NCBI RefSeq assembly: GCF_007752135.1
Contig: NZ_CP036298.1
Coordinates: 4,278,001-4,342,000 of the forward strand
Source: Aureliella helgolandensis
GTDB taxonomy: Bacteria; Planctomycetota; Planctomycetia; Pirellulales; Pirellulaceae
DNA length: 64,000 nt
Reading direction: 5' to 3'
Positions 1-64,000 of this stretch are shown one piece after another. The notes under the pieces are model-generated. The model did no database searches. It saw only the letters and a program-made list of their open reading frames with translations, and was not told where the DNA came from. The position numbers were made by a program, and so were the translations under genes. Numbering within the stretch: the stretch's first letter is position 1; each line of letters starts with the position of its first letter.

Positions 1-577
1 CGGCGCGGAACTCCTCTAGATCAATACCGCTTTCCTCAAGGAGCCTGATGGCTTCTTCACGGCGACTGGTAAAAACAAACTCGTCTCCTTCCAGCTCAGC
101 TCCACTGGTCTCGTCCGTCTCGCTGGTCTGTCCGGTCAGCTTCGCCAACAACTCCGGTACCAACTCGAGGATCTCCTCCTCGCTCATATGCGTTGCTCGT
201 AACGCGGATTCTATGGATCCACCTGAATCCAATTCGAATTGGCGGGCCTGAGATTCCGTCTCCGATTCTCGGGCTGCTGGTGTTGAGTCTTCTCGAACCG
301 CTGCGACTCCCAGCTCCCTTCGAGCGGGATCGATTTCCTCGGATGCTTGCAATCCGTGGACGGAATCAAGAATGGACGACTTGTCGGCGTAACCTCGCGG
401 AGCCAGACCGCTCCCGATCAGCTCGTAATCTTCCCCCTGCCGCAACAGTTCTACCGCCCGAGAATCATCCACGCCAGAATGCTGCAGAGCGCGCGCTACA
501 GCCACATCTTGCTGCTGGTGCGGTTCGGAACCGATAGCTTGAACTGCCACAAACGTCGAGTTCGATGAAACGTTCAC
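1..577 (-). CDS. Unknown acidic protein, N-terminal part (cut by window edge)
   Basis: An open frame of 192 codons runs from a GTG at 577 leftward off the window without a stop, so only the N-terminal part is present. An in-frame TAA lies a few codons upstream of the GTG, and an AGAGAGGG stretch about 9 nt before it can serve as ribosome binding site. The protein is rich in Glu, Asp, Ser and Gln; a late segment (MSEEEILELVPELLAKLTG) looks helical and acidic. No signal peptide or membrane segment is visible. I do not recognise the family. The opposite strand also has open frames here, but they lack protein-like composition. Confidence 0.65.
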   Translation of the reverse strand, partial: MNVSSNSTFVAVQAIGSEPHQQQDVAVARALQHSGVDDSRAVELLRQGEDYELIGSGLAPRGYADKSSILDSVHGLQASEEIDPARRELGVAAVREDSTPAARESETESQARQFELDSGGSIESALRATHMSEEEILELVPELLAKLTGQTSETDETSGAELEGDEFVFTSRREEAIRLLEESGIDLEEFRA

Positions 578-1166
578 GATGTTCTGCCCTCTCTGAGAAA
601 GTTAACAGAATGATTCGAGTCGGAACACGCCCTCCCCAGGTAGATAAGGGAAGAGATGTCACCAGCGCGCAGTCCCAATGGGGGTCTGCGATATCGGGGG
701 AGATTCTCAATCGGTAGCGCGTGACGGATGGTACATGGGGTGCATCAAGGCATGCTGAGAACGTGCTGCGAGCGGTTGTGAACCGTCGGGGCAACCCACT
801 GTAGGACGCGTCCAATAGGTTCTCTACCTTGAAAGGCGGCCTGAGGCTCCAAGCAAAGCCGCCTATTGGGACGATTTCACGCGTCTTGCAATCCGGCCGG
901 TTCGAATTGTAGGGGTTGCGGCAATTCTGCGGCCCAGTAATCTGCCAAGACAGGCGAGTTGGTGCTACCATGTGCGTTGCCCGAGCGTTCGAAGTGAGTA
1001 ACACAGGCGACTTTCTTGTAGGCGACCATTCAACCGCATGGTGTTGCGTCCATAGGAGTACTGGTCGAGTTTTCTAAAACTGTCGCTCCTCTGAACGGAA
1101 CCATTCACTCATGCGTATCCAGGAACAGTCGGCTCAACCACCGACTCGATCTAATGGGAGTCGATT
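578..1166. other. Gene-free interval with an inverted repeat
   Basis: This interval separates the divergent partial gene and the MMPL gene. I see no convincing coding frame or tRNA. It contains CCAATAGG (812-819) matched by CCTATTGG (862-869), and inside it AGGCGGC (834-840) matched by GCCGCCT (858-864), so the transcript could fold. It probably holds both divergent promoters. Confidence 0.5.
1156..1160 (+). promoter_or_regulatory. Ribosome binding site deciding a TTG start
   Basis: GGGAG at 1156-1160 (within TGGGAG) stands 6 nt before the TTG at 1167. An in-frame TAA at 1152-1154 excludes any start further upstream, so the site fixes the TTG as the first possible start of the MMPL gene. Confidence 0.6.
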
Positions 1167-4061
1167 TTGGTACGAGCAGGCTGGTATAAACTATTTTTAA
1201 GCCGACTGGTAACACGGCATTGGGCTGTCGTCATCGGGTGCTGGCTGGCCGTGGCTGTCTTGCTGCAGGTCGTCGCTCCGCGATGGAGTGATATCGCAGC
1301 AGATGGTGACTTGGCGTTCCTGCCCGGCAGTGTACCGAGTGCAATTGGACAAGCCGCTCTCGAAGATGCGTTTCCTGGTTCCCAAGCCAGGAGCCAGATG
1401 ATCATGGTGTTTGCCAATCGGAGCGAGCCGTTGGCCAATGCCGATGTCGCCCTCGCCCTGGATATCACCCGCCGCCTCCATTGGATTGCGGCAGAAGCGG
1501 CCTGGTTGACTCTCCAGGAGCATTGGGCCGATCCCGCCGTGTCGGATGCGGTTTCAATTGAATCGCTGGGAGCCGAGCTGAGTGCACCCAATGCACCGCC
1601 CGCGGCGGACCTGCAAGTCGTTGCCTTGCGTGATTCGGTACTGATCGACATCGTGCGCGACAACTTGACGGAAGCTATTGAGATAGAGGAATCGCTCTCT
1701 CGTTTTTGGGGCAAAACCAAACCAGACATCCCGTTCAAGAGATTGCCCAATGCCTATTTGTTGCGGGGCGAGCTGCTGACGAGAACGGGAACCGAGCCGG
1801 AATTGGCTCAACAAGATTTAGATACTGCAAGCTTGATGCGCGAGCAGGGAACGCCGGTTCTGGATGCGACTCTACCGAATTGGGCGAGCAGCGCACGCGA
1901 TGTTTGGTCTTGGCGGAATGCGGTGGTGGGCCACAAGCTGGGCGCGAACGAGAAACATGCGAGGCTGGTGACTATCCAGCTCCGAACCGACTTTACCGCG
2001 ACTCGCAATATTGAAATCATCGCAGGCTTGGAAGAGCTCGTGGAAGCCCTGCGAGACGAGTACCAAGGCTTGCTCAGTCCCGAGTTTCAAGTCGAAGTCA
2101 CCGGTTCAGCCGCAATCGGAGCTGACATGTTGCGTGCATCTGCCAGCGGTGTGCGTAAGACAGAGATTGTGACGATCGTCCTGGTCCTGATCATCTTGTC
2201 CTGTGTCTATCGAGCTCCGTTCCTCGTTGCCATCCCCATTACGAGCATTGCTTTGAGTTTGGTGGTGGCTACCGGAGTGATTGCAATCCTAGCGCGCGAT
2301 CCGACCGATTCCCACAGTTGGGGCCTTGGGGTGTTTACGACGACGCGCATCTTTATCGTTGTTCTGTTGTTTGGCGCGGGTACCGACTTCTGCTTGTTCT
2401 TCCTCGCCCGAAATCGTGAATTGATGCAGGGGCGGGCGATCGCCACTCGACGACAACTGCAACGCATTGTGGCGAAATCTTGGCTCAGCGTGCACGATGC
2501 ACTGGTAGCTAGTGCCCTGACGACCATCGTGGGACTCGCCCTAATGTGGTTTTCACGGTTCGAAAAATTTCAGTTCAGTGGCCCGATTATCGCCATATCG
2601 CTAGCGATCACCTTAGCGGTCTGCCTAACCTTCACGCCGGCTCTCTTGAGCGGATTGGGGAAAGTTGCGTTTTGGCCACTCCTCAACGCTTCCCGTCAGA
2701 ACGGTTTGGCCCACGCCCAAAGATCAAACGATGCAGAATTGCAAGCAGTTGGGGCGGTTAGCAGCCATGAAAATTGCGAGGTTGAGAACTCGTTTTCCGC
2801 ATCGGCTCGTTGGCCAAGGAACTATTGGGGGTGGTTAGCGGACCGCGTGGTGACGCATCCCTTTGTCGCACTCATTTTGGGCTTCAGTCTGTTGGCGGTG
2901 CCTGCCGTCTATGGTTTTGCACATCTAGGTCACGTGACTTACGACCTAGCCGAAGAGCTCTCCGAGTCCGCCGCTAGCCGTCGTGGTGCCAAACTGGTTT
3001 CCACGTTCTTTCCCACTCAAGATGGAAGCCCCATCACGATTCTCTTGACGCGTCCCCTTCCTTTTGGTTCGGAGGAGGAATTCCGCCGCGCCTGCGAAGA
3101 GCTTTCCATCTCGCTCTACACGCAGGGTGTCGATTCGGTTCGGAGCCTCACCGACCCGTTGGGAGACTATCCACCTGGGAAGCGAATGGGGCTGTTCGAC
3201 AAGGACGCTTGGAGACGCAGACTGCTGCTTGGCCATCGCATTACCAAAGAACGCTATGTGAGCGCCGTCAATGCACTCGACTTACGCGTCGCTCGATTTG
3301 ATATCGTCTTGAACGACAACCCATTTTCCATCGACGCCAGTGCCACACTAAAGAATTTACGTCATCAACTAGCTTCTGAGTCCGCTAGAGTGGAATCCCC
3401 CTGGCACAATGCGTCGGTGACCACTTCCGGTACCACCGTGGGAATCACCGATCTTCGGGAGATCACCCAAGCGGATCAACGCCGCATTCAGATTTTGGTC
3501 ACCCTTGGCGTCTGGCTGGTCTTGCTAATCCTACTGAGACAATTTGTGCTATCGAGCTATCTGATCTTTACGGTCCTGCTCAGCTATTTTGCAACATTGG
3601 GAGTGACGTTTTGGGTCTTTTCAACCACTTACGGTGCAGACTATAGCGGCCTAGATTGGAAAGTCCCCTTGTTTCTCTTTGTGATTCTGGTGGCTGTAGG
3701 CCAAGATTACAATGTTTACCTGGTAACCCGAATTATCGAAGAACGTCGCACAGCCGGGCTGATTGACGGAGTCCGGCGAGCACTTTATCTGACTGGTGGA
3801 ATCATTACCAGTTGTGGTTTCGTCATGGCTGGTACGTTCATTGCGATGACCAGTCCAGCCGTCTTTCATTGGTTGGCTCCCTTTCTTCCGATCGGTTGGG
3901 TCGATAGCCAGGCCCCTGTCTTGCGTGGAATTACAGAACTGGGATTTGCGCTTGCCTTTGGAGTCCTACTCGACACTCTGCTAGTGCGCAGTATCCTAGT
4001 ACCATCCTTTGTCGTGCTGTGGCACGCGCGAGTCAAAAAAGCCAAACCTCACCAAGTCTAA
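1167..4061 (+). CDS. MMPL/RND family transporter
   Basis: This 964-residue inner-membrane protein has the RND/MMPL layout. A first membrane helix (about residues 16-36) is followed by a large extracytoplasmic loop, a block of helices (about 335-505), another single helix near 573, a second large loop and a final helix block (about 780-950). Such proteins use the proton gradient to export lipids, hopanoids or other hydrophobic molecules. The start is TTG with GGGAG 6 nt upstream. Its stop lies 11 nt before the ATG of glnA, and an acyl-activating enzyme follows, so the three genes look co-transcribed. The gene order suggests a lipid-like substrate, but the substrate cannot be read from the sequence. 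Confidence 0.88.
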   Translation: MVRAGWYKLFLSRLVTRHWAVVIGCWLAVAVLLQVVAPRWSDIAADGDLAFLPGSVPSAIGQAALEDAFPGSQARSQMIMVFANRSEPLANADVALALDITRRLHWIAAEAAWLTLQEHWADPAVSDAVSIESLGAELSAPNAPPAADLQVVALRDSVLIDIVRDNLTEAIEIEESLSRFWGKTKPDIPFKRLPNAYLLRGELLTRTGTEPELAQQDLDTASLMREQGTPVLDATLPNWASSARDVWSWRNAVVGHKLGANEKHARLVTIQLRTDFTATRNIEIIAGLEELVEALRDEYQGLLSPEFQVEVTGSAAIGADMLRASASGVRKTEIVTIVLVLIILSCVYRAPFLVAIPITSIALSLVVATGVIAILARDPTDSHSWGLGVFTTTRIFIVVLLFGAGTDFCLFFLARNRELMQGRAIATRRQLQRIVAKSWLSVHDALVASALTTIVGLALMWFSRFEKFQFSGPIIAISLAITLAVCLTFTPALLSGLGKVAFWPLLNASRQNGLAHAQRSNDAELQAVGAVSSHENCEVENSFSASARWPRNYWGWLADRVVTHPFVALILGFSLLAVPAVYGFAHLGHVTYDLAEELSESAASRRGAKLVSTFFPTQDGSPITILLTRPLPFGSEEEFRRACEELSISLYTQGVDSVRSLTDPLGDYPPGKRMGLFDKDAWRRRLLLGHRITKERYVSAVNALDLRVARFDIVLNDNPFSIDASATLKNLRHQLASESARVESPWHNASVTTSGTTVGITDLREITQADQRRIQILVTLGVWLVLLILLRQFVLSSYLIFTVLLSYFATLGVTFWVFSTTYGADYSGLDWKVPLFLFVILVAVGQDYNVYLVTRIIEERRTAGLIDGVRRALYLTGGIITSCGFVMAGTFIAMTSPAVFHWLAPFLPIGWVDSQAPVLRGITELGFALAFGVLLDTLLVRSILVPSFVVLWHARVKKAKPHQV

Positions 4062-4072
4062 GAGTAGGGTCT

Positions 4073-5506
4073 ATGGAACGCCGAAACGTCACTCGTACAC
4101 CCCAAGAGGTCCTTGCACTCTGTCGCGAAAAGGATGTGCGAGCCGTCGATCTCAGGTTTACCGACCTGATGGGCAAACAGCACCATCTGACCGTACCGGC
4201 GTCCCAACTCAACGAGCATGCATTCGCCGATGGGTTTGGTTTCGATGGGTCGAGCGTCCGTGGTTGGCAATCGATCGATGAGTCGGACATGCTGTTGGTT
4301 CCCCTACCTGATTCAGCGTGGATCGACCCGTTCACGAGCCTCTCGACCTTGGTACTGGCCTGCGCCATTCAAGACCCAATCACGCGCGAAGACTACGCGA
4401 GAGATCCGAGGATGATTGCCAAGCGGGCGGAAAACTATCTGCAAAGCACAGGAATTGCGGACTCCATCAGAATTGGTCCCGAAGCGGAGTTCTTTATCTT
4501 CGATGACGTGCAGTTTGATCAACGCGAAAACAGTGGCTTCTACCACATCGATAGCGGCGAGTCGTGGTGGAATCGCGGACGCGGTGAATCCCCAAACTTG
4601 GGGCATAAAATTCGGCATGGCCTTGGCAATATGTGCAGTCCTCCCAACGATCAGACAGGGGACCTGCGCGGCGAAATGATGCAGACCTTAATTGATTGTG
4701 GCATCGACGTAGAGTGTCACCACCATGAAATTGGCTCCGCAGGGCAAGCCGAAATCGACATTGGCTACGGCGGCCTGCTCGAGACCGCAGATAATTTGAT
4801 GACTTACAAATACATCGTCAAGAACGTAGCCAAGAGGCATGGCAAGAGCGTTACCTTTATGCCCAAACCGGTGATGGGTGACAGCGGCAACGGCCTTCAC
4901 GTCCACTTTTCACTGTGGAAGAACGAGGATCCGCTCTTTGCCGGCAAGGGCTATGCCGGATTGAGCGACGTGGGACTGTATGCAATCGGCGGCGTCCTCA
5001 AGCATGCACCTGCACTGCTGGCTATTACCAACCCTACGACCAACAGCTATAAACGGCTGGTACCCGGCTTTAAGGCTCCGGTGAATTTGACTTATTCGCA
5101 GCGCAATCGTTCCGCTGCATGTCGCATCCCGATGGTGAGTCCCAGCCCTCGCGCAAAACGCATCGAATTCCGCTGTCCGGATCCGAGTTGCAATCCCTAC
5201 CTAGCCTTCTCGGCCATACTGATGGCTGCAATCGACGGTATTCAAAATAAGATTCATCCGGGCGATCCCATCGACAAGGACCTCTATGATTTGCCCCCCG
5301 AGATGGCAGATCGTGTCGCACAGACGCCCCGCAGTCTGGAGGAAGCCATGCAAGCCTTGGAGCAAGACTGCGATTTTCTGCTGCGTGGAGATGTGTTCAC
5401 CGAAGATTTGCTGCTGAGCTGGATTGAGTACAAGCGCCAGCACGAAATCTTGCCAATGCAAATGCGTCCACACCCCTATGAATTCTGCCTGTACTATGAT
5501 TCCTAG
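4073..5506 (+). CDS. glnA: Glutamine synthetase type I
   Basis: Makes glutamine from glutamate, ammonia and ATP in the cytosol as a dodecamer. The 477 residues match the usual length of type I enzymes. Visible signatures are DGSSVRGW near residue 58, AEFFIFD, the NPTTNSYKRLVPGFKAPV stretch, and a DLYDLPPE motif whose Tyr405 corresponds to the adenylylation tyrosine of the I-beta class, so covalent control by GlnE is plausible. A longer frame from GTG 4019 would overlap the MMPL gene by 43 bp and add an N-terminus unlike the family, so I prefer ATG 4073. It sits between an exporter and an acyl ligase, with the ligase's frame open directly after its stop codon. Confidence 0.95.
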   Translation: MERRNVTRTPQEVLALCREKDVRAVDLRFTDLMGKQHHLTVPASQLNEHAFADGFGFDGSSVRGWQSIDESDMLLVPLPDSAWIDPFTSLSTLVLACAIQDPITREDYARDPRMIAKRAENYLQSTGIADSIRIGPEAEFFIFDDVQFDQRENSGFYHIDSGESWWNRGRGESPNLGHKIRHGLGNMCSPPNDQTGDLRGEMMQTLIDCGIDVECHHHEIGSAGQAEIDIGYGGLLETADNLMTYKYIVKNVAKRHGKSVTFMPKPVMGDSGNGLHVHFSLWKNEDPLFAGKGYAGLSDVGLYAIGGVLKHAPALLAITNPTTNSYKRLVPGFKAPVNLTYSQRNRSAACRIPMVSPSPRAKRIEFRCPDPSCNPYLAFSAILMAAIDGIQNKIHPGDPIDKDLYDLPPEMADRVAQTPRSLEEAMQALEQDCDFLLRGDVFTEDLLLSWIEYKRQHEILPMQMRPHPYEFCLYYDS

Positions 5507-5554
5507 TTGGTTTCGAGAAGGCGTCCAAGGCGACTGCGGAATGTACACGAACCG

Positions 5555-7231
5555 ATGATGGATGGCTTGAGTACCGCGGTAGAGTTCCTTCCCAACAGTG
5601 TAGCGACTCTGTTTTGGCAGCGGGTCCTACTCGAGGGACCGCACTCGTGCTTCGTGCACTTCGAAAACAACGCCCTGCGCGAATCGGATTGGTTGGAGGC
5701 TGGCGAGCGCGTTGGCCGCCTCTGTCGCTGGCTGATTCGGCAAGGAGCCAAGACCGGTGACCATGTCGCTAGCTGGCTTCCCAATTCGTACAACTGGATC
5801 TGCCTCGATCTGGCTTGCCAAACGCTCGGTGTGGTCCACGTCGCTATCGATGCGCGTGAGCGGCCCGCGCGCGTTCAGCACCTGGTCGAATTCTGCAACG
5901 CCCACTTGCTGGTCACATCGGAATTGCTGTCAGAGCTGGATTCTCACGATTCTGCTTCCAGGGCGACCAACGACACCAGAGTTGCTATTGCAAGCGGCGC
6001 GGACACCGTCCATCAAGAGGCCCGCGATTGGGAGCGGGCAGCGCGCGCCGTGCCAGCGGGCCACGCAGCGCAGATGCTCTTCACCTCTGGTTCTGTCTCA
6101 CAGCCGAAAGGTGTGTTGCTCTCCCATGAGAGTTTAGTTACCAACGCAGCGGCCAAGTTGGATGCCGCCCCGCAATGTCCAACCGACGTGCGTTTGAACA
6201 TTCTTCCATTCACGCACGCGTATGCACGGACTTGCGAACTATCGACTTGGATCCTCTCAGGCTGCGTGCTGGCCATCGCTGACAATTGGATCGACTTTGT
6301 CGCAAAGGCGGCTCGCCTGCAGCCCAGTCTCGTGAACTTGGTGCCGCATTTGGCCCGTAAGCTAGCTGGCCTATTGGAGCAAGATCCGCGGGCACTAGGC
6401 CAAAACTTGCGATTGTTGCAAGTCGGAGGGGCGCCCCTCACGCCCGAGTTGTGGTATCGTCTCGACTCCCTGGGCCTACCTCCGGTGCAGGGGTATGGAT
6501 TGACCGAAGCAGGACCCGTTGTCTGTTCGAATCGTGTTGGTCAGCAGCGTCCGGGAACGATCGGACCGCCAGTGCGTGGTGTGGAAATTAGGGTCGACGC
6601 AGAAAATATACTCTGCGTGCGTGGACCCAATATCATGTTGGGCTATTGGAACGCGGCGAATCAAACCGCGACAGCAATCCGGGATGGTTGGTTGGTAACC
6701 GGGGACCTAGCCGAAATAGATTCCGATGGTTACGTGCGCATTGTCGGACGGGTATCGAACCAGATCGTCCTAACCACAGGCTACAAGGTCAATCCAGAAG
6801 AGCTGGAGCAAAAACTGCTGCACGACGAGCGTCTGGAACAGGTGCTGATTGTCGGTGAGGGGCGGGCTGAGCTCGGGGTACTCGTTCAACTGAGCAGGGT
6901 AGGGGAGCGTCTGCTGGATGCTGAATTGCCTGCCCACGAAAGGCCCTCCCCCGGCAGGAGTGCCATGCCTGGTACGCAGCCAGGGAGTCGTGTGCTCAGG
7001 TCCAGCGACCGCGACGTGCAGCGTGAGCGACTGGGAGAGGAAATTCTATCACGTATGTCTCTGCTGCTGAGCGAATTGCCTCAGCACATGCATCCCCGAC
7101 GAATCGCATTCTTTCCGGTCCCCCCGTCTGCTGAGCAAGGCACCACCACGCTCAAAGGAACCCTTTGTAGGCAGGTTGCATTGGCACGGTACCGGGAGTG
7201 CATCGACAACCTTTTTGCCAGCGTCCGGTAA
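5555..7231 (+). CDS. AMP-dependent acyl-CoA synthetase/ligase
   Basis: A 558-residue adenylate-forming enzyme that activates a carboxylic acid, probably a fatty acid, as acyl-AMP and usually passes it to CoA. Seen are the phosphate-binding loop TSGSVSQPKG (from residue 177), the GYGLTEAGP motif, the GDLAEIDSDGYVRIVGR hinge region, and a C-terminal TTLKG lysine (Lys534) in the place of the catalytic lysine. A low-complexity insert of about 35 residues lies between two parts of the C-terminal domain. TTG 5507, directly after the glnA stop, would add 16 residues; ATG 5555 (or 5558) is my choice, though no strong ribosome site supports it. Third gene of the MMPL-glnA unit. Confidence 0.85.
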   Translation: MMDGLSTAVEFLPNSVATLFWQRVLLEGPHSCFVHFENNALRESDWLEAGERVGRLCRWLIRQGAKTGDHVASWLPNSYNWICLDLACQTLGVVHVAIDARERPARVQHLVEFCNAHLLVTSELLSELDSHDSASRATNDTRVAIASGADTVHQEARDWERAARAVPAGHAAQMLFTSGSVSQPKGVLLSHESLVTNAAAKLDAAPQCPTDVRLNILPFTHAYARTCELSTWILSGCVLAIADNWIDFVAKAARLQPSLVNLVPHLARKLAGLLEQDPRALGQNLRLLQVGGAPLTPELWYRLDSLGLPPVQGYGLTEAGPVVCSNRVGQQRPGTIGPPVRGVEIRVDAENILCVRGPNIMLGYWNAANQTATAIRDGWLVTGDLAEIDSDGYVRIVGRVSNQIVLTTGYKVNPEELEQKLLHDERLEQVLIVGEGRAELGVLVQLSRVGERLLDAELPAHERPSPGRSAMPGTQPGSRVLRSSDRDVQRERLGEEILSRMSLLLSELPQHMHPRRIAFFPVPPSAEQGTTTLKGTLCRQVALARYRECIDNLFASVR

Positions 7232-7290
7232 ATAGCCACAACGCGTGGAATGCGGGCGATGTGCACGGCTCCGAAATCTCCTCCTGCTCC

Positions 7291-7782
7291 TTACAACGCT
7301 GGCAGTAATCGCCAGATCCACTGTGCAGAAAGCGCGAGCACGAGGATGACGAGTCCTAGCTGATTCCCCCCTAAGCAAGACTGCAACATCGCGCGGCAGC
7401 CATCGCGTGACAGCAACCGCCTGGAGGGCTCGAACGGTGACAAGTGGCTTCCCACGCCCAAGAGTGCCAAGGGGATTTGTAGCCAGGTATAAGCGAAGAC
7501 GAGTATCCCGGCGGGACTCAGCTGCCAAGCCGCAGAAAAGTTCCCGTGCATCAGGTGAATAAAGGAACGCGTCAGCCCGCAGCCTGGGCAATCGAGGCCG
7601 AAACGGGCATGCATCATGCAAGTCTCGGGGACGACGATGGCCGCACCGGGAAGCAGAACGTCTCGCTCCGCCCCCACAGACAACAACGCCGCAGTCACCA
7701 AAATGCCCGCAGCCGAGAGGCCCCAGAGCGCATAGGTCCAAAGCGGAAGGGCGGCATTCACATTCCTACTAGCTGGCGTCAC
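7291..7782 (-). CDS. DUF2752 family membrane protein
   Basis: A 163-residue integral membrane protein. The diagnostic DUF2752 motif CPGCGLTRS with following His residues lies at residues 65-79. Hydrophobic segments are near 15-37, around 90-108 and 138-158. The biochemical role of the family is not established; the CxxC pair invites a metal or redox role but that is inference. It lies 26 bp downstream of the sensor kinase on the same strand, so the two may share a transcript. It converges on the acyl ligase with about 60 bp between. Confidence 0.8.
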   Translation of the reverse strand: MTPASRNVNAALPLWTYALWGLSAAGILVTAALLSVGAERDVLLPGAAIVVPETCMMHARFGLDCPGCGLTRSFIHLMHGNFSAAWQLSPAGILVFAYTWLQIPLALLGVGSHLSPFEPSRRLLSRDGCRAMLQSCLGGNQLGLVILVLALSAQWIWRLLPAL

Positions 7783-7808
7783 AGCGTGCCACCTGATATC
7801 TCCTGCGT

Positions 7809-10055
7809 TTAGCGACTGTGGTCGACGGTTGACTGGAAACTGCTCACGTGTCCAGGCTCATTGATGGATGGCCCAGGCGTTCCGCTATCTTGTCCAATAC
7901 GGAGGACAAAGGACCATAACAATGCAATCACAGCCAACAGTACCACAAGCTCAATGTAGGTTTCACGCTGCAATTGGGAGCCGAGCTCGCTGAGCGGAGC
8001 TTCAATTGAACTTGCGCGTTCTTGCACGAGCACCCAAAGATCGCTGAGCGGCCTCTGCGAGTCGCTCATCGAGGAAGCTCTGGGGAGCTGGACTTGTTGC
8101 ATGGCAGCGATCCACTCTCCGGTGAAGTCACCTCCATTGGGAAACTCGGAAGCGGGGTCGATATAATCGATGACCCCTTCGGAGGACTGCAATCGCTCGA
8201 CTTGATGTTCGCTCATTTGTGGCATGGACGAATGCTTCATGGTCTCGCGATCCATGGCTTGAATCAAAGGATGCTGTAGCAGCGTCCCCTTCTGGTTTCC
8301 ATCGCGGACGTCGACCAAGGCTGCGAACCGCGAACGGCTATTGGGATCGCTGGCCTCACTGAGCAATTCAAAATCCCCGAGGTTCATCGTCAGGACTAAG
8401 ACCCCGATGGGAATGACATCCTCGGGCGGTTGGACCAGGTCATCGGCGTACTCATGCTCCTCCCAGATCGGTACACTTACGCCAATCTTCCACTTGCCAG
8501 TCGACGTACTGCGAAACGAGGAAGACAGCCGAGTGCCGCGTGTCGGTTGAACTTGAGAGCGATCTAAATTCTGGGGACTGTCAGAACGCTGCCCATTGAA
8601 GTAACTGCGGTAGGCAAAGTTGCGTCCCACCGGACTGCTCTCGGTTTGATCATTCGGGTCCGCAAAGGTAATCCCCAAGTTGGTGCCTTGGGCGTCGGTA
8701 ATGAAGATACTGTTGAACAGGGCGGCGCCACTGCCATCCCCTTCTTGTGCTCGCATTTCCTGCAGTCGACGTCGCAGGTAGTCTTCCAATTCTTGACGCG
8801 CATCGAGCGCTATCAACTCCTTAAAGGCTTGCGGGTGTGGCTTACCGTCGGCGAGCTGCTCCAGTTGCGGCCGCGCCTGCTCGGTAACCTTCAAAAGCAG
8901 GCCAGTCAGCTCCTCCCGTCGCGTTTCGGAAGCGACGAGGCGGAATAGAATATCGATCTCGCTTTCAAGTGTTTTGGCCGCAAACTTGGCCGCAAATTGA
9001 TTGCTATCCAAAGACCGTTGCTGAATCCGCTGGAGCGCACCCTCCTTCGCCACCGAGATGCTACGCGCCGAGAACAGCATCATCAACAATAGTAGCAATA
9101 TGGGGCCGACGATTCCCAGCAGGTAAAGTGGACGGCGAGTTCTGGCGCGCTCCCAATTATCGATGGCCCCGATGACCTGTTGAACGTTTTGAAAGCGATC
9201 GAGCGGCCGTACCGCTAGGCAGCGATCGACAATCTGACACAACCCCTTGTCAATTCCTCGACGGCGGTAGTGCAACCTCGGCTTGGGAGCCTTCCGAATG
9301 GTCTCTCGGTAGCGTTGTAGGCGGTTGGGGAGCGAATTGGCGGTATCGAGTGTTTCGACCACTTCGGGTGTGCGATAGGGGGGGCTTCCCACCAGCATGC
9401 TGTAGGCGATCGAGCCGAGGGCGTAAACATCCCATGCGGCATCTGGAGCCGCGCCCAAGTCGGCTTGCTCGGGAGCCATGTAGAACAAAGTCCCCAGCGA
9501 GGGGGTCTGCTCATCCGACATCCGGCTCTGACCAAAATCGGCCAATCGAGGCCGCCAGTCGTGATCCAACAGGATGTTGGCCGGCTTCAGATCGCAATGC
9601 AACACCCCTTTGCTGTGCGCGAAACTGAGACCGTCGGCAATCTCGCGGAGCATCCTGACGGTTTCGGAGATGGAGAGCGAACCACGCGCGCGGACCATAT
9701 CCTCTAGAGAGCCTCGCTCCAAATGCTCCATGACATAGTAGGGGGGTTCCGCCTCCCAGCCGACACCCAGGACTTGAACGATGTAGCGTCCCGTCGACAT
9801 GTTGACCAAGTGCTTGACCTCGCGGCGAAGCAGCGACCAATCGACACCGCTACGGTGCAAATAGAACTTAACCGCTACCGGACGTCCCGTATTGAGATCG
9901 AATCCTTGCCAGACTTCTCCAAACGCACCTTGCCCCAGCAACTTCTCAATTCGATAACCAGGGATTTCTGCCGGAGGAGTGGTCGATTGCAGGCTGAGCT
10001 TCTCAGAGCGTTGCAAGCCACCGAGTGATTGTTGCTGTGTGTAATCAGAATTCAT
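7809..10055 (-). CDS. Serine/threonine protein kinase with extracytoplasmic Cache-like sensor
   Basis: A 748-residue membrane kinase. The kinase domain (about residues 34-298) has the glycine loop GQGAFGEV, Lys63 in AVKFY, the catalytic loop HCDLKPAN with Asp155, DFG at 173-175 and the APEQ motif. A membrane helix at 310-330 leads into an extracytoplasmic region of about 370 residues. That region contains ITDAQGTNLG and a GRNFAYRSYF-like segment typical of double-Cache (PDC) sensors. A second helix near 699-718 brings a short tail back inside. The catalytic loop has Cys where most kinases have Arg (HRD to HCD), a non-RD form. GTG 10112 would add 19 residues; ATG 10055 is preferred. Confidence 0.9.
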   Translation of the reverse strand: MNSDYTQQQSLGGLQRSEKLSLQSTTPPAEIPGYRIEKLLGQGAFGEVWQGFDLNTGRPVAVKFYLHRSGVDWSLLRREVKHLVNMSTGRYIVQVLGVGWEAEPPYYVMEHLERGSLEDMVRARGSLSISETVRMLREIADGLSFAHSKGVLHCDLKPANILLDHDWRPRLADFGQSRMSDEQTPSLGTLFYMAPEQADLGAAPDAAWDVYALGSIAYSMLVGSPPYRTPEVVETLDTANSLPNRLQRYRETIRKAPKPRLHYRRRGIDKGLCQIVDRCLAVRPLDRFQNVQQVIGAIDNWERARTRRPLYLLGIVGPILLLLLMMLFSARSISVAKEGALQRIQQRSLDSNQFAAKFAAKTLESEIDILFRLVASETRREELTGLLLKVTEQARPQLEQLADGKPHPQAFKELIALDARQELEDYLRRRLQEMRAQEGDGSGAALFNSIFITDAQGTNLGITFADPNDQTESSPVGRNFAYRSYFNGQRSDSPQNLDRSQVQPTRGTRLSSSFRSTSTGKWKIGVSVPIWEEHEYADDLVQPPEDVIPIGVLVLTMNLGDFELLSEASDPNSRSRFAALVDVRDGNQKGTLLQHPLIQAMDRETMKHSSMPQMSEHQVERLQSSEGVIDYIDPASEFPNGGDFTGEWIAAMQQVQLPRASSMSDSQRPLSDLWVLVQERASSIEAPLSELGSQLQRETYIELVVLLAVIALLWSFVLRIGQDSGTPGPSINEPGHVSSFQSTVDHSR

Positions 10056-10501
10056 TCGCCGCCGTGCCGTGTGGTTGGAATCTGCCCAGAGACCGTCCCT
10101 CGCGTCTGCCACTTAGACGCCGCGTCCGCCCTTCAGACGCTTACTCTACAGCTTAGCAATTGTGGCGGCACCACCAAAGTCGGGCTACAGTCTGCCAAGC
10201 ATGAGAATCTGGATGAAAGCGCCAGAACGCTTCCGACGAACACATCCAGTGGGGGGATCCAGCCTCCTTAAATGAAATGAAATTCCTAACTCTCCCGTTG
10301 TAGCGATTCTATCAATGGTGGTGTCTTCGTGAGGGACAAAGATTCTGTAGACCAAGCTAAGGAAGCGTCATTCGTCAGAATCGCAGCCTAGTTTTTCGTA
10401 GGTTCCCGCCGGGACACGACCTAGGCAGTGCCATCTCCAAGTTTCATCGACAGTTTCCTCAGCTAGCAAACGCCAGCATTCGGATAGACAAAGCGAGAAC
10501 A
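10056..10501. other. Divergent intergenic region
   Basis: Lies between the start codons of the kinase and the di-heme peroxidase, so it should hold both promoters. I see no gene, tRNA or clear repeat. No promoter matching a strong consensus could be picked out. Confidence 0.4.
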
Positions 10502-11665
10502 ATGAGCAGTATTCCCCCGACGTCCGATGCTGAAGCGGCCCGTTTGCGGAACCAATTCATCGTTGGGGCGCCCGCCGAGCACGGAGACGTGGCGAAAGCG
10601 AGTAAGAGTCTCGTAGCTCGCCTGCGAATTCTTGCGAAACGCGGTTGGCCGCTGGTGGTCGCCAGCGTCGCGTCGTGCGGTATCGGCTTCATGGTTTGTG
10701 CCTGGAGTGGCTCCGCACCGGACGCAGTGAGCGAGATTCAACAGCCGCAGACCGAGCGGCCACTCTATGTTGCCGCGATCAATCGTCGCAACGAGCCGAT
10801 CTCACCGTTGGTCCCCTTTAAAGAATTGGACCCGGAGATTGTCCTGCTGGGCAAGAAACTGTTCCATGAACCTGCGCTCTCCGGCAACGGACGCGTCGCT
10901 TGTTCAACTTGCCACATCGTAGCCCAGGGGGGCGACGATGGTCTCAAGGTTTCCAGGGGCGTCAATGGCAGCGAGGGAAAGTTCAACGCCCCCACCGTTC
11001 TCAATGCGGCTTACAATTTTGCTCAATTCTGGGATGGCCGGGCGCGGACTTTGGAAGAGCAGCTTGATGGCCCCATCACCAGCCCGATGGAAATGGGTTC
11101 CAGTTGGCCACGAATCATCAAATACTTGAAGAACAACGATGCCTACGCCGCTCAGTTTGAACAGCACATGGGAGGAAGTCCGACCGAGGATAGAGTTCGC
11201 GAGGCACTCGTGACCTACGAACGCTCGCTCATCACGGTCGGAGACCGGTTTGATCAATGGCTGGGCGGCGACGAAGCGGCGCTCAATGCTGACGAATTCA
11301 ACGGCTACCATCTCTTTGTCACCATGAATTGCATCGCCTGCCACCAAGGTCCCGCAGTGGGGGGCAACATGTTCCAAAAACTAGGGCGCATGGAAGCCTA
11401 CTTCAAGGACCAGGACACAGCCAGTACCATCGATTTAGGACGATTCAATACAACCCAAGACGAAGTCGATCGCCATGTATTCCGAGTTCCAACCTTGCGC
11501 AATATCGCCATGACTGCCCCTTTCTTTCACGATGGCTCGGTTGGCACGCTTGAAGAGGCGGTCGCCATCATGATTGAATATCAACTGGGCAAAGAAGTCC
11601 ACGAGGAAGAGGTGCGTCGCCTCGTCGCGTTTCTCAGAACTTTGACCGGATCGATTCCAGATTAA
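10502..11665 (+). CDS. Di-heme cytochrome c peroxidase, MauG/CcpA type
   Basis: A 387-residue protein with two c-type heme sites: CSTCH at 134-138 and CIACH at 277-281. The order and spacing fit bacterial di-heme peroxidases, which reduce hydrogen peroxide or oxidise partner proteins outside the cytoplasm. A single hydrophobic helix near residues 50-67 follows a 49-residue cytoplasmic-type segment, so the protein is probably membrane-anchored rather than freely secreted. The C-terminal part keeps the RVPTLRNIAMTAPFFHDGS block of the family. No cytochrome maturation gene is adjacent. Start ATG 10502 has only a weak upstream purine stretch. Confidence 0.88.
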   Translation: MSSIPPTSDAEAARLRNQFIVGAPAEHGDVAKASKSLVARLRILAKRGWPLVVASVASCGIGFMVCAWSGSAPDAVSEIQQPQTERPLYVAAINRRNEPISPLVPFKELDPEIVLLGKKLFHEPALSGNGRVACSTCHIVAQGGDDGLKVSRGVNGSEGKFNAPTVLNAAYNFAQFWDGRARTLEEQLDGPITSPMEMGSSWPRIIKYLKNNDAYAAQFEQHMGGSPTEDRVREALVTYERSLITVGDRFDQWLGGDEAALNADEFNGYHLFVTMNCIACHQGPAVGGNMFQKLGRMEAYFKDQDTASTIDLGRFNTTQDEVDRHVFRVPTLRNIAMTAPFFHDGSVGTLEEAVAIMIEYQLGKEVHEEEVRRLVAFLRTLTGSIPD

Positions 11666-11903
11666 TGGGGCCGCTGCGTGGCACGCCACTCGCCATGTTA
11701 CCGCCGCCCCGACCTGCACTCCAACTTCGTAAGCGGTCTAGATTGGACTGACTGGAGAGCCAGTGCATTGGAGAACCAGTGGAGGGGCCATTGGCAAGGT
11801 CGCGTCCCACCCATCATACAAGGGCGGCAATCGCAATCGGCGTTGCCTGCGATGCAGCTTGCGTATTCAGCCAGCGTGACACGAAAGTCGCCAGCGATTG
11901 CGG

Positions 11904-13379
11904 CTATGCCAGCAGATCTCGAATCACGCGGCCATGCACGTCGGTCAAGCGGAAATCGCGTCCTGCCCAGCGGTAGGTAAACCGTTCGTGATCAAAGCCC
12001 AACAAATGCAACAGCGTGGCATGCAGATCGTGGACATGCACGCGATTCTCGATGGCCTTGAATCCAAACTCGTCAGTTGCACCATAGACGGAGCCGCCAC
12101 GCACCCCTCCCCCGGCCAACCACATTGTAAACCCCCAGTGGTTGTGATCACGTCCGTTCACTTTGCCTTGATTGCTTCCCTCCTTGGGAAGCTCGACCGT
12201 GGGGGTTCTACCGAACTCGCCACCCCAAATCACCAATGTGTCTTCCAGCATTCCGCGTTGTTTGAGGTCACTGAGGAGTGCACCAATGGCGCGATCGGAC
12301 TCGCCCGCGAGCGCTCGGTGTCGGGTCTCTAGGTCGTCGTGATTGTCCCAGGGCTGGCCAGCCCCATGCCATACCTGCACATACCGCACGCCATGTTCGA
12401 CCAGTCGCCGTGCGATGAGCAACTGTCGCGCCTGAACCCCTGGTCCGTAGGCATCGAGTACATGCTGTGGTTCGCGCGATACGTCAAACACTTCAGAGGC
12501 TTCGCCTTGCATCCGATAGGCAAGTTCAAACGACTGAATGCGGGATTCCAATTGCGGATCGGCATCGCGTTGCGCCTGATGCATTCGATTTAAGTGTTGA
12601 ATGAAATTGAGTTGCCGTCGCTGAAGATCGGTGGAGATACGCTGGTTATGGATGTATTCCACCAACTTCTCTACCGTTTCGTGCTTGGTGTCAATGTAAG
12701 TCCCTTGAAAGACTCCGGGTAGAAAACCGGCTTGCCAATTCTGGGACTCCTGGATGGGATATCCCCCTGGACACATGGCGATAAATGCGGGGAGATTCTG
12801 GTTGTCGGTGCCTAACCCGTAAGTCATCCAGGCGCCCATGCTGGGCCGGACCAATCGGGATTCACCGGTGTTCATCAGCAGCAGCGAGGGCTCGTGATTG
12901 GGAACATCGGCGTGCATCGATCGGATCACGCACATGTCGTCGGCGTGTTGCGCTGTGTGTTTGAACAGTTCACTTGCTTCCAGTCCACTCTCTCCGTAGC
13001 GTTGAAACCGAAAGGGAGACGGGAACAGCGCGCCGGTTTTGCGCTCGGTTCGCGGAGTTTCACCGGGCATCGGCTGTCCGGCGTACTTTTCTAGCGCTAC
13101 CTTGCGGTCGAACGTATCAACATGGCTGGGACCGCCATTGGCAAAAATGTGGATTACCCGCTTGGCTTTGGCTGCAAAATGCGGTTGTTTGGGCAGCAAC
13201 GGGTTTACCCCGGCATGGGGCGACGCTTCGCTGGCTGACGCTTCTTCACCGAGCAAATGAGCCAAGGCTAGTCCACCGAATCCCATGCCCGACCGCTGCA
13301 ACAGCTCGCGCCGAGTAAGGCTACAACTGGGGCTGGATGACGGGCTGGCGAGCTGAGGGCGTGGAACCTGGTTCGACAT
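11904..13379 (-). CDS. DUF1501 family protein, Tat-exported
   Basis: A 491-residue protein of the DUF1501 family, which is greatly expanded in planctomycetes and distantly related to the alkaline phosphatase/sulfatase fold. The N-terminus carries a twin-arginine type leader (TRRELLQRSGMGFGGLALA), predicting folded export. FANGGPSHVDTFD and the WGGEFGRTPTVE and RDHNHWGF stretches are typical of the family. Such genes usually sit next to a DUF1549/DUF1553 gene, but the only such gene in this window is about 36 kb away. Enzymatic activity is not established. Confidence 0.92.
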   Translation of the reverse strand: MSNQVPRPQLASPSSSPSCSLTRRELLQRSGMGFGGLALAHLLGEEASASEASPHAGVNPLLPKQPHFAAKAKRVIHIFANGGPSHVDTFDRKVALEKYAGQPMPGETPRTERKTGALFPSPFRFQRYGESGLEASELFKHTAQHADDMCVIRSMHADVPNHEPSLLLMNTGESRLVRPSMGAWMTYGLGTDNQNLPAFIAMCPGGYPIQESQNWQAGFLPGVFQGTYIDTKHETVEKLVEYIHNQRISTDLQRRQLNFIQHLNRMHQAQRDADPQLESRIQSFELAYRMQGEASEVFDVSREPQHVLDAYGPGVQARQLLIARRLVEHGVRYVQVWHGAGQPWDNHDDLETRHRALAGESDRAIGALLSDLKQRGMLEDTLVIWGGEFGRTPTVELPKEGSNQGKVNGRDHNHWGFTMWLAGGGVRGGSVYGATDEFGFKAIENRVHVHDLHATLLHLLGFDHERFTYRWAGRDFRLTDVHGRVIRDLLA

Positions 13380-13749
13380 GAAAGTTAACTTGACAACGTG
13401 TGGGGGAGGGAAATACGGTCGGCGGGGGATTCAGTAGCAGGGGGGAGACACCTCCCCATTATAAACCAACTTAGGCGGGCGGATACGCGGGCAACGTCAG
13501 TTGTTGGACACTCGGTGGAATCACGTACATCGCGGGTTTGTTCCAGTCGCTGCACGTTGACTGCACGTTGACTGCACGTTGACTGCACGCTGTTTGTGGC
13601 TTCTGGGGGAACAGCCTTGCAACTTCATGGACTGTTGATTTTAGAGCATGGTTGATTTTGCCGTGAAGACAGGCACTCAAAATGCGTTTCAGCGGCGATC
13701 ACTCTTCTTGCCTCGCGCTGCGGATTGCTATTTCAACTGGGCTTTTCAG
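13380..13749. other. Gene-free interval with 11-bp tandem repeat
   Basis: Between the DUF1501 gene and the zinc-ribbon gene, both on the minus strand. It holds the short tandem repeat at 13551-13589. Its right end (about 13725-13760, running into the last codons of the zinc-ribbon gene) has partial likeness to the repeats near 22.0 kb. No gene seen. Confidence 0.5.
13551..13589. repeat. 11-bp tandem repeat, three copies plus partial
   Basis: The unit TGCACGTTGAC occurs perfectly at 13551-13561, 13562-13572 and 13573-13583, followed by a partial TGCACG at 13584-13589. There are no spacers, so it is not a CRISPR. It lies about 170-210 bp upstream of the DUF1501 start. Confidence 0.9.
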
Positions 13750-14580
13750 TCACGGGGTGGCGGCCGAACCTCCTCCCATGGTCAAAGCCGCCGCAATAAA
13801 ACCACCGCCAATTGCGACTCCAATCACCGCCGCCAGCACTACAGGCACGGTGGACTTGATCTTGAAAATTCTCCGGGTGTCCTCTTTGTAAACCAGCATC
13901 GTCAGTCCCAGTATCACGACGACCGGAATCATACCAACAAAAAACCGCCCTTGATCGAAGCCCGTAGAGAGGCCCATGCCCAGCGTAAAAAGGCGATCCA
14001 CGCTGAGAAACGCAAAGCCGATCGCCATTAAGAACCATCCCCAAGCTTGCTTGAGCATGACGCCAACGCCGCCGCCCAAGAGAATGATCGCGACCACGCT
14101 GAGAGCAGCGATGGCAACTCCCAGCCCCGATTTGACCAAAGGCACCGCACTTTCGAGTTCGCTTAAGGAAACCACACTGGCGGCAAGAATTCCCACGAGT
14201 CCAAGCATACCCAGCCCGTTGAGGATGGAGACGATAGCGACAAAGATGACGCCGCCATTCAACTTTCCGGGCTTGGTCGTCTGCTTCTGGGCAGCCTCGG
14301 ACTGATACTTCCGCAACGATTTTGCATCGCTGTTGTTCTTGACGGGGGAGTAAACCTTCTGGAATGGGTCGGTTCGCTCGAAGTCCGCATCGGTTAAATC
14401 GTCAAAGACGGCGTTCATCCCCGACCCCTGATCGGCCGCTGCCGCAGCGGAGCTGGCTTGGGGTTTCGCGGCCGGCACCGTGATTGTCTGCCCACACTTG
14501 CATTTGCCGCTTTTGCCCGCCATTTTGTCATCAACGGTTCTCACATTTTTGCAGTGGGGGCAAGCAAATTTAATGGGCAT
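13750..14580 (-). CDS. Zinc-ribbon membrane protein of unknown function
   Basis: A 276-residue protein. The N-terminus has a short zinc ribbon (CPHC near residue 7, then CKCG about 20 residues later), followed by a linker rich in Ala, Gln and Asp. Four or five hydrophobic segments fill the second half (for example GVIFVAIVSILNGLGMLG and VPVVLAAVIGVAIGGG). This arrangement of a ribbon ahead of a membrane domain is common in planctomycete hypothetical proteins; the role is unknown. ATG 14580 puts the ribbon right at the N-terminus (MPIKFACPHC), which I prefer over a start 12 codons upstream. Confidence 0.8.
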   Translation of the reverse strand: MPIKFACPHCKNVRTVDDKMAGKSGKCKCGQTITVPAAKPQASSAAAAADQGSGMNAVFDDLTDADFERTDPFQKVYSPVKNNSDAKSLRKYQSEAAQKQTTKPGKLNGGVIFVAIVSILNGLGMLGLVGILAASVVSLSELESAVPLVKSGLGVAIAALSVVAIILLGGGVGVMLKQAWGWFLMAIGFAFLSVDRLFTLGMGLSTGFDQGRFFVGMIPVVVILGLTMLVYKEDTRRIFKIKSTVPVVLAAVIGVAIGGGFIAAALTMGGGSAATP

Positions 14581-14804
14581 CAGTGCGTATCTCTGGTAAT
14601 TGCTTGGACTGAACAAAACATTAGGTCAATGCGGCGGATGCGTTGCTATCCTACGCTTGCTTAGTAACTAATTTAATCGGTACCACAAGTTTTCTCAGGA
14701 CATTCCGATTGGAATCGGCACTCGCGGAGAGAAATCTTGCAGTTGTAACCACGCCGGGAATCGTCCAGGTGCCTGGAGAGCATTTTGTTCGGACGCCTGA
14801 CAAA

Positions 14805-15056
14805 CTAGCTCAATAATCTTTGCAACGCCCGGGAGGTCGACAGGGGCCAGTCGCGTACTTCGCAGGCCCGCAGTGCTGTCACGACCTGCTGAAGCTGCTC
14901 ATCGGCAGTCAGCGAGAGGTCGACAAACAACAGGCGTCGGCTACCGATTCGGCAGGCTCCCCCGGTAGCTTCTCCCAGCCATTCGTGACGGACCTCAAAC
15001 CCGCTCTGCCGCGCCAATTCTAGCGCCTCTTCCAAAACATCGACCGAGTGCATCAT
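14805..15056 (-). CDS. Small protein of unknown function beside partner-switch genes
   Basis: An 83-residue soluble protein, predicted to be helix-strand-helix, with a central GGACRIGSRRLLFVDLSLT strand region. GGA lies 7 nt before the first of two adjacent ATG codons within TAAAGGACTTTCTA, a good ribosome site. It is transcribed away from the STAS gene, sharing a 153-bp divergent region. I do not recognise a named family. The position suggests a link with the adjacent regulators, but this is only inference. Confidence 0.7.
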   Translation of the reverse strand: MMHSVDVLEEALELARQSGFEVRHEWLGEATGGACRIGSRRLLFVDLSLTADEQLQQVVTALRACEVRDWPLSTSRALQRLLS

Positions 15057-15209
15057 TAGAAAGTCCTTTAACTAATAATGTGGGGGAGTGGGCGACTTGC
15101 TAGCAACGGACACTTGCCGTAGCATAGAACCATCCGGTGGCAAGACACCCTGTGCTCAAAAGCTCGCTTAATTTAATCCGATTCGATCAAGAAATTCTAG
15201 GGGCTCCCA

Positions 15210-15575
15210 ATGGCCGAGCGGCAACGCATCGCAGTTCAAATAATCGGTGAGATGGCGGTGGTCCGTTTCGCAGATAAAAAGATCATTGACAGTAGCAACA
15301 TCGAAGACATGGGTGACGAGATGCTGTCCATCGTAACAGGGGATCACATCAAGCATGTGTTGCTCAATTTCGATGGTGTGGAATTCATGTCCTCGGCCGC
15401 TCTAAACAAATTGATCAACATGGATCGCGAAGTCAAAAAAGTGGGTGGTGTCCTGCGTCTCTGCAATCTGCGAGCCGAAATACTGGAAGTGTTCACCTTG
15501 ACCCGCTTGAATCGAGTCTTTGACATACGCAAAACCGAGAGTGAGGCGTTGAAGGCCTTTGGCGTCACGGTCTAA
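15210..15575 (+). CDS. STAS-domain anti-sigma factor antagonist
   Basis: A 121-residue single-domain STAS protein of the SpoIIAA/RsbV type. In this family the unphosphorylated form binds the anti-sigma kinase and frees the sigma factor. The phospho-acceptor region is FMSSAALNKL, with Ser61 or Ser62 as the likely target. AGGGG about 7 nt before the ATG is a good ribosome site. The RsbW-like gene starts 25 bp after its stop, so the pair is probably one transcript. No sigma factor or PP2C phosphatase gene is nearby to complete the switch. Confidence 0.9.
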   Translation: MAERQRIAVQIIGEMAVVRFADKKIIDSSNIEDMGDEMLSIVTGDHIKHVLLNFDGVEFMSSAALNKLINMDREVKKVGGVLRLCNLRAEILEVFTLTRLNRVFDIRKTESEALKAFGVTV

Positions 15576-15600
15576 GCACCGTTCTTTCCTGGAGCAGATC

Positions 15601-16041
15601 ATGGCTGAGCCTGCGTGGACCTGGTCTTTTCGCCGCAGAATTCCCAGTTCTCGAGATGTCGGACACGAAGTAATCGAGCTGCTGCTCCAAGCGTTGACTG
15701 ACAACCGCTGGGACGGTCGTGACTACTTCCATGTGCAATTGGCTGCTGAAGAAGCGATGGTCAATGCCGTTACGCACGGCAATCAGGAAGCTCCCGATAA
15801 ATCCATTGAGTTAGAATTTCATGTGAGCCCTGAGATGGTTTACCTGCGATTCCGAGACGAAGGGAAGGGGTTTTGTGCGGACAGTTTGCCCGACCCTCGT
15901 GAGGATGACTATCTCGAGTGCACCAACGGACGGGGCGTGATGCTCATTCGTGAAGTGATGACGCGCGTGGAATACAACGCATGTGGCAATGAAGTCACCA
16001 TGTACAAACAACGCAGTGCGGAAACCACCGAAGCCGGCTGA
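15601..16041 (+). CDS. Anti-sigma regulatory factor, RsbW/SpoIIAB-like ATPase
   Basis: A 146-residue GHKL-fold kinase. The N box is AAEEAMVNAVTHGN (residues 48-61), the G1 box DEGKGF and the G2 region NGRGVMLI. Such proteins bind a sigma factor and phosphorylate their STAS partner using ATP. ATG 15601 has GGAG 7 nt upstream; a TTG at 15559 inside the STAS gene would add 14 residues and is less likely. Its target sigma factor cannot be identified from the window. It converges on mutL across a hairpin-rich interval. Confidence 0.88.
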   Translation: MAEPAWTWSFRRRIPSSRDVGHEVIELLLQALTDNRWDGRDYFHVQLAAEEAMVNAVTHGNQEAPDKSIELEFHVSPEMVYLRFRDEGKGFCADSLPDPREDDYLECTNGRGVMLIREVMTRVEYNACGNEVTMYKQRSAETTEAG

Positions 16042-16066
16042 CGGGGCCCTCTCTTGGAAATGCCTT

Positions 16067-16157
16067 GGCTAGAGCTAGCCCCTCCGCAGCCTACCAGTGC
16101 CTGGTAGACGCGACTCACTCTAGGGCAAGTCGTCGGGCGCACTTCGGCATTGCCGAA
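16067..16157. terminator. Cluster of three hairpins between convergent genes
   Basis: Three inverted repeats sit in a row in the 167-bp gap between the RsbW-like gene and mutL. They are GGCTAG-AG-CTAGCC (16067-16080), CTACCAG-TGC-CTGGTAG (16091-16107) and TTCGGCA-T-TGCCGAA (16143-16157). None is followed by a clear T-run on either strand. A two-way transcription stop is the simplest reading. Confidence 0.5.
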
Positions 16158-16208
16158 CCACTTCAATAGATCTGAAGGGCTACACCTACTTCCGCCTTCA
16201 GCAAACTT

Positions 16209-18335
16209 TTACGTCCGCTTGAACATCTTGTCGAGCTGCTCGCGGCTGAAAAATAACGCCGTTGGACGACCATGTGGACAGTGATGGGTGTCTTGATAGC
16301 AATCGCGTTGTTCCAAGAGAGCCGTAATTTCCTCAGGTGCCAGTTTGTCTCCAGCTTTGACAGCTGCCTTGCAAGCCAACATGTTCAAAATTTCATCGAG
16401 CAGCTCACGGGCATCGGGTTGTTTCCCACCACTCATCAGCGGCTCAAGCACTTGGCGCAACACATCCGCAGGACGAAGTTTGCCGAGCATGGCGGGATAG
16501 CTAGTCATCAGGATCGTGTCACCTCCGAAAGGTTCCACTTCGATTCCAATTTGCTCCAGCAGCTCTCGGAATTCAAGAGCCGCCGCCGCTTCTCGCGGTG
16601 TTAAATCGAGTGGCTCGGGTACGAGCAACTTTTGACTCTCCATAGAGCGTGCCTCGGTCTTCTGGCGAAATCGCTCGTAGAGGATACGTTCATGCAGCGC
16701 ATGCTGATCGACCACCACCATGCCATTCTCGTCTTGCGTAATCAAGTAGCGATTGTGGACTTGGAATCCAAGGCGGCTGTACCCCACTTCGTCGGAGTCA
16801 GGAGACGCCTGCACGTCATCCATGGTAGAGTCTCCGGTTGGTGTACCGGAGTCGACGCGGCGGTTGCGCGACAACTCATCCGGCAGTGCCGGCAAGCTGT
16901 CCATGGCACTACCGAAGACCGCATTGCCAGCCTGGGATGCACTCCAAGCAACGGCTCCAGGCGGTAGCTCCGCCGCAGTCTCTCCACTTGCGTTGGCGTC
17001 ATTCCTATCACGAAGATCCTCGGGTCCGAGGTGCGAGGTTGATAGCCTAGCAGCCCCGGGTTCAGCGGAGGACGAACGATCGTGCAGTTGCACACCAATC
17101 GGACCGCTGCGACTGCTGTGGAAGGGGCGGAACTCGGGCACGACCTCGGGCAGATCCAACTTGGGGGACAAGCCCTCGCTCTTGGCAACGCTGGAGACCT
17201 GTTCCGCATGTTGATCCCAGCGAGCTTCACTGCGGGAGGACATGGGCGTGTGTTCCGTGACGGGAACGCTCGTCGCTGAAGTGCCGGTCGGAGTCCGCAA
17301 GCCCGCCGGAACAGGCCCCGGGACGTGCCGTGCCCGCGCGGTCAAGTCGGTGGTCAGAAATTGGTGGCGGAGCGTTTTGAGCAACTGGCTATAGAGCTTG
17401 CCACCTTCCTGAAAGCGGACTTCCATCTTGGTCGGATGGACGTTGACGTCCACTTTCTGGGGTGACAGATTCATGCGCAGAAAGCAGATCGGAAAGCGGC
17501 CGACCATCAACAGGCCTCGATAGGCCTCTCCCAAGGCGTGTTGCAATGAGCGATCGCGGATGTGGCGGCCATTCAAGAAAATGTATTGCATCCGGTTATT
17601 GCTGCGACTGACCGAGGGATCCGCCACGTATCCGCGCAAACTCGCATCGTCCTGAATACTCTCGACCTCCATCAGCGCATCGGCGACTTCATCGCCGAAG
17701 AAAGCCCGGATACGATCCTTCCAATGCTCGGTGGCTGGCAATTCGTACTGCACGCGATTACCGCTGCGCATCGTGAACTGGATTTCCGGAAAGGCGAGTG
17801 CAATTCGGGTGAAAGCTTCCGAAATATGCCCCGCTTCGGTTGAGGGAGTGCGAAGGAATTTTCGCCGAACCGGTGTATTGAAAAACAGGTGTCGGACTTC
17901 GATGATCGTCCCTACGGGACAGCCAGTAGGCACGATGGCGGTCGCTTCCCCGCCACGCACCGATAGTTCCGATCCCGCATCGGTCTCGGCAGTTCGAGTT
18001 CGCAGCGTCAAATGGCTGACTTCGGAGATCGAGGCTAGGGCTTCACCACGAAAACCCAGCGTGTGCACATCAAACAGATCGTCGGCAGTTTCCAGCTTGC
18101 TCGTGGCATGGCTGGCGATGGCCAGTGGAATCTGCTCTTCGTCGATTCCGCACCCATTGTCCGAGATGCGAATCAAGTCGATCCCACCTCCCTCGATGGA
18201 CAATTCGATACTCGTCGCCCCGGCATCGACGCTATTTTCCAACAGCTCCTTGACCACGCTGGCAGGACGTTCAATTACTTCACCGGCCGCAATCTTGTTG
18301 ATAAGACTGGGCGACAATTGCCGGATGGTAGGCAT
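16209..18335 (-). CDS. mutL: DNA mismatch repair protein MutL
   Basis: A 708-residue MutL. The N-terminal GHKL ATPase has AGEVIERPASVVKELLENS, DNGCGI and TLGFRGEALASI. A long variable linker (about 330-515) is rich in Ser, Pro and Ala. The C-terminal dimerisation domain carries the endonuclease metal motif DQHALHERILYE near residue 541, ACKAAVKAGDKL and CPHGRPT. So this is a nicking MutL, as in most bacteria without MutH, in contrast to the E. coli form. It works with MutS, which is not in the window. The sigma-54 regulator ends 81 bp upstream on the same strand. Confidence 0.97.
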   Translation of the reverse strand: MPTIRQLSPSLINKIAAGEVIERPASVVKELLENSVDAGATSIELSIEGGGIDLIRISDNGCGIDEEQIPLAIASHATSKLETADDLFDVHTLGFRGEALASISEVSHLTLRTRTAETDAGSELSVRGGEATAIVPTGCPVGTIIEVRHLFFNTPVRRKFLRTPSTEAGHISEAFTRIALAFPEIQFTMRSGNRVQYELPATEHWKDRIRAFFGDEVADALMEVESIQDDASLRGYVADPSVSRSNNRMQYIFLNGRHIRDRSLQHALGEAYRGLLMVGRFPICFLRMNLSPQKVDVNVHPTKMEVRFQEGGKLYSQLLKTLRHQFLTTDLTARARHVPGPVPAGLRTPTGTSATSVPVTEHTPMSSRSEARWDQHAEQVSSVAKSEGLSPKLDLPEVVPEFRPFHSSRSGPIGVQLHDRSSSAEPGAARLSTSHLGPEDLRDRNDANASGETAAELPPGAVAWSASQAGNAVFGSAMDSLPALPDELSRNRRVDSGTPTGDSTMDDVQASPDSDEVGYSRLGFQVHNRYLITQDENGMVVVDQHALHERILYERFRQKTEARSMESQKLLVPEPLDLTPREAAAALEFRELLEQIGIEVEPFGGDTILMTSYPAMLGKLRPADVLRQVLEPLMSGGKQPDARELLDEILNMLACKAAVKAGDKLAPEEITALLEQRDCYQDTHHCPHGRPTALFFSREQLDKMFKRT

Positions 18336-18416
18336 TGCTAGAAACTCATTTTGAATCGCGATTGAAGGAGTGCATCGGCGTGGACAATCACACCGCCGAG
18401 CTGGAAGAGCAGTCCA

Positions 18417-19901
18417 TTAGGTAGCCGGGGTATCATCCTCGGGCTCTTCGGGTGCGTCTCCATCCTCTTGTTTGTACTTATCGAGTTTTCGGTAAAGAGT
18501 GCGAGCTCCAATACTCAAAATCTTGGCTGCCTCATCTCGATTGCCTGCCGTCAAGCGAAGCGTCTCTTCAATAGCCCACCGCTCAATGTCATTCATCGTG
18601 CGACCGATCAACGAGGAATCCCCGGCACTTGGCAGCAAGTCAGCCGATTCACTTCCGGTGGTTGGGCTCAAATCGGAAGCTTCGCTCAGTTCGGGCGGTA
18701 AGTCATTCAGATCGAGGACTCCGTCGGTATCCAGGACCACCATCGTCTCCACAAAATTGCGAAGCTGGCGAATGTTACCTGGCCAACTGTACGAGTAGAA
18801 GCGGCGAGTCACCGCGGGTGCAAAACTGCACGGCGATTTGCCATGCCGCTTAATAAACATTTTGCGAAAGTGATCCATCAGAGGCACGACGTCATCCGGC
18901 CTTTCGCGCAGTGCGGGAATGTGAACCGTGACAATATTGAGGCGGTAGTAGAGATCGTTGCGGAAAGTTCCCTCATCGACCATCTGCTCTAGGGGGCGAT
19001 TGGTCGCACTCAACAAGCGGCAGTTGACTTTGATCGATTTGTTGTCGCCGACCCGCGTGATCCGATGCTCCTCCAAAACTCGCAGCAGTTTGATCTGGGT
19101 ACTCATAGGCATGTCTCCCACTTCATCGAGGAAGAGCGTTCCCCCGTCGGCGTATTCAAACGCGCCAATCCGATCGCTGGCCGCGTCGGTGAAGGCGCCT
19201 TTGACATGCCCAAACAGCTCGCTTTCCACGAGTGTCTCGGATACCGCGCGCACATTGAGCGCCTTCATGCGACGGTTCTTGCGTGGGCTGTTCTGGTGGA
19301 TTGCTTGAGCAATCATCTCCTTGCCGGTTCCGCTCTCCCCGGTGATCAGCACGGTCGCATCGGTAGGAGCAATCCGTTTAATCCGCTCGATGACCTCCTG
19401 CATTTTCTGGCTGGCGTAGATGATCCCTTCAAAGCCAAACTTTTCGTCCAACCGCTGGCGAAGTTCGGTATTGGTTTGCTTCAGATGACAGGCCTCGATG
19501 GCCTTAGAGGCAACCGCCCGCAGTCGTCCGGGCGTAATCGGCTTCTCCAGAAAGGTAAACGCCCCCTCCTGCATGGCTTCCACCGCTTTGGAAACCGTCG
19601 CATGCCCGGTTACCAACACGACTTCACAATCCGGCAACGACCGCTTGGCGCGCTGCAGCACCTGCATCCCGTCGATATCGTTCATGACGAGGTCGCTGAT
19701 GACGACGTGGTAGACATTCTGATCGATTTTCTGGATTCCCTCAGGTCCGCTCGTCGCCACAGTACAGCGGTACCCGACCCTTTCCAGACTTTCGGTCATG
19801 GCGCGGGCATGCGCCTTGTCATTGTCCACAATCAACAGAGAGTATTCACGTGGATCGAGGCCAGTTTCTTGGTCAAAACTCGTTGTCGCAGCTTGGTTCA
19901 T
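18417..19901 (-). CDS. Sigma-54-dependent response regulator, NtrC family
   Basis: A 494-residue transcription activator. The receiver domain (about 20-135) has Asp70 (in VISDLVMND) as phosphorylation site. The AAA+ domain has Walker A GESGTGKE (188-195) and the sigma-54 contact motif GAFTDA (235-240). A Fis-type helix-turn-helix lies near the end (NRDEAAKILSIGARTLYRKL), followed by an acidic tail. No histidine kinase gene is adjacent, so its signal is unknown. ATG 19901 lies two codons inside a GTG at 19907; neither has a strong ribosome site. It is transcribed towards mutL. Confidence 0.93.
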   Translation of the reverse strand: MNQAATTSFDQETGLDPREYSLLIVDNDKAHARAMTESLERVGYRCTVATSGPEGIQKIDQNVYHVVISDLVMNDIDGMQVLQRAKRSLPDCEVVLVTGHATVSKAVEAMQEGAFTFLEKPITPGRLRAVASKAIEACHLKQTNTELRQRLDEKFGFEGIIYASQKMQEVIERIKRIAPTDATVLITGESGTGKEMIAQAIHQNSPRKNRRMKALNVRAVSETLVESELFGHVKGAFTDAASDRIGAFEYADGGTLFLDEVGDMPMSTQIKLLRVLEEHRITRVGDNKSIKVNCRLLSATNRPLEQMVDEGTFRNDLYYRLNIVTVHIPALRERPDDVVPLMDHFRKMFIKRHGKSPCSFAPAVTRRFYSYSWPGNIRQLRNFVETMVVLDTDGVLDLNDLPPELSEASDLSPTTGSESADLLPSAGDSSLIGRTMNDIERWAIEETLRLTAGNRDEAAKILSIGARTLYRKLDKYKQEDGDAPEEPEDDTPAT

Positions 19902-20277
19902 GGACACACGGCTAGGGGCGAGTGGGGGAAAAAATAGCAGAGGTAGGGGAATTACGGCCCATTGGGCGTTGCGCTTTCGGCAATCGGCTGCCCCGACTCT
20001 CTGGATTTGTGGTGAACAAAGTTCATCAACCTTGATATATTAACGGCCCCACCGGGTAGCCGCGAGGCACCCTTGACTCGCGAGTCGAGTCCCGATCACC
20101 AATCATGCTCGGTCAAAACCTGTCGTGGGATGTCGTTTTCGCAATAAATACCAGCCAAGTTTGGCAATCGATGCTGACGAATTACACGGTTTCCTTTCGC
20201 TGAGAATCGATTTTTTCGCTGCTGCGGTTTCAAAGCCATCATTATCAGAGCCAACCTTTCAAAGATCGTAGGTAACC
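19902..20277. other. Divergent regulatory region with two palindromes
   Basis: This interval lies between the start codons of the sigma-54 regulator and aroH. It contains TGAAC-AAA-GTTCA (20013-20025) next to an AT-rich TTGATATATTAA stretch, and a perfect 12-bp palindrome GACTCGCGAGTC (20075-20086). Both are plausible binding sites for dimeric regulators; which gene they control is not shown. No gene seen. Confidence 0.45.
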
Positions 20278-20706
20278 ATGAACTTATGCTGCCGGGGCGT
20301 TCGAGGAGCGACGACGGTCCAAGCCAATTCTCGCGATGATATCTTGCTAGCGACACGGCAAATGCTGGCCTTGGTGATGCGCCACAATGAAATGGAAGTG
20401 TCCGATATCTGCAGCGCCGTGTTTACGGTCACCAAAGACCTGGACGCTGAGTTTCCCGCGCTGGCGGCACGACAGTTGGGATGGTACGAAGTCCCCTTGC
20501 TGTGTGGGTACGAAATTCAAGTCCCAGGTTCGTTGCCGATGTGCATTCGAGTCCTGGTTCATTGGAATACCACCAAAACTCAGCAACAAATTCACCATGT
20601 TTACATTCACGACGCGGTGAAACTACGACCCGATCTTTCCAAAGTTCCCCCGGTCGACTGGGAAGAACTCGAGGGATGGATCGCTCAAAACCTGTCTAAG
20701 AACTAG
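20278..20706 (+). CDS. aroH: Chorismate mutase, AroH type
   Basis: Converts chorismate to prephenate on the way to phenylalanine and tyrosine. The 142 residues fit the trimeric AroH class of Bacillus subtilis. Conserved active-site features are the N-terminal RGVRGATTV (Arg9 matching Arg7 of the B. subtilis enzyme), a Glu in GYEIQV, Arg in CIRVLV, and the HVYIHDAVKLRPD segment with the active-site Tyr and Arg. The B. subtilis alignment is from memory. An unknown gene follows after 13 bp, suggesting co-transcription. Confidence 0.93.
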   Translation: MNLCCRGVRGATTVQANSRDDILLATRQMLALVMRHNEMEVSDICSAVFTVTKDLDAEFPALAARQLGWYEVPLLCGYEIQVPGSLPMCIRVLVHWNTTKTQQQIHHVYIHDAVKLRPDLSKVPPVDWEELEGWIAQNLSKN

Positions 20707-20719
20707 CTAAAGTGTGACA

Positions 20720-21628
20720 ATGGAATTGCAATGGGGAAGCCATCCCACCATGAGTGCCTTGCACGCGACATGGTGTTTAGCAACGACAGATGGGCCGTTC
20801 AATCCTCGGGCGATGGCCCTCAAGAATGCCGCTCAGGAGCTGAAGTCTACCCTCACATCGATGAGAGTGCAGCGGGATCTCGCTTGGGAAGAGTTGCTGT
20901 GCCTAGCGCCAGACGAGGAGGGCATTCCCGATTTTGTGGCCCGGTTCTGCCGCAAATGTGGTTGCGACACCGACCCCAATCTAAACCTGCTGGAACACGC
21001 ACTGAGGCGGGTATTGGTCGACTTCCGACAGGCGTTTCCCAAAAATCCCGAGGAAATGCGAGTGCGCACCGGCCCGCTCAAACTGCAGTGGGATGCGCGA
21101 GGTCCAGGCCTACTGCATACCATTGGTCGATTCACCGTACCTGATTTGATCGTGGAGTCGGCGCGCATTCTTCTGGTACAACCCATTCTATCGGGGGCCG
21201 GCTACGTCCATTTTCGCACCAATCGCGTGCACACTGAAGCACTTTTGACCGATGACGATCCGGAATTGCCCGAAATATTGCGCATCGCCTGGATGTTGGC
21301 TCAACTCGATTTTGAACGTTCTGTGTATGTGGATTTGGTCAATCGACGCCGACTAAACCTGCTGGCCGGGCTGGCCATGCTACCAGCCGCATTGATGGCT
21401 GCAGACTACCTTGAAATGGGACACTATTCGACACAATCCCTGAGAAAGGCTCTCGTGCAATGGCGTGTCGCGCCAGCCGGATACGATGTGGACGCAATAA
21501 TCCAGATCCTGACAACCTGGTGGGAAACCTACGATGTGGACCGTCCCGAGTGGCGCATTGCTCTGGGCGCCCTATCCCGTCTGCTGGATTCGATTGCCCC
21601 CTCCGACACTCAGCCCTCGAATGTCTAG
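20720..21628 (+). CDS. Unknown protein co-transcribed with aroH
   Basis: A 302-residue, probably cytosolic protein with no leader and no clear membrane helix except one moderately hydrophobic stretch (NLLAGLAMLPAALMAA). It has a CRKCGC motif near residue 85, which might bind metal, and a GAGYVHFRTNRVHTEALLT segment. I do not recognise a family. GTG 20714 would add two residues to ATG 20720. Its tight spacing to aroH suggests shared expression, not necessarily a role in aromatic amino acid synthesis. Confidence 0.75.
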   Translation: MELQWGSHPTMSALHATWCLATTDGPFNPRAMALKNAAQELKSTLTSMRVQRDLAWEELLCLAPDEEGIPDFVARFCRKCGCDTDPNLNLLEHALRRVLVDFRQAFPKNPEEMRVRTGPLKLQWDARGPGLLHTIGRFTVPDLIVESARILLVQPILSGAGYVHFRTNRVHTEALLTDDDPELPEILRIAWMLAQLDFERSVYVDLVNRRRLNLLAGLAMLPAALMAADYLEMGHYSTQSLRKALVQWRVAPAGYDVDAIIQILTTWWETYDVDRPEWRIALGALSRLLDSIAPSDTQPSNV

Positions 21629-21890
21629 AGGAACCCTTGCGGCTTTCCCGCAGTCCCCTCCGCCCGTATCATTCAGGTCTCTACAATAGCATGTAGTCTT
21701 TCGCGGCTGGCTAAAGACGGCTGGCTGAAAACTTGCGGCCATCATTCGTCCGATCGAACACCTTTTGGCGTCTGCGCGACCGCATAACAGTCCCTTGAGG
21801 CATGTTCACGCGGCTTGTCGGTTTTGCAACTCGCCGCGTAACGTCTTGTCGATTTCATCGCGATTTCAGTTTTACTGTATAGGTAGTCTT

Positions 21891-22020
21891 CCTAATTGGC
21901 CTGTAGCGGCAATCACCTTTCCTTGCTCACCGGGCTGTTGATTTAATAGCAATTTGTGTTTTTAATGCGGAGCTAACATCCCTAATTGCCTGGCAGCGGA
22001 GGTTATCTTTCCTTGCTCAC
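21891..22020. repeat. Diverged 40-bp direct repeat
   Basis: 21891-21930 and 21981-22020 are 40-bp copies that agree at 31 positions. Both begin CCTAATTG and end TTTCCTTGCTCAC. A shorter relative (TTCTTGCTCAC) occurs at 25250-25260. The copies are 50 bp apart. Confidence 0.8.
21931..21954 (+). repeat. Left arm of 24-bp perfect inverted repeat
   Basis: This 24-bp sequence begins CGGGCTGTTG and ends AATAGCAATT. Its exact reverse complement stands at 25352-25375, about 3.4 kb away, on the far side of the 974-residue gene. It directly follows the first 40-bp direct repeat copy. Confidence 0.9.
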
Positions 22021-22023
22021 GCG

Positions 22024-22080
22024 GCGGGTTACTATTTCAACAGCCCGTCACGCAGCGGGTTACTATTTCGACCAGCCGGT
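22024..22080. repeat. 31-bp tandem repeat, two copies
   Basis: GCGGGTTACTATTTC starts at 22024 and again at 22055. The first copy continues AACAGCCCGTCACGCA and the second diverges after ATTTC. The first copy resembles the reverse complement of the 24-bp arm at 21931-21954 (CAACAGCCCG is shared), so inverted copies lie close together here. Confidence 0.8.
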
Positions 22081-22174
22081 ACCCCTTATAAACTCGGCAT
22101 GGGGCATGGGTACGGTTGCCCGCTTCCCCCAAGTCTACCGTCCCGTTCCACTACGCTCTCGAGGCGACGCACGC

Positions 22175-25099
22175 ATGCAACGTATCGGATACGTCTTAGC
22201 AGTCATGTTCTTACTGGTTCAGGCTGGGCTCGCCCAGCAGTCCGCCGCATTCCAGAATCCACCGCCATCGGCTCAGACGCGAACCAATCCTGCGGTGGGG
22301 AGTACTGAAAACGCGCTGCAGCCCATTGCTCCCATCGCGATCAATGGTCTGCCCATGGGGGTCTTGTTTGCTGAAATCCCTCTGCCCACCAACGGCGGAG
22401 ATCAGATTCCGCGAGTGCTGGTGAACGACACCGAGGGCCGCGTATTCTACCCAGTTGTCAATGTGCGTACGGTTGAGATCACCGAGGAGGCACCAGCCGC
22501 TCAGTTCAATGTGCGACGACCTGGGGGATTGATCGATCGCTTGCGGTCCGCCATACGCGGTGCTCCTAAGAAACGCCAAGTGCCGGTGGCCATCTCGATC
22601 ACTGCCCTCTACCACGGTGAAGGGCCAATAGATCTGACAATTGGTGGTGACATCCAGCGGCAGTTGCGGATCACCCCCTCGACACCTGACCTAGAGGCTC
22701 ATCGGAAATTGTTGGGCTGGTGGTGGGATGCCTATGCCGCCAAAGCCCAACAAGCCGTTTTGGGAGACGACTTCCCCAAGCTGGTGCATCGCTACCTAGT
22801 CGCCATGCTGAGCGAGCGTTTTGGACTTCCTGCGGTCGACCTCGATCCACCCGATCCCGATCAAGCCACCACTTCGCAACCGATGCAAACGTTGGCTTTA
22901 CTGAGTGCGATCGAGCCGCTGAGGGAGGAGATCTTAGAACAGGTGCTCACTCCTGGGGCTCTCAGCGTTGGGGAAGCAACGTTGCCCGTCCCCGTCGAGC
23001 CGCAGTGGACGGTCCACAATTTGCCAGAACTGGATCGCCCAGTCAGCGTTGAAGCGATCGCAGCGCGCGTCCCGCCAGAGTGCCTGTACCTGCGGTTCGG
23101 TTCGTTCGCGAACTACGTTTGGTTCCAAGACTTGACCGCCCGTTTCGGTGGCGACCTTGCCCAAGCGGTGCTGTTGCGTGGATTCAACTACGGTGCCAAT
23201 GCCCGCATGGAGCGTATGTTGGCTACCAAGATGACCACCGTCGCCAAAATGTTTGGCGATAAGATCATTGCGGACATGGCCATTGTCGGGAGCGACATGT
23301 ACATGAAAGAAGGTGCCACTCTGGGAGTCATCATGCAGTCGAACAACATCGGCTTGCTCAAGGGCTCTATGGAGCGGGATCGACAGGCTGCCGCTGCGAA
23401 TACCGAGGGTGCGACGCTCGCCAAGCTGACGATCGCTGGGCACGACGTATCGCTGCTACGAACGCCAGACAATCGGATTCGCTCGTTTCTTGTGGTGGAC
23501 GGAGAATACCTGTTCATCACCACCAGTGAAACACTGGCGCGTCGCTTTATCGAAGTTGGGCAAGGGGCGCCGGCGCTCTCCCAGACCCTTGGCTTCCGTT
23601 GGGCCCGCGCCTGGATGCCCGTAGAGAACGATTACAGCGTATTCGGCTACTTCTCGCCCGAATTCTTCCACCACCTCGTCAGCCCTCAATACCAAATCGA
23701 GCTTCGCCGCCGCCTGGAGGCCATTGCGCACTTGGAAGTGGCTGAGGTAGCTTCCCAAGCGGCGTTGGCAGAAGGGATCGAATCGAACTCTCTGCCTGAA
23801 TTGCAGCAAGCGGGATTCCTGCCAGGCATGGTGGGACCACGGGCTGACGGCGCACAAACGATCCGCTTGGGGGACAAATGGGTTGATTCGCTGCGTGGCG
23901 CGCGTGGCAGTTTCTTGCCGATCGCCGACGTTCCCTTGCATGGTGTGACTGCCGAAGAGGCCCGCTCCTACGAAAGACTCGTCGACTTCTACCAGCAGCA
24001 GTGGAAACACATGGATCCCATGTTGCTGGGCTTGCGACGCTTCAAAGATCCAGCAACACCCTACGAGACAGTCGCTTTCGAAGGCTACGTAGCACCCTTC
24101 GATGCCCAGAAATATGGCTGGGTCGCTCAGCAGCTTGGGCCGCCCACCCCCATCGAGATCCAGTTGCCCCGAGACGACGTGGCTTCGGTACAAGTCCACG
24201 TACGCGGAGATGCCGGGTTGGCTCAAGCCGCAGAGGACTATCATTTGTTTGCTGGGCTCAAAGACATGCTGCCCCCAGATCCCGAAGATGTGCAGGGCTT
24301 GATCAAAACCGTAATGGCCCTCCGCGCCGCCCCTGCCTACATCGGCGCATGGCCCAAGCCGGGTTTGATCGATCGCATCCCGCTCGCAGGTGCCCTGGCC
24401 CGTCCCGACTACGCCGGTTTTTCGCGCATGATTGGCGGATTGTGGCGTTGGCAAGACGGTCAATTTAGCTTGCTGTCCTTCAACCAATCCATTTTGGCTG
24501 GCGCGATTCCGCAACTGGCTGTCATGGAAGCGACCGACGTGGCCCAGGCGCGACTTCACATTGCCAACCTTCAGGGAACGCAGATTTCCCAATGGGTCAA
24601 TAAGAAGTGGTTTTCGCGCGGTTGGGCATCTTCGAAGGGCAATACTTTGCTGTTGGACGAGCTGCACACGCAGCTGAAGGTTCCGCAGGAAGATTGTTTA
24701 AGCGTGGCCGAACGCCTGCTGGACGTCAAACTGCAATGCCCCTTGGGAGGCACCTATGGCTATATCCCGGTGGGCAACGGGCAAGGCTGGTGGGAGAGCT
24801 CTGCATGGCAAGAAAGTGGACTCGACGATAGGGGCCGTCCCTCGCCACCGCCTGGCTATTCCGCGCCTTGGATCGAGTGGTTCCGCGGCTGCAAATTGCA
24901 TGTCACGCAACAACCGGACAGCCTAGCCGTAGTGGGCACGATTCAATTGGAAATGCCACCGCTCCCGAGCACTCCAGCGACGGACGAAACGCCCACGATG
25001 CTCCCTCCCATGAATTTTGATATCTTCCAACTTCCCATGCAACTGTTTGGTGGAGGCAAGACCGAATCGGAGGCTAAGCCCGAGAAGCGTTCGTTCTAG
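22175..25099 (+). CDS. Large secreted protein of unknown function
   Basis: A 974-residue protein with a clear signal peptide (MQRIGYVLAVMFLLVQAGLA), so it acts outside the cytoplasm. The body has no membrane helix. A central region (VEAIAARVPPECLYLRFGSF, then LTARFGGDL) resembles proteins of planctomycetes that carry no assigned function. No catalytic motif is recognisable. The frame is open further upstream to 21986, but ATG 22175 has GAGGCGA about 8 nt upstream and starts the signal peptide, so I choose it. The gene lies alone between repeat blocks that form a perfect 24-bp inverted repeat. Confidence 0.82.
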   Translation: MQRIGYVLAVMFLLVQAGLAQQSAAFQNPPPSAQTRTNPAVGSTENALQPIAPIAINGLPMGVLFAEIPLPTNGGDQIPRVLVNDTEGRVFYPVVNVRTVEITEEAPAAQFNVRRPGGLIDRLRSAIRGAPKKRQVPVAISITALYHGEGPIDLTIGGDIQRQLRITPSTPDLEAHRKLLGWWWDAYAAKAQQAVLGDDFPKLVHRYLVAMLSERFGLPAVDLDPPDPDQATTSQPMQTLALLSAIEPLREEILEQVLTPGALSVGEATLPVPVEPQWTVHNLPELDRPVSVEAIAARVPPECLYLRFGSFANYVWFQDLTARFGGDLAQAVLLRGFNYGANARMERMLATKMTTVAKMFGDKIIADMAIVGSDMYMKEGATLGVIMQSNNIGLLKGSMERDRQAAAANTEGATLAKLTIAGHDVSLLRTPDNRIRSFLVVDGEYLFITTSETLARRFIEVGQGAPALSQTLGFRWARAWMPVENDYSVFGYFSPEFFHHLVSPQYQIELRRRLEAIAHLEVAEVASQAALAEGIESNSLPELQQAGFLPGMVGPRADGAQTIRLGDKWVDSLRGARGSFLPIADVPLHGVTAEEARSYERLVDFYQQQWKHMDPMLLGLRRFKDPATPYETVAFEGYVAPFDAQKYGWVAQQLGPPTPIEIQLPRDDVASVQVHVRGDAGLAQAAEDYHLFAGLKDMLPPDPEDVQGLIKTVMALRAAPAYIGAWPKPGLIDRIPLAGALARPDYAGFSRMIGGLWRWQDGQFSLLSFNQSILAGAIPQLAVMEATDVAQARLHIANLQGTQISQWVNKKWFSRGWASSKGNTLLLDELHTQLKVPQEDCLSVAERLLDVKLQCPLGGTYGYIPVGNGQGWWESSAWQESGLDDRGRPSPPPGYSAPWIEWFRGCKLHVTQQPDSLAVVGTIQLEMPPLPSTPATDETPTMLPPMNFDIFQLPMQLFGGGKTESEAKPEKRSF

Positions 25100-25436
25100 T
25101 TGCAGGCGGTCCTTGAACGGAGAATCGCTACCGGCAGACAGGTTGGAAGCTAAAGCAGCGGGAAACGCTAGCGGTAGGTTGATTGCATTGCATTTTGAGT
25201 CTAACTGCGATGGTCGCGTCACTATTGCTTCCGTGGTAACGACTACCGTTTCTTGCTCACTGGGCTGTCGATATAGTTGGCCGCCGCGCGAGCAAGGCAG
25301 GGTGTTGCCGCTGCAAGGAAATTAAGGACGCTACCTCCGCGTTCAAATTCCAATTGCTATTAAATCAACAGCCCGTCAGCAGGAGTGTTGCGGTACGGGA
25401 TAAGCCGCCGTGCTGGTTTGGCAACTTGGTGAGCGA
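25100..25436. other. Repeat-bearing interval between convergent genes
   Basis: Lies between the stops of the 974-residue gene and the beta-lactamase-like gene. It holds a TTGCTCAC copy followed by TGGGCTGTCGATATAG (25253-25276) and the right arm of the 24-bp inverted repeat (25352-25375). No gene seen. Confidence 0.6.
25352..25375 (-). repeat. Right arm of 24-bp perfect inverted repeat
   Basis: Begins AATTGCTATT and ends AACAGCCCG. It is the exact reverse complement of 21931-21954. Confidence 0.9.
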
Positions 25437-26876
25437 TCAATTCCGCATGCGAACGGCCTTTTGTGACGCACCGTTCTGATGGAGCGTCACGGCATAGGCG
25501 GGGCCTGTGGCTCGAAGACTAAATTCCAGCTGAGCATCGACACCACGGTACGACCATTTCGTGGGGGAGTCTGGGAAGACCTCCTGTGTCGGTTGGTTCG
25601 TGATGCCAACCATTACGTGCCCATCTTTGACACTGACGTCAAAAATAAAGTTGGGCGTCAGTTGATAGCGTCCTACCAGACGATCCGGAGTGACTTCCTG
25701 GCCCCCAGCTCGCTTGGTTGCCAGTTCTTTCATGAGATACGCCATCAATTCGTCACAGGCTGGAAAAGCCTGGGGCTCTCCTGAGTTCGTACAGACGACA
25801 GCGGCGAAATTCGATTCGGGCAAAACCCAGATCACCGCGAACGCGTTGGTGTTGGACCCCGCGTGAGTCAGTGCGGGACCGAGTGCGGTATCTGAACAAA
25901 TCCAACCGCAACCATACTTACAACCAGGAAGCGTATAGTCGACTATTGGTTGGTGGAGTTGGTCAAACGCACCTTGCGAGCGGAGTACTGGCGAAGGACT
26001 TCCCACCAAATGCCAGCGTGCGTACTTGGCGTAATCTTCGATCGACATGTGCACCGTTCCCGCCGCTGCGTAGACCGACGGGTTTTCCGCACCTGCTAAT
26101 CTGGGATCCATGGGCGCACCACCTTCTGCCCGATGGCCCCATAACAAAGGTGGCTTGAGCTGCTCCGCTAGTTTCAGCGTCCGAAAGTCCGCCGAAGGCA
26201 TCTCCAGCGGTTCAAAAACATGTTTCGCCATCAGGGTTTCGAACGGTTCCTGCGCTCGCGTTTCCAACATGGCAGAAGCGACAGCATATCCCAGATTCGA
26301 ATAGACAAACGTCCCCCGTGCCTGCGTCGGTGGTTTGGAAAGAAACAGCGTCAGCATGCGGCGCCGTTCCAATACTGGGGATTGGCTTTCTTCGAAAAAC
26401 TTTGCCCATGCCTGGCTTGAAATCTCCGAAATATCTCCCGGCAACCCACTTTGATGCGACAGAAGTTCCTCAAGCGTTACATCACGCAGTTTGGGGTGGA
26501 TAAATTCATCGGTAGCCTTGGGCCAAACCTCTCCAATGGTTGTCTCCCAGTTGATCTTGCCGCTGTCTACCAAGACGGCGGACACGGTCGCCGTCATGGA
26601 CTTCGTGCATGAACCAAGGGGAAACCGATCGGAGAGCTCCACTTGGTCCGATGTCCCCCGTTTGCGAACTCCGAAACACTGGGAGGCCACCAACCCCTTG
26701 CCATCCACGACAGCCACGCTCATCGCGGGTACGTCATGCTTGCGGCAGATCTCTGCAAGTTTAGCAGACAGCGCCTGCTGCGTCGGAGCGTCCGCGGCCA
26801 ACACGGAAGGAAAGCATGCCGCCAGAAGCGACGATCCAACCACAATTGATACAACAATTTGCCAACAACGTCCCAT
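25437..26876 (-). CDS. Class C beta-lactamase-like serine hydrolase
   Basis: A 479-residue secreted hydrolase of the AmpC/DD-peptidase/esterase fold. It has a signal peptide (MGRCWQIVVSIVVGSSLLAA), possibly with a lipobox-like Cys at 21. The catalytic SxxK is SCTK (Ser89, Lys92) and the YxN motif is YSN (Tyr192-Asn194). The family covers beta-lactamases, DD-peptidases, D-aminopeptidases and esterases; the sequence alone does not choose, and most environmental members are esterases. ATG 26876 has GGAG 7 nt upstream, preferred over TTG 26882. Confidence 0.88.
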   Translation of the reverse strand: MGRCWQIVVSIVVGSSLLAACFPSVLAADAPTQQALSAKLAEICRKHDVPAMSVAVVDGKGLVASQCFGVRKRGTSDQVELSDRFPLGSCTKSMTATVSAVLVDSGKINWETTIGEVWPKATDEFIHPKLRDVTLEELLSHQSGLPGDISEISSQAWAKFFEESQSPVLERRRMLTLFLSKPPTQARGTFVYSNLGYAVASAMLETRAQEPFETLMAKHVFEPLEMPSADFRTLKLAEQLKPPLLWGHRAEGGAPMDPRLAGAENPSVYAAAGTVHMSIEDYAKYARWHLVGSPSPVLRSQGAFDQLHQPIVDYTLPGCKYGCGWICSDTALGPALTHAGSNTNAFAVIWVLPESNFAAVVCTNSGEPQAFPACDELMAYLMKELATKRAGGQEVTPDRLVGRYQLTPNFIFDVSVKDGHVMVGITNQPTQEVFPDSPTKWSYRGVDAQLEFSLRATGPAYAVTLHQNGASQKAVRMRN

Positions 26877-27500
26877 CGGCAATCTCCGATCCTAAAGTAA
26901 ATTTTTTGGTTGAGTGGCGTGGAACCGTGTTCGCACCGCAGGCAGCAGCGAGGCTGTAAACCATATGCTGGAGCGTCACCGTGGGGTGAAACTCGTCCAG
27001 CACTAACGAAAGAGGACAGGCAAGCAGGCTGGCAGCCCAACGGTATTGGTAACACGAAAGCACTTTGCCTTACACGGAATGACGCCAGCCCAGCACGATT
27101 TCCGTTCCGAACGAGAGTCCGTACTCACCACACTGTGTTAGGACCGACTTGAGCAAAGCAGCCATCGGTGTCCTCTGAACTCAAAAGACCGTTGCCTATT
27201 CACGCTCAGACTGGAAGAGCACGAGGCGGCGAATTGCCCCTGCCCATCCATTTCCAGTCGCAAATAATTCTTGGGCATCCCAACGCAAGGCGTGCCCAAG
27301 GGCCGTGCACGCTGCCGCATTCCCGCTACGCGACGGTCAGGGGAAATCAAACGGCTGGGGAAATCAAACGGCTGGGGAAATCAAACGGCTGGGGAAATCA
27401 AAACCTGGCGACTCAGTCTAAGGAAAGGTCTTCCCGATCAATGGTCTATGGTCGACGCCTTGAGCTTCCGATTCGTTCAGTCCGATCTTGGCTGCCAAAG
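26877..27500. other. Gene-free interval with 17-bp tandem repeat
   Basis: Upstream of the beta-lactamase-like gene and downstream of the PhoD-like gene. Besides the tandem repeat at 27340-27400 I see no gene. An open frame on the plus strand here continues antisense through the PhoD gene and lacks protein-like composition. Confidence 0.5.
27340..27400. repeat. 17-bp tandem repeat, three copies plus partial
   Basis: The unit GGGGAAATCAAACGGCT is perfect at 27340-27356, 27357-27373 and 27374-27390, followed by a partial GGGGAAATCA at 27391. There are no spacers. It lies about 100 bp beyond the stop of the PhoD-like gene. Confidence 0.9.
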
Positions 27501-29351
27501 CTAATTCAATTGGATAGTTTGGCTTGCACTTCCGACACGAGCATCTCGTACCACAATTTCCTGCGGAGAGTCCTTACCCGCTTTAATATGAAAGGCTCTG
27601 CCCTGAGGAGCTCCTGGAACGAAGGACTTTCCGGTGACTCGAACCGTATACAAGATCTCGCCACTCTCGGAATCGACAAGTTGCACGACCGGGGAATCGA
27701 CATTAAACGTCAACTCGCCCAATTTGCCCCAAGACGGCGGACTGTAGTTATCAAATTGGGAGATGGTACGTGGCCAGCCTGGGTACTGCTTAGCGGTCGG
27801 ATCGGTCACATCCACGTTTCGCGGCCAGCATTCCATGGTAATCTGACGCGTCTTGGTGTTCAAACGCACGATGCCAAATCCCGCGGCGCGGGTATTCAGT
27901 AGTTTTCCAGCGGGGCGTTTCTCTGGATTTGCGGCTGCGTAATTGGTGACTTTATTGCCAAAGCCGTCGAGGAGATCGCCCGTGTATGCGGGGCTCCCAG
28001 GCTCACGATTAAGCCCCGGCTCGAGCGGTTCCCACCAACGCAGATAAAGATTTGCGATCGAAGGAACGCAAAACGACCAGATTGCGTCACGGTGCTCGTC
28101 CACGCCGTGATGAAAGATGGTTGCCAAGTGTTGATCGCCTGCGTAATGAAACGCAAATGCTTTGCGAAGTACCTGCAACGCACGATTCCGGCCGGTTTGA
28201 GGCCAGCCATTGGAATCCATATCGGCATGCAATCGACCGTTGGCGTCGCCGTGAATGTGCGCACCACCACAGAAGATAGTTTGTGAAAGTGCAACTTTCA
28301 TCTTGGCATTATGCCAGTCTTGAGCCCAGTCATCGAGAAAATCGAGTTGCCGCTGACCAAGCAGAATGGCACCGTCCACATCGACACTCGCAGGATTGTA
28401 TTCTGGGTTGCGAATATGATCCGGACGTGGTCCCTGCTTGGGGACTCTTCCGGCCGGACCCGTTTTGAATTTGCGATCTTCTAAGATGGCAAAATCAATA
28501 TTGCCCCAATTCAAGTTGGTGAAATAGACGCCAATGCCCTGTCCCACTTTTCGTGGATCGACGGGATCAGGAAAATGGCTCGTCTGCGCGCGTTCGACCT
28601 CTTGAACGTAGACTCCCGGCTGACGATACCCGCCGTCCGCATTGCCACTGAGCGTCGAGATCTTACCGCTTTCGCCCCACAAATTCGGTTGGCCCACATC
28701 GTGGTCATCGGGCAGACAGAGCGTGGGACGGTCCTTAATGATGGCCCCGAAATCACGCCCAAATTTCAACCAAGCAGCGTAATGAAGATTGTGATCGTAG
28801 ACTTGATCTCCCGAGAAAAAGAGCACGTCCGCATCGACTCGCTGCACATTGTCGATCAGATCCTGGCGTGAAATATCTCCACCATGCGCAGGTTGAATCG
28901 AATTGCCGGTAAACCCAGCGACGACAATTTCGTCCTTATCAATTGGATTCTTACGGATGACTCCCTCGTACATTGCCTCGGTACCATGCAAGACCCGGTA
29001 GGCAGCAGCCTCCGCATCGTTCCAGTTCTCAACTCGGAACGGAGCAGTCCATCCAGGCTCAATCACCGTGGTACGAGCAACTTCAACCCACTGGCCATCT
29101 CGCTGCACTTCCAAACGAACGGTTCTGGAGTCGCTCGCTTCGAGCGGATACAGTTGCGCTGTTAGCTTGAGCGTCTTGTCATGCACCGTGTACAGGGCAA
29201 AACAAATCACTTCGCTGCGTGCAACTTCAGGGATCGTCAGAACAGCTCGCTTGGGTCGTCGCTGTGCGTTTTGCTGAGCCAGGACAGGAGTTCCCACCAG
29301 GATCAAGCCTAGACAGCACAAGGCATGTATTTGTAGTGTTCGCAAAGTCAT
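27501..29351 (-). CDS. PhoD-like alkaline phosphatase/metallophosphatase
   Basis: A 616-residue secreted protein with a signal peptide (LCCLGLILVGTPVLAQ). The metal-ligand motifs of the PhoD/metallophosphatase type are seen: GDQVYDH, then LPDDHDVG, and AGDQHLATIFHHG later. PhoD enzymes are Ca2+/Fe3+ phosphodiesterases and monoesterases that release phosphate outside the cell. The C-terminal quarter looks like an added beta domain (SPVVQLVDSESGEILYTVRV). No PHO-box could be identified. An unknown membrane protein gene lies 51 bp upstream on the same strand. Confidence 0.85.
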   Translation of the reverse strand: MTLRTLQIHALCCLGLILVGTPVLAQQNAQRRPKRAVLTIPEVARSEVICFALYTVHDKTLKLTAQLYPLEASDSRTVRLEVQRDGQWVEVARTTVIEPGWTAPFRVENWNDAEAAAYRVLHGTEAMYEGVIRKNPIDKDEIVVAGFTGNSIQPAHGGDISRQDLIDNVQRVDADVLFFSGDQVYDHNLHYAAWLKFGRDFGAIIKDRPTLCLPDDHDVGQPNLWGESGKISTLSGNADGGYRQPGVYVQEVERAQTSHFPDPVDPRKVGQGIGVYFTNLNWGNIDFAILEDRKFKTGPAGRVPKQGPRPDHIRNPEYNPASVDVDGAILLGQRQLDFLDDWAQDWHNAKMKVALSQTIFCGGAHIHGDANGRLHADMDSNGWPQTGRNRALQVLRKAFAFHYAGDQHLATIFHHGVDEHRDAIWSFCVPSIANLYLRWWEPLEPGLNREPGSPAYTGDLLDGFGNKVTNYAAANPEKRPAGKLLNTRAAGFGIVRLNTKTRQITMECWPRNVDVTDPTAKQYPGWPRTISQFDNYSPPSWGKLGELTFNVDSPVVQLVDSESGEILYTVRVTGKSFVPGAPQGRAFHIKAGKDSPQEIVVRDARVGSASQTIQLN

Positions 29352-29402
29352 TCGTTCGCCTATCGAGCGGTTGAAGTCGTCTTTAATTGATGAGGTGGAG
29401 CA

Positions 29403-30374
29403 TTAGCTAGCTGGCGTTTCCAGCGACAACGCCTCGTCGCGGAGTCCAGTGAGCTTTTCAGCTTTCGGCTCCGACTCGCCGTCGAGCTCCTGTGGCCACC
29501 ATAATACCAGAAGATACAAGGGAATGAGGAAATGAGGTGCTCGAAGCACCGCCTCATGGACATACTGATCAGCCCCCCAGTAGTTCAGCCCCCACGACAT
29601 GCCCGCGAGTGGCCGTGCGATGGAGGTCAAGAATCCCCACACCGTTGCATAGAGGACGCTCACCCGTCGAGTGTAGGGAATGCAGATCCCAATGCAAACC
29701 AGAAAATCGGCGACACCGGCCACGCGTAACATGATCTGTGCCGTTGGATACTCGACCCCCAGGACGAGAGTGGTCATGGCATAGAAATTTCCAGGCGTGG
29801 GCCAATATCCTAGAGCATAACTACCATGCCCGGTAAAGGTCATGATGACGGCGATGATGGCTGTGAAAACCGTGACGCGGTGTCGAACCCCTAGGGTGAG
29901 TGCCATCACGAGCAGCAGCGGCACTAACATTTGGCCTCCATGTTCAATAAACATAGGAAGTTGCCGCTCCGCCGATACATAGGCCGCGTAACTGAGTAGG
30001 CTCAGCAGTCCACTTCCCACGGCCAGGCCCAACATTTGAAGCCAAGCTCCCTTGCGAACGGAAATCGTTAGCAGCGTGCATCCCAAATAGAGCCACCAAA
30101 TTCTGGCGATCCAGCTTTGCACAAATCCGTCGTCGGCCCCAGTCCCCACAAAGTCTTCCCAACTGATGCCCAAGCGGGTTGCAAGATCGAAGGTTGAGTC
30201 TTGCCAGAGTAGCACACCATAGGGGCCTTCCCAATAGAAATGGGCCCATGTCCATCCGGCAAAACAAAGAAGCGCTCCTAGCCGAAGACAAGCGAGCGCC
30301 AATTTGTCTTGAATCGATGCGTTCACATTTAGCTCGGTTGATGCGTTATCGGGGAAATTGCTGGAACCAATCAT
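29403..30374 (-). CDS. Polytopic membrane protein of unknown function
   Basis: A 323-residue protein with about eight membrane helices (for example LQMLGLAVGSGLLSLLSYAA and TVFTAIIAVIMTFTGHGSY) and a short charged C-terminal tail. I recognise no family with confidence; helices near 215-250 faintly recall DoxX-type proteins. ATG 30374 has AGGA 5 nt upstream and is preferred over TTG 30389. It precedes the PhoD-like gene on the same strand with 51 bp between, so co-transcription is possible. Confidence 0.8.
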   Translation of the reverse strand: MIGSSNFPDNASTELNVNASIQDKLALACLRLGALLCFAGWTWAHFYWEGPYGVLLWQDSTFDLATRLGISWEDFVGTGADDGFVQSWIARIWWLYLGCTLLTISVRKGAWLQMLGLAVGSGLLSLLSYAAYVSAERQLPMFIEHGGQMLVPLLLVMALTLGVRHRVTVFTAIIAVIMTFTGHGSYALGYWPTPGNFYAMTTLVLGVEYPTAQIMLRVAGVADFLVCIGICIPYTRRVSVLYATVWGFLTSIARPLAGMSWGLNYWGADQYVHEAVLRAPHFLIPLYLLVLWWPQELDGESEPKAEKLTGLRDEALSLETPAS

Positions 30375-30418
30375 TGTATTCCTAGCCAAACCGCCTGCTG
30401 CTGGTCGTCATCTGGCAT

Positions 30419-30970
30419 TCAATCTGTGGGACCAACGGCTGCGTTCGACGAACGGTGACGTACTAGCAGCCCAACCACACAAATGGGTATACCCACCGCG
30501 CCTAGAGCGACTGCCACTGCGAAGCCCCCAAGCCGGGACCACAGTTCTTGCTTCATCGTACGGTTGGATACTGTGACAATCCTATCGCGGCCTGTGTCAG
30601 CGATATTCAACTGAAGGGTTGTCGCCGTTGGAACGTCAACGTAGCCAATGCTCGTTTTCTCGTTGTTTCCAATGCTCCAGTTCTGTGATGCGTCGGGAAC
30701 AAATTCGAGTTCCACTCCGTTAACGTCGCGGACGACGACCATCGCGTTTTGCGGCCGGTCAGCAGCATATTTGAGTCGCTCGCCATCAAACGTCGTCCAG
30801 TGATTGTCCCACACGTAATACCGCCCCGCCGCAGCAATCTCAGCGGTTACCGTACCGGGGACCTTGGTCTGGGAGTCCAGAGCCGCCCCACTAATCAATG
30901 GAACTAGCGTGTATGCAAATACCGCCATGCCAACGATGAAAAGTGCAAATCCAAGTGCCGCGATGCGCAT
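30419..30970 (-). CDS. Membrane-anchored protein of unknown function
   Basis: A 183-residue protein with one hydrophobic helix at each end (LGFALFIVGMAVFAYTLVPL, and GGFAVAVALGAVGIPICVVG) and about 100 residues between them outside the cytoplasm. The middle part is predicted to be beta-rich. AGGGA 5 nt before the ATG supports the start. It ends 44 bp before the next gene on the same strand, so it may belong with the membrane protein and PhoD genes. Family not recognised. Confidence 0.72.
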   Translation of the reverse strand: MRIAALGFALFIVGMAVFAYTLVPLISGAALDSQTKVPGTVTAEIAAAGRYYVWDNHWTTFDGERLKYAADRPQNAMVVVRDVNGVELEFVPDASQNWSIGNNEKTSIGYVDVPTATTLQLNIADTGRDRIVTVSNRTMKQELWSRLGGFAVAVALGAVGIPICVVGLLVRHRSSNAAVGPTD

Positions 30971-31161
30971 GGCTGTCCCTACTTAATCAAGTTGGGTTCC
31001 GAGAATCAATCAACGGTGGCAGCTTACCGATATAGTGTTCGACGCGAAGTGTAAGGGGCAGCGCCCGAAGTTTCTGGCACTGGCAGGAACGGAAGCAAGA
31101 TACCGACTCAAAGGGTACGATTTGCAGTCTTCGAACTGCAGTCTTCGAAAACCGGGCGACG

Positions 31162-31881
31162 CTAAGCGGTCAGTGGCAGTGGGCTGTTGGCAAATTGATG
31201 GTAGAGTTCTGCGATCTCGTCTTGGCCCATCACCCGTGCAGCGAAGTGCACCCGCATGCGGGCGCGACGAATCACTCCCTTCTCCATGAAGTGTCCGAAG
31301 ACTCGCAAGGTCTGCTGGTTGGCGTCCAACGGACTCTGCAATTGCACGTGAACCTGGTCCGTGGGTTCGACCAACCAGACCGCTGTGGCAACATCCGATC
31401 GACAAACCATCGCCGCCGGTCCGCGTGGGGCTGCATCGGGCAAGCAGTCCCCAGACAGCGTTCGGTGCTGGTAAACTTCCCATTGGCCGCTACTGAGGGA
31501 TTTGGAGGAAACGGCCAATACAGGTGAGGCATCGAGCAACCCGGTCTGAACGCTCATCCATAGCTCCAGTCCCCAATCCACCTTGGCGGATCGCTCCAAC
31601 CACTGCCAATAGAGTCCATACGCAAACTGATCACCAGAGGATTCCGCATAGCGTGCAATCAAATCGTTTCCCCGCACATAGACCTCTTCTGTCTTCGAGG
31701 AATGTTCAGGAAGTGGGGTGACCGACAGCAGCTCCCAAATGCATTCGGCTTCCGCTCCGCGAACCAACTGCGCGAATGAAGTCGGTGCACCGGGCACGAC
31801 GCGCAGTTGGAGATCGGAGTCCGCTGCCCCGGGGCTCCGGCCAACAACGCATTGTGCTTCAATTTCCCAAGGTGTGGTCAT
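31162..31881 (-). CDS. Unknown soluble protein
   Basis: A 239-residue protein without leader or membrane helix, rich in beta-type sequence and Trp (IYWQWLERSAK-like segment YGLYWQWLERSAKVDWGLEL). No motif is recognised. The start could be ATG 31881 or the TTG just before it; no good ribosome site is visible, which lowers certainty. It is not closely spaced to either neighbour. Confidence 0.65.
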   Translation of the reverse strand: MTTPWEIEAQCVVGRSPGAADSDLQLRVVPGAPTSFAQLVRGAEAECIWELLSVTPLPEHSSKTEEVYVRGNDLIARYAESSGDQFAYGLYWQWLERSAKVDWGLELWMSVQTGLLDASPVLAVSSKSLSSGQWEVYQHRTLSGDCLPDAAPRGPAAMVCRSDVATAVWLVEPTDQVHVQLQSPLDANQQTLRVFGHFMEKGVIRRARMRVHFAARVMGQDEIAELYHQFANSPLPLTA

Positions 31882-32033
31882 CAATTCTTGTCATCGGCTA
31901 GAGTGAATTTCAAAGGGTGAGCGCACCAATCGGCCGACCAGTATAACGGATGCTTGCAGATGCACACCGGGGAGCATGTGACGGCAATGGCGTCCGCGGA
32001 CATGCCGCGTGCACGCCAAACACCGAAACGGCG

Positions 32034-34637
32034 CTAGCGGGATTCCGAAATCTGCAATTTGCGTTTGAAGATGGTCTGCCCATTGGTGATGTATAGGTAA
32101 TGGTGTCCATCTCCGGCCAAAACACAGCTGGTTAAGGGCTGAGTCGTATCGGGGGTCGGCAGGACTCCACACATTCGGCCGGTAGGATCAAAAATCTGCA
32201 CCCCCACAGCACTCGTCACGTAATATCGACCGGCTTGGTCCACTGCCATGCCATCCCCGCGGGCAACGGCCTGATAGGGTGGTGGCTGATTGAAATCAAA
32301 TTTCCCCTCCGGATCGATCGGGCGTCGCAAAGTCATGGTAGGCATCTTCGCATCGAGGACACCGCCCTCGTTGACTCGAAATGTCCAAACATGTTGGCCA
32401 CCATATTCGGATACGGCCAGCGTTCCCTGATCGTTGGTGAGCGTGATTCCGTTGGGTCGCGCGATGCCCGTATCGACTACGTCGACCGCGCCGCTTGCAA
32501 TATTGATTCTGGTAATCTGCTGAGATTTTGTTTCTGTGATATAGACAAACCCATCTGAGCTAACGGCCAAGTCGTTGGGAATCACTCCAGTCGCGACCAC
32601 GTCGATGTGGCCAGAACGTGGATCGATTGAAATAACCTGTTGCTTGGCGCCTTGGCAGGCATAAAGCAAGCCATCGGGACCGAACTCAAGTCCACTCACC
32701 GACTCGGCGACCAATTCCGTCCGCGAGCCGTCCGCGACATTGATGCGATAGACGGCCGGTGCCCGCATGTCGGAAAAGTAAAAATTGCCATCGGCATCTG
32801 CACACGGAGCGTCCGCGAAGCCGAGATTCTCCGCCACAACTTGCCACTCTTCACCAGGGATTAACAAACGCAGCAGCGTCAAGTCGCCCTTGAGATCCCC
32901 CTGCGTATCGATCACCGGTCGATGCGTTTCATGCCTCCACAGCCACTTCATAGCCTCTGGGAATCGGCTGCCCCCGAAATCAGCATTGTGTGCATAGCCC
33001 TCGGCCCAGTCGAAGCGCAGATCATATCCCATGTATTTCAATGCGGACGCCATCCGTTGATTGGCCCACGGCCAGCTACCAAACGCATTGTCAACATCGC
33101 CACCGGTATCCGCCATGTAAACGCGAATTGGTTTGGGCTCGGTCTTGCGGACAAGTGCCGGGTAGATGTTGCCACCTCGCAAATTGGTGAAGCTCCCAAC
33201 GCTCGAGAAGACTTTTTGAAATGCGTCGGAGTGTTCCCAGGCAACCGTAAACGCACAGATGCCACCAGAACTAGAACCGCCAATTGCATGCATGGCTGGA
33301 TCAGAGGAAATGTTGTAATTCTTTCCAATTTCAGGAAGAATCTCTTCTAATAGAAAGCGTGCATAGCGATCGCCTAAACTATCGTACTCCAGCCCGCGAT
33401 TCGACACTTTTCCGTTCTTGGGCCGCGGTTTGGATTTATCATGTCCCGGATCGATGAACACAGCGATCGTCGGCGGCATGTCGCCTCGAGCAATCAGATT
33501 GTCAAACACCACAGGCACACGCCATCTTCGCGTGGGGTTGCTAAAGGATTGCCCATCTTGAAATACCATCAAAGCGGCTGGCTGCTCCGCAGAATACTGT
33601 GCCGGCACATAGACGGACCATTCTCGAATCGTATTCTCAAGAATTTTTGATTCCCAAGCGGGCATCTCAACTACGGTGCCGTGAGGAACATCATCGCTCA
33701 CAACTGCATCGGGATGTGGTTCCCACTCTGGCCGCGTCTCATTGTGTGGAAGCAATGTTGACTCTGCAGCGTCGGCCCATAGCCAACGCATTGCATCTGG
33801 GAATTCCTTTCCACCCCATTGTCCGCTGTGACCGCCTGCCGTCATAACGAGCTGATAGTTGTAGCCTGCAAACTGCAGCGCGGCAGCTAAATCCTGATTG
33901 GCCAGTGGCCAATTACCATGTAGATTGTTGAGATCCTCACGCCCTTCTTGCAAATAGACCTTTATCGGCTTGGGGGCTCTCTGTGTCTGCCGAACGAGTC
34001 CGGGATATTCCCAGCCGCCACGTATATTCGTATAGCTACCGATATGGCTCATCACCTTTCCAAACTGATCTGGACGTTCCCAGGCGGCTGTGAAGGCGGC
34101 AATGCCACCGGAGGAGATCCCACATACGGCACGATCCTGAGGGGCGTTTGAAACATTTAGCCCCTCGAGCGCCACAGGCAAAAATTCCTCCAGCATGAAG
34201 TTTACATACCGATTTCCAAGTGAATCGTATTCGAACGATCGATTGCTGCGACTGCGGGCCTTCGCTTGCGTTGCGGGAATCGTTCCTGGATTGACAAAAA
34301 CGGCAATGGTAACGGGCATCTCTTGCTGGTGAATGAGGTTGTCCATAACAGTGGGGACGCGGAACGCGCCATCTAAGTTTGCATAGTTCTTACCATCCAT
34401 GAAAACCATGAGACTCGCGGGCTGATCGGCAGAATATTGGGCGGGGACATAAACGCTGTAATCGCGCTCCGTACCGGGAAAGATTTTGCTGTCTTTGAAT
34501 ACTCCCGATTTCAGAGTACCGTGTGGCACCCCCTCATGGGTTTCTCTGGCTGCATCGGTTTGACCGAAAGATTGCCCAGCGGCTAAGGTAAAAAACATGC
34601 ACCAACAAATGGCAATTCGAAGTAGGATTGGATTCAT
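32034..34637 (-). CDS. Secreted tandem esterase fused to SMP-30-like propeller
   Basis: An 867-residue secreted protein with three parts. After a signal peptide come two alpha/beta-hydrolase esterase domains of the enterochelin/feruloyl esterase type. The first has nucleophile GISSGG near residue 172 and a GGHSGQWGG His loop; the second has GSSSGG near 454 and an EGYAHNADFGG loop. Both open with similar PHGT...SVYVPAQYSA segments, so they arose by internal duplication. From about 590 to the end lies an SMP-30/gluconolactonase-like beta-propeller (GPDGLLYACQGAKQQVISID). It probably releases esters from complex carbohydrates. ATG 34637 has a GAGA stretch upstream and is preferred over TTG 34664. 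Confidence 0.88.
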   Translation of the reverse strand: MNPILLRIAICWCMFFTLAAGQSFGQTDAARETHEGVPHGTLKSGVFKDSKIFPGTERDYSVYVPAQYSADQPASLMVFMDGKNYANLDGAFRVPTVMDNLIHQQEMPVTIAVFVNPGTIPATQAKARSRSNRSFEYDSLGNRYVNFMLEEFLPVALEGLNVSNAPQDRAVCGISSGGIAAFTAAWERPDQFGKVMSHIGSYTNIRGGWEYPGLVRQTQRAPKPIKVYLQEGREDLNNLHGNWPLANQDLAAALQFAGYNYQLVMTAGGHSGQWGGKEFPDAMRWLWADAAESTLLPHNETRPEWEPHPDAVVSDDVPHGTVVEMPAWESKILENTIREWSVYVPAQYSAEQPAALMVFQDGQSFSNPTRRWRVPVVFDNLIARGDMPPTIAVFIDPGHDKSKPRPKNGKVSNRGLEYDSLGDRYARFLLEEILPEIGKNYNISSDPAMHAIGGSSSGGICAFTVAWEHSDAFQKVFSSVGSFTNLRGGNIYPALVRKTEPKPIRVYMADTGGDVDNAFGSWPWANQRMASALKYMGYDLRFDWAEGYAHNADFGGSRFPEAMKWLWRHETHRPVIDTQGDLKGDLTLLRLLIPGEEWQVVAENLGFADAPCADADGNFYFSDMRAPAVYRINVADGSRTELVAESVSGLEFGPDGLLYACQGAKQQVISIDPRSGHIDVVATGVIPNDLAVSSDGFVYITETKSQQITRINIASGAVDVVDTGIARPNGITLTNDQGTLAVSEYGGQHVWTFRVNEGGVLDAKMPTMTLRRPIDPEGKFDFNQPPPYQAVARGDGMAVDQAGRYYVTSAVGVQIFDPTGRMCGVLPTPDTTQPLTSCVLAGDGHHYLYITNGQTIFKRKLQISESR

Positions 34638-34773
34638 GATTTCTCTACGAGGATGGGGGGACAAGCGAGCGGCGGGATGCGGAAGTTGTCCGAATGGATA
34701 GGCCCAGGCTAAGTAGCAGGCTAGGACACTGCGGTTCGAACAACACAGGATTCTAATCGGAAGCGGATGTCAG

Positions 34774-36837
34774 CTACAACGATTCCAGGAAATAGAGCAA
34801 GTGCTTAAGTTCTGTCTGGGAAAGCTTTCTTGGCAGTTGATGCTCTTCGATGGCCAGCACATCACACAGAGAACGCGCGCGGCCATCATGGAACAGTGCA
34901 TTTTGGCGTTGGCTGACTGCGACCAAACTGGGCGGATTGAAGTACTGCATCGCGTGCTCATCGACCAAGCCCACGTCATAGACATCCGGCGAAGTGTAAT
35001 GATTGCCTGCATGACAGGCATTGCAACCCAACTCGGTGAACAACAGCTTCCCTTCCGCGAAGGCCGTCGCCCCCTGGGGCGTGACTACCGCTTCAGAGTC
35101 TGGAGAAGAGGTTCGTGGCGTCTGGGACCGGGGGGAGCGGGCCACTCGCAAGCTCGGGGGCTCTGGCAGAGAGCGGATGAATGCAGCCAGTGCAGCCACG
35201 TCCGCCGGGACGACCTCGTAATCACTGGCCATCGTGGATTCAATCGAATGGGCAATCTGCGCTTCCAGCGATTCCATCTTTCCACCCCAACTGTAGGGTG
35301 CCGTTTCCGCTTGCCCCATCAAGGAGAGGACTCGCTTGGGGGATCCGAGCGTTTTGTCGGTGAGATTGTCATTAAGCTGTCCGTTGGTGTGCCCTTGGCT
35401 ATGGCAACTGTGGCAGCTCATCCAACCGTCGTGAGCGACACGTGAGTTGAAGAACAACTGTTCACCGCGTTCGACCAGAGTGGGCTCACGAATCGGCCCC
35501 AGCATGATTTGCTGTGATTCGTAAGTTTGAAGATCGATGAGCGTTAGAGAATCACTAAACTCGTTCACGACCACCAACTGCTGGCCGTCGGGAGTAAACT
35601 GGCAATCGATGGGGTGTAAACCAACCGGAACCTGTTTCCAGCTCGTGTCCTGTGGTGCTCCAATCGCCACACGGTTAATGCCACCCAGCGTCACTGCCGC
35701 CAATCCATCGTCGCGCAGTCGCAGCATGGTGGGATCGCCTGCACCATTACCCGAGCGACCTAAAGGGGTAAAGCGGCTTTCCGGATAGATGGCTTCTCCC
35801 TCATTCTCGATCAGTCGTTGGGCCTTGATCCAACGTAAATTGTTACTCATCAGTCCACCCCAAGTGATATCTCCCTGCACACTGGGAACAAACTCGTTGA
35901 GCAGCTGATGGGGGAACAACACGTAGTTTCCATCCTCAACGAGCAGGGGACGTCCAATGTTGTGTTCGTACAGTTGGGCGTGATTGATGACCTCAAACTT
36001 CGCACGATCGACGATCACGAAGTCACGTCCGAACGCATCGGTAATCAGCAATGCATCCTGAGCGGGCAGCGCCAGCATCTGTCCGCCGCACATGGGTAGA
36101 TCGAGAGTTCGGCGGGCGGATGCGCGGAGGTCGTGTGGTACCGTGCGCTCTGGTTGATTCGAGAATTGCCACTCGTAAACCCGTTGGGACCATAGTCCTG
36201 TAACCCAGATGACGTTCAAGTCCGCATCGTATAGAACTTGACTCGGTTTTCCCGGAACGGGCAGACGCAGAACTTCTTCCCAACGCCCATCGCTTTCGCG
36301 GTAAATGGCTACGCACTCTTGGGCCACATCCGCCAAGGCCACCGTCGTGCAATCGATCGGTGTGACCGAGGTGAACTGGCTGTTGGGGACTTCGATTACG
36401 GACTCCACTGCCAGCGTGGTCAGGTTGAGTTCGAAGACTTGGCCGCTCAATTTCGTGCTAATGAGCGCTCGCACAGGGGAGGGGAGGGGGACCGTTTTCG
36501 CGGTTTCTGCTGGAGCGGTTGCCGCTGTGGCTGATGCAGGTGCCCCGTTCGTTGCGGGCGCACTCTCCAAAAATGCGATGGCCTGCGGCTGACGATACTC
36601 TCCCCGCGGATCGTAGCTCACATTGATGGGATCGGCGGTTCCCCCCTCGCGTGCAGGATATTTTCCCCGAGCGTATCGGGATGCTGCGTTATAGCCTTCC
36701 GCCGCAGGGGATTCGGGAACCAGCGAAGCATACTCCCCCGAATCGGAACGGGCAGGATAGGGTTCTTGTGCCCTTGCTCGATTGGCTACAACCAAGCCTT
36801 CTCCACAAATCAAAAACCACAAGATTAGGCTACGCAC
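34774..36837 (-). CDS. Secreted di-heme cytochrome c with propeller-like domain
   Basis: A 687-residue protein with a signal peptide (MRSLILWFLICGEGLVVANRARA). A low-complexity region (to about 120) precedes a beta-propeller-like domain (about 125-450, with NELSDSLTLIDLQTYE-type repeats: VNEFSDSLTLIDLQTYE). Two heme sites follow: CHSCH near 473 and CNACH near 604, in a MauG/CcpA-like region ending with NALFHDGRA. A Ser/Pro/Arg-rich linker separates the two heme domains. It is probably an extracytoplasmic peroxidase or oxidase. It lies 30 bp downstream of the ABC permease gene on the same strand. Confidence 0.85.
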   Translation of the reverse strand: MRSLILWFLICGEGLVVANRARAQEPYPARSDSGEYASLVPESPAAEGYNAASRYARGKYPAREGGTADPINVSYDPRGEYRQPQAIAFLESAPATNGAPASATAATAPAETAKTVPLPSPVRALISTKLSGQVFELNLTTLAVESVIEVPNSQFTSVTPIDCTTVALADVAQECVAIYRESDGRWEEVLRLPVPGKPSQVLYDADLNVIWVTGLWSQRVYEWQFSNQPERTVPHDLRASARRTLDLPMCGGQMLALPAQDALLITDAFGRDFVIVDRAKFEVINHAQLYEHNIGRPLLVEDGNYVLFPHQLLNEFVPSVQGDITWGGLMSNNLRWIKAQRLIENEGEAIYPESRFTPLGRSGNGAGDPTMLRLRDDGLAAVTLGGINRVAIGAPQDTSWKQVPVGLHPIDCQFTPDGQQLVVVNEFSDSLTLIDLQTYESQQIMLGPIREPTLVERGEQLFFNSRVAHDGWMSCHSCHSQGHTNGQLNDNLTDKTLGSPKRVLSLMGQAETAPYSWGGKMESLEAQIAHSIESTMASDYEVVPADVAALAAFIRSLPEPPSLRVARSPRSQTPRTSSPDSEAVVTPQGATAFAEGKLLFTELGCNACHAGNHYTSPDVYDVGLVDEHAMQYFNPPSLVAVSQRQNALFHDGRARSLCDVLAIEEHQLPRKLSQTELKHLLYFLESL

Positions 36838-36867
36838 AGAATACTCCTGCGGATCGAGGGAGAAAGA

Positions 36868-39204
36868 TTAGGCGGGTTGTTCGACGGGGGAAAGGGAGAG
36901 TGTTTCAACGGTTGAAACGCTGGGACGCGTCGTCAACCAGATCATGATGCCGCCCAACACAAACAGCACCGCTCCCAAGACCAGCCAGTTCGCAGGCAAA
37001 TGCGTTTCCTCTTCCACAAACCAATTCATGCGTTCCAGCTGCTTCTGGTAGTACAGCAGGGAGAGCAACAAACCATTGTGCAGACAGTGCAGGAGCATTC
37101 CTGGCCACAGCGACCGGGTTCGGCAGGCGATCCAGGCCAGTATAAGTCCCATGAACGTTGAAGGCAAAAAACGCTCAATCGCTAGGACATTGGAGGTCAC
37201 CACGTGCATCAGTCCGAACAGGATCGACGAGAGGATAATGGACCATGCCACCGAATAGCGATTTAGAGAGCTCAGTACAAATCCGCGGAACAGAAATTCT
37301 TCGCAGACCGCTGGCGTTAACGCAAAAACAAACAACACGATCCACAGTGGCATTTGTTGAAGCTGCTCCTTAAAGCTCATGACTTGTTTCAGTTTATCGG
37401 GCTCCAGTGAGCCGATACCCAGCCCACGGCCCGCAATAAAGATCTCGTGCGCTGCCATCCAAGCCGATACGCCCAAGAACAGCACGGCAGGTAACCATAA
37501 ACTCCATTGCTTAAGCGTTGGCCAAGCTAAGCGGAACGTCGGCACAAATGCGATTCTCCGGTACCAACAAATGCAAGCGGGAAAAAACATAAGGAGAGCA
37601 AACGAGACTACGGCTGAAATCCAGAGTCGATCAGACATCTCGGAACTCAATGCCGGAATCGCACTCGACGCAACGAAGTACAGTGGGAACATTCCGGCCA
37701 TGGTCATCGCCATCTGATCGACGGTCGGGTACTTAGCCCACTTCACGGGCCGCATCAGCAGATCTCGCCAACTCCCCTGGCTTCCATGCATGGAAGCATC
37801 TGAACCAAAGAGGCGGCTAGCAACCGCCAAGGCAGCCAGCGCATAGAGCGCATTGCAGATCACGGCAATCAACGCCGTGTTCCATTCAGCGGTCCCTAGC
37901 AGGATTTGTCGAGCGAGCAGGACAATATTGACCAGCGGAACGGTAGCGAGAATCCCAGTAAATTTCAGGCCTGGCATGAGGCTCATCACCCCTGGGGTCA
38001 ATGCCAGCAGCATCAGAGGAATGAGATAGGCTTGAGCCTCCTTAAAACTCTTCGCGAAACTCGTCACCGCTAGCAGCAGGGCAGCAAAAAACATGGTGAA
38101 TAGCACAAGCAACACCAACACCGTGCCCACGACGCCCGCCGATAGGATGCCATCTCCAAACACCAACTTACCAATTCCGCTGATCCACAAGGTGATCGTC
38201 ATCGCTGCCAAATTTGCCAATGCAGTCAGCAAAGCTACGGTGACCACCGCGCTATACTTTGCCAGCAGAATGGCAGAAGTAGGAGTCGGTGAAATGATCA
38301 GCGCTTCCATGGTCCCCCGCTCGCGCTCGCCGGCGGTCAAGTCAATAGCGGGGTAAACTGCTCCCGCCATCGTCATCAGCACCAAGACCAGTGGCACCAT
38401 TGTCGCCAGAATATCGGCATAGCTGCTCTTCATGGCCACGGGAGTTGCCAAGATGCGGAAGGGGGCATCGTACTGCGGCCCAGCTGCTTGCCCGGCCGCT
38501 AAGTTGTTGACCGCTGCCAACATCCGCTCGAGTAATTGCAGAGCTCGTTCGCTTTGCTGGTCTCCCTGCCGATAGCGAACTTCGTAGCTGCCCAATAGTC
38601 TCATCGCCGATTGCGGGTCGATCGTGTCGTTATCGGGACTCCCCAGCTGCAATGCGGCCGGTGGCAGCGCATCGGACTCCGAGTCTGGAGCATCTGGCTC
38701 GGTTGCCAATTCAGGCGTGGAATCCGCGGCCTCCGAATGTGGGAGATTGGAATCCGAATTGTTGGAGCGTCGGGTAATGACCACGTCCACCGAGCGACTT
38801 CGCAGCGCTTCGCGGCCACTATCGCGCAGCACCATCAGCTGCGGTTCGGGGAGAGCATCCAACTGGGGCGTTGCTTCGAGTACCGCCGCGGCCTGCCCCT
38901 CCTGGACGACCTCTTCGAGATAGACGGGAGAGCTCTCGCGATCCATCAGCAAGGAATAGCCCAACTCCAACACTCGCGGCAATTGGCTTTGCTTGAGCTC
39001 AGCCCCCACGCCGATGGAAACGGTCAATTTGGTATCACCGCTAAAGTTCGTGAGCAGCACTCGATTGAGCACCAAGCTCAACAGTGGGTAAACCAGCAAC
39101 GGCATCAGCACGAGCGTTACGATCGTACGACGATCTCGCAGCGATTCTCGCAATTCTTTTAGACACATCCGTAACAAACGTGCGGGGCCTACGCGGGCTG
39201 ACAT
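36868..39204 (-). CDS. ABC-2 type permease fused to CPBP intramembrane protease
   Basis: A 778-residue membrane protein. The N-terminal part is a NatB-like ABC-2 permease with a first helix near 33-53, a large extracytoplasmic loop rich in Ser, Asp and Glu, and a helix block. The C-terminal part carries the CPBP/CAAX protease motifs: EEFLFRG near 633, FGLMH and HCLHNG. Its ATPase partner is the gene just upstream, which it overlaps by 16 bp. GGAG 7 nt before ATG 39204 supports this start over a frame running to 39354. The pair probably exports a small ion or peptide, possibly processed by the protease. Confidence 0.9.
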   Translation of the reverse strand: MSARVGPARLLRMCLKELRESLRDRRTIVTLVLMPLLVYPLLSLVLNRVLLTNFSGDTKLTVSIGVGAELKQSQLPRVLELGYSLLMDRESSPVYLEEVVQEGQAAAVLEATPQLDALPEPQLMVLRDSGREALRSRSVDVVITRRSNNSDSNLPHSEAADSTPELATEPDAPDSESDALPPAALQLGSPDNDTIDPQSAMRLLGSYEVRYRQGDQQSERALQLLERMLAAVNNLAAGQAAGPQYDAPFRILATPVAMKSSYADILATMVPLVLVLMTMAGAVYPAIDLTAGERERGTMEALIISPTPTSAILLAKYSAVVTVALLTALANLAAMTITLWISGIGKLVFGDGILSAGVVGTVLVLLVLFTMFFAALLLAVTSFAKSFKEAQAYLIPLMLLALTPGVMSLMPGLKFTGILATVPLVNIVLLARQILLGTAEWNTALIAVICNALYALAALAVASRLFGSDASMHGSQGSWRDLLMRPVKWAKYPTVDQMAMTMAGMFPLYFVASSAIPALSSEMSDRLWISAVVSFALLMFFPACICWYRRIAFVPTFRLAWPTLKQWSLWLPAVLFLGVSAWMAAHEIFIAGRGLGIGSLEPDKLKQVMSFKEQLQQMPLWIVLFVFALTPAVCEEFLFRGFVLSSLNRYSVAWSIILSSILFGLMHVVTSNVLAIERFLPSTFMGLILAWIACRTRSLWPGMLLHCLHNGLLLSLLYYQKQLERMNWFVEEETHLPANWLVLGAVLFVLGGIMIWLTTRPSVSTVETLSLSPVEQPA

Positions 39205-39986
39205 ACGTCGTCTCCGTGCAAGCTCACATCGGTTTGATGCATCATGCTTAAGAACATCTCGGTTAGGTGTTTCTTTCCGGTCGCTTCGCGAATTTCGGGA
39301 AGTGTACCAGTGTACATAAGGCAACCGCGATGCAGCAATCCAAATCGATCGCACACGCGTTCCGCTTCATCTAAGCGGTGCGTCGACAACAACACAGCTT
39401 TCCCGAGCTCTTTCAGATGGGAGATGAATTGGAATACGGTTTGACTGCCAACGACATCGAGGCCACGGGTCGGTTCATCGAGCAGCATTACTGGGGGATC
39501 ATGCATCAATCCACGAGCTAGGATGACGCGTTGCTTCTGCCCGGTGCTCAACGTGCAGCAGCGTTGGTCGATAAATCGCCCAAGTTCCAGACGCTCTGAG
39601 ATCTGTTCTAAACGCTGTTTGGCGAGCTGCATTGGGACTGCATAGAGATCGGCGAAATACAGCAGCATCTCACGTACGGTCAACCATGGGTAGACTCCAT
39701 CGTTGGTGGAAACCATGCCGATTTGGGCGCGAACCGCGGCCGAGTCGGGACCGGTGCGAATTCCTCCCACCTCGGCATACCCCGAATCGGGACGCAATAG
39801 CCCCATTACGATCCGCAGCGTGGTTGTCTTGCCGGCACCATTGGGACCAAGCAATCCAAAGACTTCGCCCGAGGCGACAGAAAAGTTGATGCCATTGAGT
39901 GCTTCAACGCGTTGGCCGGCCCACTCAAATCGCTTGACCAATTCGGATGCTGTAATCAATTGGGAATCCCTATTGGTCGATGACAA
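39189..39986 (-). CDS. ABC transporter ATP-binding protein, NatA-like
   Basis: A 265-residue ATPase with Walker A GPNGAGKTTT (47-56), signature LSTGQKQRV and Walker B VMLLDEPTRGLD. The best start is TTG 39986; no ATG lies before the ATPase core, and the ribosome site is weak, so the N-terminus is uncertain. It energises the permease-protease fusion encoded directly downstream with a 16-bp overlap, which points to coupled translation. Confidence 0.92.
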   Translation of the reverse strand: MSSTNRDSQLITASELVKRFEWAGQRVEALNGINFSVASGEVFGLLGPNGAGKTTTLRIVMGLLRPDSGYAEVGGIRTGPDSAAVRAQIGMVSTNDGVYPWLTVREMLLYFADLYAVPMQLAKQRLEQISERLELGRFIDQRCCTLSTGQKQRVILARGLMHDPPVMLLDEPTRGLDVVGSQTVFQFISHLKELGKAVLLSTHRLDEAERVCDRFGLLHRGCLMYTGTLPEIREATGKKHLTEMFLSMMHQTDVSLHGDDVCQPA

Positions 39987-40563
39987 TTCGTCACTAACTT
40001 GGCTCCGACTAAAAATCGAAAATGCGGTTCTCCACGCAACTGCACGGCAACCTTCCCACTCAGCGAATCCCCGCTAAAAAACTTCGCTTGAGCCACCAAT
40101 CGTTGTCGAGCGCCTGAACCGAACAACGCTCCGCATGGGATGGAGATGGCTGCCACATCAAGCAAAGGCGTAGCGGTCCCTGAGTCTTGTAGCCAGCATT
40201 GTAGCGGAATTCGGTTTTCCCATCTGCCGGACTGTGTGGAGTAGCAACCGGAAGTCGACGAATTTCGGATTATCGCGAAAACCAGCACATCCGGCACGTC
40301 CCTCAAACTCCACTTGCCTCCTGAGAACTTCCTGCTAGAGCAACGCTCGCACTCTTCACCCAATCCGGTAGTGCGACCTAGATTCCCTTACTAGTGCAAT
40401 TGCGGTCGCGGCTATGGAGCAGCGACCTTCGCACGCAGTTGGCTAGAGAGCACTGTTGAATTGAATGGAAATGAACTTGAAATGCAATGGAATGACCGAT
40501 AGGCGGCTGTTGCCCCGTTCGGAACTCCACCCCAACTAAGTCGAATTGAAAGTGAAAATCCTT
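39987..40563. other. Divergent intergenic region
   Basis: Lies between the ABC ATPase start and the HAMP-like gene. A minus-strand open frame (39956-40363) overlaps the ATPase start but has no ribosome site or recognisable motif, so I do not call it. No repeat or tRNA seen. Confidence 0.4.
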
Positions 40564-40971
40564 ATGTCCAATCACCGCGGAAAGCTCTTTGTCGATAGCG
40601 TTGTTCAAGGCGCATTAGCAAAACGCGTGCTACTGCACTGGTGCGTGTTCTTCTTTCTTTCCTTGATCTCCTTGTTTGCGATCGAGTTCTTTACGACGGG
40701 TCCCAACATCACATTTGCAGAGCACTTGCAGCATCTTTGGAGCAAGTATGGGTTCTTCATTCTGTTGATGCTGGCGATCGTTCCGACGTTCATCTATGAC
40801 ACCGTCAAACTTAGCCACCGATTCGTTGGGCCGATCATCCGACTCAGGAATTCAATTCGCATGTTAGCCGATGGCGAGAAAGTCGCAGAATTGCAATTTC
40901 GAGACAACGACTTTTGGAGCGAAATCTCCGATGACTTCAACCGCGCAGCGCGTCGTATCGATGGCGCCTAG
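40564..40971 (+). CDS. HAMP-like membrane protein without output domain
   Basis: A 135-residue protein with two membrane helices (about 24-43 and 62-82) followed by a HAMP-like segment (HRFVGPIIRLRNSIRMLADGEKV, with the typical P and spacing). There is no kinase, cyclase or methyl-accepting domain after it. It may signal through a separate partner. ATG 40564 is preferred over TTG 40546; the ribosome site is weak. It precedes the TadE gene by 54 bp, suggesting an operon with the Tad-type genes. Confidence 0.8.
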   Translation: MSNHRGKLFVDSVVQGALAKRVLLHWCVFFFLSLISLFAIEFFTTGPNITFAEHLQHLWSKYGFFILLMLAIVPTFIYDTVKLSHRFVGPIIRLRNSIRMLADGEKVAELQFRDNDFWSEISDDFNRAARRIDGA

Positions 40972-41025
40972 CCTCAGTCTCAACCACGAATGCACGCTTC
41001 ACTGAAATATTGAGAGAATCTAGAC

Positions 41026-41457
41026 ATGCTGCTTCTCCCATCACGCAAAATGCGTGGTCGCCATAAGGCTCCCCCACCGAATCGCAGTGGTACGGCGATC
41101 GTCGAACTGGCTGTGTGCTTGCCGTTTCTTGGGCTGATGATTTTTGCATCGCTGGAAGGCGCAAACATGCTCTTCGTGCGACAGGCGCTCGTGCAATCTG
41201 CCTACGAAACCAGCAAAGCATCGGCGCGGGTGAAGACCACCCAGGCTCAGGCTGAAGTCATTGGACGGCAGGTCTTGGCCGCTCGGCGCATCGACAACCC
41301 AACCTTTACCTTTACACCGGCCGATGTGGACGCTCTTGCCCCTGGGACACCGTTTACGGTCAGCGTGTCTGCTCCCGGCGACTCTCGCAGCATCACCGGA
41401 ATTGGGCCATTCAACGGCCTAACTATCCAAGCACAAGCCACCATGAATAAGGAATAG
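41026..41457 (+). CDS. TadE-like pseudopilin
   Basis: A 143-residue protein with the TadE signature: a short basic N-terminus, then GTAIVELAVCLPFLGLMIFA with the conserved Glu at the start of the helix. TadE proteins are minor pseudopilins of the Flp/Tad pilus, cleaved by a prepilin peptidase (TadV). The remainder is a small extracytoplasmic domain. GAGAGAA about 7 nt before the ATG supports the start. The TadG-like gene begins 7 bp downstream. Confidence 0.85.
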   Translation: MLLLPSRKMRGRHKAPPPNRSGTAIVELAVCLPFLGLMIFASLEGANMLFVRQALVQSAYETSKASARVKTTQAQAEVIGRQVLAARRIDNPTFTFTPADVDALAPGTPFTVSVSAPGDSRSITGIGPFNGLTIQAQATMNKE

Positions 41458-41463
41458 CCTGTA

Positions 41464-42501
41464 GTGAGATGCCCCCCCCACAACCGTCGCGGCGCCATGT
41501 TAATTCTGGTCGCTGCGGTACTGGTAATCCTGCTTGTTGGCGCCGTATTCAGTATTGATGTGGCCTACATGCACATGGTCCGAGCCGAACTAAGAACCGC
41601 CACCGACGCAGCCGCCCGAGCTGGTTCGGAGGTGCTGTCACGAACTCAAGATACCGATTTGGCGCGGGCCACCGCTGCCAACATCGCCCTGCAGAATATT
41701 GTGGCTGGCGAAGGCCTCGTGCTGGAGGCCGATGACATCGAAATTGGTGGCGTCCAACGCAATGCCAACGGTCGCCTCGACTTTCTATCCAACCAAGCTC
41801 CCTTCAACGCCGTGCGGGTTAACGGACGGCGCGAAGACAGCTCGGTGAATGGATCGGTACGCCTATTCTTTGCCCGCCTGTTTACCCCTGAACCCTTCCA
41901 GCCGGTGCAATCGGCTACTGCGGCCGCCAGCGTCATGGACGTGGCTCTAGTTTTGGACGTCTCGGGATCCATGAGCACCCGCTCCGGCGGTGTGACTCGC
42001 ATCCAAGCCCTCAAAGACTCAGTCAATGTATTTCTCGATGAGATCGAACGCAGCAGTCCGCATGTGATCGTCTCGCTCTCGACCTACTCCACAACCGCTC
42101 AAAAGTTGATACCGCTCACCAGCAACTTTGCATCGATCCGCGCTCGGGTCGCCACGTTCAATGCGAATGGCCTAACGGCGATCGGAAACGGGCTGCTAAC
42201 GGGCAGCAATTCGCTAACGCAGGATGCAAACCGCCGCGATTTTGCCGCCAAAGTCATAATTATCATGACCGATGGTCAGCAGAACACTGGGCCTAGTCCG
42301 GCCACAACCGTCAATACAGCGGTTGCCCGTGGGCAGACCGTCCATACCATCACCTTCAGCTCCGGAGCCAATCAGAACCTCATGCGACAAGTGGCGCAGG
42401 CGACCGTTGGTGGCATCCATATCCATGCCGATGATGCAGCCGATCTAGCAGCCGCTTTTGAAGAAATTGCCCGCACGCTCTCTGTTACTCTCATTGATTA
42501 G
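41464..42501 (+). CDS. TadG-like protein with von Willebrand A domain
   Basis: A 345-residue protein. The N-terminus (NRRGAMLILVAAVLVILLVG) is the TadG helix, followed by the DAAARAG region. The C-terminal half is a von Willebrand A domain with the metal-ion site DVSGSM (Asp165, Ser167, Ser169). TadG proteins are thought to help Flp pilus assembly or adhesion at the cell surface. The start is GTG 41464, 7 bp after tadE; a later ATG would cut the basic N-terminus. The third gene follows after 9 bp. Confidence 0.88.
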   Translation: MRCPPHNRRGAMLILVAAVLVILLVGAVFSIDVAYMHMVRAELRTATDAAARAGSEVLSRTQDTDLARATAANIALQNIVAGEGLVLEADDIEIGGVQRNANGRLDFLSNQAPFNAVRVNGRREDSSVNGSVRLFFARLFTPEPFQPVQSATAAASVMDVALVLDVSGSMSTRSGGVTRIQALKDSVNVFLDEIERSSPHVIVSLSTYSTTAQKLIPLTSNFASIRARVATFNANGLTAIGNGLLTGSNSLTQDANRRDFAAKVIIIMTDGQQNTGPSPATTVNTAVARGQTVHTITFSSGANQNLMRQVAQATVGGIHIHADDAADLAAAFEEIARTLSVTLID

Positions 42502-42510
42502 AAAACCACT

Positions 42511-42924
42511 ATGTACCAGTTTCAGAAATTCTCTTGGCGGCGCAAAAATGAGAATCGGCGCGGCGTCGTTTCAGTTGAGTTCGCATTGACTGCTCCCCTG
42601 TTGTTCCTACTGCTGTTCGCCGCACTTGAATTGGGGCACGCCAACATGGTCCTCAATACCGCAGAAGCCGCGGCCTACGAAGGCGCCCGCGTGGGAATCA
42701 TCCCTGGCGCCACCGCGGCCGAATGCCAAGCTGCCGCCAATCGCATCCTCGATGTGTGCAGCGTGCACGGTGCACAGGTTGTGGTAACCCCAGCCAACCT
42801 AAACTTGGCGACCGACACCGTTGCAATCGATATTTCCGTTCCCTACAGCCAAAACACAATGGGCATTGCGAACTTCACTGGCTCGCTAGTCATCAGCCGT
42901 CGCTGCGAATTGACTCGAGAATAG
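42511..42924 (+). CDS. TadE-like pseudopilin, second copy
   Basis: A 137-residue protein with NRRGVVSVEFALTAPLLFLLLFA, the TadE/TadF helix with its conserved Glu. It is clearly distinct in sequence from the first TadE. Two Cys residues (about 71 and 79) lie in the extracytoplasmic part, and one near the end. It closes the TadE-TadG-TadE unit. No pilin (flp), secretin, ATPase or prepilin peptidase gene is in the window. Confidence 0.85.
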   Translation: MYQFQKFSWRRKNENRRGVVSVEFALTAPLLFLLLFAALELGHANMVLNTAEAAAYEGARVGIIPGATAAECQAAANRILDVCSVHGAQVVVTPANLNLATDTVAIDISVPYSQNTMGIANFTGSLVISRRCELTRE

Positions 42925-43156
42925 CCTCTCGCCACTGCCCCTCGTTCGGCGCTCTGTGGAAAGTCGCTCAGCGGCGACGCGTTTCCGATTTAGACGAGGG
43001 CAAATTCGATTACAATGCTCCCAACCTAACTCAAACTGGGTGACCGGCGGATCCGCAAATCCTAGCATCCATGCCCTCTTGGACTCTTCCCTTACAAATG
43101 GTCCCAAGGCGGGAGCGTATCTGCCGTTCGCCGCCTAGTCCTTTCGGAGCCGAACG

Positions 43157-44092
43157 ATGCAAGTAAGTTGGATACTCCTGTTGGCAACTCTAGCGAGTTG
43201 TCAGCTGTCTAGCGTGATCAAGGCGCAAGCCCCCGAGACGAATGGTCCCAAGAAATTGGTCATCGTGGCTGGCAAACCCTCGCACCCGCCTCGCATGCAT
43301 GAGTTCAATGCGGGTGTCCAGTTGCTCAACCAATGCCTGGCCGATCTGCCGACGGTCGAATCGCAGTTTGTGCTCAATGGTTGGCCCGAGGATGAGGCCA
43401 TTTTTGAGGATGCAGATGCAGTCGTCTTCTATATGGATGGTGGGCCGAGACACGAGCTAGTGCAAGAAGACGGCCGCCGGTTAAAACTCGCCGCAAAGCT
43501 CGCTGACCGCGGCGTCGGCATCGGCTGCATGCACTACGGTGTCGAAGTTGTGCCAGAGCAAGCCGGCAAGGAATTTATTCACTGGATCGGTGGCCACTAC
43601 GAACACATGTTTTCCTGCAACCCAATGTGGGAACCCCATTTCACCTCTTTTCCTGATCACCCCGTGGCCAACGGCGTAAAGCCCTTTCAGATCAAAGATG
43701 AGTGGTACTTCAATATCCGATTCCTGAACGATCTGTCTGGCAATGAAGCGGCAGCCAGCGAGGGAGTTCAGTTCACGCCCATTTTGGTAGCGGCGCCTTC
43801 CGACGAAGTGCGCGCGGGCCCCTACGTCTATCCCCACGGACCCTATCCGCACATTGAAGCGAACCGTTCCCGCGCCGAGGCTATGATGTGGGTCGTCGAA
43901 CGTGCCGACGGTGGACGAGGTATGGGGTTTACCGGTGGCCACTACCACGACAATTGGTCCAATGACGACTACCGAAAAATCGTCCTTAATGCGTTGGTAT
44001 GGCTAACCAAAGCAGACGTTCCGCCCCAAGGCGTCGAATCGAACCTGGCTCCTGGAACGATCGATGCGAATCTGGATCCCAAAGGTCGGTAA
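43157..44092 (+). CDS. ThuA-like domain protein, secreted
   Basis: A 311-residue protein with a signal peptide (MQVSWILLLATLASCQLSS, possibly a lipoprotein at Cys15). The ThuA fold, related to class I glutamine amidotransferase folds, is shown by KKLVIVAGKPSHPPRMHEFN, GIGCMHYGVEVV and FTGGHYHDNW. ThuA-like proteins are linked to sugar use (trehalose/disaccharide) but many planctomycete members are secreted and uncharacterised. GGAG 7 nt before the ATG is a strong ribosome site. A sulfatase gene follows after 120 bp. Confidence 0.9.
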   Translation: MQVSWILLLATLASCQLSSVIKAQAPETNGPKKLVIVAGKPSHPPRMHEFNAGVQLLNQCLADLPTVESQFVLNGWPEDEAIFEDADAVVFYMDGGPRHELVQEDGRRLKLAAKLADRGVGIGCMHYGVEVVPEQAGKEFIHWIGGHYEHMFSCNPMWEPHFTSFPDHPVANGVKPFQIKDEWYFNIRFLNDLSGNEAAASEGVQFTPILVAAPSDEVRAGPYVYPHGPYPHIEANRSRAEAMMWVVERADGGRGMGFTGGHYHDNWSNDDYRKIVLNALVWLTKADVPPQGVESNLAPGTIDANLDPKGR

Positions 44093-44212
44093 AGATCCTT
44101 GCCCCACTTACTCGGGATCCTCTGCAATTGCCCATAGCGGATGCGGGTATGAGAAGCTGCTAGAATTGTCACTTCAGGCAATCTTAGTGACTCCAGTTTG
44201 AATGGGCTTAAA

Positions 44213-45724
44213 ATGCGACGCATCCGCTGTATGATCCCCCCCGCTGCAGCACAACTCGGCTGGTTTGGAATTTTCTGTTGGGGATTGTTCACGTCCAGCC
44301 TTAGTTTGCTTGCCAACCCGCAGGATGCCCCTGCGGCAGACAGAGAAGATCAGGACGCGGCATCCCCGCAGAGCCCCAATATTGTGCTGGTCATGGCCGA
44401 CGATCAGGGGTGGGGGGAAACGAGTTACAACCATCATCCCCGCCTGAAAACTCCCAATCTCGACCAAATGGCGGCGGCGGGCGCACGTTTCGACCGCTTC
44501 TATGCGGGTGCTCCTGTCTGTTCGCCAACGCGTGCGAGCGTTCTGACCGGCCGCTCCAACCGCCGAACGGGAGTGGAATCGCATGGTTACGCTCTACGCT
44601 TGCAGGAACGCACCTTACCCCAAGCGTTGCAAGCAGCCGGGTACAGTACTGGGCATTTCGGCAAATGGCATCTCAACGGACTGCGTGGACCGGGAGTCCC
44701 CATCTTAAGCAGCGACAGCCACCATCCCGGAAATTTTGGATTTGACCACTGGCTCTCCGTTACCAACTTCTTCGATCGCAATCCGCTACTGAGTCGTGAC
44801 GGGCGCATCGAGGACTTCCGTGGTGATTCGTCGGAGATTGTCGTAGAGGAGGCACTCCAATTCATCGCGGGCCAGGCAGCACGAAAACGACCTTCATTTA
44901 CAGTGATTTGGTTCGGTTCGCCGCACTCTCCCTTCGTAGCCTTAGATGCCGACACCGAACCGTTCATGGACCTCAACGAAACATCGCGGAACCACTATGG
45001 AGAATTGGTTGCCCTGGACCGCAGTATCGGGCGTCTGCGAGCCGAACTTCGCAGCCTGGGCATCGAGCGCGAAACGCTAGTTTGGTACTGCAGCGACAAC
45101 GGAGGATTACCGAAGATTACGCCTGAGACCGTCGGAGGGCTGCGTGGTTTCAAAGGACAGTTGTACGAGGGAGGTGTGCGCGTTCCAGCAATCGTCGAAT
45201 GGCCAAGCCACATTGAACCTACTCGCATCGCCAAGTTCCCTGCCTGTGTGATGGATATGGTACCGACCCTGGTAGAACTGGTTGGTGCCCAAGCCGACTC
45301 TCTCTTAGGCGTTCAAGATGGTACAAGTCTATGGCCAATCCTGCGCGGAGCCACCGAGCGACGCAATAAGGTGATCCCTTTTAGCTACCAAGATGAGTTC
45401 GCCATTATCGATAACGAATTCAAATTGCTACAACTGGGCAAGGCTTCGAAACACTACGAGCTGTACAATCTGGAACAAGACCCTGGAGAGAGCGAGGATC
45501 TCTTCGAAGCCAATCCGAGCATAGCCCGGCGCATGCTGGTTGACATGCAAGCTTGGCAAACCAGCCTCAACCGCAGCCTCTCCGGCTTGGATTACCCCGA
45601 ACAGTCGGTCAATGCGGAGAATCCGGAACCGAGCCGCTGGGAGACTCAGGAGCGTTATCAGCCCTATCTAAAGAGTTGGGGCCAACGTCCTGAATACCAA
45701 TCAGTATTGAACGGAAGGGATTGA
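44213..45724 (+). CDS. Sulfatase with CSPTR formylglycine motif
   Basis: A 503-residue secreted sulfatase. After an N-terminal hydrophobic leader come NIVLVMADDQGWG (metal ligands Asp63 and Asp64) and CSPTRASVLTGR, where Cys103 would be converted to formylglycine. Later YCSDNGG and GGVRVPAIVEWP blocks are typical. It hydrolyses sulfate esters, probably of polysaccharides. ATG 44213 gives a better leader than TTG 44198. No formylglycine-generating enzyme gene is nearby. A small hairpin ATGCC-ACGC-GGCAT lies just after the stop (45731-45744). Confidence 0.93.
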   Translation: MRRIRCMIPPAAAQLGWFGIFCWGLFTSSLSLLANPQDAPAADREDQDAASPQSPNIVLVMADDQGWGETSYNHHPRLKTPNLDQMAAAGARFDRFYAGAPVCSPTRASVLTGRSNRRTGVESHGYALRLQERTLPQALQAAGYSTGHFGKWHLNGLRGPGVPILSSDSHHPGNFGFDHWLSVTNFFDRNPLLSRDGRIEDFRGDSSEIVVEEALQFIAGQAARKRPSFTVIWFGSPHSPFVALDADTEPFMDLNETSRNHYGELVALDRSIGRLRAELRSLGIERETLVWYCSDNGGLPKITPETVGGLRGFKGQLYEGGVRVPAIVEWPSHIEPTRIAKFPACVMDMVPTLVELVGAQADSLLGVQDGTSLWPILRGATERRNKVIPFSYQDEFAIIDNEFKLLQLGKASKHYELYNLEQDPGESEDLFEANPSIARRMLVDMQAWQTSLNRSLSGLDYPEQSVNAENPEPSRWETQERYQPYLKSWGQRPEYQSVLNGRD

Positions 45725-45730
45725 AGCGGG

Positions 45731-45744
45731 ATGCCACGCGGCAT
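45731..45744. terminator. Small hairpin between convergent genes
   Basis: ATGCC-ACGC-GGCAT, 7 nt after the sulfatase stop, with the TPR-like gene converging. Five base pairs and no T-run make it a weak terminator candidate. Confidence 0.3.
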
Positions 45745-45886
45745 ATCGCCATCAGGGCAGACACTTGCGACTCGAACCGCCTCGTGTTGAAGCGTCGAAC
45801 CGGGGCCATGCCACCCAGTGTTGGAACGCTAATGCATTTTTCTGATTCGAGCCGAGCTCATACAGGTTCCTGAAGCCAGCACACCT

Positions 45887-47191
45887 CTAGAGGCTACTCC
45901 CGTATGCGACCATCGCTTTGCGAAGGATGCGTTCCCCAATTTCAGCCGGGATCGCTGTGGCCCGGTTTCGCAAATTGCGTTGGTCAAGCGCATCGTTCAG
46001 CTTCAGTTCAGCAGCCTGAAGCCTCGTTCGAGCTAGATCCGACTGACCAGCAAACCGACAGGCCAACGAGACGAACAGGTCATCACAATAGGTCGCCTCA
46101 TCCTCCGGCAGAGGTTCAGCCGCCAGGCTAGCATCCCCATTGCGAGTTTCAATCCACGTCAGCACGCGATGGTAGCCACGGTAGTTTTCGGGTTGCAGCC
46201 CTGCCAAACTGGAGAGCCGGTTGGAGACCTCGGTTCTCGAATCTGCCGGAGCGTGTAGCAACCAACAAGTCAGCAGCAAACTCCACAGATCGCTATGCGG
46301 ATCCGCAACTTTTTGGTGCGACAACAGCTGACCGGCTCGCGGATATTGCTTGGCTCCTAAGTAGAGCGCAGTTAGCAGCAACCGACTGCTTTCCGTTTGA
46401 AAGTTCGGCTCGCGATGCACTGCATTTTGAAGTGTTGCAATCGCCTCGTTGTATGCTGCTGCATCCGTCTGGCCTTGTATTTCGATCAGTAGGTCTTCCC
46501 ACAAGACCTTGTTAGACGGGAAGGCGGCAGGTGGATCTATGGGGCGTGGGAACGACTGCCCAAGCTCATTCCGCAATGCGGAACTCACCGGAGGCGGCGC
46601 CACACTCGCAACCGGACTAGAAGGAGCACCGTTCAACTCGCCAATCCGACTTGTCGGACTGGGTTCTGTAGGGCGGGAGTCGGGCGCCGACGCATTGCGG
46701 CCACCGATAGCGGTGGAACGGTCGCTTGCAGTCTCAATTGCTGCAGCATTGAAATCGTCGGCCGAGACCTCTTGGTCGTCACTATCGACTTCGTCCCACG
46801 GACGCGCATCCAAGCGCTCAGCCGCGTCGGCGGATGCCAAGCCGGTCAAATGGGCCACCGGCGCTCGCTTTCGAGCGGGTTGGATGTAGTCCTTGGCGAA
46901 GTAAACGCCGGCCACAAAAATCCCCATGCCCAGCGTCGTAAGGGTCGCAATTCGCCAATTGTGCCGGAACCACAGGATAGGAATTTCGACCAGGACGAGA
47001 ACGCTGCCGAAGAAGTGCAGCACAGAACGTTGAAACGTACGTCGACTCGTTCGCATCCTCCGCATCAGGTAGGCACCCAGCCACTCATCCTGACTTAAGC
47101 TCGCGTGTACCGCGTCGTAGTAATCCGACTCACGCTCTCGACGGCTCGACTTCCCACTCCCACGCTCGCTACGACGACTTGGTTTTTCCAT
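45887..47191 (-). CDS. Membrane protein with TPR-like C-terminal domain
   Basis: A 434-residue protein. A basic Ser/Arg-rich N-terminus precedes two close membrane helices (about 60-110: VLHFFGSVLVLVEIPILWF and IATLTTLGMGIFVAGVYF). A long linker rich in Ser, Pro and Ala follows. The C-terminal part (about 245-430) looks like helical TPR-type repeats (YNEAIATLQNAVHREPNF, LGAKQYPRAGQLLSH), a protein-protein binding fold. ATG 47191 is preferred over GTG 47218. Partner and role are unknown. Confidence 0.78.
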   Translation of the reverse strand: MEKPSRRSERGSGKSSRRERESDYYDAVHASLSQDEWLGAYLMRRMRTSRRTFQRSVLHFFGSVLVLVEIPILWFRHNWRIATLTTLGMGIFVAGVYFAKDYIQPARKRAPVAHLTGLASADAAERLDARPWDEVDSDDQEVSADDFNAAAIETASDRSTAIGGRNASAPDSRPTEPSPTSRIGELNGAPSSPVASVAPPPVSSALRNELGQSFPRPIDPPAAFPSNKVLWEDLLIEIQGQTDAAAYNEAIATLQNAVHREPNFQTESSRLLLTALYLGAKQYPRAGQLLSHQKVADPHSDLWSLLLTCWLLHAPADSRTEVSNRLSSLAGLQPENYRGYHRVLTWIETRNGDASLAAEPLPEDEATYCDDLFVSLACRFAGQSDLARTRLQAAELKLNDALDQRNLRNRATAIPAEIGERILRKAMVAYGSSL

Positions 47192-48280
47192 ACTACCACA
47201 CGCTAAAGAACTGGGCACACGCTAATGAACAGGGAGCGAACTGCCAACCAACGGAATTGAAAAGCTGCACTGTTGTTGGCGGCTGGGCATCCTTTGCCTC
47301 CGGTCAATGAACTGTAGCACTCTAGCATTGAGCAGTGAATAGGCGCACCGCACATTTTCTAGGGCGGCCTCGCGAATGCCCTGGACTCAGCGCTTCGGAG
47401 GGCTGTATCGAATGCGGGACATCTAGATGCTAATTGATGGATGAAAAGGTTACAAACGCCTCATTGGAGAAAAGCCGTAAACGAAGCTGATTTCTTAACA
47501 ATGCGCGGCATAAATACCCCGCCTAGGGCAAGCAGTCCGACGAAAAATCGGGTGTAGCACTTCATCGATACAACCTTCGGCGCAGTGCAGCTCGCACAAA
47601 ACGATAGTTCAGCGACTCGAAATGATAGGCGTCTGCGGGGAGAGACGCCGCGTCGCATTGGCCCGAAGAGCGGCCACGTGCATTCGCATCTTTCAGATCG
47701 CCAGCGCCCATCGGACGGAATAATTTGTCGGGGGTCCCAGGCGGTAGCACGCATCAGTATGTGGCGAAGCCAAGAGCCCCAATCGCGATTCGACCACTGC
47801 AGCGGCGGCCAAGGTGCCTGGGACACGCACAGCTCCTACAGGGGGTTCGACCTTGCCATCGGGTCTGGCGGCGTATCTCGGGAACTAGCTGTCTGAGCAC
47901 ATGCGGGCTTCCCTGCGTGCTCCCACGGATGGCGGTGGCGCCACAGTCGCTGTAGCCGTCAAGGTCCACCCACCAAGCTCGGATTCTATCGATCAAGCGG
48001 AATGCTCACCTGAAAATCTTAGAGCGAATTTTTGACTGATAACTTCCCGCGACCTATAGTTCCTCGGGCCGACTTCGTGCATGGATGGTAGCACGTCATA
48101 GGAACCCGGGTGGGACTCTTGTTTAGGGGGCCAACTCGGTTCGGACTGGCTGCGAGGTGCCTGCCCAAATGCGACTTCCCTGTCCCCCGCGAGCACGAAC
48201 GAACGCATTCGTTCCTGGCGGCATTTTGCAGGAATCGCTTTTCCATGTTGCCACGAAGTCAACCCTTTGGAAGCGAGCGA
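47192..48280. other. Long gap between divergent genes
   Basis: More than 1 kb between the TPR-like gene and the S41 protease gene. It holds one possible 34-codon frame (given separately) and several short minus-strand frames between about 47560 and 47996 that change frame and look like non-coding or decayed sequence. No tRNA or repeat is seen. Confidence 0.45.
47461..47565 (-). CDS. Possible 34-residue membrane peptide
   Basis: From ATG 47565 a frame encodes 34 residues: a basic start (MKCYTRFF), a hydrophobic stretch (VGLLALGGVF) and a basic tail. AAGG 8 nt before the ATG is a fair ribosome site. It could be a small membrane protein or a chance frame. No family is recognised. Confidence 0.25.
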   Translation of the reverse strand: MKCYTRFFVGLLALGGVFMPRIVKKSASFTAFLQ

Positions 48281-49948
48281 ATGACTTTCATTGTTCGAAG
48301 CACCCTATTTTCAGTGATGGTGTCGTGCTGTGTACCCGCATTTCACGCTCACGCTCAAGGCCCAGCGCCTCAAGTCCGTCCAGCGCAAGACGTGGATCAA
48401 CTGATTCGCGCTGGGATTGAGTTTGAAAAGCAACGAGACTGGATCAAAGCGATTCAGCACTATGAGGCGGCGCACCGCTCCTATCTCGAAAACGCTGACA
48501 TCAGTCGTCGCTTGCTAATCTGCCGACTGCACTATGATGTAATCCGGCGATGCAACGACGGTTCCATTTCCAATATTATCAACCGGGTATCGGTGGCAGA
48601 TGCACTGGAACTCTATTCAGAAGTTCTAGCGAGATTGGAGACGAGCTACGTAGAGCCGGTGAATCTCAATGAATTGATTCGTGGCGGTACCGCCTATTTG
48701 GAAGTCGCTTTGACGGAGCCCGGATTCGTCGAACGCTACTTGGCAGCGCAGTCACCTGAGCAAATCGAGTTCTTTCGAACCTCTATCCATAAGCAAACAC
48801 TCGCCAATCGTATCACCACCCATGCCGACGCACGCAATGTTGTCGCCGAGGCCGCCCGCACTGCCCAGCAACAACTGCGAATTCCACCGGCAGCGACTGT
48901 CATGCAGTTTGTGTTCGGTGCTATAGGACTGCTCGACCCCTACTCTTCGTTCCTGTCTTCCTCGGAACTTGGAGAAGTGGAATCCCAAATTGAGGGCAAT
49001 TTTGTAGGCCTCGGTATTGCTCTGCAGCCTCACGAAGTTCCCTTGCGAGTTCTCTCGGTAATTCCTGGCGGTCCTGCCTTGGAAGCTGGCATGCAACCGG
49101 GGGATTTAATCCTCAAGATTGACTCAGTCGTGTGTGAAGACGTGGGCGCTGAAAAGGCTGCCGACCTCCTCCGCGGCCCCGATCAATCGGAGGTCCGGTT
49201 GGTCATGCGTCGCACCACTGGTGAAGTTTTCGAACGAACCGTTGCACGTCGTCGTGTGGAAGTACCTAGCGTCGAAGATGTTCAGATCATCGAGCCGAAC
49301 GAGGGAATCGCCTACCTGAAAATCAGTAGCTTTCAGAAGACAACAGCACCGGAACTCGACGAAGCTCTGTGGAATATGCACCGTGCCGGCATGCGAAGCT
49401 TGATTATCGATGTGCGTGGGAATCCAGGAGGATGGCTCGACGCATCGGTCGCAGTTGCGGATCGCTTTTTAGCCGAAGGCAGTATTGTCAGCACTCGCGG
49501 TAAAAACGGTATCGAAAACCAAAACTACTCAGCTACTCGCGGAGGAACTTGGCAGGTTCCCTTGGTCGTGCTAATCGACCATGACAGTGCGAGTGCCAGC
49601 GAAATCCTAGCAGGTGCCATCGCTGACAATCGCCGCGGCGTCGTGGTAGGAGAAACTTCCTACGGCAAAGGCAGCGTGCAGGGCTTATTCCACACCAAGG
49701 CACTGTCGAGTGGAATTCGTTTGACCGTGTCCAAATTTTACTCGCCAAGCGGACGAGCGATTAGTGACCAAGGTGTTCGACCGACCGTTGCGATCGATGC
49801 CAGCAACAGTGAGGAAGTCCGGTTCGTCGCCAAGCCTGCCGAGGGGCATGTGGCTCTTCCGCCCACCTCGACAACCGATCGAACTCTGCATGCAGGGATT
49901 GAACAGGCACGACGTCAAATTCTGACCGCCCAGGTGACCCGCAACTAA
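48281..49948 (+). CDS. S41 family C-terminal processing protease with PDZ domain
   Basis: A 555-residue exported serine protease. After a signal peptide (RSTLFSVMVSCCVPAFHAHA) comes a helical N-terminal region, a PDZ domain (FVGLGIALQPHEVPLRVLSV, then GMQPGDLILKIDSV) and the S41 catalytic domain. Ser440 in SASASEI and Lys463 in YGKGSVQ form the Ser/Lys dyad. Such proteases cut proteins by their C-termini in the periplasm. ATG 48281 with GGAAG 7 nt upstream fits the leader; earlier ATGs at 48245 and 48110 give no proper leader. Its stop overlaps that of the convergent PSD1 gene by 4 bp. Confidence 0.92.
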   Translation: MTFIVRSTLFSVMVSCCVPAFHAHAQGPAPQVRPAQDVDQLIRAGIEFEKQRDWIKAIQHYEAAHRSYLENADISRRLLICRLHYDVIRRCNDGSISNIINRVSVADALELYSEVLARLETSYVEPVNLNELIRGGTAYLEVALTEPGFVERYLAAQSPEQIEFFRTSIHKQTLANRITTHADARNVVAEAARTAQQQLRIPPAATVMQFVFGAIGLLDPYSSFLSSSELGEVESQIEGNFVGLGIALQPHEVPLRVLSVIPGGPALEAGMQPGDLILKIDSVVCEDVGAEKAADLLRGPDQSEVRLVMRRTTGEVFERTVARRRVEVPSVEDVQIIEPNEGIAYLKISSFQKTTAPELDEALWNMHRAGMRSLIIDVRGNPGGWLDASVAVADRFLAEGSIVSTRGKNGIENQNYSATRGGTWQVPLVVLIDHDSASASEILAGAIADNRRGVVVGETSYGKGSVQGLFHTKALSSGIRLTVSKFYSPSGRAISDQGVRPTVAIDASNSEEVRFVAKPAEGHVALPPTSTTDRTLHAGIEQARRQILTAQVTRN

Positions 49949-52665
49949 TCCACGAATGCAAGCTCGTTCGTGGTTAACAGGGCCTGGACCAAGAGGGCCC
50001 AAGGATTCATCGGAGTTTTGGGCGGCTGCGGGACTCCCGCTTCCGATCGAAACTCCTTGGGCGTCCCTTCACGGTACTGCACTGCCACCTTCCACTCGAA
50101 CGAATCGTGGTTGGGAGAGCTAATGCAATCGGTCACAAAATCGAGCACGGCGCCCTGCTCAACGTCGATCCCCTGAGCCCTAGTCGGCATCCGCTGGTTA
50201 AGGGCAGTCCACTGCTCGATGAGTTTCCCTCCGGAGAGCAGACTGGCGCGGACTCCGTCACCCTCCGCAGCGGGATGGTTCAAGTTGCCGCGGATGGAAA
50301 CCGTACCACTGCGTGGCGCGACCCACCGCCGGACGACCGCGAACTCTTGACTATTACCTGGGTGCCCTCCCAGTGCACTGAGCTTACACCAACCTAGCTT
50401 TGCATCTGGCAACTCGGCGCCACCCTGCCAGGTCTCTGCGATGAACATTGGCAAGCGAGTGAAGGACTGAAGTGTAGCATTAGACACATCGAACGGTCCG
50501 TAACCGTAGATCCAACGCTCCGCAAGTTCAGCGGGTGCCGCCTGTTCTGCCTGCTCGGTGAGTTCCACGGCCAGCTGAATTTCTTGCTCGGTGGCTGCTC
50601 GGCCGAGAATCTGCTGAAACAGCCGATTGGCCTTCTCGGCCGCGTCGACTTCCGCATCGCTGAACTCGGGCTGTTCACTTAAGCGGAGTGAGATTTCCGC
50701 AATAAAATCACTGTTCATCAAATACAATCCCTGTTGAGGCACACTGGTCTGTGGCCGCTTGGGAGTGTGTGTGTCGGGGCTCGCCATGTCAAAAGTGCGG
50801 AAGACACTGGGCAGATTCTGTCGATCAATATAGGAATAGACCGTTCTGCGGAGCGCTCCCGACAATTGGTCAATGGGAACCGCTTGACCGTAGAGTCTCT
50901 CGTCAAGGTTCCCCGTAACTTTAAGAAGTGTGTCACGCAGCGATTCGAAATCTAGCCGCTTTCGATTCATCCTCCAGTAAAGGCGATTGGCGGGATCCAC
51001 GTCCTTCCCTGGCTGAATCTCGAGGCTGCTCTGCTGGTAGGTTCTCGAGGAAACAATGTGTCGAATCAGCTGCTTGATGCTCCACTGGTTGGCAACAAAG
51101 GATTCAGCCAGCGAGTCGAGCAATTCGAGGTATTCCGGTTCAGTGCTGCGCGTCCCAAAATCGCTAGGCGTGTCTACTAACGGCGTTCCCATAAGTTGCA
51201 TCCAGACCCGATTCACCAACACGCGCGCGGTGAGAGGATTGGTGGGAGAAGCGATGGCCCGAGCCAAGTCCAGTCGACCACTTCCCTCGCCGAACGGGAC
51301 TTCGGAGGGGTTCAAAAGGCTCACGAACCGCCGCGAAACCACCTCGCCATTATTTCCAGGGACTCCACGCAAAAGCACATGCGCCGTCCGCTCTTTTTCG
51401 GAATCGGCTAACCGGTGAGGCCAGGGCTCTCCACCTGGTTCATCGGTATTCAGAAAGACAGCAAATAGGGAATAGTAGTCCTTCTGGGAGATGGGATCGT
51501 ACTTGTGATCATGACAACGTGCACAGGCGACGGTCATGCCCATCAAACCACGCGTTACGACGTCCAATCGGTCGTCAATAATGTCCAGCTTATTGTTAAG
51601 AAAGCGTCTGCCTAACGTGAGGAAACCAAGTGCCGGTAGATCAGCAGGGGATGCATCTGGAATTAAGTCCGCCGCGAGTTGGTAACGGATAAACGCGTCG
51701 TAAGGCATGTCTTGGTTCAGAGAACGGACTAGCCAATCTCGGTATTTATACGCCTCGGCATATTCGCGATCCTCCTGAAAGACATACCCTTTGTTATCTG
51801 CGTAACGCGATACATCCATCCAGTGTCTGGCCCAACGCTCACCGAACTGAGGCGAAGCCAGCAGTCGATCGACCGTCGGAAGCATATCCTGCCCGGCGAG
51901 CTGGCTCGCTTCAAACTCAGCAAACTGGTGCAGGTTCGGAGGAAGGCCAGTGAGGTCGTAGCTCAGCCGCCGTAGCAACGTTCTCGAGTCGGCTCTAGGA
52001 GAGAGCTGTAATCCTCGCGTCTCGAGCTTGGCAGACACAATCCGATCAATGGGATTCCCCGTGGCCGCATCCACCTCAGCCGACGTAGCATGCTCACCGC
52101 TACGCAGCGGCTGATATGCCCAGTGATTCTCAGCGGTGGATTTCTGAGGGCCTCCCGTCGCAACCGAACCCTGGAAGCTTGGCGGTACCTTTGCTCCAGT
52201 TGCAATCCATGAACGGAATACTTCAATGTCTTCTTCCGACAACTTCTCGCTGGGAGGCATCTGCAAATCGGTGTCCGCGTAGGTCAGTGCCTGAAACAGT
52301 AGGCTCGCCTCGGGCTTCCCAGCGACCAAGGACGGCCCGCGAGATCCACCCGCCGTCATTGCGGCCAAGGAATCGAGCATGAGCAAGCCCTCCGCTTCAT
52401 CGTAGGCGTGCGAGTGGCACTCCAAACAGTGGGCCTCCAGCAGTGGCTGGACTCGGTCGGTGAAGAGGGAAGTATCCTCAGCGTCTTGGGGTGCAACCTT
52501 GCTCTCGGATTCCTGAGCGCCAGTCATGCTTACGAATAGACAACAGGTGATAGCGACCGCCCCGATACAATGTATTAGGCCCCGCCCATCGACCGTGCTG
52601 CGGCCGCTTTCTTGAAGAAATGACGGAGTGAAGCAAACGTGAGCTGAACGTGTGCAAGGCGACAT
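49945..52665 (-). CDS. PSCyt1-DUF1549-DUF1553 planctomycete protein
   Basis: A secreted protein of about 906 residues with the planctomycete-specific order: cytochrome-like PSCyt1 domain with CLECH heme site (VQPLLEAHCLECHSHAYDEA), DUF1549 (LLRRLSYDLTGLPP) with a second CARCH site, and DUF1553 (NPLTARVLVNRVWMQLMG). Such proteins are thought to act at the cell surface in breakdown of complex carbohydrates; no activity is proven. The N-terminus is uncertain: ATG 52665 or ATG 52737, neither with a good ribosome site. The hydrophobic leader (LIHCIGAVAITCCLFVSM) lies unusually far, about 30 residues, from ATG 52665. Confidence 0.9.
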   Translation of the reverse strand: MSPCTRSAHVCFTPSFLQESGRSTVDGRGLIHCIGAVAITCCLFVSMTGAQESESKVAPQDAEDTSLFTDRVQPLLEAHCLECHSHAYDEAEGLLMLDSLAAMTAGGSRGPSLVAGKPEASLLFQALTYADTDLQMPPSEKLSEEDIEVFRSWIATGAKVPPSFQGSVATGGPQKSTAENHWAYQPLRSGEHATSAEVDAATGNPIDRIVSAKLETRGLQLSPRADSRTLLRRLSYDLTGLPPNLHQFAEFEASQLAGQDMLPTVDRLLASPQFGERWARHWMDVSRYADNKGYVFQEDREYAEAYKYRDWLVRSLNQDMPYDAFIRYQLAADLIPDASPADLPALGFLTLGRRFLNNKLDIIDDRLDVVTRGLMGMTVACARCHDHKYDPISQKDYYSLFAVFLNTDEPGGEPWPHRLADSEKERTAHVLLRGVPGNNGEVVSRRFVSLLNPSEVPFGEGSGRLDLARAIASPTNPLTARVLVNRVWMQLMGTPLVDTPSDFGTRSTEPEYLELLDSLAESFVANQWSIKQLIRHIVSSRTYQQSSLEIQPGKDVDPANRLYWRMNRKRLDFESLRDTLLKVTGNLDERLYGQAVPIDQLSGALRRTVYSYIDRQNLPSVFRTFDMASPDTHTPKRPQTSVPQQGLYLMNSDFIAEISLRLSEQPEFSDAEVDAAEKANRLFQQILGRAATEQEIQLAVELTEQAEQAAPAELAERWIYGYGPFDVSNATLQSFTRLPMFIAETWQGGAELPDAKLGWCKLSALGGHPGNSQEFAVVRRWVAPRSGTVSIRGNLNHPAAEGDGVRASLLSGGKLIEQWTALNQRMPTRAQGIDVEQGAVLDFVTDCISSPNHDSFEWKVAVQYREGTPKEFRSEAGVPQPPKTPMNPWALLVQALLTTNELAFVD

Positions 52666-52873
52666 GCGGGTACTTATTGGTGGGAGGGAAGGTGCGTTGG
52701 TGGCAACCGCGAAGGTAGGACATTCAAGTGGCGGCATCCCGGTCGTAAATGAAAGCTGGAGGCGCAGTTAGCTGCACCAGCCCGACCGGTGGTTGGGCGC
52801 GTGATAGCTGCCCGTGTGCATCAATTATCTTCCGAACTGGCTGGCAATACAAGCTGCTTTGGCAAGGCGACTG

Positions 52874-54340
52874 TTAGTCCTGCTGCAAACGTCCAGACAG
52901 TCTGGCAATCTCCTTTGCTTCCGCCTGGCGGCGATAGCGGGGATTCGGTTCGGTCGGTACAGGCGCCGAAGTTGCCACACGCCATGCGATTAACTTCTGA
53001 TGCAACTCGCGAGCCAGTGCGGGACGTTCGTTAACCTGATTGTGAGCCTCGCCAATATCGTCGCGCAGGTTAAACAGCTCAATTGCCCCATCTTCAAAAT
53101 ACTCGACCAACTTCCAATCTCCAAGACGGATCACACTGCAGGGGCGAGCACGAAAGAGGGGGTCGCGTTGTTCGTCACGACGCGAGTAGCTATCGAGGTA
53201 GGCAGGGAAGTGCCAGTAGAGTGGACGTTCTGGCAACTCCCGATCCTCGGCCAGTAGGGGCACTAGGCTAATTCCGTCCAACTGCGTGGGATCCGGCAAA
53301 GTAACCCCGGTCATCTCGCAGAAGGTCGGGTAAAGATCGATATTACAAACGGGAACATCAGAGGTTCGGCCCGCTAGGATTACGCCAGGCCACTTGATGA
53401 AAAACGGGACGCGCAGGCCACCTTCATAGTACGTTCCTTTGTAACCTTTGAGGGGATGCATATTGGTGGCCGGACCATAGCCACCGTTATCAGAAGAAAA
53501 GACGATGATCGTTCGCTCGGTCAACTGCAACCTATCAAGCGTTGCGATTAGCCGACCGACCCCATCATCCACGCTTTCAATCATTGCCGCCATCATGGCG
53601 TGATCATGAATTTCACCTTTCGGCTTTTCCAGATACTTAGCAACTTTACTCTGCTGAGCTTGGAGCGGCGTGTGGACGGCGAAATGCGACAGATAAAGCA
53701 GCCAAGGACGCGTTTGATTGGCTTCGATAAAGGAGACGGCTTCGTCCGTCAAACGGTCCGTCAGGTATTCCTCCTCGCCTGTGACTTCCAAGCCGGGGGC
53801 ATTGGGATGAGGTGGGAAATATCCCTTGGGCGGGCTGCCCGCATGCGTACCGCCAATGTTGACATCGAAACCATAATCCAGTGGATCTTGGCTTAAATGC
53901 CATTTGCCTAGGATGCCAGTTGCGTAGCCAGCCGACCGGATCCTCTCGGCCCAGGTGACGATTTCCGGTCTTAACGTATCGGTTCCTGGGATATGCCGAA
54001 GTCGACTGAACTTTGGGTTTCCACGCAGGCCCGTTCCCACGTTATAGATCTCGTGCCGCGGCGAATACGTCCCAGTCAGTAGGCAGGCGCGGGATGGTGC
54101 ACAATTGGCTGCCGCAGCGTATCCATTGCGGAAGACGACGGAATCGCTCGCAAGTCGATCGATGTGGGGCGTTTCATAGAAGTCGGTCCCCGTGAAACCA
54201 CAATCTCCAGCCCCCATGTCGTCGATATAGATGAACAGGATGTTGGGGCGGTCCGGCGGGGCCGCTCGGCAGGGAAGTAAGCTGAACGCGAGCCCAATGA
54301 CCAGGCCACTTAAACTCTTCGCGATCGTCGGCCAATGCAT
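52874..54340 (-). CDS. Sulfatase with CAPSR formylglycine motif
   Basis: A 488-residue secreted sulfatase with a signal peptide (LSGLVIGLAFSLLPCRA). Metal ligands lie in NILFIYIDDMG, and Cys80 in CAPSRACLLTG is the formylglycine site. FSSDNGG and GGLRVPFFIKWPG are typical C-terminal blocks. The substrate is unknown. It lies 209 bp upstream of the PSD1 gene on the same strand, and the small zinc-ribbon gene lies 36 bp upstream of it, so these genes may be expressed together. Confidence 0.93.
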   Translation of the reverse strand: MHWPTIAKSLSGLVIGLAFSLLPCRAAPPDRPNILFIYIDDMGAGDCGFTGTDFYETPHIDRLASDSVVFRNGYAAAANCAPSRACLLTGTYSPRHEIYNVGTGLRGNPKFSRLRHIPGTDTLRPEIVTWAERIRSAGYATGILGKWHLSQDPLDYGFDVNIGGTHAGSPPKGYFPPHPNAPGLEVTGEEEYLTDRLTDEAVSFIEANQTRPWLLYLSHFAVHTPLQAQQSKVAKYLEKPKGEIHDHAMMAAMIESVDDGVGRLIATLDRLQLTERTIIVFSSDNGGYGPATNMHPLKGYKGTYYEGGLRVPFFIKWPGVILAGRTSDVPVCNIDLYPTFCEMTGVTLPDPTQLDGISLVPLLAEDRELPERPLYWHFPAYLDSYSRRDEQRDPLFRARPCSVIRLGDWKLVEYFEDGAIELFNLRDDIGEAHNQVNERPALARELHQKLIAWRVATSAPVPTEPNPRYRRQAEAKEIARLSGRLQQD

Positions 54341-54376
54341 CAGTCGTCCCCCAAAATCCGCCAGTCAGGCCTGGCC

Positions 54377-54586
54377 TTACAGTAAAGGTGCTAACACCCA
54401 GTAGGCAAATAGAGTGAGCAGAATGCCCACCGTCAAGATGACCCACTTGGGCTGCGACGAGGCCGCCGACTCATCATCGAGCAGGTAGTGGCCGCACGCA
54501 GGGCAGCGATCGGCATCCGCATACACGTCAGCTCCACAATTATTGCAAATGACTGTCTCTGTCTCTTCGTCCGTTTCCCACTCCAA
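54377..54586 (-). CDS. Small zinc-ribbon tail-anchored protein
   Basis: A 69-residue protein with an acidic N-terminus, a four-Cys zinc ribbon (CNNCG and CPACG, 12 residues apart) and a C-terminal membrane helix (WVILTVGILLTLFAYWVL). TTG 54586 is the best start because AGAGGAG stands 7 nt before it; an adjacent TTG 54589 is possible. No ATG is available. Such small ribbon-helix proteins are frequent in planctomycetes; the role is unknown. The sulfatase gene follows after 36 bp. Confidence 0.78.
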   Translation of the reverse strand: MEWETDEETETVICNNCGADVYADADRCPACGHYLLDDESAASSQPKWVILTVGILLTLFAYWVLAPLL

Positions 54587-54593
54587 CAATTTT

Positions 54594-54600
54594 CTCCTCT
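54594..54600 (-). promoter_or_regulatory. Strong ribosome binding site before a TTG start
   Basis: AGAGGAG on the minus strand ends 7 nt before TTG 54586. It is among the best Shine-Dalgarno matches seen in the window and decides the TTG start of the zinc-ribbon gene. Confidence 0.6.
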
Positions 54601-54957
54601 CGGGTTTGGTCTGGGCGATATTTCACCGCTGGTCGACTCGCCTGCGGTTCCGCCGTACCGAATCTCTTTCGCCGTATCAGCGGGGACATGCTCCAGTGCC
54701 CAACTTCTTCAGGCCACATCATGTGTCTGGAACGTGTCTGGGACGCTGACGAGCCACAAGCCAGCGGCGGTCGGGCAGGGCGGTGCAGTCACACCATGCG
54801 CTGTTCCGCCAGTGGCCATCTGGTTGCGGTCTCTGCTGGATGCCATGGCACATTCCTGCGATTTCCCGATCGGTGACCGAAGGTGTCACGGGACCTCGCC
54901 AGAATCCAGACACCGTGAAGATACTCTACTCATTCCCCGATTGATGGACTACCTAAC
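54601..54957. other. Divergent intergenic region
   Basis: Lies between the zinc-ribbon gene and the TOPRIM gene. A small hairpin GTGAC-CGAAGGT-GTCAC occurs near 54873-54889. Plus-strand open frames through here do not join the TOPRIM frame and have no recognisable content. No tRNA seen. Confidence 0.4.
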
Positions 54958-55632
54958 ATGTTCCCACCCAAGAATCCGCGAAAATTCAGCGACTGCCTCC
55001 AGCACTTGCCGGCTGGCAGCAGTGAACTGCTGATCGTGGAGGGGGATTCTGCCTCAGATGCAGTCGTCAAGCTGCGAAATCCTGAATACCAGGCCGTGTT
55101 GCCCATGCAGGGAAAACCGATGAACGCAATGAAGGCGTCCACTGCGAAACTGGAAAACTCTCCTCTGTTTCGCACGCTCTGCGAGTCCTTGGGGGTCAGC
55201 CTAAGGGATCCGGCCTCAACCTCAAAATTGAAGTACTCCCGAATCGTATTCCTATTTGATCCCGATGCAGACGGGATACACTGCGGGGTGCTGATGTTGC
55301 TATTCTTCTATCGTTTTCTGCGTCCAGTACTAGACTCAGGGCACGTCTATAGAACGCAAACACCTCTGTTCGAGGTCACGACCGGTTCGCCCTCTGGTCA
55401 GCAGACCTTCTACGCCTACACAGAACCCGAGCTTGGTGTGCTCATGCGGGACGTGCGACAAGCGGGCCTGACCATTACCGGTCGCAGCTACTTCCGAGGG
55501 CTGGCCAACTTTCCGGCAAGCACGCTGAAGTCCACCTGCATTAATCCGGCGAGTCGCAAGCTAGTACGGCTGGGGGCGCGAGACGCTGAAGCAGCGCTGC
55601 GGATTTTTCGACATTCCGCTCAGCCAGCGTAA
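54958..55632 (+). CDS. Free-standing GyrB-type TOPRIM protein
   Basis: A 224-residue protein matching only the C-terminal part of DNA gyrase subunit B (about 800 residues). It has LLIVEGDSASDA (Glu28), VLPMQGKPMNAMKA, and FDPDADG with Asp101, Asp103 and Asp105, so all metal-binding acidic residues of the TOPRIM site are kept. The following FYRFLRPVLDSGHVYRTQTP and the final RSYFRGLANF...NPASRKL segments also match GyrB in order, though GLGEM is degenerate. The ATPase and transducer domains, and their coding sequence upstream, are absent. It may be a decayed paralogue or a protein acting with another partner. The ribosome site is weak. Confidence 0.85.
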   Translation: MFPPKNPRKFSDCLQHLPAGSSELLIVEGDSASDAVVKLRNPEYQAVLPMQGKPMNAMKASTAKLENSPLFRTLCESLGVSLRDPASTSKLKYSRIVFLFDPDADGIHCGVLMLLFFYRFLRPVLDSGHVYRTQTPLFEVTTGSPSGQQTFYAYTEPELGVLMRDVRQAGLTITGRSYFRGLANFPASTLKSTCINPASRKLVRLGARDAEAALRIFRHSAQPA

Positions 55633-55686
55633 GCGGCCAGGGGGGGCGAGCAGCGGCTGAGCCGCTGCATCCAAAATCTGGCCGCT
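55632..55686. terminator. Nested inverted repeat after the TOPRIM gene
   Basis: An outer pair AGCGGCCAG (55632-55640) and CTGGCCGCT (55678-55686) encloses an inner perfect hairpin CAGCGGC-TGA-GCCGCTG (55651-55667). It begins at the last base of the TOPRIM stop codon. There is no T-run, but such a GC-rich cruciform between convergent genes is a likely transcription stop. Confidence 0.5.
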
Positions 55687-55796
55687 ATGGAGGAAGTCGC
55701 TTCGGGCGAATTAAGTCGACTTCCCTCGAGGATATCAAGCACTGCCGGCGAACGGCAAGCTCGTTGAACCGATTCAACCGACCTTCATGGGGTCAA

Positions 55797-56159
55797 TCAG
55801 GACGACTGCAAAACAGCCTTGCCACCGTTGCGTCCGCTGCGAGAGCGATCGAGAACGCGTTGCAAAATGGTCATCCACGTCTTGTTCAACCGCAGTGTGA
55901 CCTCGTGGACCTTCTTGTCGTCTTCGGGCTCAAAGTCGATCTCGAAGCCAGCGACCGACAAGGTGTCGTTCGGGCTCTTACCGGCTTGGCAAGCCTTCCA
56001 GAAACGGACGCTATGCAGCGTGCTTTCCGCCTTGGACGTGGCTGTCTCTTCGGTAATTACGTCCACAGTCTTGGTAACTTCGGAGGTCAAGCTGGTCATC
56101 ATCTCTTGACGCAAGTTATCAGCCCAGTTCTTCCAACGTGTCTTTTCTTGTACGGACAT
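55797..56159 (-). CDS. Small charged protein of unknown function
   Basis: A 120-residue soluble protein without leader, rich in Lys, Glu, Thr and Ser, with helical N-terminus (EKTRWKNWADNLRQEMMTSL) and a beta-type middle (DTLSVAGFEIDFEPEDDKKVHEVTLRLN). GAAAG 7 nt before the ATG is a fair ribosome site. The opposite strand is open too, but this frame has the better composition. It converges on the TOPRIM gene. Family not recognised. Confidence 0.6.
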   Translation of the reverse strand: MSVQEKTRWKNWADNLRQEMMTSLTSEVTKTVDVITEETATSKAESTLHSVRFWKACQAGKSPNDTLSVAGFEIDFEPEDDKKVHEVTLRLNKTWMTILQRVLDRSRSGRNGGKAVLQSS

Positions 56160-56415
56160 AAATCAACTTTCAGAAGAATCCAGCGACAAATCGCAAATAA
56201 TAACGAAGGCAAACCATCAATGGGGTCACAGGAACTCCCTAGGAACTGCCACAAACAATAGCTAGCAAAACGCCAACATTCCCATCAAGGTGAGAATGAA
56301 ATGTCCTGCGATTTCGGCTTCAGGGCGCGATAATGCGTTGTGCTGAAAGCCATTATAACCATTTTGAAGAACGAGGCGCGCTAGAAAATGAATCCTAAGG
56401 GGCAGATGCTGCAGT

Positions 56416-57450
56416 TCAGCCCCGAGCGGCCGCATCCGCAAAGGTTACAAACCGATCTTGCGACACATCCCATAACTTCAGTCGCAAACAGCCCATTATA
56501 TCCCGAATTCGCAGGGACGTCTTCCCTGGGGATTGCAGCTCCGCCAATGCCGCCATTGCTTCAGGCAGGCGGTAGAACGGGATTTTGGCGTTCAGATGAT
56601 GAACATGGTGGTATCCGATGTTACCCGTCAACCAGTGCATAATCGGCCCCAATTCAAGGTAGCTCGAGGAGGCTAAAGCTGCATCCGCGTAACTCCATTC
56701 ATTGTTCTTCCGAATCTTGGCGGCCGGGAAATTATGCTGAATGTAGAACAGATAGGCCCCACTGAACGTTGCTACCCAGGTAGGCAAGATCAACACCAAC
56801 AAACTCGTTTGCCAATCGGAGCAGTAAGCCAGCAACAGAGCTACCCCCACATGCAGCACCACCGCCAGGGGGGCATCCCAATGTCGACGGGGATCCATCA
56901 ACAGAGGCCGCACGCACATGCCGAACAGGAATACGATCAGGTAGCCAAACAAGATCACGAACGGACTGCGGGCTAAGCGGTACTCAAACTTTTCCCACCC
57001 CGAAGCAAGTTTGTAGTTCGTGGTCGTCATGATCGGAAAAGAACCAATGCTGGCGCCAAACAGCTTGGAGTTATTGCGATGATGGTGGTCGTGAGAACGC
57101 TTCCAAACACTTGGTGGGGTCAGCATCAAGTATCCGTAGACGCTCAAAATCAGACTCGCCAGGCGGGAGTTCCTGAGGATCGAATGGTGTTGATAATCAT
57201 GGTAAAGGATAAACATCCGAACCAAGATCAACCCGGTCAGAAGACTTCCCAAGATGCGCAGCCAAGCCGCACCACCCCATGCAGCAACGGAAGCGGTGAT
57301 CACAAGTGCGGCCAGAGTCGAACTCAAATGCCACCAACTTGCCCCACGTCTCTCTTGTGCAAAAAACTTACTCGCGATGAGCAGATCGCGGGCGGCCGCT
57401 TTTGCTCGCGATGACTCTGACTGGGACTCCGTGTCCACGGCAGGTTCCAT
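56416..57450 (-). CDS. Membrane fatty acid desaturase
   Basis: A 344-residue integral membrane di-iron desaturase. The three His boxes are HDYQHH (84-89), HDHHH (120-124) and HHVHH (near 283), with four or more membrane helices between them. It introduces a double bond (or hydroxyl) into acyl chains of membrane lipids, using oxygen and an electron donor not seen nearby. ATG 57450 is chosen over TTG 57465 six codons earlier (five extra residues). About 250 bp separate it from the charged small protein on the same strand. Confidence 0.92.
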   Translation of the reverse strand: MEPAVDTESQSESSRAKAAARDLLIASKFFAQERRGASWWHLSSTLAALVITASVAAWGGAAWLRILGSLLTGLILVRMFILYHDYQHHSILRNSRLASLILSVYGYLMLTPPSVWKRSHDHHHRNNSKLFGASIGSFPIMTTTNYKLASGWEKFEYRLARSPFVILFGYLIVFLFGMCVRPLLMDPRRHWDAPLAVVLHVGVALLLAYCSDWQTSLLVLILPTWVATFSGAYLFYIQHNFPAAKIRKNNEWSYADAALASSSYLELGPIMHWLTGNIGYHHVHHLNAKIPFYRLPEAMAALAELQSPGKTSLRIRDIMGCLRLKLWDVSQDRFVTFADAAARG

Positions 57451-58006
57451 CCAAACGGTGCTCAAGCTCTATGATCCTATATTCCGACGTTATAGCCTGC
57501 TTTGAAAACGGTCTCCTGCACATTTCGCTTTGAAGACGATGTGCGGTAGGACGCTCCATTCTCTCGCGCAGACGCTGTGAGGCTCAACTCCTCGAGTTGT
57601 TCTGATAAACAACTCGCAAGTAAACCTCATTAATCACGCTACTGATGCCAGTTTCCCACGCAGCACTCACGCTCCATAGGTAATGCGAGACATCGCTGTG
57701 CCAGCAGAGTGCGTCAATGGGAACATGGCCCAACGAGGCATCATCGTAACGTACCGCAGCATGCGAAGCGGTAGCAATGCAAGCCAAACCAGTTGGATTT
57801 GCCAAAATAGCTCCCCGAACTCGAATCGGAGGGCAGCACTTGCGAAGATCAGCCCCAAAACGCTCGGCATCTGCCGGAATTTTGCTCTCTCCTCAGCTGA
57901 ACTGCAGAGGGTACCACACATTGGATACTGCTTGCCCCGTCTCAAATCGCGACCGAAATCACGATCTGGCCTGCAGCGACTCGTTGGATAGTTTTCGCCC
58001 GGAGAT
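57451..58006. other. Gene-free interval
   Basis: Lies upstream of the desaturase and downstream of the nucleoside hydrolase. Short open frames on both strands overlap each other and show no protein-like features. No repeat or RNA gene seen. Confidence 0.45.
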
Positions 58007-58951
58007 TCAGGAATTCTGCGCAGCGAACTTGAGGCAATTGTAAAAGGCATCGCGAATCGCATCGGCATCGAGCGACGTAGCGACTTCCATGTTGGGCCGC
58101 CACTTCCGCGGCGTCCGACGGTCAAAAACGGTCGCACCGCGGGTCAAATCCCCATTCACTTCCACATCTCCAGCCATTTCCTCCCAGTCGAATAGCATGG
58201 GTTCAACGAGCATCAGGATCGGAAGTACGGCGTGCAATTCAATGGTTTCCTGGCCCAGGTGCTGTCGCGTCGTGCGACACAGGTGTGGCACGATTTGATG
58301 CAACACCTTCCCCACCTTCATGTAATTCGGAGGCAGCTTTTCGACGAGTTCCCAGCCGAAATTGAGCTGATCACACAACTCGCGTGGAATCAAGCTCTTC
58401 GTGGTTGCCGATTGGAAAACGGCTCGCGCACTCAACGGATCGAAGTGCATGTTGAATTCCGCGGTGGCGGTAACGTTGCCGACTCCCGTTACGCTACCGC
58501 CGGCGATGACGATGCGGTCTACCATTGGCACGATCGCCGGGTCTCGGCTTATGGCCTTGGCGATTCCCGTCAACGGTCCCATGGTCACGATGGTGATTTT
58601 TCCTGGGTCAGTTCGCAAACAGTCCGAGATCAGTTTATCACTGGGCATTGAATGCTGGCGAGAGATGGGGAGCCAATTCGAATTCCCCAACCCGTCGTCC
58701 CCATGGAGCAGCGTGCCATTATTGACCGCAGCGCCCGCTTCAGCCTCCAGGGCCGAACCAATCCGCGGCATGCGAGGCGGATCGAGGTTTTCGACCAGCG
58801 CCCTCACGTTTTGCGTGGCTTGGTCGGCATCCACGGTGCCAGCACAGGCGGTAATGGCCACGACTTCGAGTCGCGGGTCAAACAATGCCATGCACAAGCC
58901 GATCGCATCGTCAATTCCGGGGTCACAGTCAATGATAACTTTTCGTGCCAT
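58007..58951 (-). CDS. Inosine-uridine preferring nucleoside hydrolase
   Basis: A 314-residue enzyme that splits ribonucleosides into base and ribose with a bound Ca2+. The N-terminal signature DCDPGIDDA (Asp8, Asp10, Asp14, Asp15) matches the metal site of the family, and a late Asp in GATVFD fits the last metal ligand. No leader is present, so it is cytosolic and serves salvage. AGGA 6 nt before the ATG supports the start. Base preference cannot be told from sequence. Confidence 0.93.
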   Translation of the reverse strand: MARKVIIDCDPGIDDAIGLCMALFDPRLEVVAITACAGTVDADQATQNVRALVENLDPPRMPRIGSALEAEAGAAVNNGTLLHGDDGLGNSNWLPISRQHSMPSDKLISDCLRTDPGKITIVTMGPLTGIAKAISRDPAIVPMVDRIVIAGGSVTGVGNVTATAEFNMHFDPLSARAVFQSATTKSLIPRELCDQLNFGWELVEKLPPNYMKVGKVLHQIVPHLCRTTRQHLGQETIELHAVLPILMLVEPMLFDWEEMAGDVEVNGDLTRGATVFDRRTPRKWRPNMEVATSLDADAIRDAFYNCLKFAAQNS

Positions 58952-59124
58952 TTTTCATCCTGAATAGTACCTTCTCCGGCGGTGAGAGCGACTAGTATGA
59001 CCGAACACCCCCTAGTTCCGCCATGGTGATTCTGCGTCACTGCGTTATATTCGACCACACTAGGCCAGCGGTATTGGATCTTGCGCTGGCTTCCACTGAA
59101 CCGCCTAAGCTCATAGCTCGCCTC

Positions 59125-60147
59125 ATGTCGCACGATTTTAGCTCACTTCTTGCCACTCTCCAATCGCATCAGAATCTCAGCCGACCAGAAATGCACGATG
59201 CCATTGGATGGTTGCTCAGCGGCGACGCCGAGCCTGAGGCAATGCGTAAGTTCCTAGTTCTGTTAGCAGAAAAGGGAGAGACGGTCGATGAACTGACGGG
59301 CGCCGCCAGCGCGTTGAGAGATTCGATGCGGCCCGTCAAGACAACGTTGCGGCCGCTCGTGGATACCTGCGGCACCGGTGGTGACGGCTCCCAAACCTTC
59401 AACATTAGCACGGCTGCCGCACTGGCCATTGCTGCGGCCGGGGTGCCAGTTGCCAAACATGGCAACCGCAAGATCACCAGCAGTACCGGCTCAGCAGATG
59501 TCTTGCAAGAACTGGGAATCGACCTGTTGGCTCCGCCAGAGACAGTGGAGAGCTGCTTGGAGTCGTTGGGCATCTGTTTCTGCTTTGCGCCCCACTATCA
59601 TCCGGCCATGAAGCACGTGGGGCCCGTGCGGCAGTCCATCCCACACCCCACCATTTTCAATCGCTTGGGACCTTTGGCCAATCCGGCTGCAGCAGATCGG
59701 CAGGTCTTGGGCGTGGGGGCCGAAGAACTCGTCGATGTCATGGCAGGAGCCTTGCAGCAACTCGGTACACAGCGTTCGGTCGTGGTGCGGGGACACGACG
59801 GCGTGGATGAGATCAGTCTTACCAGCCCCACCCGAGTCTTGGAAATCACTCCCCAAGGCATCGAGGAACACCTTTGGACTCCAGCCGATTTTGGCCTTCC
59901 CGCCTCCGACCGGAGCGGGTTGTTTGCCGATGACCCCATTTCGAGCGCGGCTTGCATCCGCGCGGTGTTCGACGGCGAAAAAGGGCCCAAACGCGACGTG
60001 GTTGTCCTCAATGCAGCGGCTGGATTATGGGTGGCCGATGTCAGTGCCGATCTCAAGCAGTGCGCCGCCCAAGTCGCCGATGCCATTGACTCGGGGCAAG
60101 CACGCAACCTGTTGCAAAGTCTGGCGCAGGCCACTCACCACAAGTAG
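59125..60147 (+). CDS. trpD: Anthranilate phosphoribosyltransferase
   Basis: Second step of tryptophan synthesis from chorismate: joins anthranilate to PRPP. The 340 residues match the family. GTGGDGSQTFNIST (83-96) is the PRPP loop and KHGNRKITSSTGSADVLQELG the anthranilate/magnesium region. A frame running back to 59023 adds 34 residues unlike the family, so ATG 59125 is used. No other trp gene is adjacent; a SpoU methyltransferase gene follows after 30 bp. Confidence 0.96.
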   Translation: MSHDFSSLLATLQSHQNLSRPEMHDAIGWLLSGDAEPEAMRKFLVLLAEKGETVDELTGAASALRDSMRPVKTTLRPLVDTCGTGGDGSQTFNISTAAALAIAAAGVPVAKHGNRKITSSTGSADVLQELGIDLLAPPETVESCLESLGICFCFAPHYHPAMKHVGPVRQSIPHPTIFNRLGPLANPAAADRQVLGVGAEELVDVMAGALQQLGTQRSVVVRGHDGVDEISLTSPTRVLEITPQGIEEHLWTPADFGLPASDRSGLFADDPISSAACIRAVFDGEKGPKRDVVVLNAAAGLWVADVSADLKQCAAQVADAIDSGQARNLLQSLAQATHHK

Positions 60148-60177
60148 CATAGCAAGCCACGAAGGAGTTCTGCGCCC

Positions 60178-61011
60178 ATGCCCGAGTACACCATCGATCA
60201 ACTTCAACACCCGTTGCTCGAACCGTACCGAGAGATACGCAGCCGGAACTGGACCGAGCAGAGCGGCATTTTCATCGCTGAAGGTCCGCTATTGGTCGAG
60301 CAGCTGCTGCTGAGTCCCTATGGTACAAAAAGTGTCCTGCTGGATCGAAAGTACTTCTCCCACTACCGCGATATGCTCCCCGAAGATGTCGACGTTCTGC
60401 TTGTGGAGCATGATTTTGTGGAGTCGATCGTCGGTTTCGACTTCCACCGCGGAGTCATCGGCTGCGGCTATCGATTGCCCATTCGCTCGGTACGCGACTC
60501 TTTCCTTGCCCCCCCCGAGGATCAAGAAACCATTGCGGCGGTGATCGGTGTCCAGGACCCGGAGAACCTAGGTGGCATTCTCCGCTGCTGCGCGGGGCTA
60601 GGGATCCAGCGGGTATTGATCGGCCCGGGAACTGCCGACCCGCTGGCGCGTCGCGTCCTGCGGGTGTCCATGGGAACGGTATTGCACTTGGACGTCATCC
60701 GCTCAACGGATTTCGTGGCCGACATCCAATGGCTCAAACAGCAAAGGGGAATCGAAACGCTTGCCACGAGTCTCCAGGCCCCCTCGGAGCCCCTCGAAAC
60801 CGCCAGCCGTAGCGGCCCGGTCATGATCGTATTTGGAAACGAACGCTTCGGAATCCCTCAGGATGTGCAACAAGTGGCCGATCGACGCATTAGAATCAAC
60901 ATGGAACTAGCCACCGATTCGCTCAATGTTTGCGTCTCGGCAGGCATTGTCCTCCACTACTTCTGCCGGCTTGCACCGGTTCTCCAGCCTCCAATTGCCC
61001 AAGAGGAATAG
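60178..61011 (+). CDS. SpoU/TrmH family RNA methyltransferase
   Basis: A 277-residue SAM-dependent 2'-O-methyltransferase of rRNA or tRNA with the SPOUT knot. The three motifs are QDPENLGGILRCCAGLG, IVFGNERFGIP and TDSLNVCVSAGIVLHYF near the C-terminus. An N-terminal substrate-binding-type domain (about 1-115) precedes. The target nucleotide cannot be told. It lies between trpD and a sulfatase, 4 bp before the latter's ATG. Confidence 0.9.
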   Translation: MPEYTIDQLQHPLLEPYREIRSRNWTEQSGIFIAEGPLLVEQLLLSPYGTKSVLLDRKYFSHYRDMLPEDVDVLLVEHDFVESIVGFDFHRGVIGCGYRLPIRSVRDSFLAPPEDQETIAAVIGVQDPENLGGILRCCAGLGIQRVLIGPGTADPLARRVLRVSMGTVLHLDVIRSTDFVADIQWLKQQRGIETLATSLQAPSEPLETASRSGPVMIVFGNERFGIPQDVQQVADRRIRINMELATDSLNVCVSAGIVLHYFCRLAPVLQPPIAQEE

Positions 61012-61015
61012 CTCG

Positions 61016-62452
61016 ATGCGTTACGGCGGGATACGTTGCCTACTACTATGCACGGCCATCATGGTCGGTCTCCAACTAGAGTCGGTTCAGGCCCAAGAGG
61101 CCGCACAGCCGAACATCCTGTTGCTGTTCACTGACGACCAGTGTTTTGACACGATCGCAGCCTTAGGAAATACGGAGGTCATCACCCCCAATCTCGATAA
61201 ATTGGCTAAACGCGGCGTCTCTTTTTCGAATGCTTACAACATGGGAGGCTGGAACGGCGCGATTTGCGTTGCCAGTCGAACCATGATGAACACGGGCCGT
61301 TTTCTATGGCGGGCCCATCAAGTCGACAATGAATTGGCTGAAGAGGCGCGGCACCGCCGGATGATCCCCCAAGTCATGCACGATGCCGGTTATGAGACCT
61401 ACATGACGGGCAAATGGCACGTCAAAATCGATGCCAACAAGATCTACGATCACGTCACGCACGTTCGTCCTGGCATGCCCAAGACCGTGGAAGCCAGCTA
61501 CCAACGCCCTAACGAAAAGGGGGACTGGAGCCCCTGGGATCCCTCCTTGGGAGGCTTCTGGGAAGGTGGAAAACATTGGAGCGAAGTTGTCGCTGACGAT
61601 GCCGAAGATTTCCTCGAGCAGGCAGCCAAGAGCCCGCGACCGTTCTTCATGTACTTAGCCTTCAATGCCCCTCACGATCCGCGTCAAGCGCCTCGTGAAT
61701 TCGTGGAAATGTACCATCGCACAGATTTGAAGATCCCAGCCAACTTCTTGCCGGAATATCCCTACATGGAAGCTATGGGAGCGGGCAAATCCTTGCGGGA
61801 TGAACGTCTCGCCCCCTGGCCACGCACGCCCGAAGCGGTGCAATTGCATCGCCAAGAATATTACGCCTTGATCACTCACTTGGATGTGCAGATCGGACGC
61901 ATCTTGGCACAGCTCGAGTCCACCGGACAAGCCGACAACACCTACATCGTGATGACGGCCGACCATGGTTTGGCATGCGGCCAGCACGGCCTGCTCGGAA
62001 AGCAAAGCATGTTCGAGCACAGCATGAAGGCGCCTTTGATCGTCGTTGGTCCCGGCATACCTGCAGACAAGCGAATTGAAACTCCCGTCTATGTCCAGGA
62101 CTTCACCGCCACGGCAATTGACTGGGCGGGTGCACCCCGCCCTGAGACGCTTGAGTTCCAAAGCCTACTGCCCATCATTGCAGGTCAACGCCAACAACAA
62201 TACGACGTAATCTACGGGGCATACATGCCCAACAAGCAACGCATGATTCGCGCTGGTGATTTCAAACTGGTGCACTATCCCAAGGGGGATACCTACCAAC
62301 TGTTCAATCTTCGAGAGGACCCGCATGAAATTACCAATCTAGCTGCGAACCCTGACCAGACCCAACGCGTTTCCGATTTGAAAGATCAACTCGCGAAGTT
62401 AATGCACAGCATGGACGACCCGATGCTGAGTACCGCTCAGGAAGAACGCTAG
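61016..62452 (+). CDS. Sulfatase with CVASR formylglycine motif
   Basis: A 478-residue secreted sulfatase with a signal peptide (IRCLLLCTAIMVGLQLESVQA). Metal ligands are in NILLLFTDDQ; Cys84 in CVASR is the formylglycine site, with Ala in place of the usual Pro. TADHGLACGQHGLLGKQ places it with the family that also includes choline- and iduronate-type sulfatases. AGAGGA 8 nt before ATG 61016 lies inside the end of the methyltransferase gene, so the two are likely translated together. The frame is open to 60926, but that overlap is not needed. Confidence 0.92.
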   Translation: MRYGGIRCLLLCTAIMVGLQLESVQAQEAAQPNILLLFTDDQCFDTIAALGNTEVITPNLDKLAKRGVSFSNAYNMGGWNGAICVASRTMMNTGRFLWRAHQVDNELAEEARHRRMIPQVMHDAGYETYMTGKWHVKIDANKIYDHVTHVRPGMPKTVEASYQRPNEKGDWSPWDPSLGGFWEGGKHWSEVVADDAEDFLEQAAKSPRPFFMYLAFNAPHDPRQAPREFVEMYHRTDLKIPANFLPEYPYMEAMGAGKSLRDERLAPWPRTPEAVQLHRQEYYALITHLDVQIGRILAQLESTGQADNTYIVMTADHGLACGQHGLLGKQSMFEHSMKAPLIVVGPGIPADKRIETPVYVQDFTATAIDWAGAPRPETLEFQSLLPIIAGQRQQQYDVIYGAYMPNKQRMIRAGDFKLVHYPKGDTYQLFNLREDPHEITNLAANPDQTQRVSDLKDQLAKLMHSMDDPMLSTAQEER

Positions 62453-62629
62453 CCGCAGCCATCCCTTTGAGGCCGTCGCGTCCTCTGGGGGCCGTCGCTA
62501 TCCAACGACACACGCCCCGGACTCCGTCGCGGAACCACGCATCCGCCAGTAGTGCTCCTGGGGGCGGGGCCCAGTGGTTTAAGCTGCCAGCCAAGAGGCC
62601 GTACCGCAGTACTCAGGTGCGATCGACAA

Positions 62630-63946
62630 TCAACGCTCGACCTGGTCGACGATCTCCAGTCGCACTCGTTGCACCATGCGTTTGGTGGCTTTCAGGACGG
62701 TGATGAGAATTCCGTTAATCTCAACCTGTGTACCAACTTGCGGAATTTCGGACAGGCGATGGATGACCAGGCCACCCACGGTGTCGTAGTCGTCTGACTC
62801 GGGCAGATCAATCCCGAGCAACTTACCGATACTTTCGATCTGGACTTTGCCTTCCGCTTCGATTTGATGCGTTGCTTCGTCATAAACTAAATCGCTATCT
62901 TCTTCCGTATCGAGTTCATCGGCAATCTCCCCGACAATCTCTTCCAACGCATCTTCAATGGTTACGACTCCCACAAATTGCTGGTATTCATCCACGACAA
63001 TCGCCATGTGATTGCGATTGTGCAGAAAGACGCGCAACAGTTCATCAACGGTTTTATTGCCGGGGATGAACCAAGGCTTTCGCAAAATGCCTTCGAGCGT
63101 ATCGGGGCCTGGGGAGAAGTTGGTCGACGCCAGCGCACTCAACAGATCTTTAACGAACAGAATGCCAATGATCTGATCTTTCGTTTCGCGATAGACCGGC
63201 AGTCGCGTCCGCCCACAATCGGCAACATGCCTCACCACCTCTTCCCAGGGCTGATCGACATCGATGGCATCCACTAGACTACGCGGAGTCATGATTTCTT
63301 CGACATCATTCTCGTCCAGATCCATAATGCCTTGGATCATCTCGGGCACGCCCTGCGAAAACACACCGTCGCGCTGGCCAGCGGCAACCATCGTCCTGAT
63401 TTCGTCCTCCAGCATCTCCTCTTCAAACTGCTCATCATCAGGCTCATCGCTGAGACGCTGCCCCACCCAAGAAAAAACCTCTCCCAGTCCTACCACGGGA
63501 CGAGTGAGTACGGCTACGCCATACCACAAGGGCCACGTGTGATACAGGAACAACGAAGAACTGTAGCGGACGACAATTCTGGGTAGCCATAGTCCCGCCA
63601 AAGTCAGCAGAACCAACCAGCTAATCACCCACATCAAGAGGGTCGCTGGGCTCACATCGGCCGAGAGTCTACCGTCGAAGTGTGTCACTTCGCCCGTGGT
63701 GTAGAACCATGCTCCCGCGGCCAGGGATCCGATCACTAAGCCGAACAGCAAGAGATATTGAGCGGTCGTTGAGGCTTGATCGAGGTTATCCAGAATGTGC
63801 CCAAAGCGTTCGGGCTGTCGGCGGAGTCTGCTGTAAGCCTCTAACTTGCGACCATTGAAATTTTCAAGCACGTGCAGGCCAAGGCCACCGAGCAAAGTCA
63901 GCGCCCAGCAGATACACATCAGCATTCCCAGCCAAGTGATACTCAT
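62630..63946 (-). CDS. CorC/HlyC family protein with CBS pair
   Basis: A 438-residue membrane protein of the CNNM/CorC (hemolysin C) family. The N-terminal third has about four hydrophobic segments (DUF21-like). Two CBS domains (about 195-325) follow, with MTPRSLVDAIDVD and NHMAIVVDEYQQFVGVVTIEDALEEIVGEI, then the CorC_HlyC C-terminal domain. Members move Mg2+ or other divalent ions and sense nucleotides through CBS. ATG 63946 follows a TTG at 63949; GAAAAG lies just upstream. It converges with the third sulfatase. Confidence 0.92.
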   Translation of the reverse strand: MSITWLGMLMCICWALTLLGGLGLHVLENFNGRKLEAYSRLRRQPERFGHILDNLDQASTTAQYLLLFGLVIGSLAAGAWFYTTGEVTHFDGRLSADVSPATLLMWVISWLVLLTLAGLWLPRIVVRYSSSLFLYHTWPLWYGVAVLTRPVVGLGEVFSWVGQRLSDEPDDEQFEEEMLEDEIRTMVAAGQRDGVFSQGVPEMIQGIMDLDENDVEEIMTPRSLVDAIDVDQPWEEVVRHVADCGRTRLPVYRETKDQIIGILFVKDLLSALASTNFSPGPDTLEGILRKPWFIPGNKTVDELLRVFLHNRNHMAIVVDEYQQFVGVVTIEDALEEIVGEIADELDTEEDSDLVYDEATHQIEAEGKVQIESIGKLLGIDLPESDDYDTVGGLVIHRLSEIPQVGTQVEINGILITVLKATKRMVQRVRLEIVDQVER

Positions 63947-64000
63947 CAATCTTTTCAGTAACTAGTACGAAATATTATCCCAACGGTCCAGCAATTCGGC

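Follow-up and report, generated by a model that had tools for sequence, protein, structure and literature searches.

A gene for the TOPRIM and tail half of GyrB/ParE, conserved within one bacterial order, is a candidate ATPase-less subunit of type IIA topoisomerases

Textbooks present type II topoisomerases as clamps operated by ATP, and the active site of the type IIA enzymes is shared between two subunits, with the TOPRIM acids coming from B and the tyrosine from A. The question raised by the locus studied here is what purpose a gene serves that encodes the cleavage part of a B subunit and nothing of its motor. This gene lies at 54958-55632 on the forward strand of the window (the whole stretch of 64,000 nucleotides that was analysed), with an ATG at 54958, a stop codon at 55630-55632 and a product of 224 amino acids, here called the half. 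The genome, a single contig of 8.44 Mb, encodes a full-length GyrB (854-aa frame) and a ParE (641-aa frame) elsewhere, and the half is therefore an extra protein.

The half matches GyrB/ParE solely from the TOPRIM domain to the tail. Pfam Toprim was found at residues 23-132 (1.9e-10) and DNA_gyraseB_C weakly (0.0011; 19.5 bits, under the 29.8 cut-off), while the ATPase (GHKL) and transducer domains were absent from the ORF in the Pfam search, and upstream of the ATG the reading frame is open for 13 codons only. The best NCBIfam GyrB model was aligned from position 409 to 615 of its 641 positions with residues 7-218; its score of 151.6 bits falls short of the family cut-off of 740, as expected of a partial protein. 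In a sequence search against the PDB, ParE and GyrB cleavage-core chains topped the list (best 4e-33). The AF2 model, built from 48 aligned sequences (mean pLDDT 93.7, pTM 0.89), has the TOPRIM and tail fold of a GyrB47-like subunit, and its top Foldseek matches are ParE and GyrB chains of gyrase and topoisomerase IV cleavage cores, among them Streptococcus pneumoniae ParE (3k9f, 2.8e-21) and Mycobacterium tuberculosis GyrB (5bs8, TM-score by query 0.82). A sequence-only reading of this DNA had described the gene as encoding only the TOPRIM and tail parts of GyrB with the order of the GyrB blocks preserved; the Pfam and NCBIfam alignments bear out the former, and the latter description is correct.

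To define the family, the window protein was searched against 241 genomes of the window's family, and 58 of them contained the same truncated form at E ≤ 1e-34; the open frames concerned span 201-386 aa, versus ~640 aa or more for nearly all ParE/GyrB frames. A profile of 18 copies, searched against 396 genomes of the order, gave 37 matches in family f8 (3e-62 or better), one further match in family f7 and six divergent matches in genus g342 of the window's family (8.3e-58 or better). Related genomes thus do carry orthologues. The g342 copies (L357-L362) have the lowest scores among the halves and seemingly have additional residues separating the two TOPRIM parts. All 14 matches in a 297-genome class sample fell within the order, and no half was found outside it in a 392-genome phylum sample at E 1e-52, a threshold applied to both samples that very divergent copies could escape; all that passed in the phylum sample was the own genome and a single full-length frame (G301, 5.1e-55, 651 aa). 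Neither this frame nor the other full-length frames passing the profile (best in the order sample, 1.5e-50) were counted, nor was a partial match in an f8 genome (G766, 1.1e-48, 160-aa frame). Within this sampling, the half characterises one order, with a patchy spread in the window's family and a frequent presence in f8. Two short copies (L141 and L142) come from MAGs that bear the label Candidatus Kuenenia; the small contigs holding them are probably misbinned, since the copies resemble those of f8 by eye. These two are the only short-type copies among the matches listed in the genome-contig scan, from which near relatives may be missing.

In total, 93 copies were fetched, including those of the window and L060 and leaving out 9 of the 37 from f8. 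All but one are intact; the exception, L370 (G843), has a premature stop and was excluded from the tree and from all counts of 92. Internal stops were flagged for G505, G560, G573, G572, G567 and G843, only the last of which is truncated, and the frames of L127, L102, L357, L359 and L360 read through the normal tail. With the starts chosen in this analysis, the length is 200-240 aa in 59 copies. A start codon is located 8-45 residues ahead of the EGDSA motif, the only range scanned, in 54 of 57 copies, a count without L084 and L106, which the motif pattern missed. Open frames in f8 reach up to 597 aa; because 27 of the 28 f8 and f7 copies have an ATG no more than 45 residues from the motif and no B-subunit N-terminus is found upstream, these copies were taken as short proteins.

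Conservation was then counted in the 92 intact halves and 87 full-length proteins. The catalytic Glu28, in ELLIVEGDSAS (residues 23-33; 55024-55056 on the forward strand, as computed from the ORF start), and the metal-binding D101, D103 and D105, in FDPDADGIH (residues 100-108; 55255-55281, same strand), are each present in 92/92 halves, so that the TOPRIM glutamate and DxDxD motif typical of GyrB/ParE is complete throughout. K53, R180 and R200 are likewise invariant, and overall the main basic positions of catalysis are retained. Other positions set the family apart from full-length proteins. In PMQGKPMNAMKA (residues 49-60; 55102-55137, forward strand), position 51 is Q in 88 of 92 halves versus R or K in 86 of 87 full-length proteins, and position 54, next to K53, is P in all halves versus I or V in 79 of 87. 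The signature also includes P102, A104 and I107 (92/92 each) and C194 (88/92). The position that is mostly glutamine in the halves is presumably the quinolone-contact position of GyrB (K447 or R458 in other gyrases). The tail motif YKGL has its counterpart in FRGL (residues 179-182; 55492-55503, forward strand), where the lysine of 85/87 full-length proteins is replaced by arginine in 92/92 halves, a conservative change; the lysine of YKGLG is proposed to catalyse religation, according to one study (PMC4686662). Moreover, G34, E70 and T115, kept in at least 83 of the 87 full-length proteins, are relaxed in the halves. Together with Q51 and R180, this relaxation suggests that the chemistry or an interface of the half may differ. 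From residue 23 onward, no tyrosine column is conserved in the 92 halves, the best being Y in 61.

With the acids present and no tyrosine conserved, natural use of the half would need an A subunit to supply the tyrosine. We regard it as an even call that the gene belongs to an old family of type IIA topoisomerase B subunits that lack the ATPase and act with GyrA, and judging from the combined analyses the half probably aids gyrase in cutting or relaxing DNA without ATP. It would dock on the winged-helix domain of GyrA in the place of GyrB and complete, with the GyrA tyrosine in trans, a Mg-dependent cleavage-religation site; either GyrA2-half2 or a mixed gyrase could then cleave or relax DNA without ATP capture, and the half may work like the laboratory fragment GyrB47, tuning gyrase output. 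Published work describes ATP-independent relaxation by GyrA2/B47_2, which lacks the ATPase and transducer domains (PMC7897471), and relaxation without ATP by gyrase minus its ATPase domain, more efficient than that of the full-length enzyme (PMC3763546); in these studies, relaxation was measured with GyrB parts longer than the half.

The sequence-only reading had considered three roles for the protein: nicking DNA by itself, competing with gyrase for GyrA, and binding DNA ends. Autonomous nicking by topoisomerase chemistry is unlikely in view of the absence of a conserved tyrosine. Partnering with GyrA is the most likely of the three, although as an active subunit rather than as a mere competitor. 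A non-catalytic decoy or modulator would occupy the GyrB site on GyrA, or enter mixed tetramers, and lower supercoiling, and both the fold, which is that of the GyrB TOPRIM, and the substitutions at sites that hardly vary among full-length proteins are compatible with this; nevertheless, metal ligands would be dispensable in such a protein, but 92/92 halves retain all four, and we consider the decoy unlikely. We are also doubtful that the half is a stand-alone TOPRIM nuclease, hydrolysing DNA in a metal-dependent manner, or a DNA-end binder, neither requiring an A subunit. While the retained TOPRIM acids, the lack of a linked topoisomerase gene and the pI of 9.5 of the window protein agree with such a role, the median pI over 59 copies is only 7.6, a GyrB-type tail with RGL and R200 is kept beyond TOPRIM, topoisomerase cores are the best folds, and PADLOC gave no match to the family.

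A and B subunits were sought in the own genome and 44 hand-chosen further genomes, all of which share GyrA as an A subunit. In the own genome, the A-subunit family and the B-subunit family each have two matches; 44/44 further genomes match both families, with separate genes in all 45. In each of the 12 bearers from f8 and f7, there is one A-subunit match (frames of 920-1085 aa) and one B-subunit match (826-960 aa, or 653 in G691), assigned as GyrA and GyrB by length; GyrA is therefore the sole A partner available there, and topoisomerase IV is not required. By comparison, two A subunits were found in 13 of 14 bearers from f1 versus 5 of 16 non-bearers, and two non-bearers from other families have one each; the f1 half thus tends to go with topoisomerase IV in the chosen set, making ParC a possible partner there. 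Neither the own genome nor 26 further bearers yielded a spare A or B partner. Among the 44 hand-chosen genomes, all from this order, 26 have a single A and a single B match and appear to be without topoisomerase IV.

In the window, the half gene stands alone. Its divergent upstream neighbour (54377-54589, reverse strand, TTG start) encodes a 70-aa zinc-ribbon protein with a hydrophobic tail and is followed on this flank by genes for a sulfatase and a PSCyt1/PSCyt2/PSD1 protein, also opposite in strand to the half gene; Pfam describes PSCyt1 as planctomycete cytochrome c, which fits the planctomycete label. On the other flank, likewise on the opposite strand, are the convergent downstream neighbour (55797-56159, reverse strand), encoding a 120-aa protein with no Pfam match at 0.01, and a fatty-acid desaturase gene. 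A link of either adjacent gene to the half is not established. When four B subunits of the host and relatives were used as queries, no ATPase or transducer similarity was detected in the window, in agreement with the earlier statement that none is encoded upstream, and nothing was detected in the 92 other loci beyond one match at E 0.33; the same search recovered 42/42 full-length control loci, four of them being query sources. None of the 93 loci contains an A-subunit gene. Among ORFs of at least 90 aa near 59 copies and at least 100 aa near 93 copies, with flanks incomplete on the many short contigs, no neighbour is common to the family. The ORFs recurring in 8 or 9 loci upwards are frames antisense to the half gene, genes seen in f1 only (up to 12 loci), or genes at scattered offsets that we take to resemble common planctomycete families. 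An operon partner was thus rejected: without a shared neighbour, no operon ties the half to gyrA.

These data also bear on whether the half forms part of a split B subunit of the phage T4 kind, whose ATPase half would be encoded at another site. Such splits exist in T4-type phages (PMC2988022); however, every PF00204 match in the own and 44 further genomes lies in a frame of at least 638 aa, no ATPase remnant occurs near the 93 copies, and no separate gene for an ATPase half exists as far as PF00204 sees, making this explanation very improbable. A phage origin was also rejected, as a viral scan with the single protein found no relative among 17 candidate stretches. In a profile scan of viral sequences, the best 80 of 86 loci were taken, and the 30 shortest of 160 genome-contig and viral loci are frames cut by contig ends or of at least 595 aa, except for L141, L142 and L284. 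The last, from a viral contig, is a 220-aa frame with 28% identity, aligned from residue 53 only, and is perhaps a gp60-like small topoisomerase subunit.

In a FastTree phylogeny, the 92 halves form one clade (local support 1.0) on a stem of 0.92, which makes it likely that the family arose once from a B subunit and then evolved separately for a long time. The full-length ParE and GyrB sets are incompletely separated and the nodes near the attachment of the halves have supports of 0.558-0.847, so the tree does not tell a ParE from a GyrB origin. Within the halves, the f8 copies (27) group as one clade (1.0), unlike the four copies from the genus of the window, and the sole f7 copy (L340) groups with f1 copies L099, L105, L110 and L117 (0.999), a hint of transfer between families; these groupings suggest loss and some transfer. 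The dN/dS (NG86) is 0.035-0.204 in the 27 closest pairs (dS < 0.5), indicating purifying selection on the half in close pairs; over the 1215 pairs with dS < 2, for which dS is probably saturated in these GC-rich genomes, the ratios have a median of 0.34 and reach 0.62 at most. The earlier view that the acidic site is retained by selection is thus supported by both the four invariant acids and the close-pair ratios. A decaying GyrB/ParE duplicate or an annotation accident is hardly credible, since, although the half was found in 4 and not found in 11 of the 15 genomes of the genus and 1 of 93 fetched copies has a premature stop, the single long-stem clade, the invariant active site, close-pair dN/dS far below 1 and a start codon within the scanned range in 54/57 copies show neither relaxed selection nor scattered catalytic loss. 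As judged from sequence comparisons, the half is a real protein family and not a product of decay.

If the half is an active partner of GyrA, the gyrase A subunit of this order may work in two forms: one that supercoils DNA driven by ATP, and one, gene-encoded, that relaxes or cleaves it independently of ATP. We make this proposal tentatively. What has been known until now as a fragment made in the laboratory or by proteolysis would then occur as a natural enzyme, and a conserved cleavage-half gene would mean that the DNA gate can be used by cells in the absence of the motor. The half would also let the need for the ATPase be tested in a natural setting, and would be a compact GyrA partner with mostly glutamine at the presumed quinolone-contact position.

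Among known systems, ParE and GyrB have the same TOPRIM and tail fold, metal ligands and block order as the half, which differs from them in lacking the ATPase and transducer domains, in its 30-40% identity and in the signatures Q51, P54, P102, R180 and C194. OLD-type and other TOPRIM nucleases share the TOPRIM acids; in contrast to the OLD type (PMC6755086), the half has no ATPase domain and carries a GyrB-type tail instead. The gp39/gp60 topoisomerase of phage T4 likewise has its B subunit in more than one polypeptide, and phrog_7229 (172 positions) matches residues 84-198 of the half; the match ranges suggest that the T4 split lies inside TOPRIM, whereas the half has the whole TOPRIM in one protein and no partner piece was found. 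A shorter planctomycete GyrB paralogue without an insert, described in a gyrB paper (PMC8567305), differs from the half. Among the papers listed in literature searches, none is recognisable by title or abstract as describing a conserved stand-alone GyrB half, which is not proof of absence in print. The nu protein of topoisomerase II prime is, we presume, kin to a GyrB47-like fragment. GyrB47, the C-terminal TOPRIM fragment of E. coli GyrB, is, like the half, a B subunit without ATPase and transducer; it is a cloned fragment of residues 393-804, whereas the half is encoded by its own gene, as a protein of 200-240 aa beside intact B subunits.
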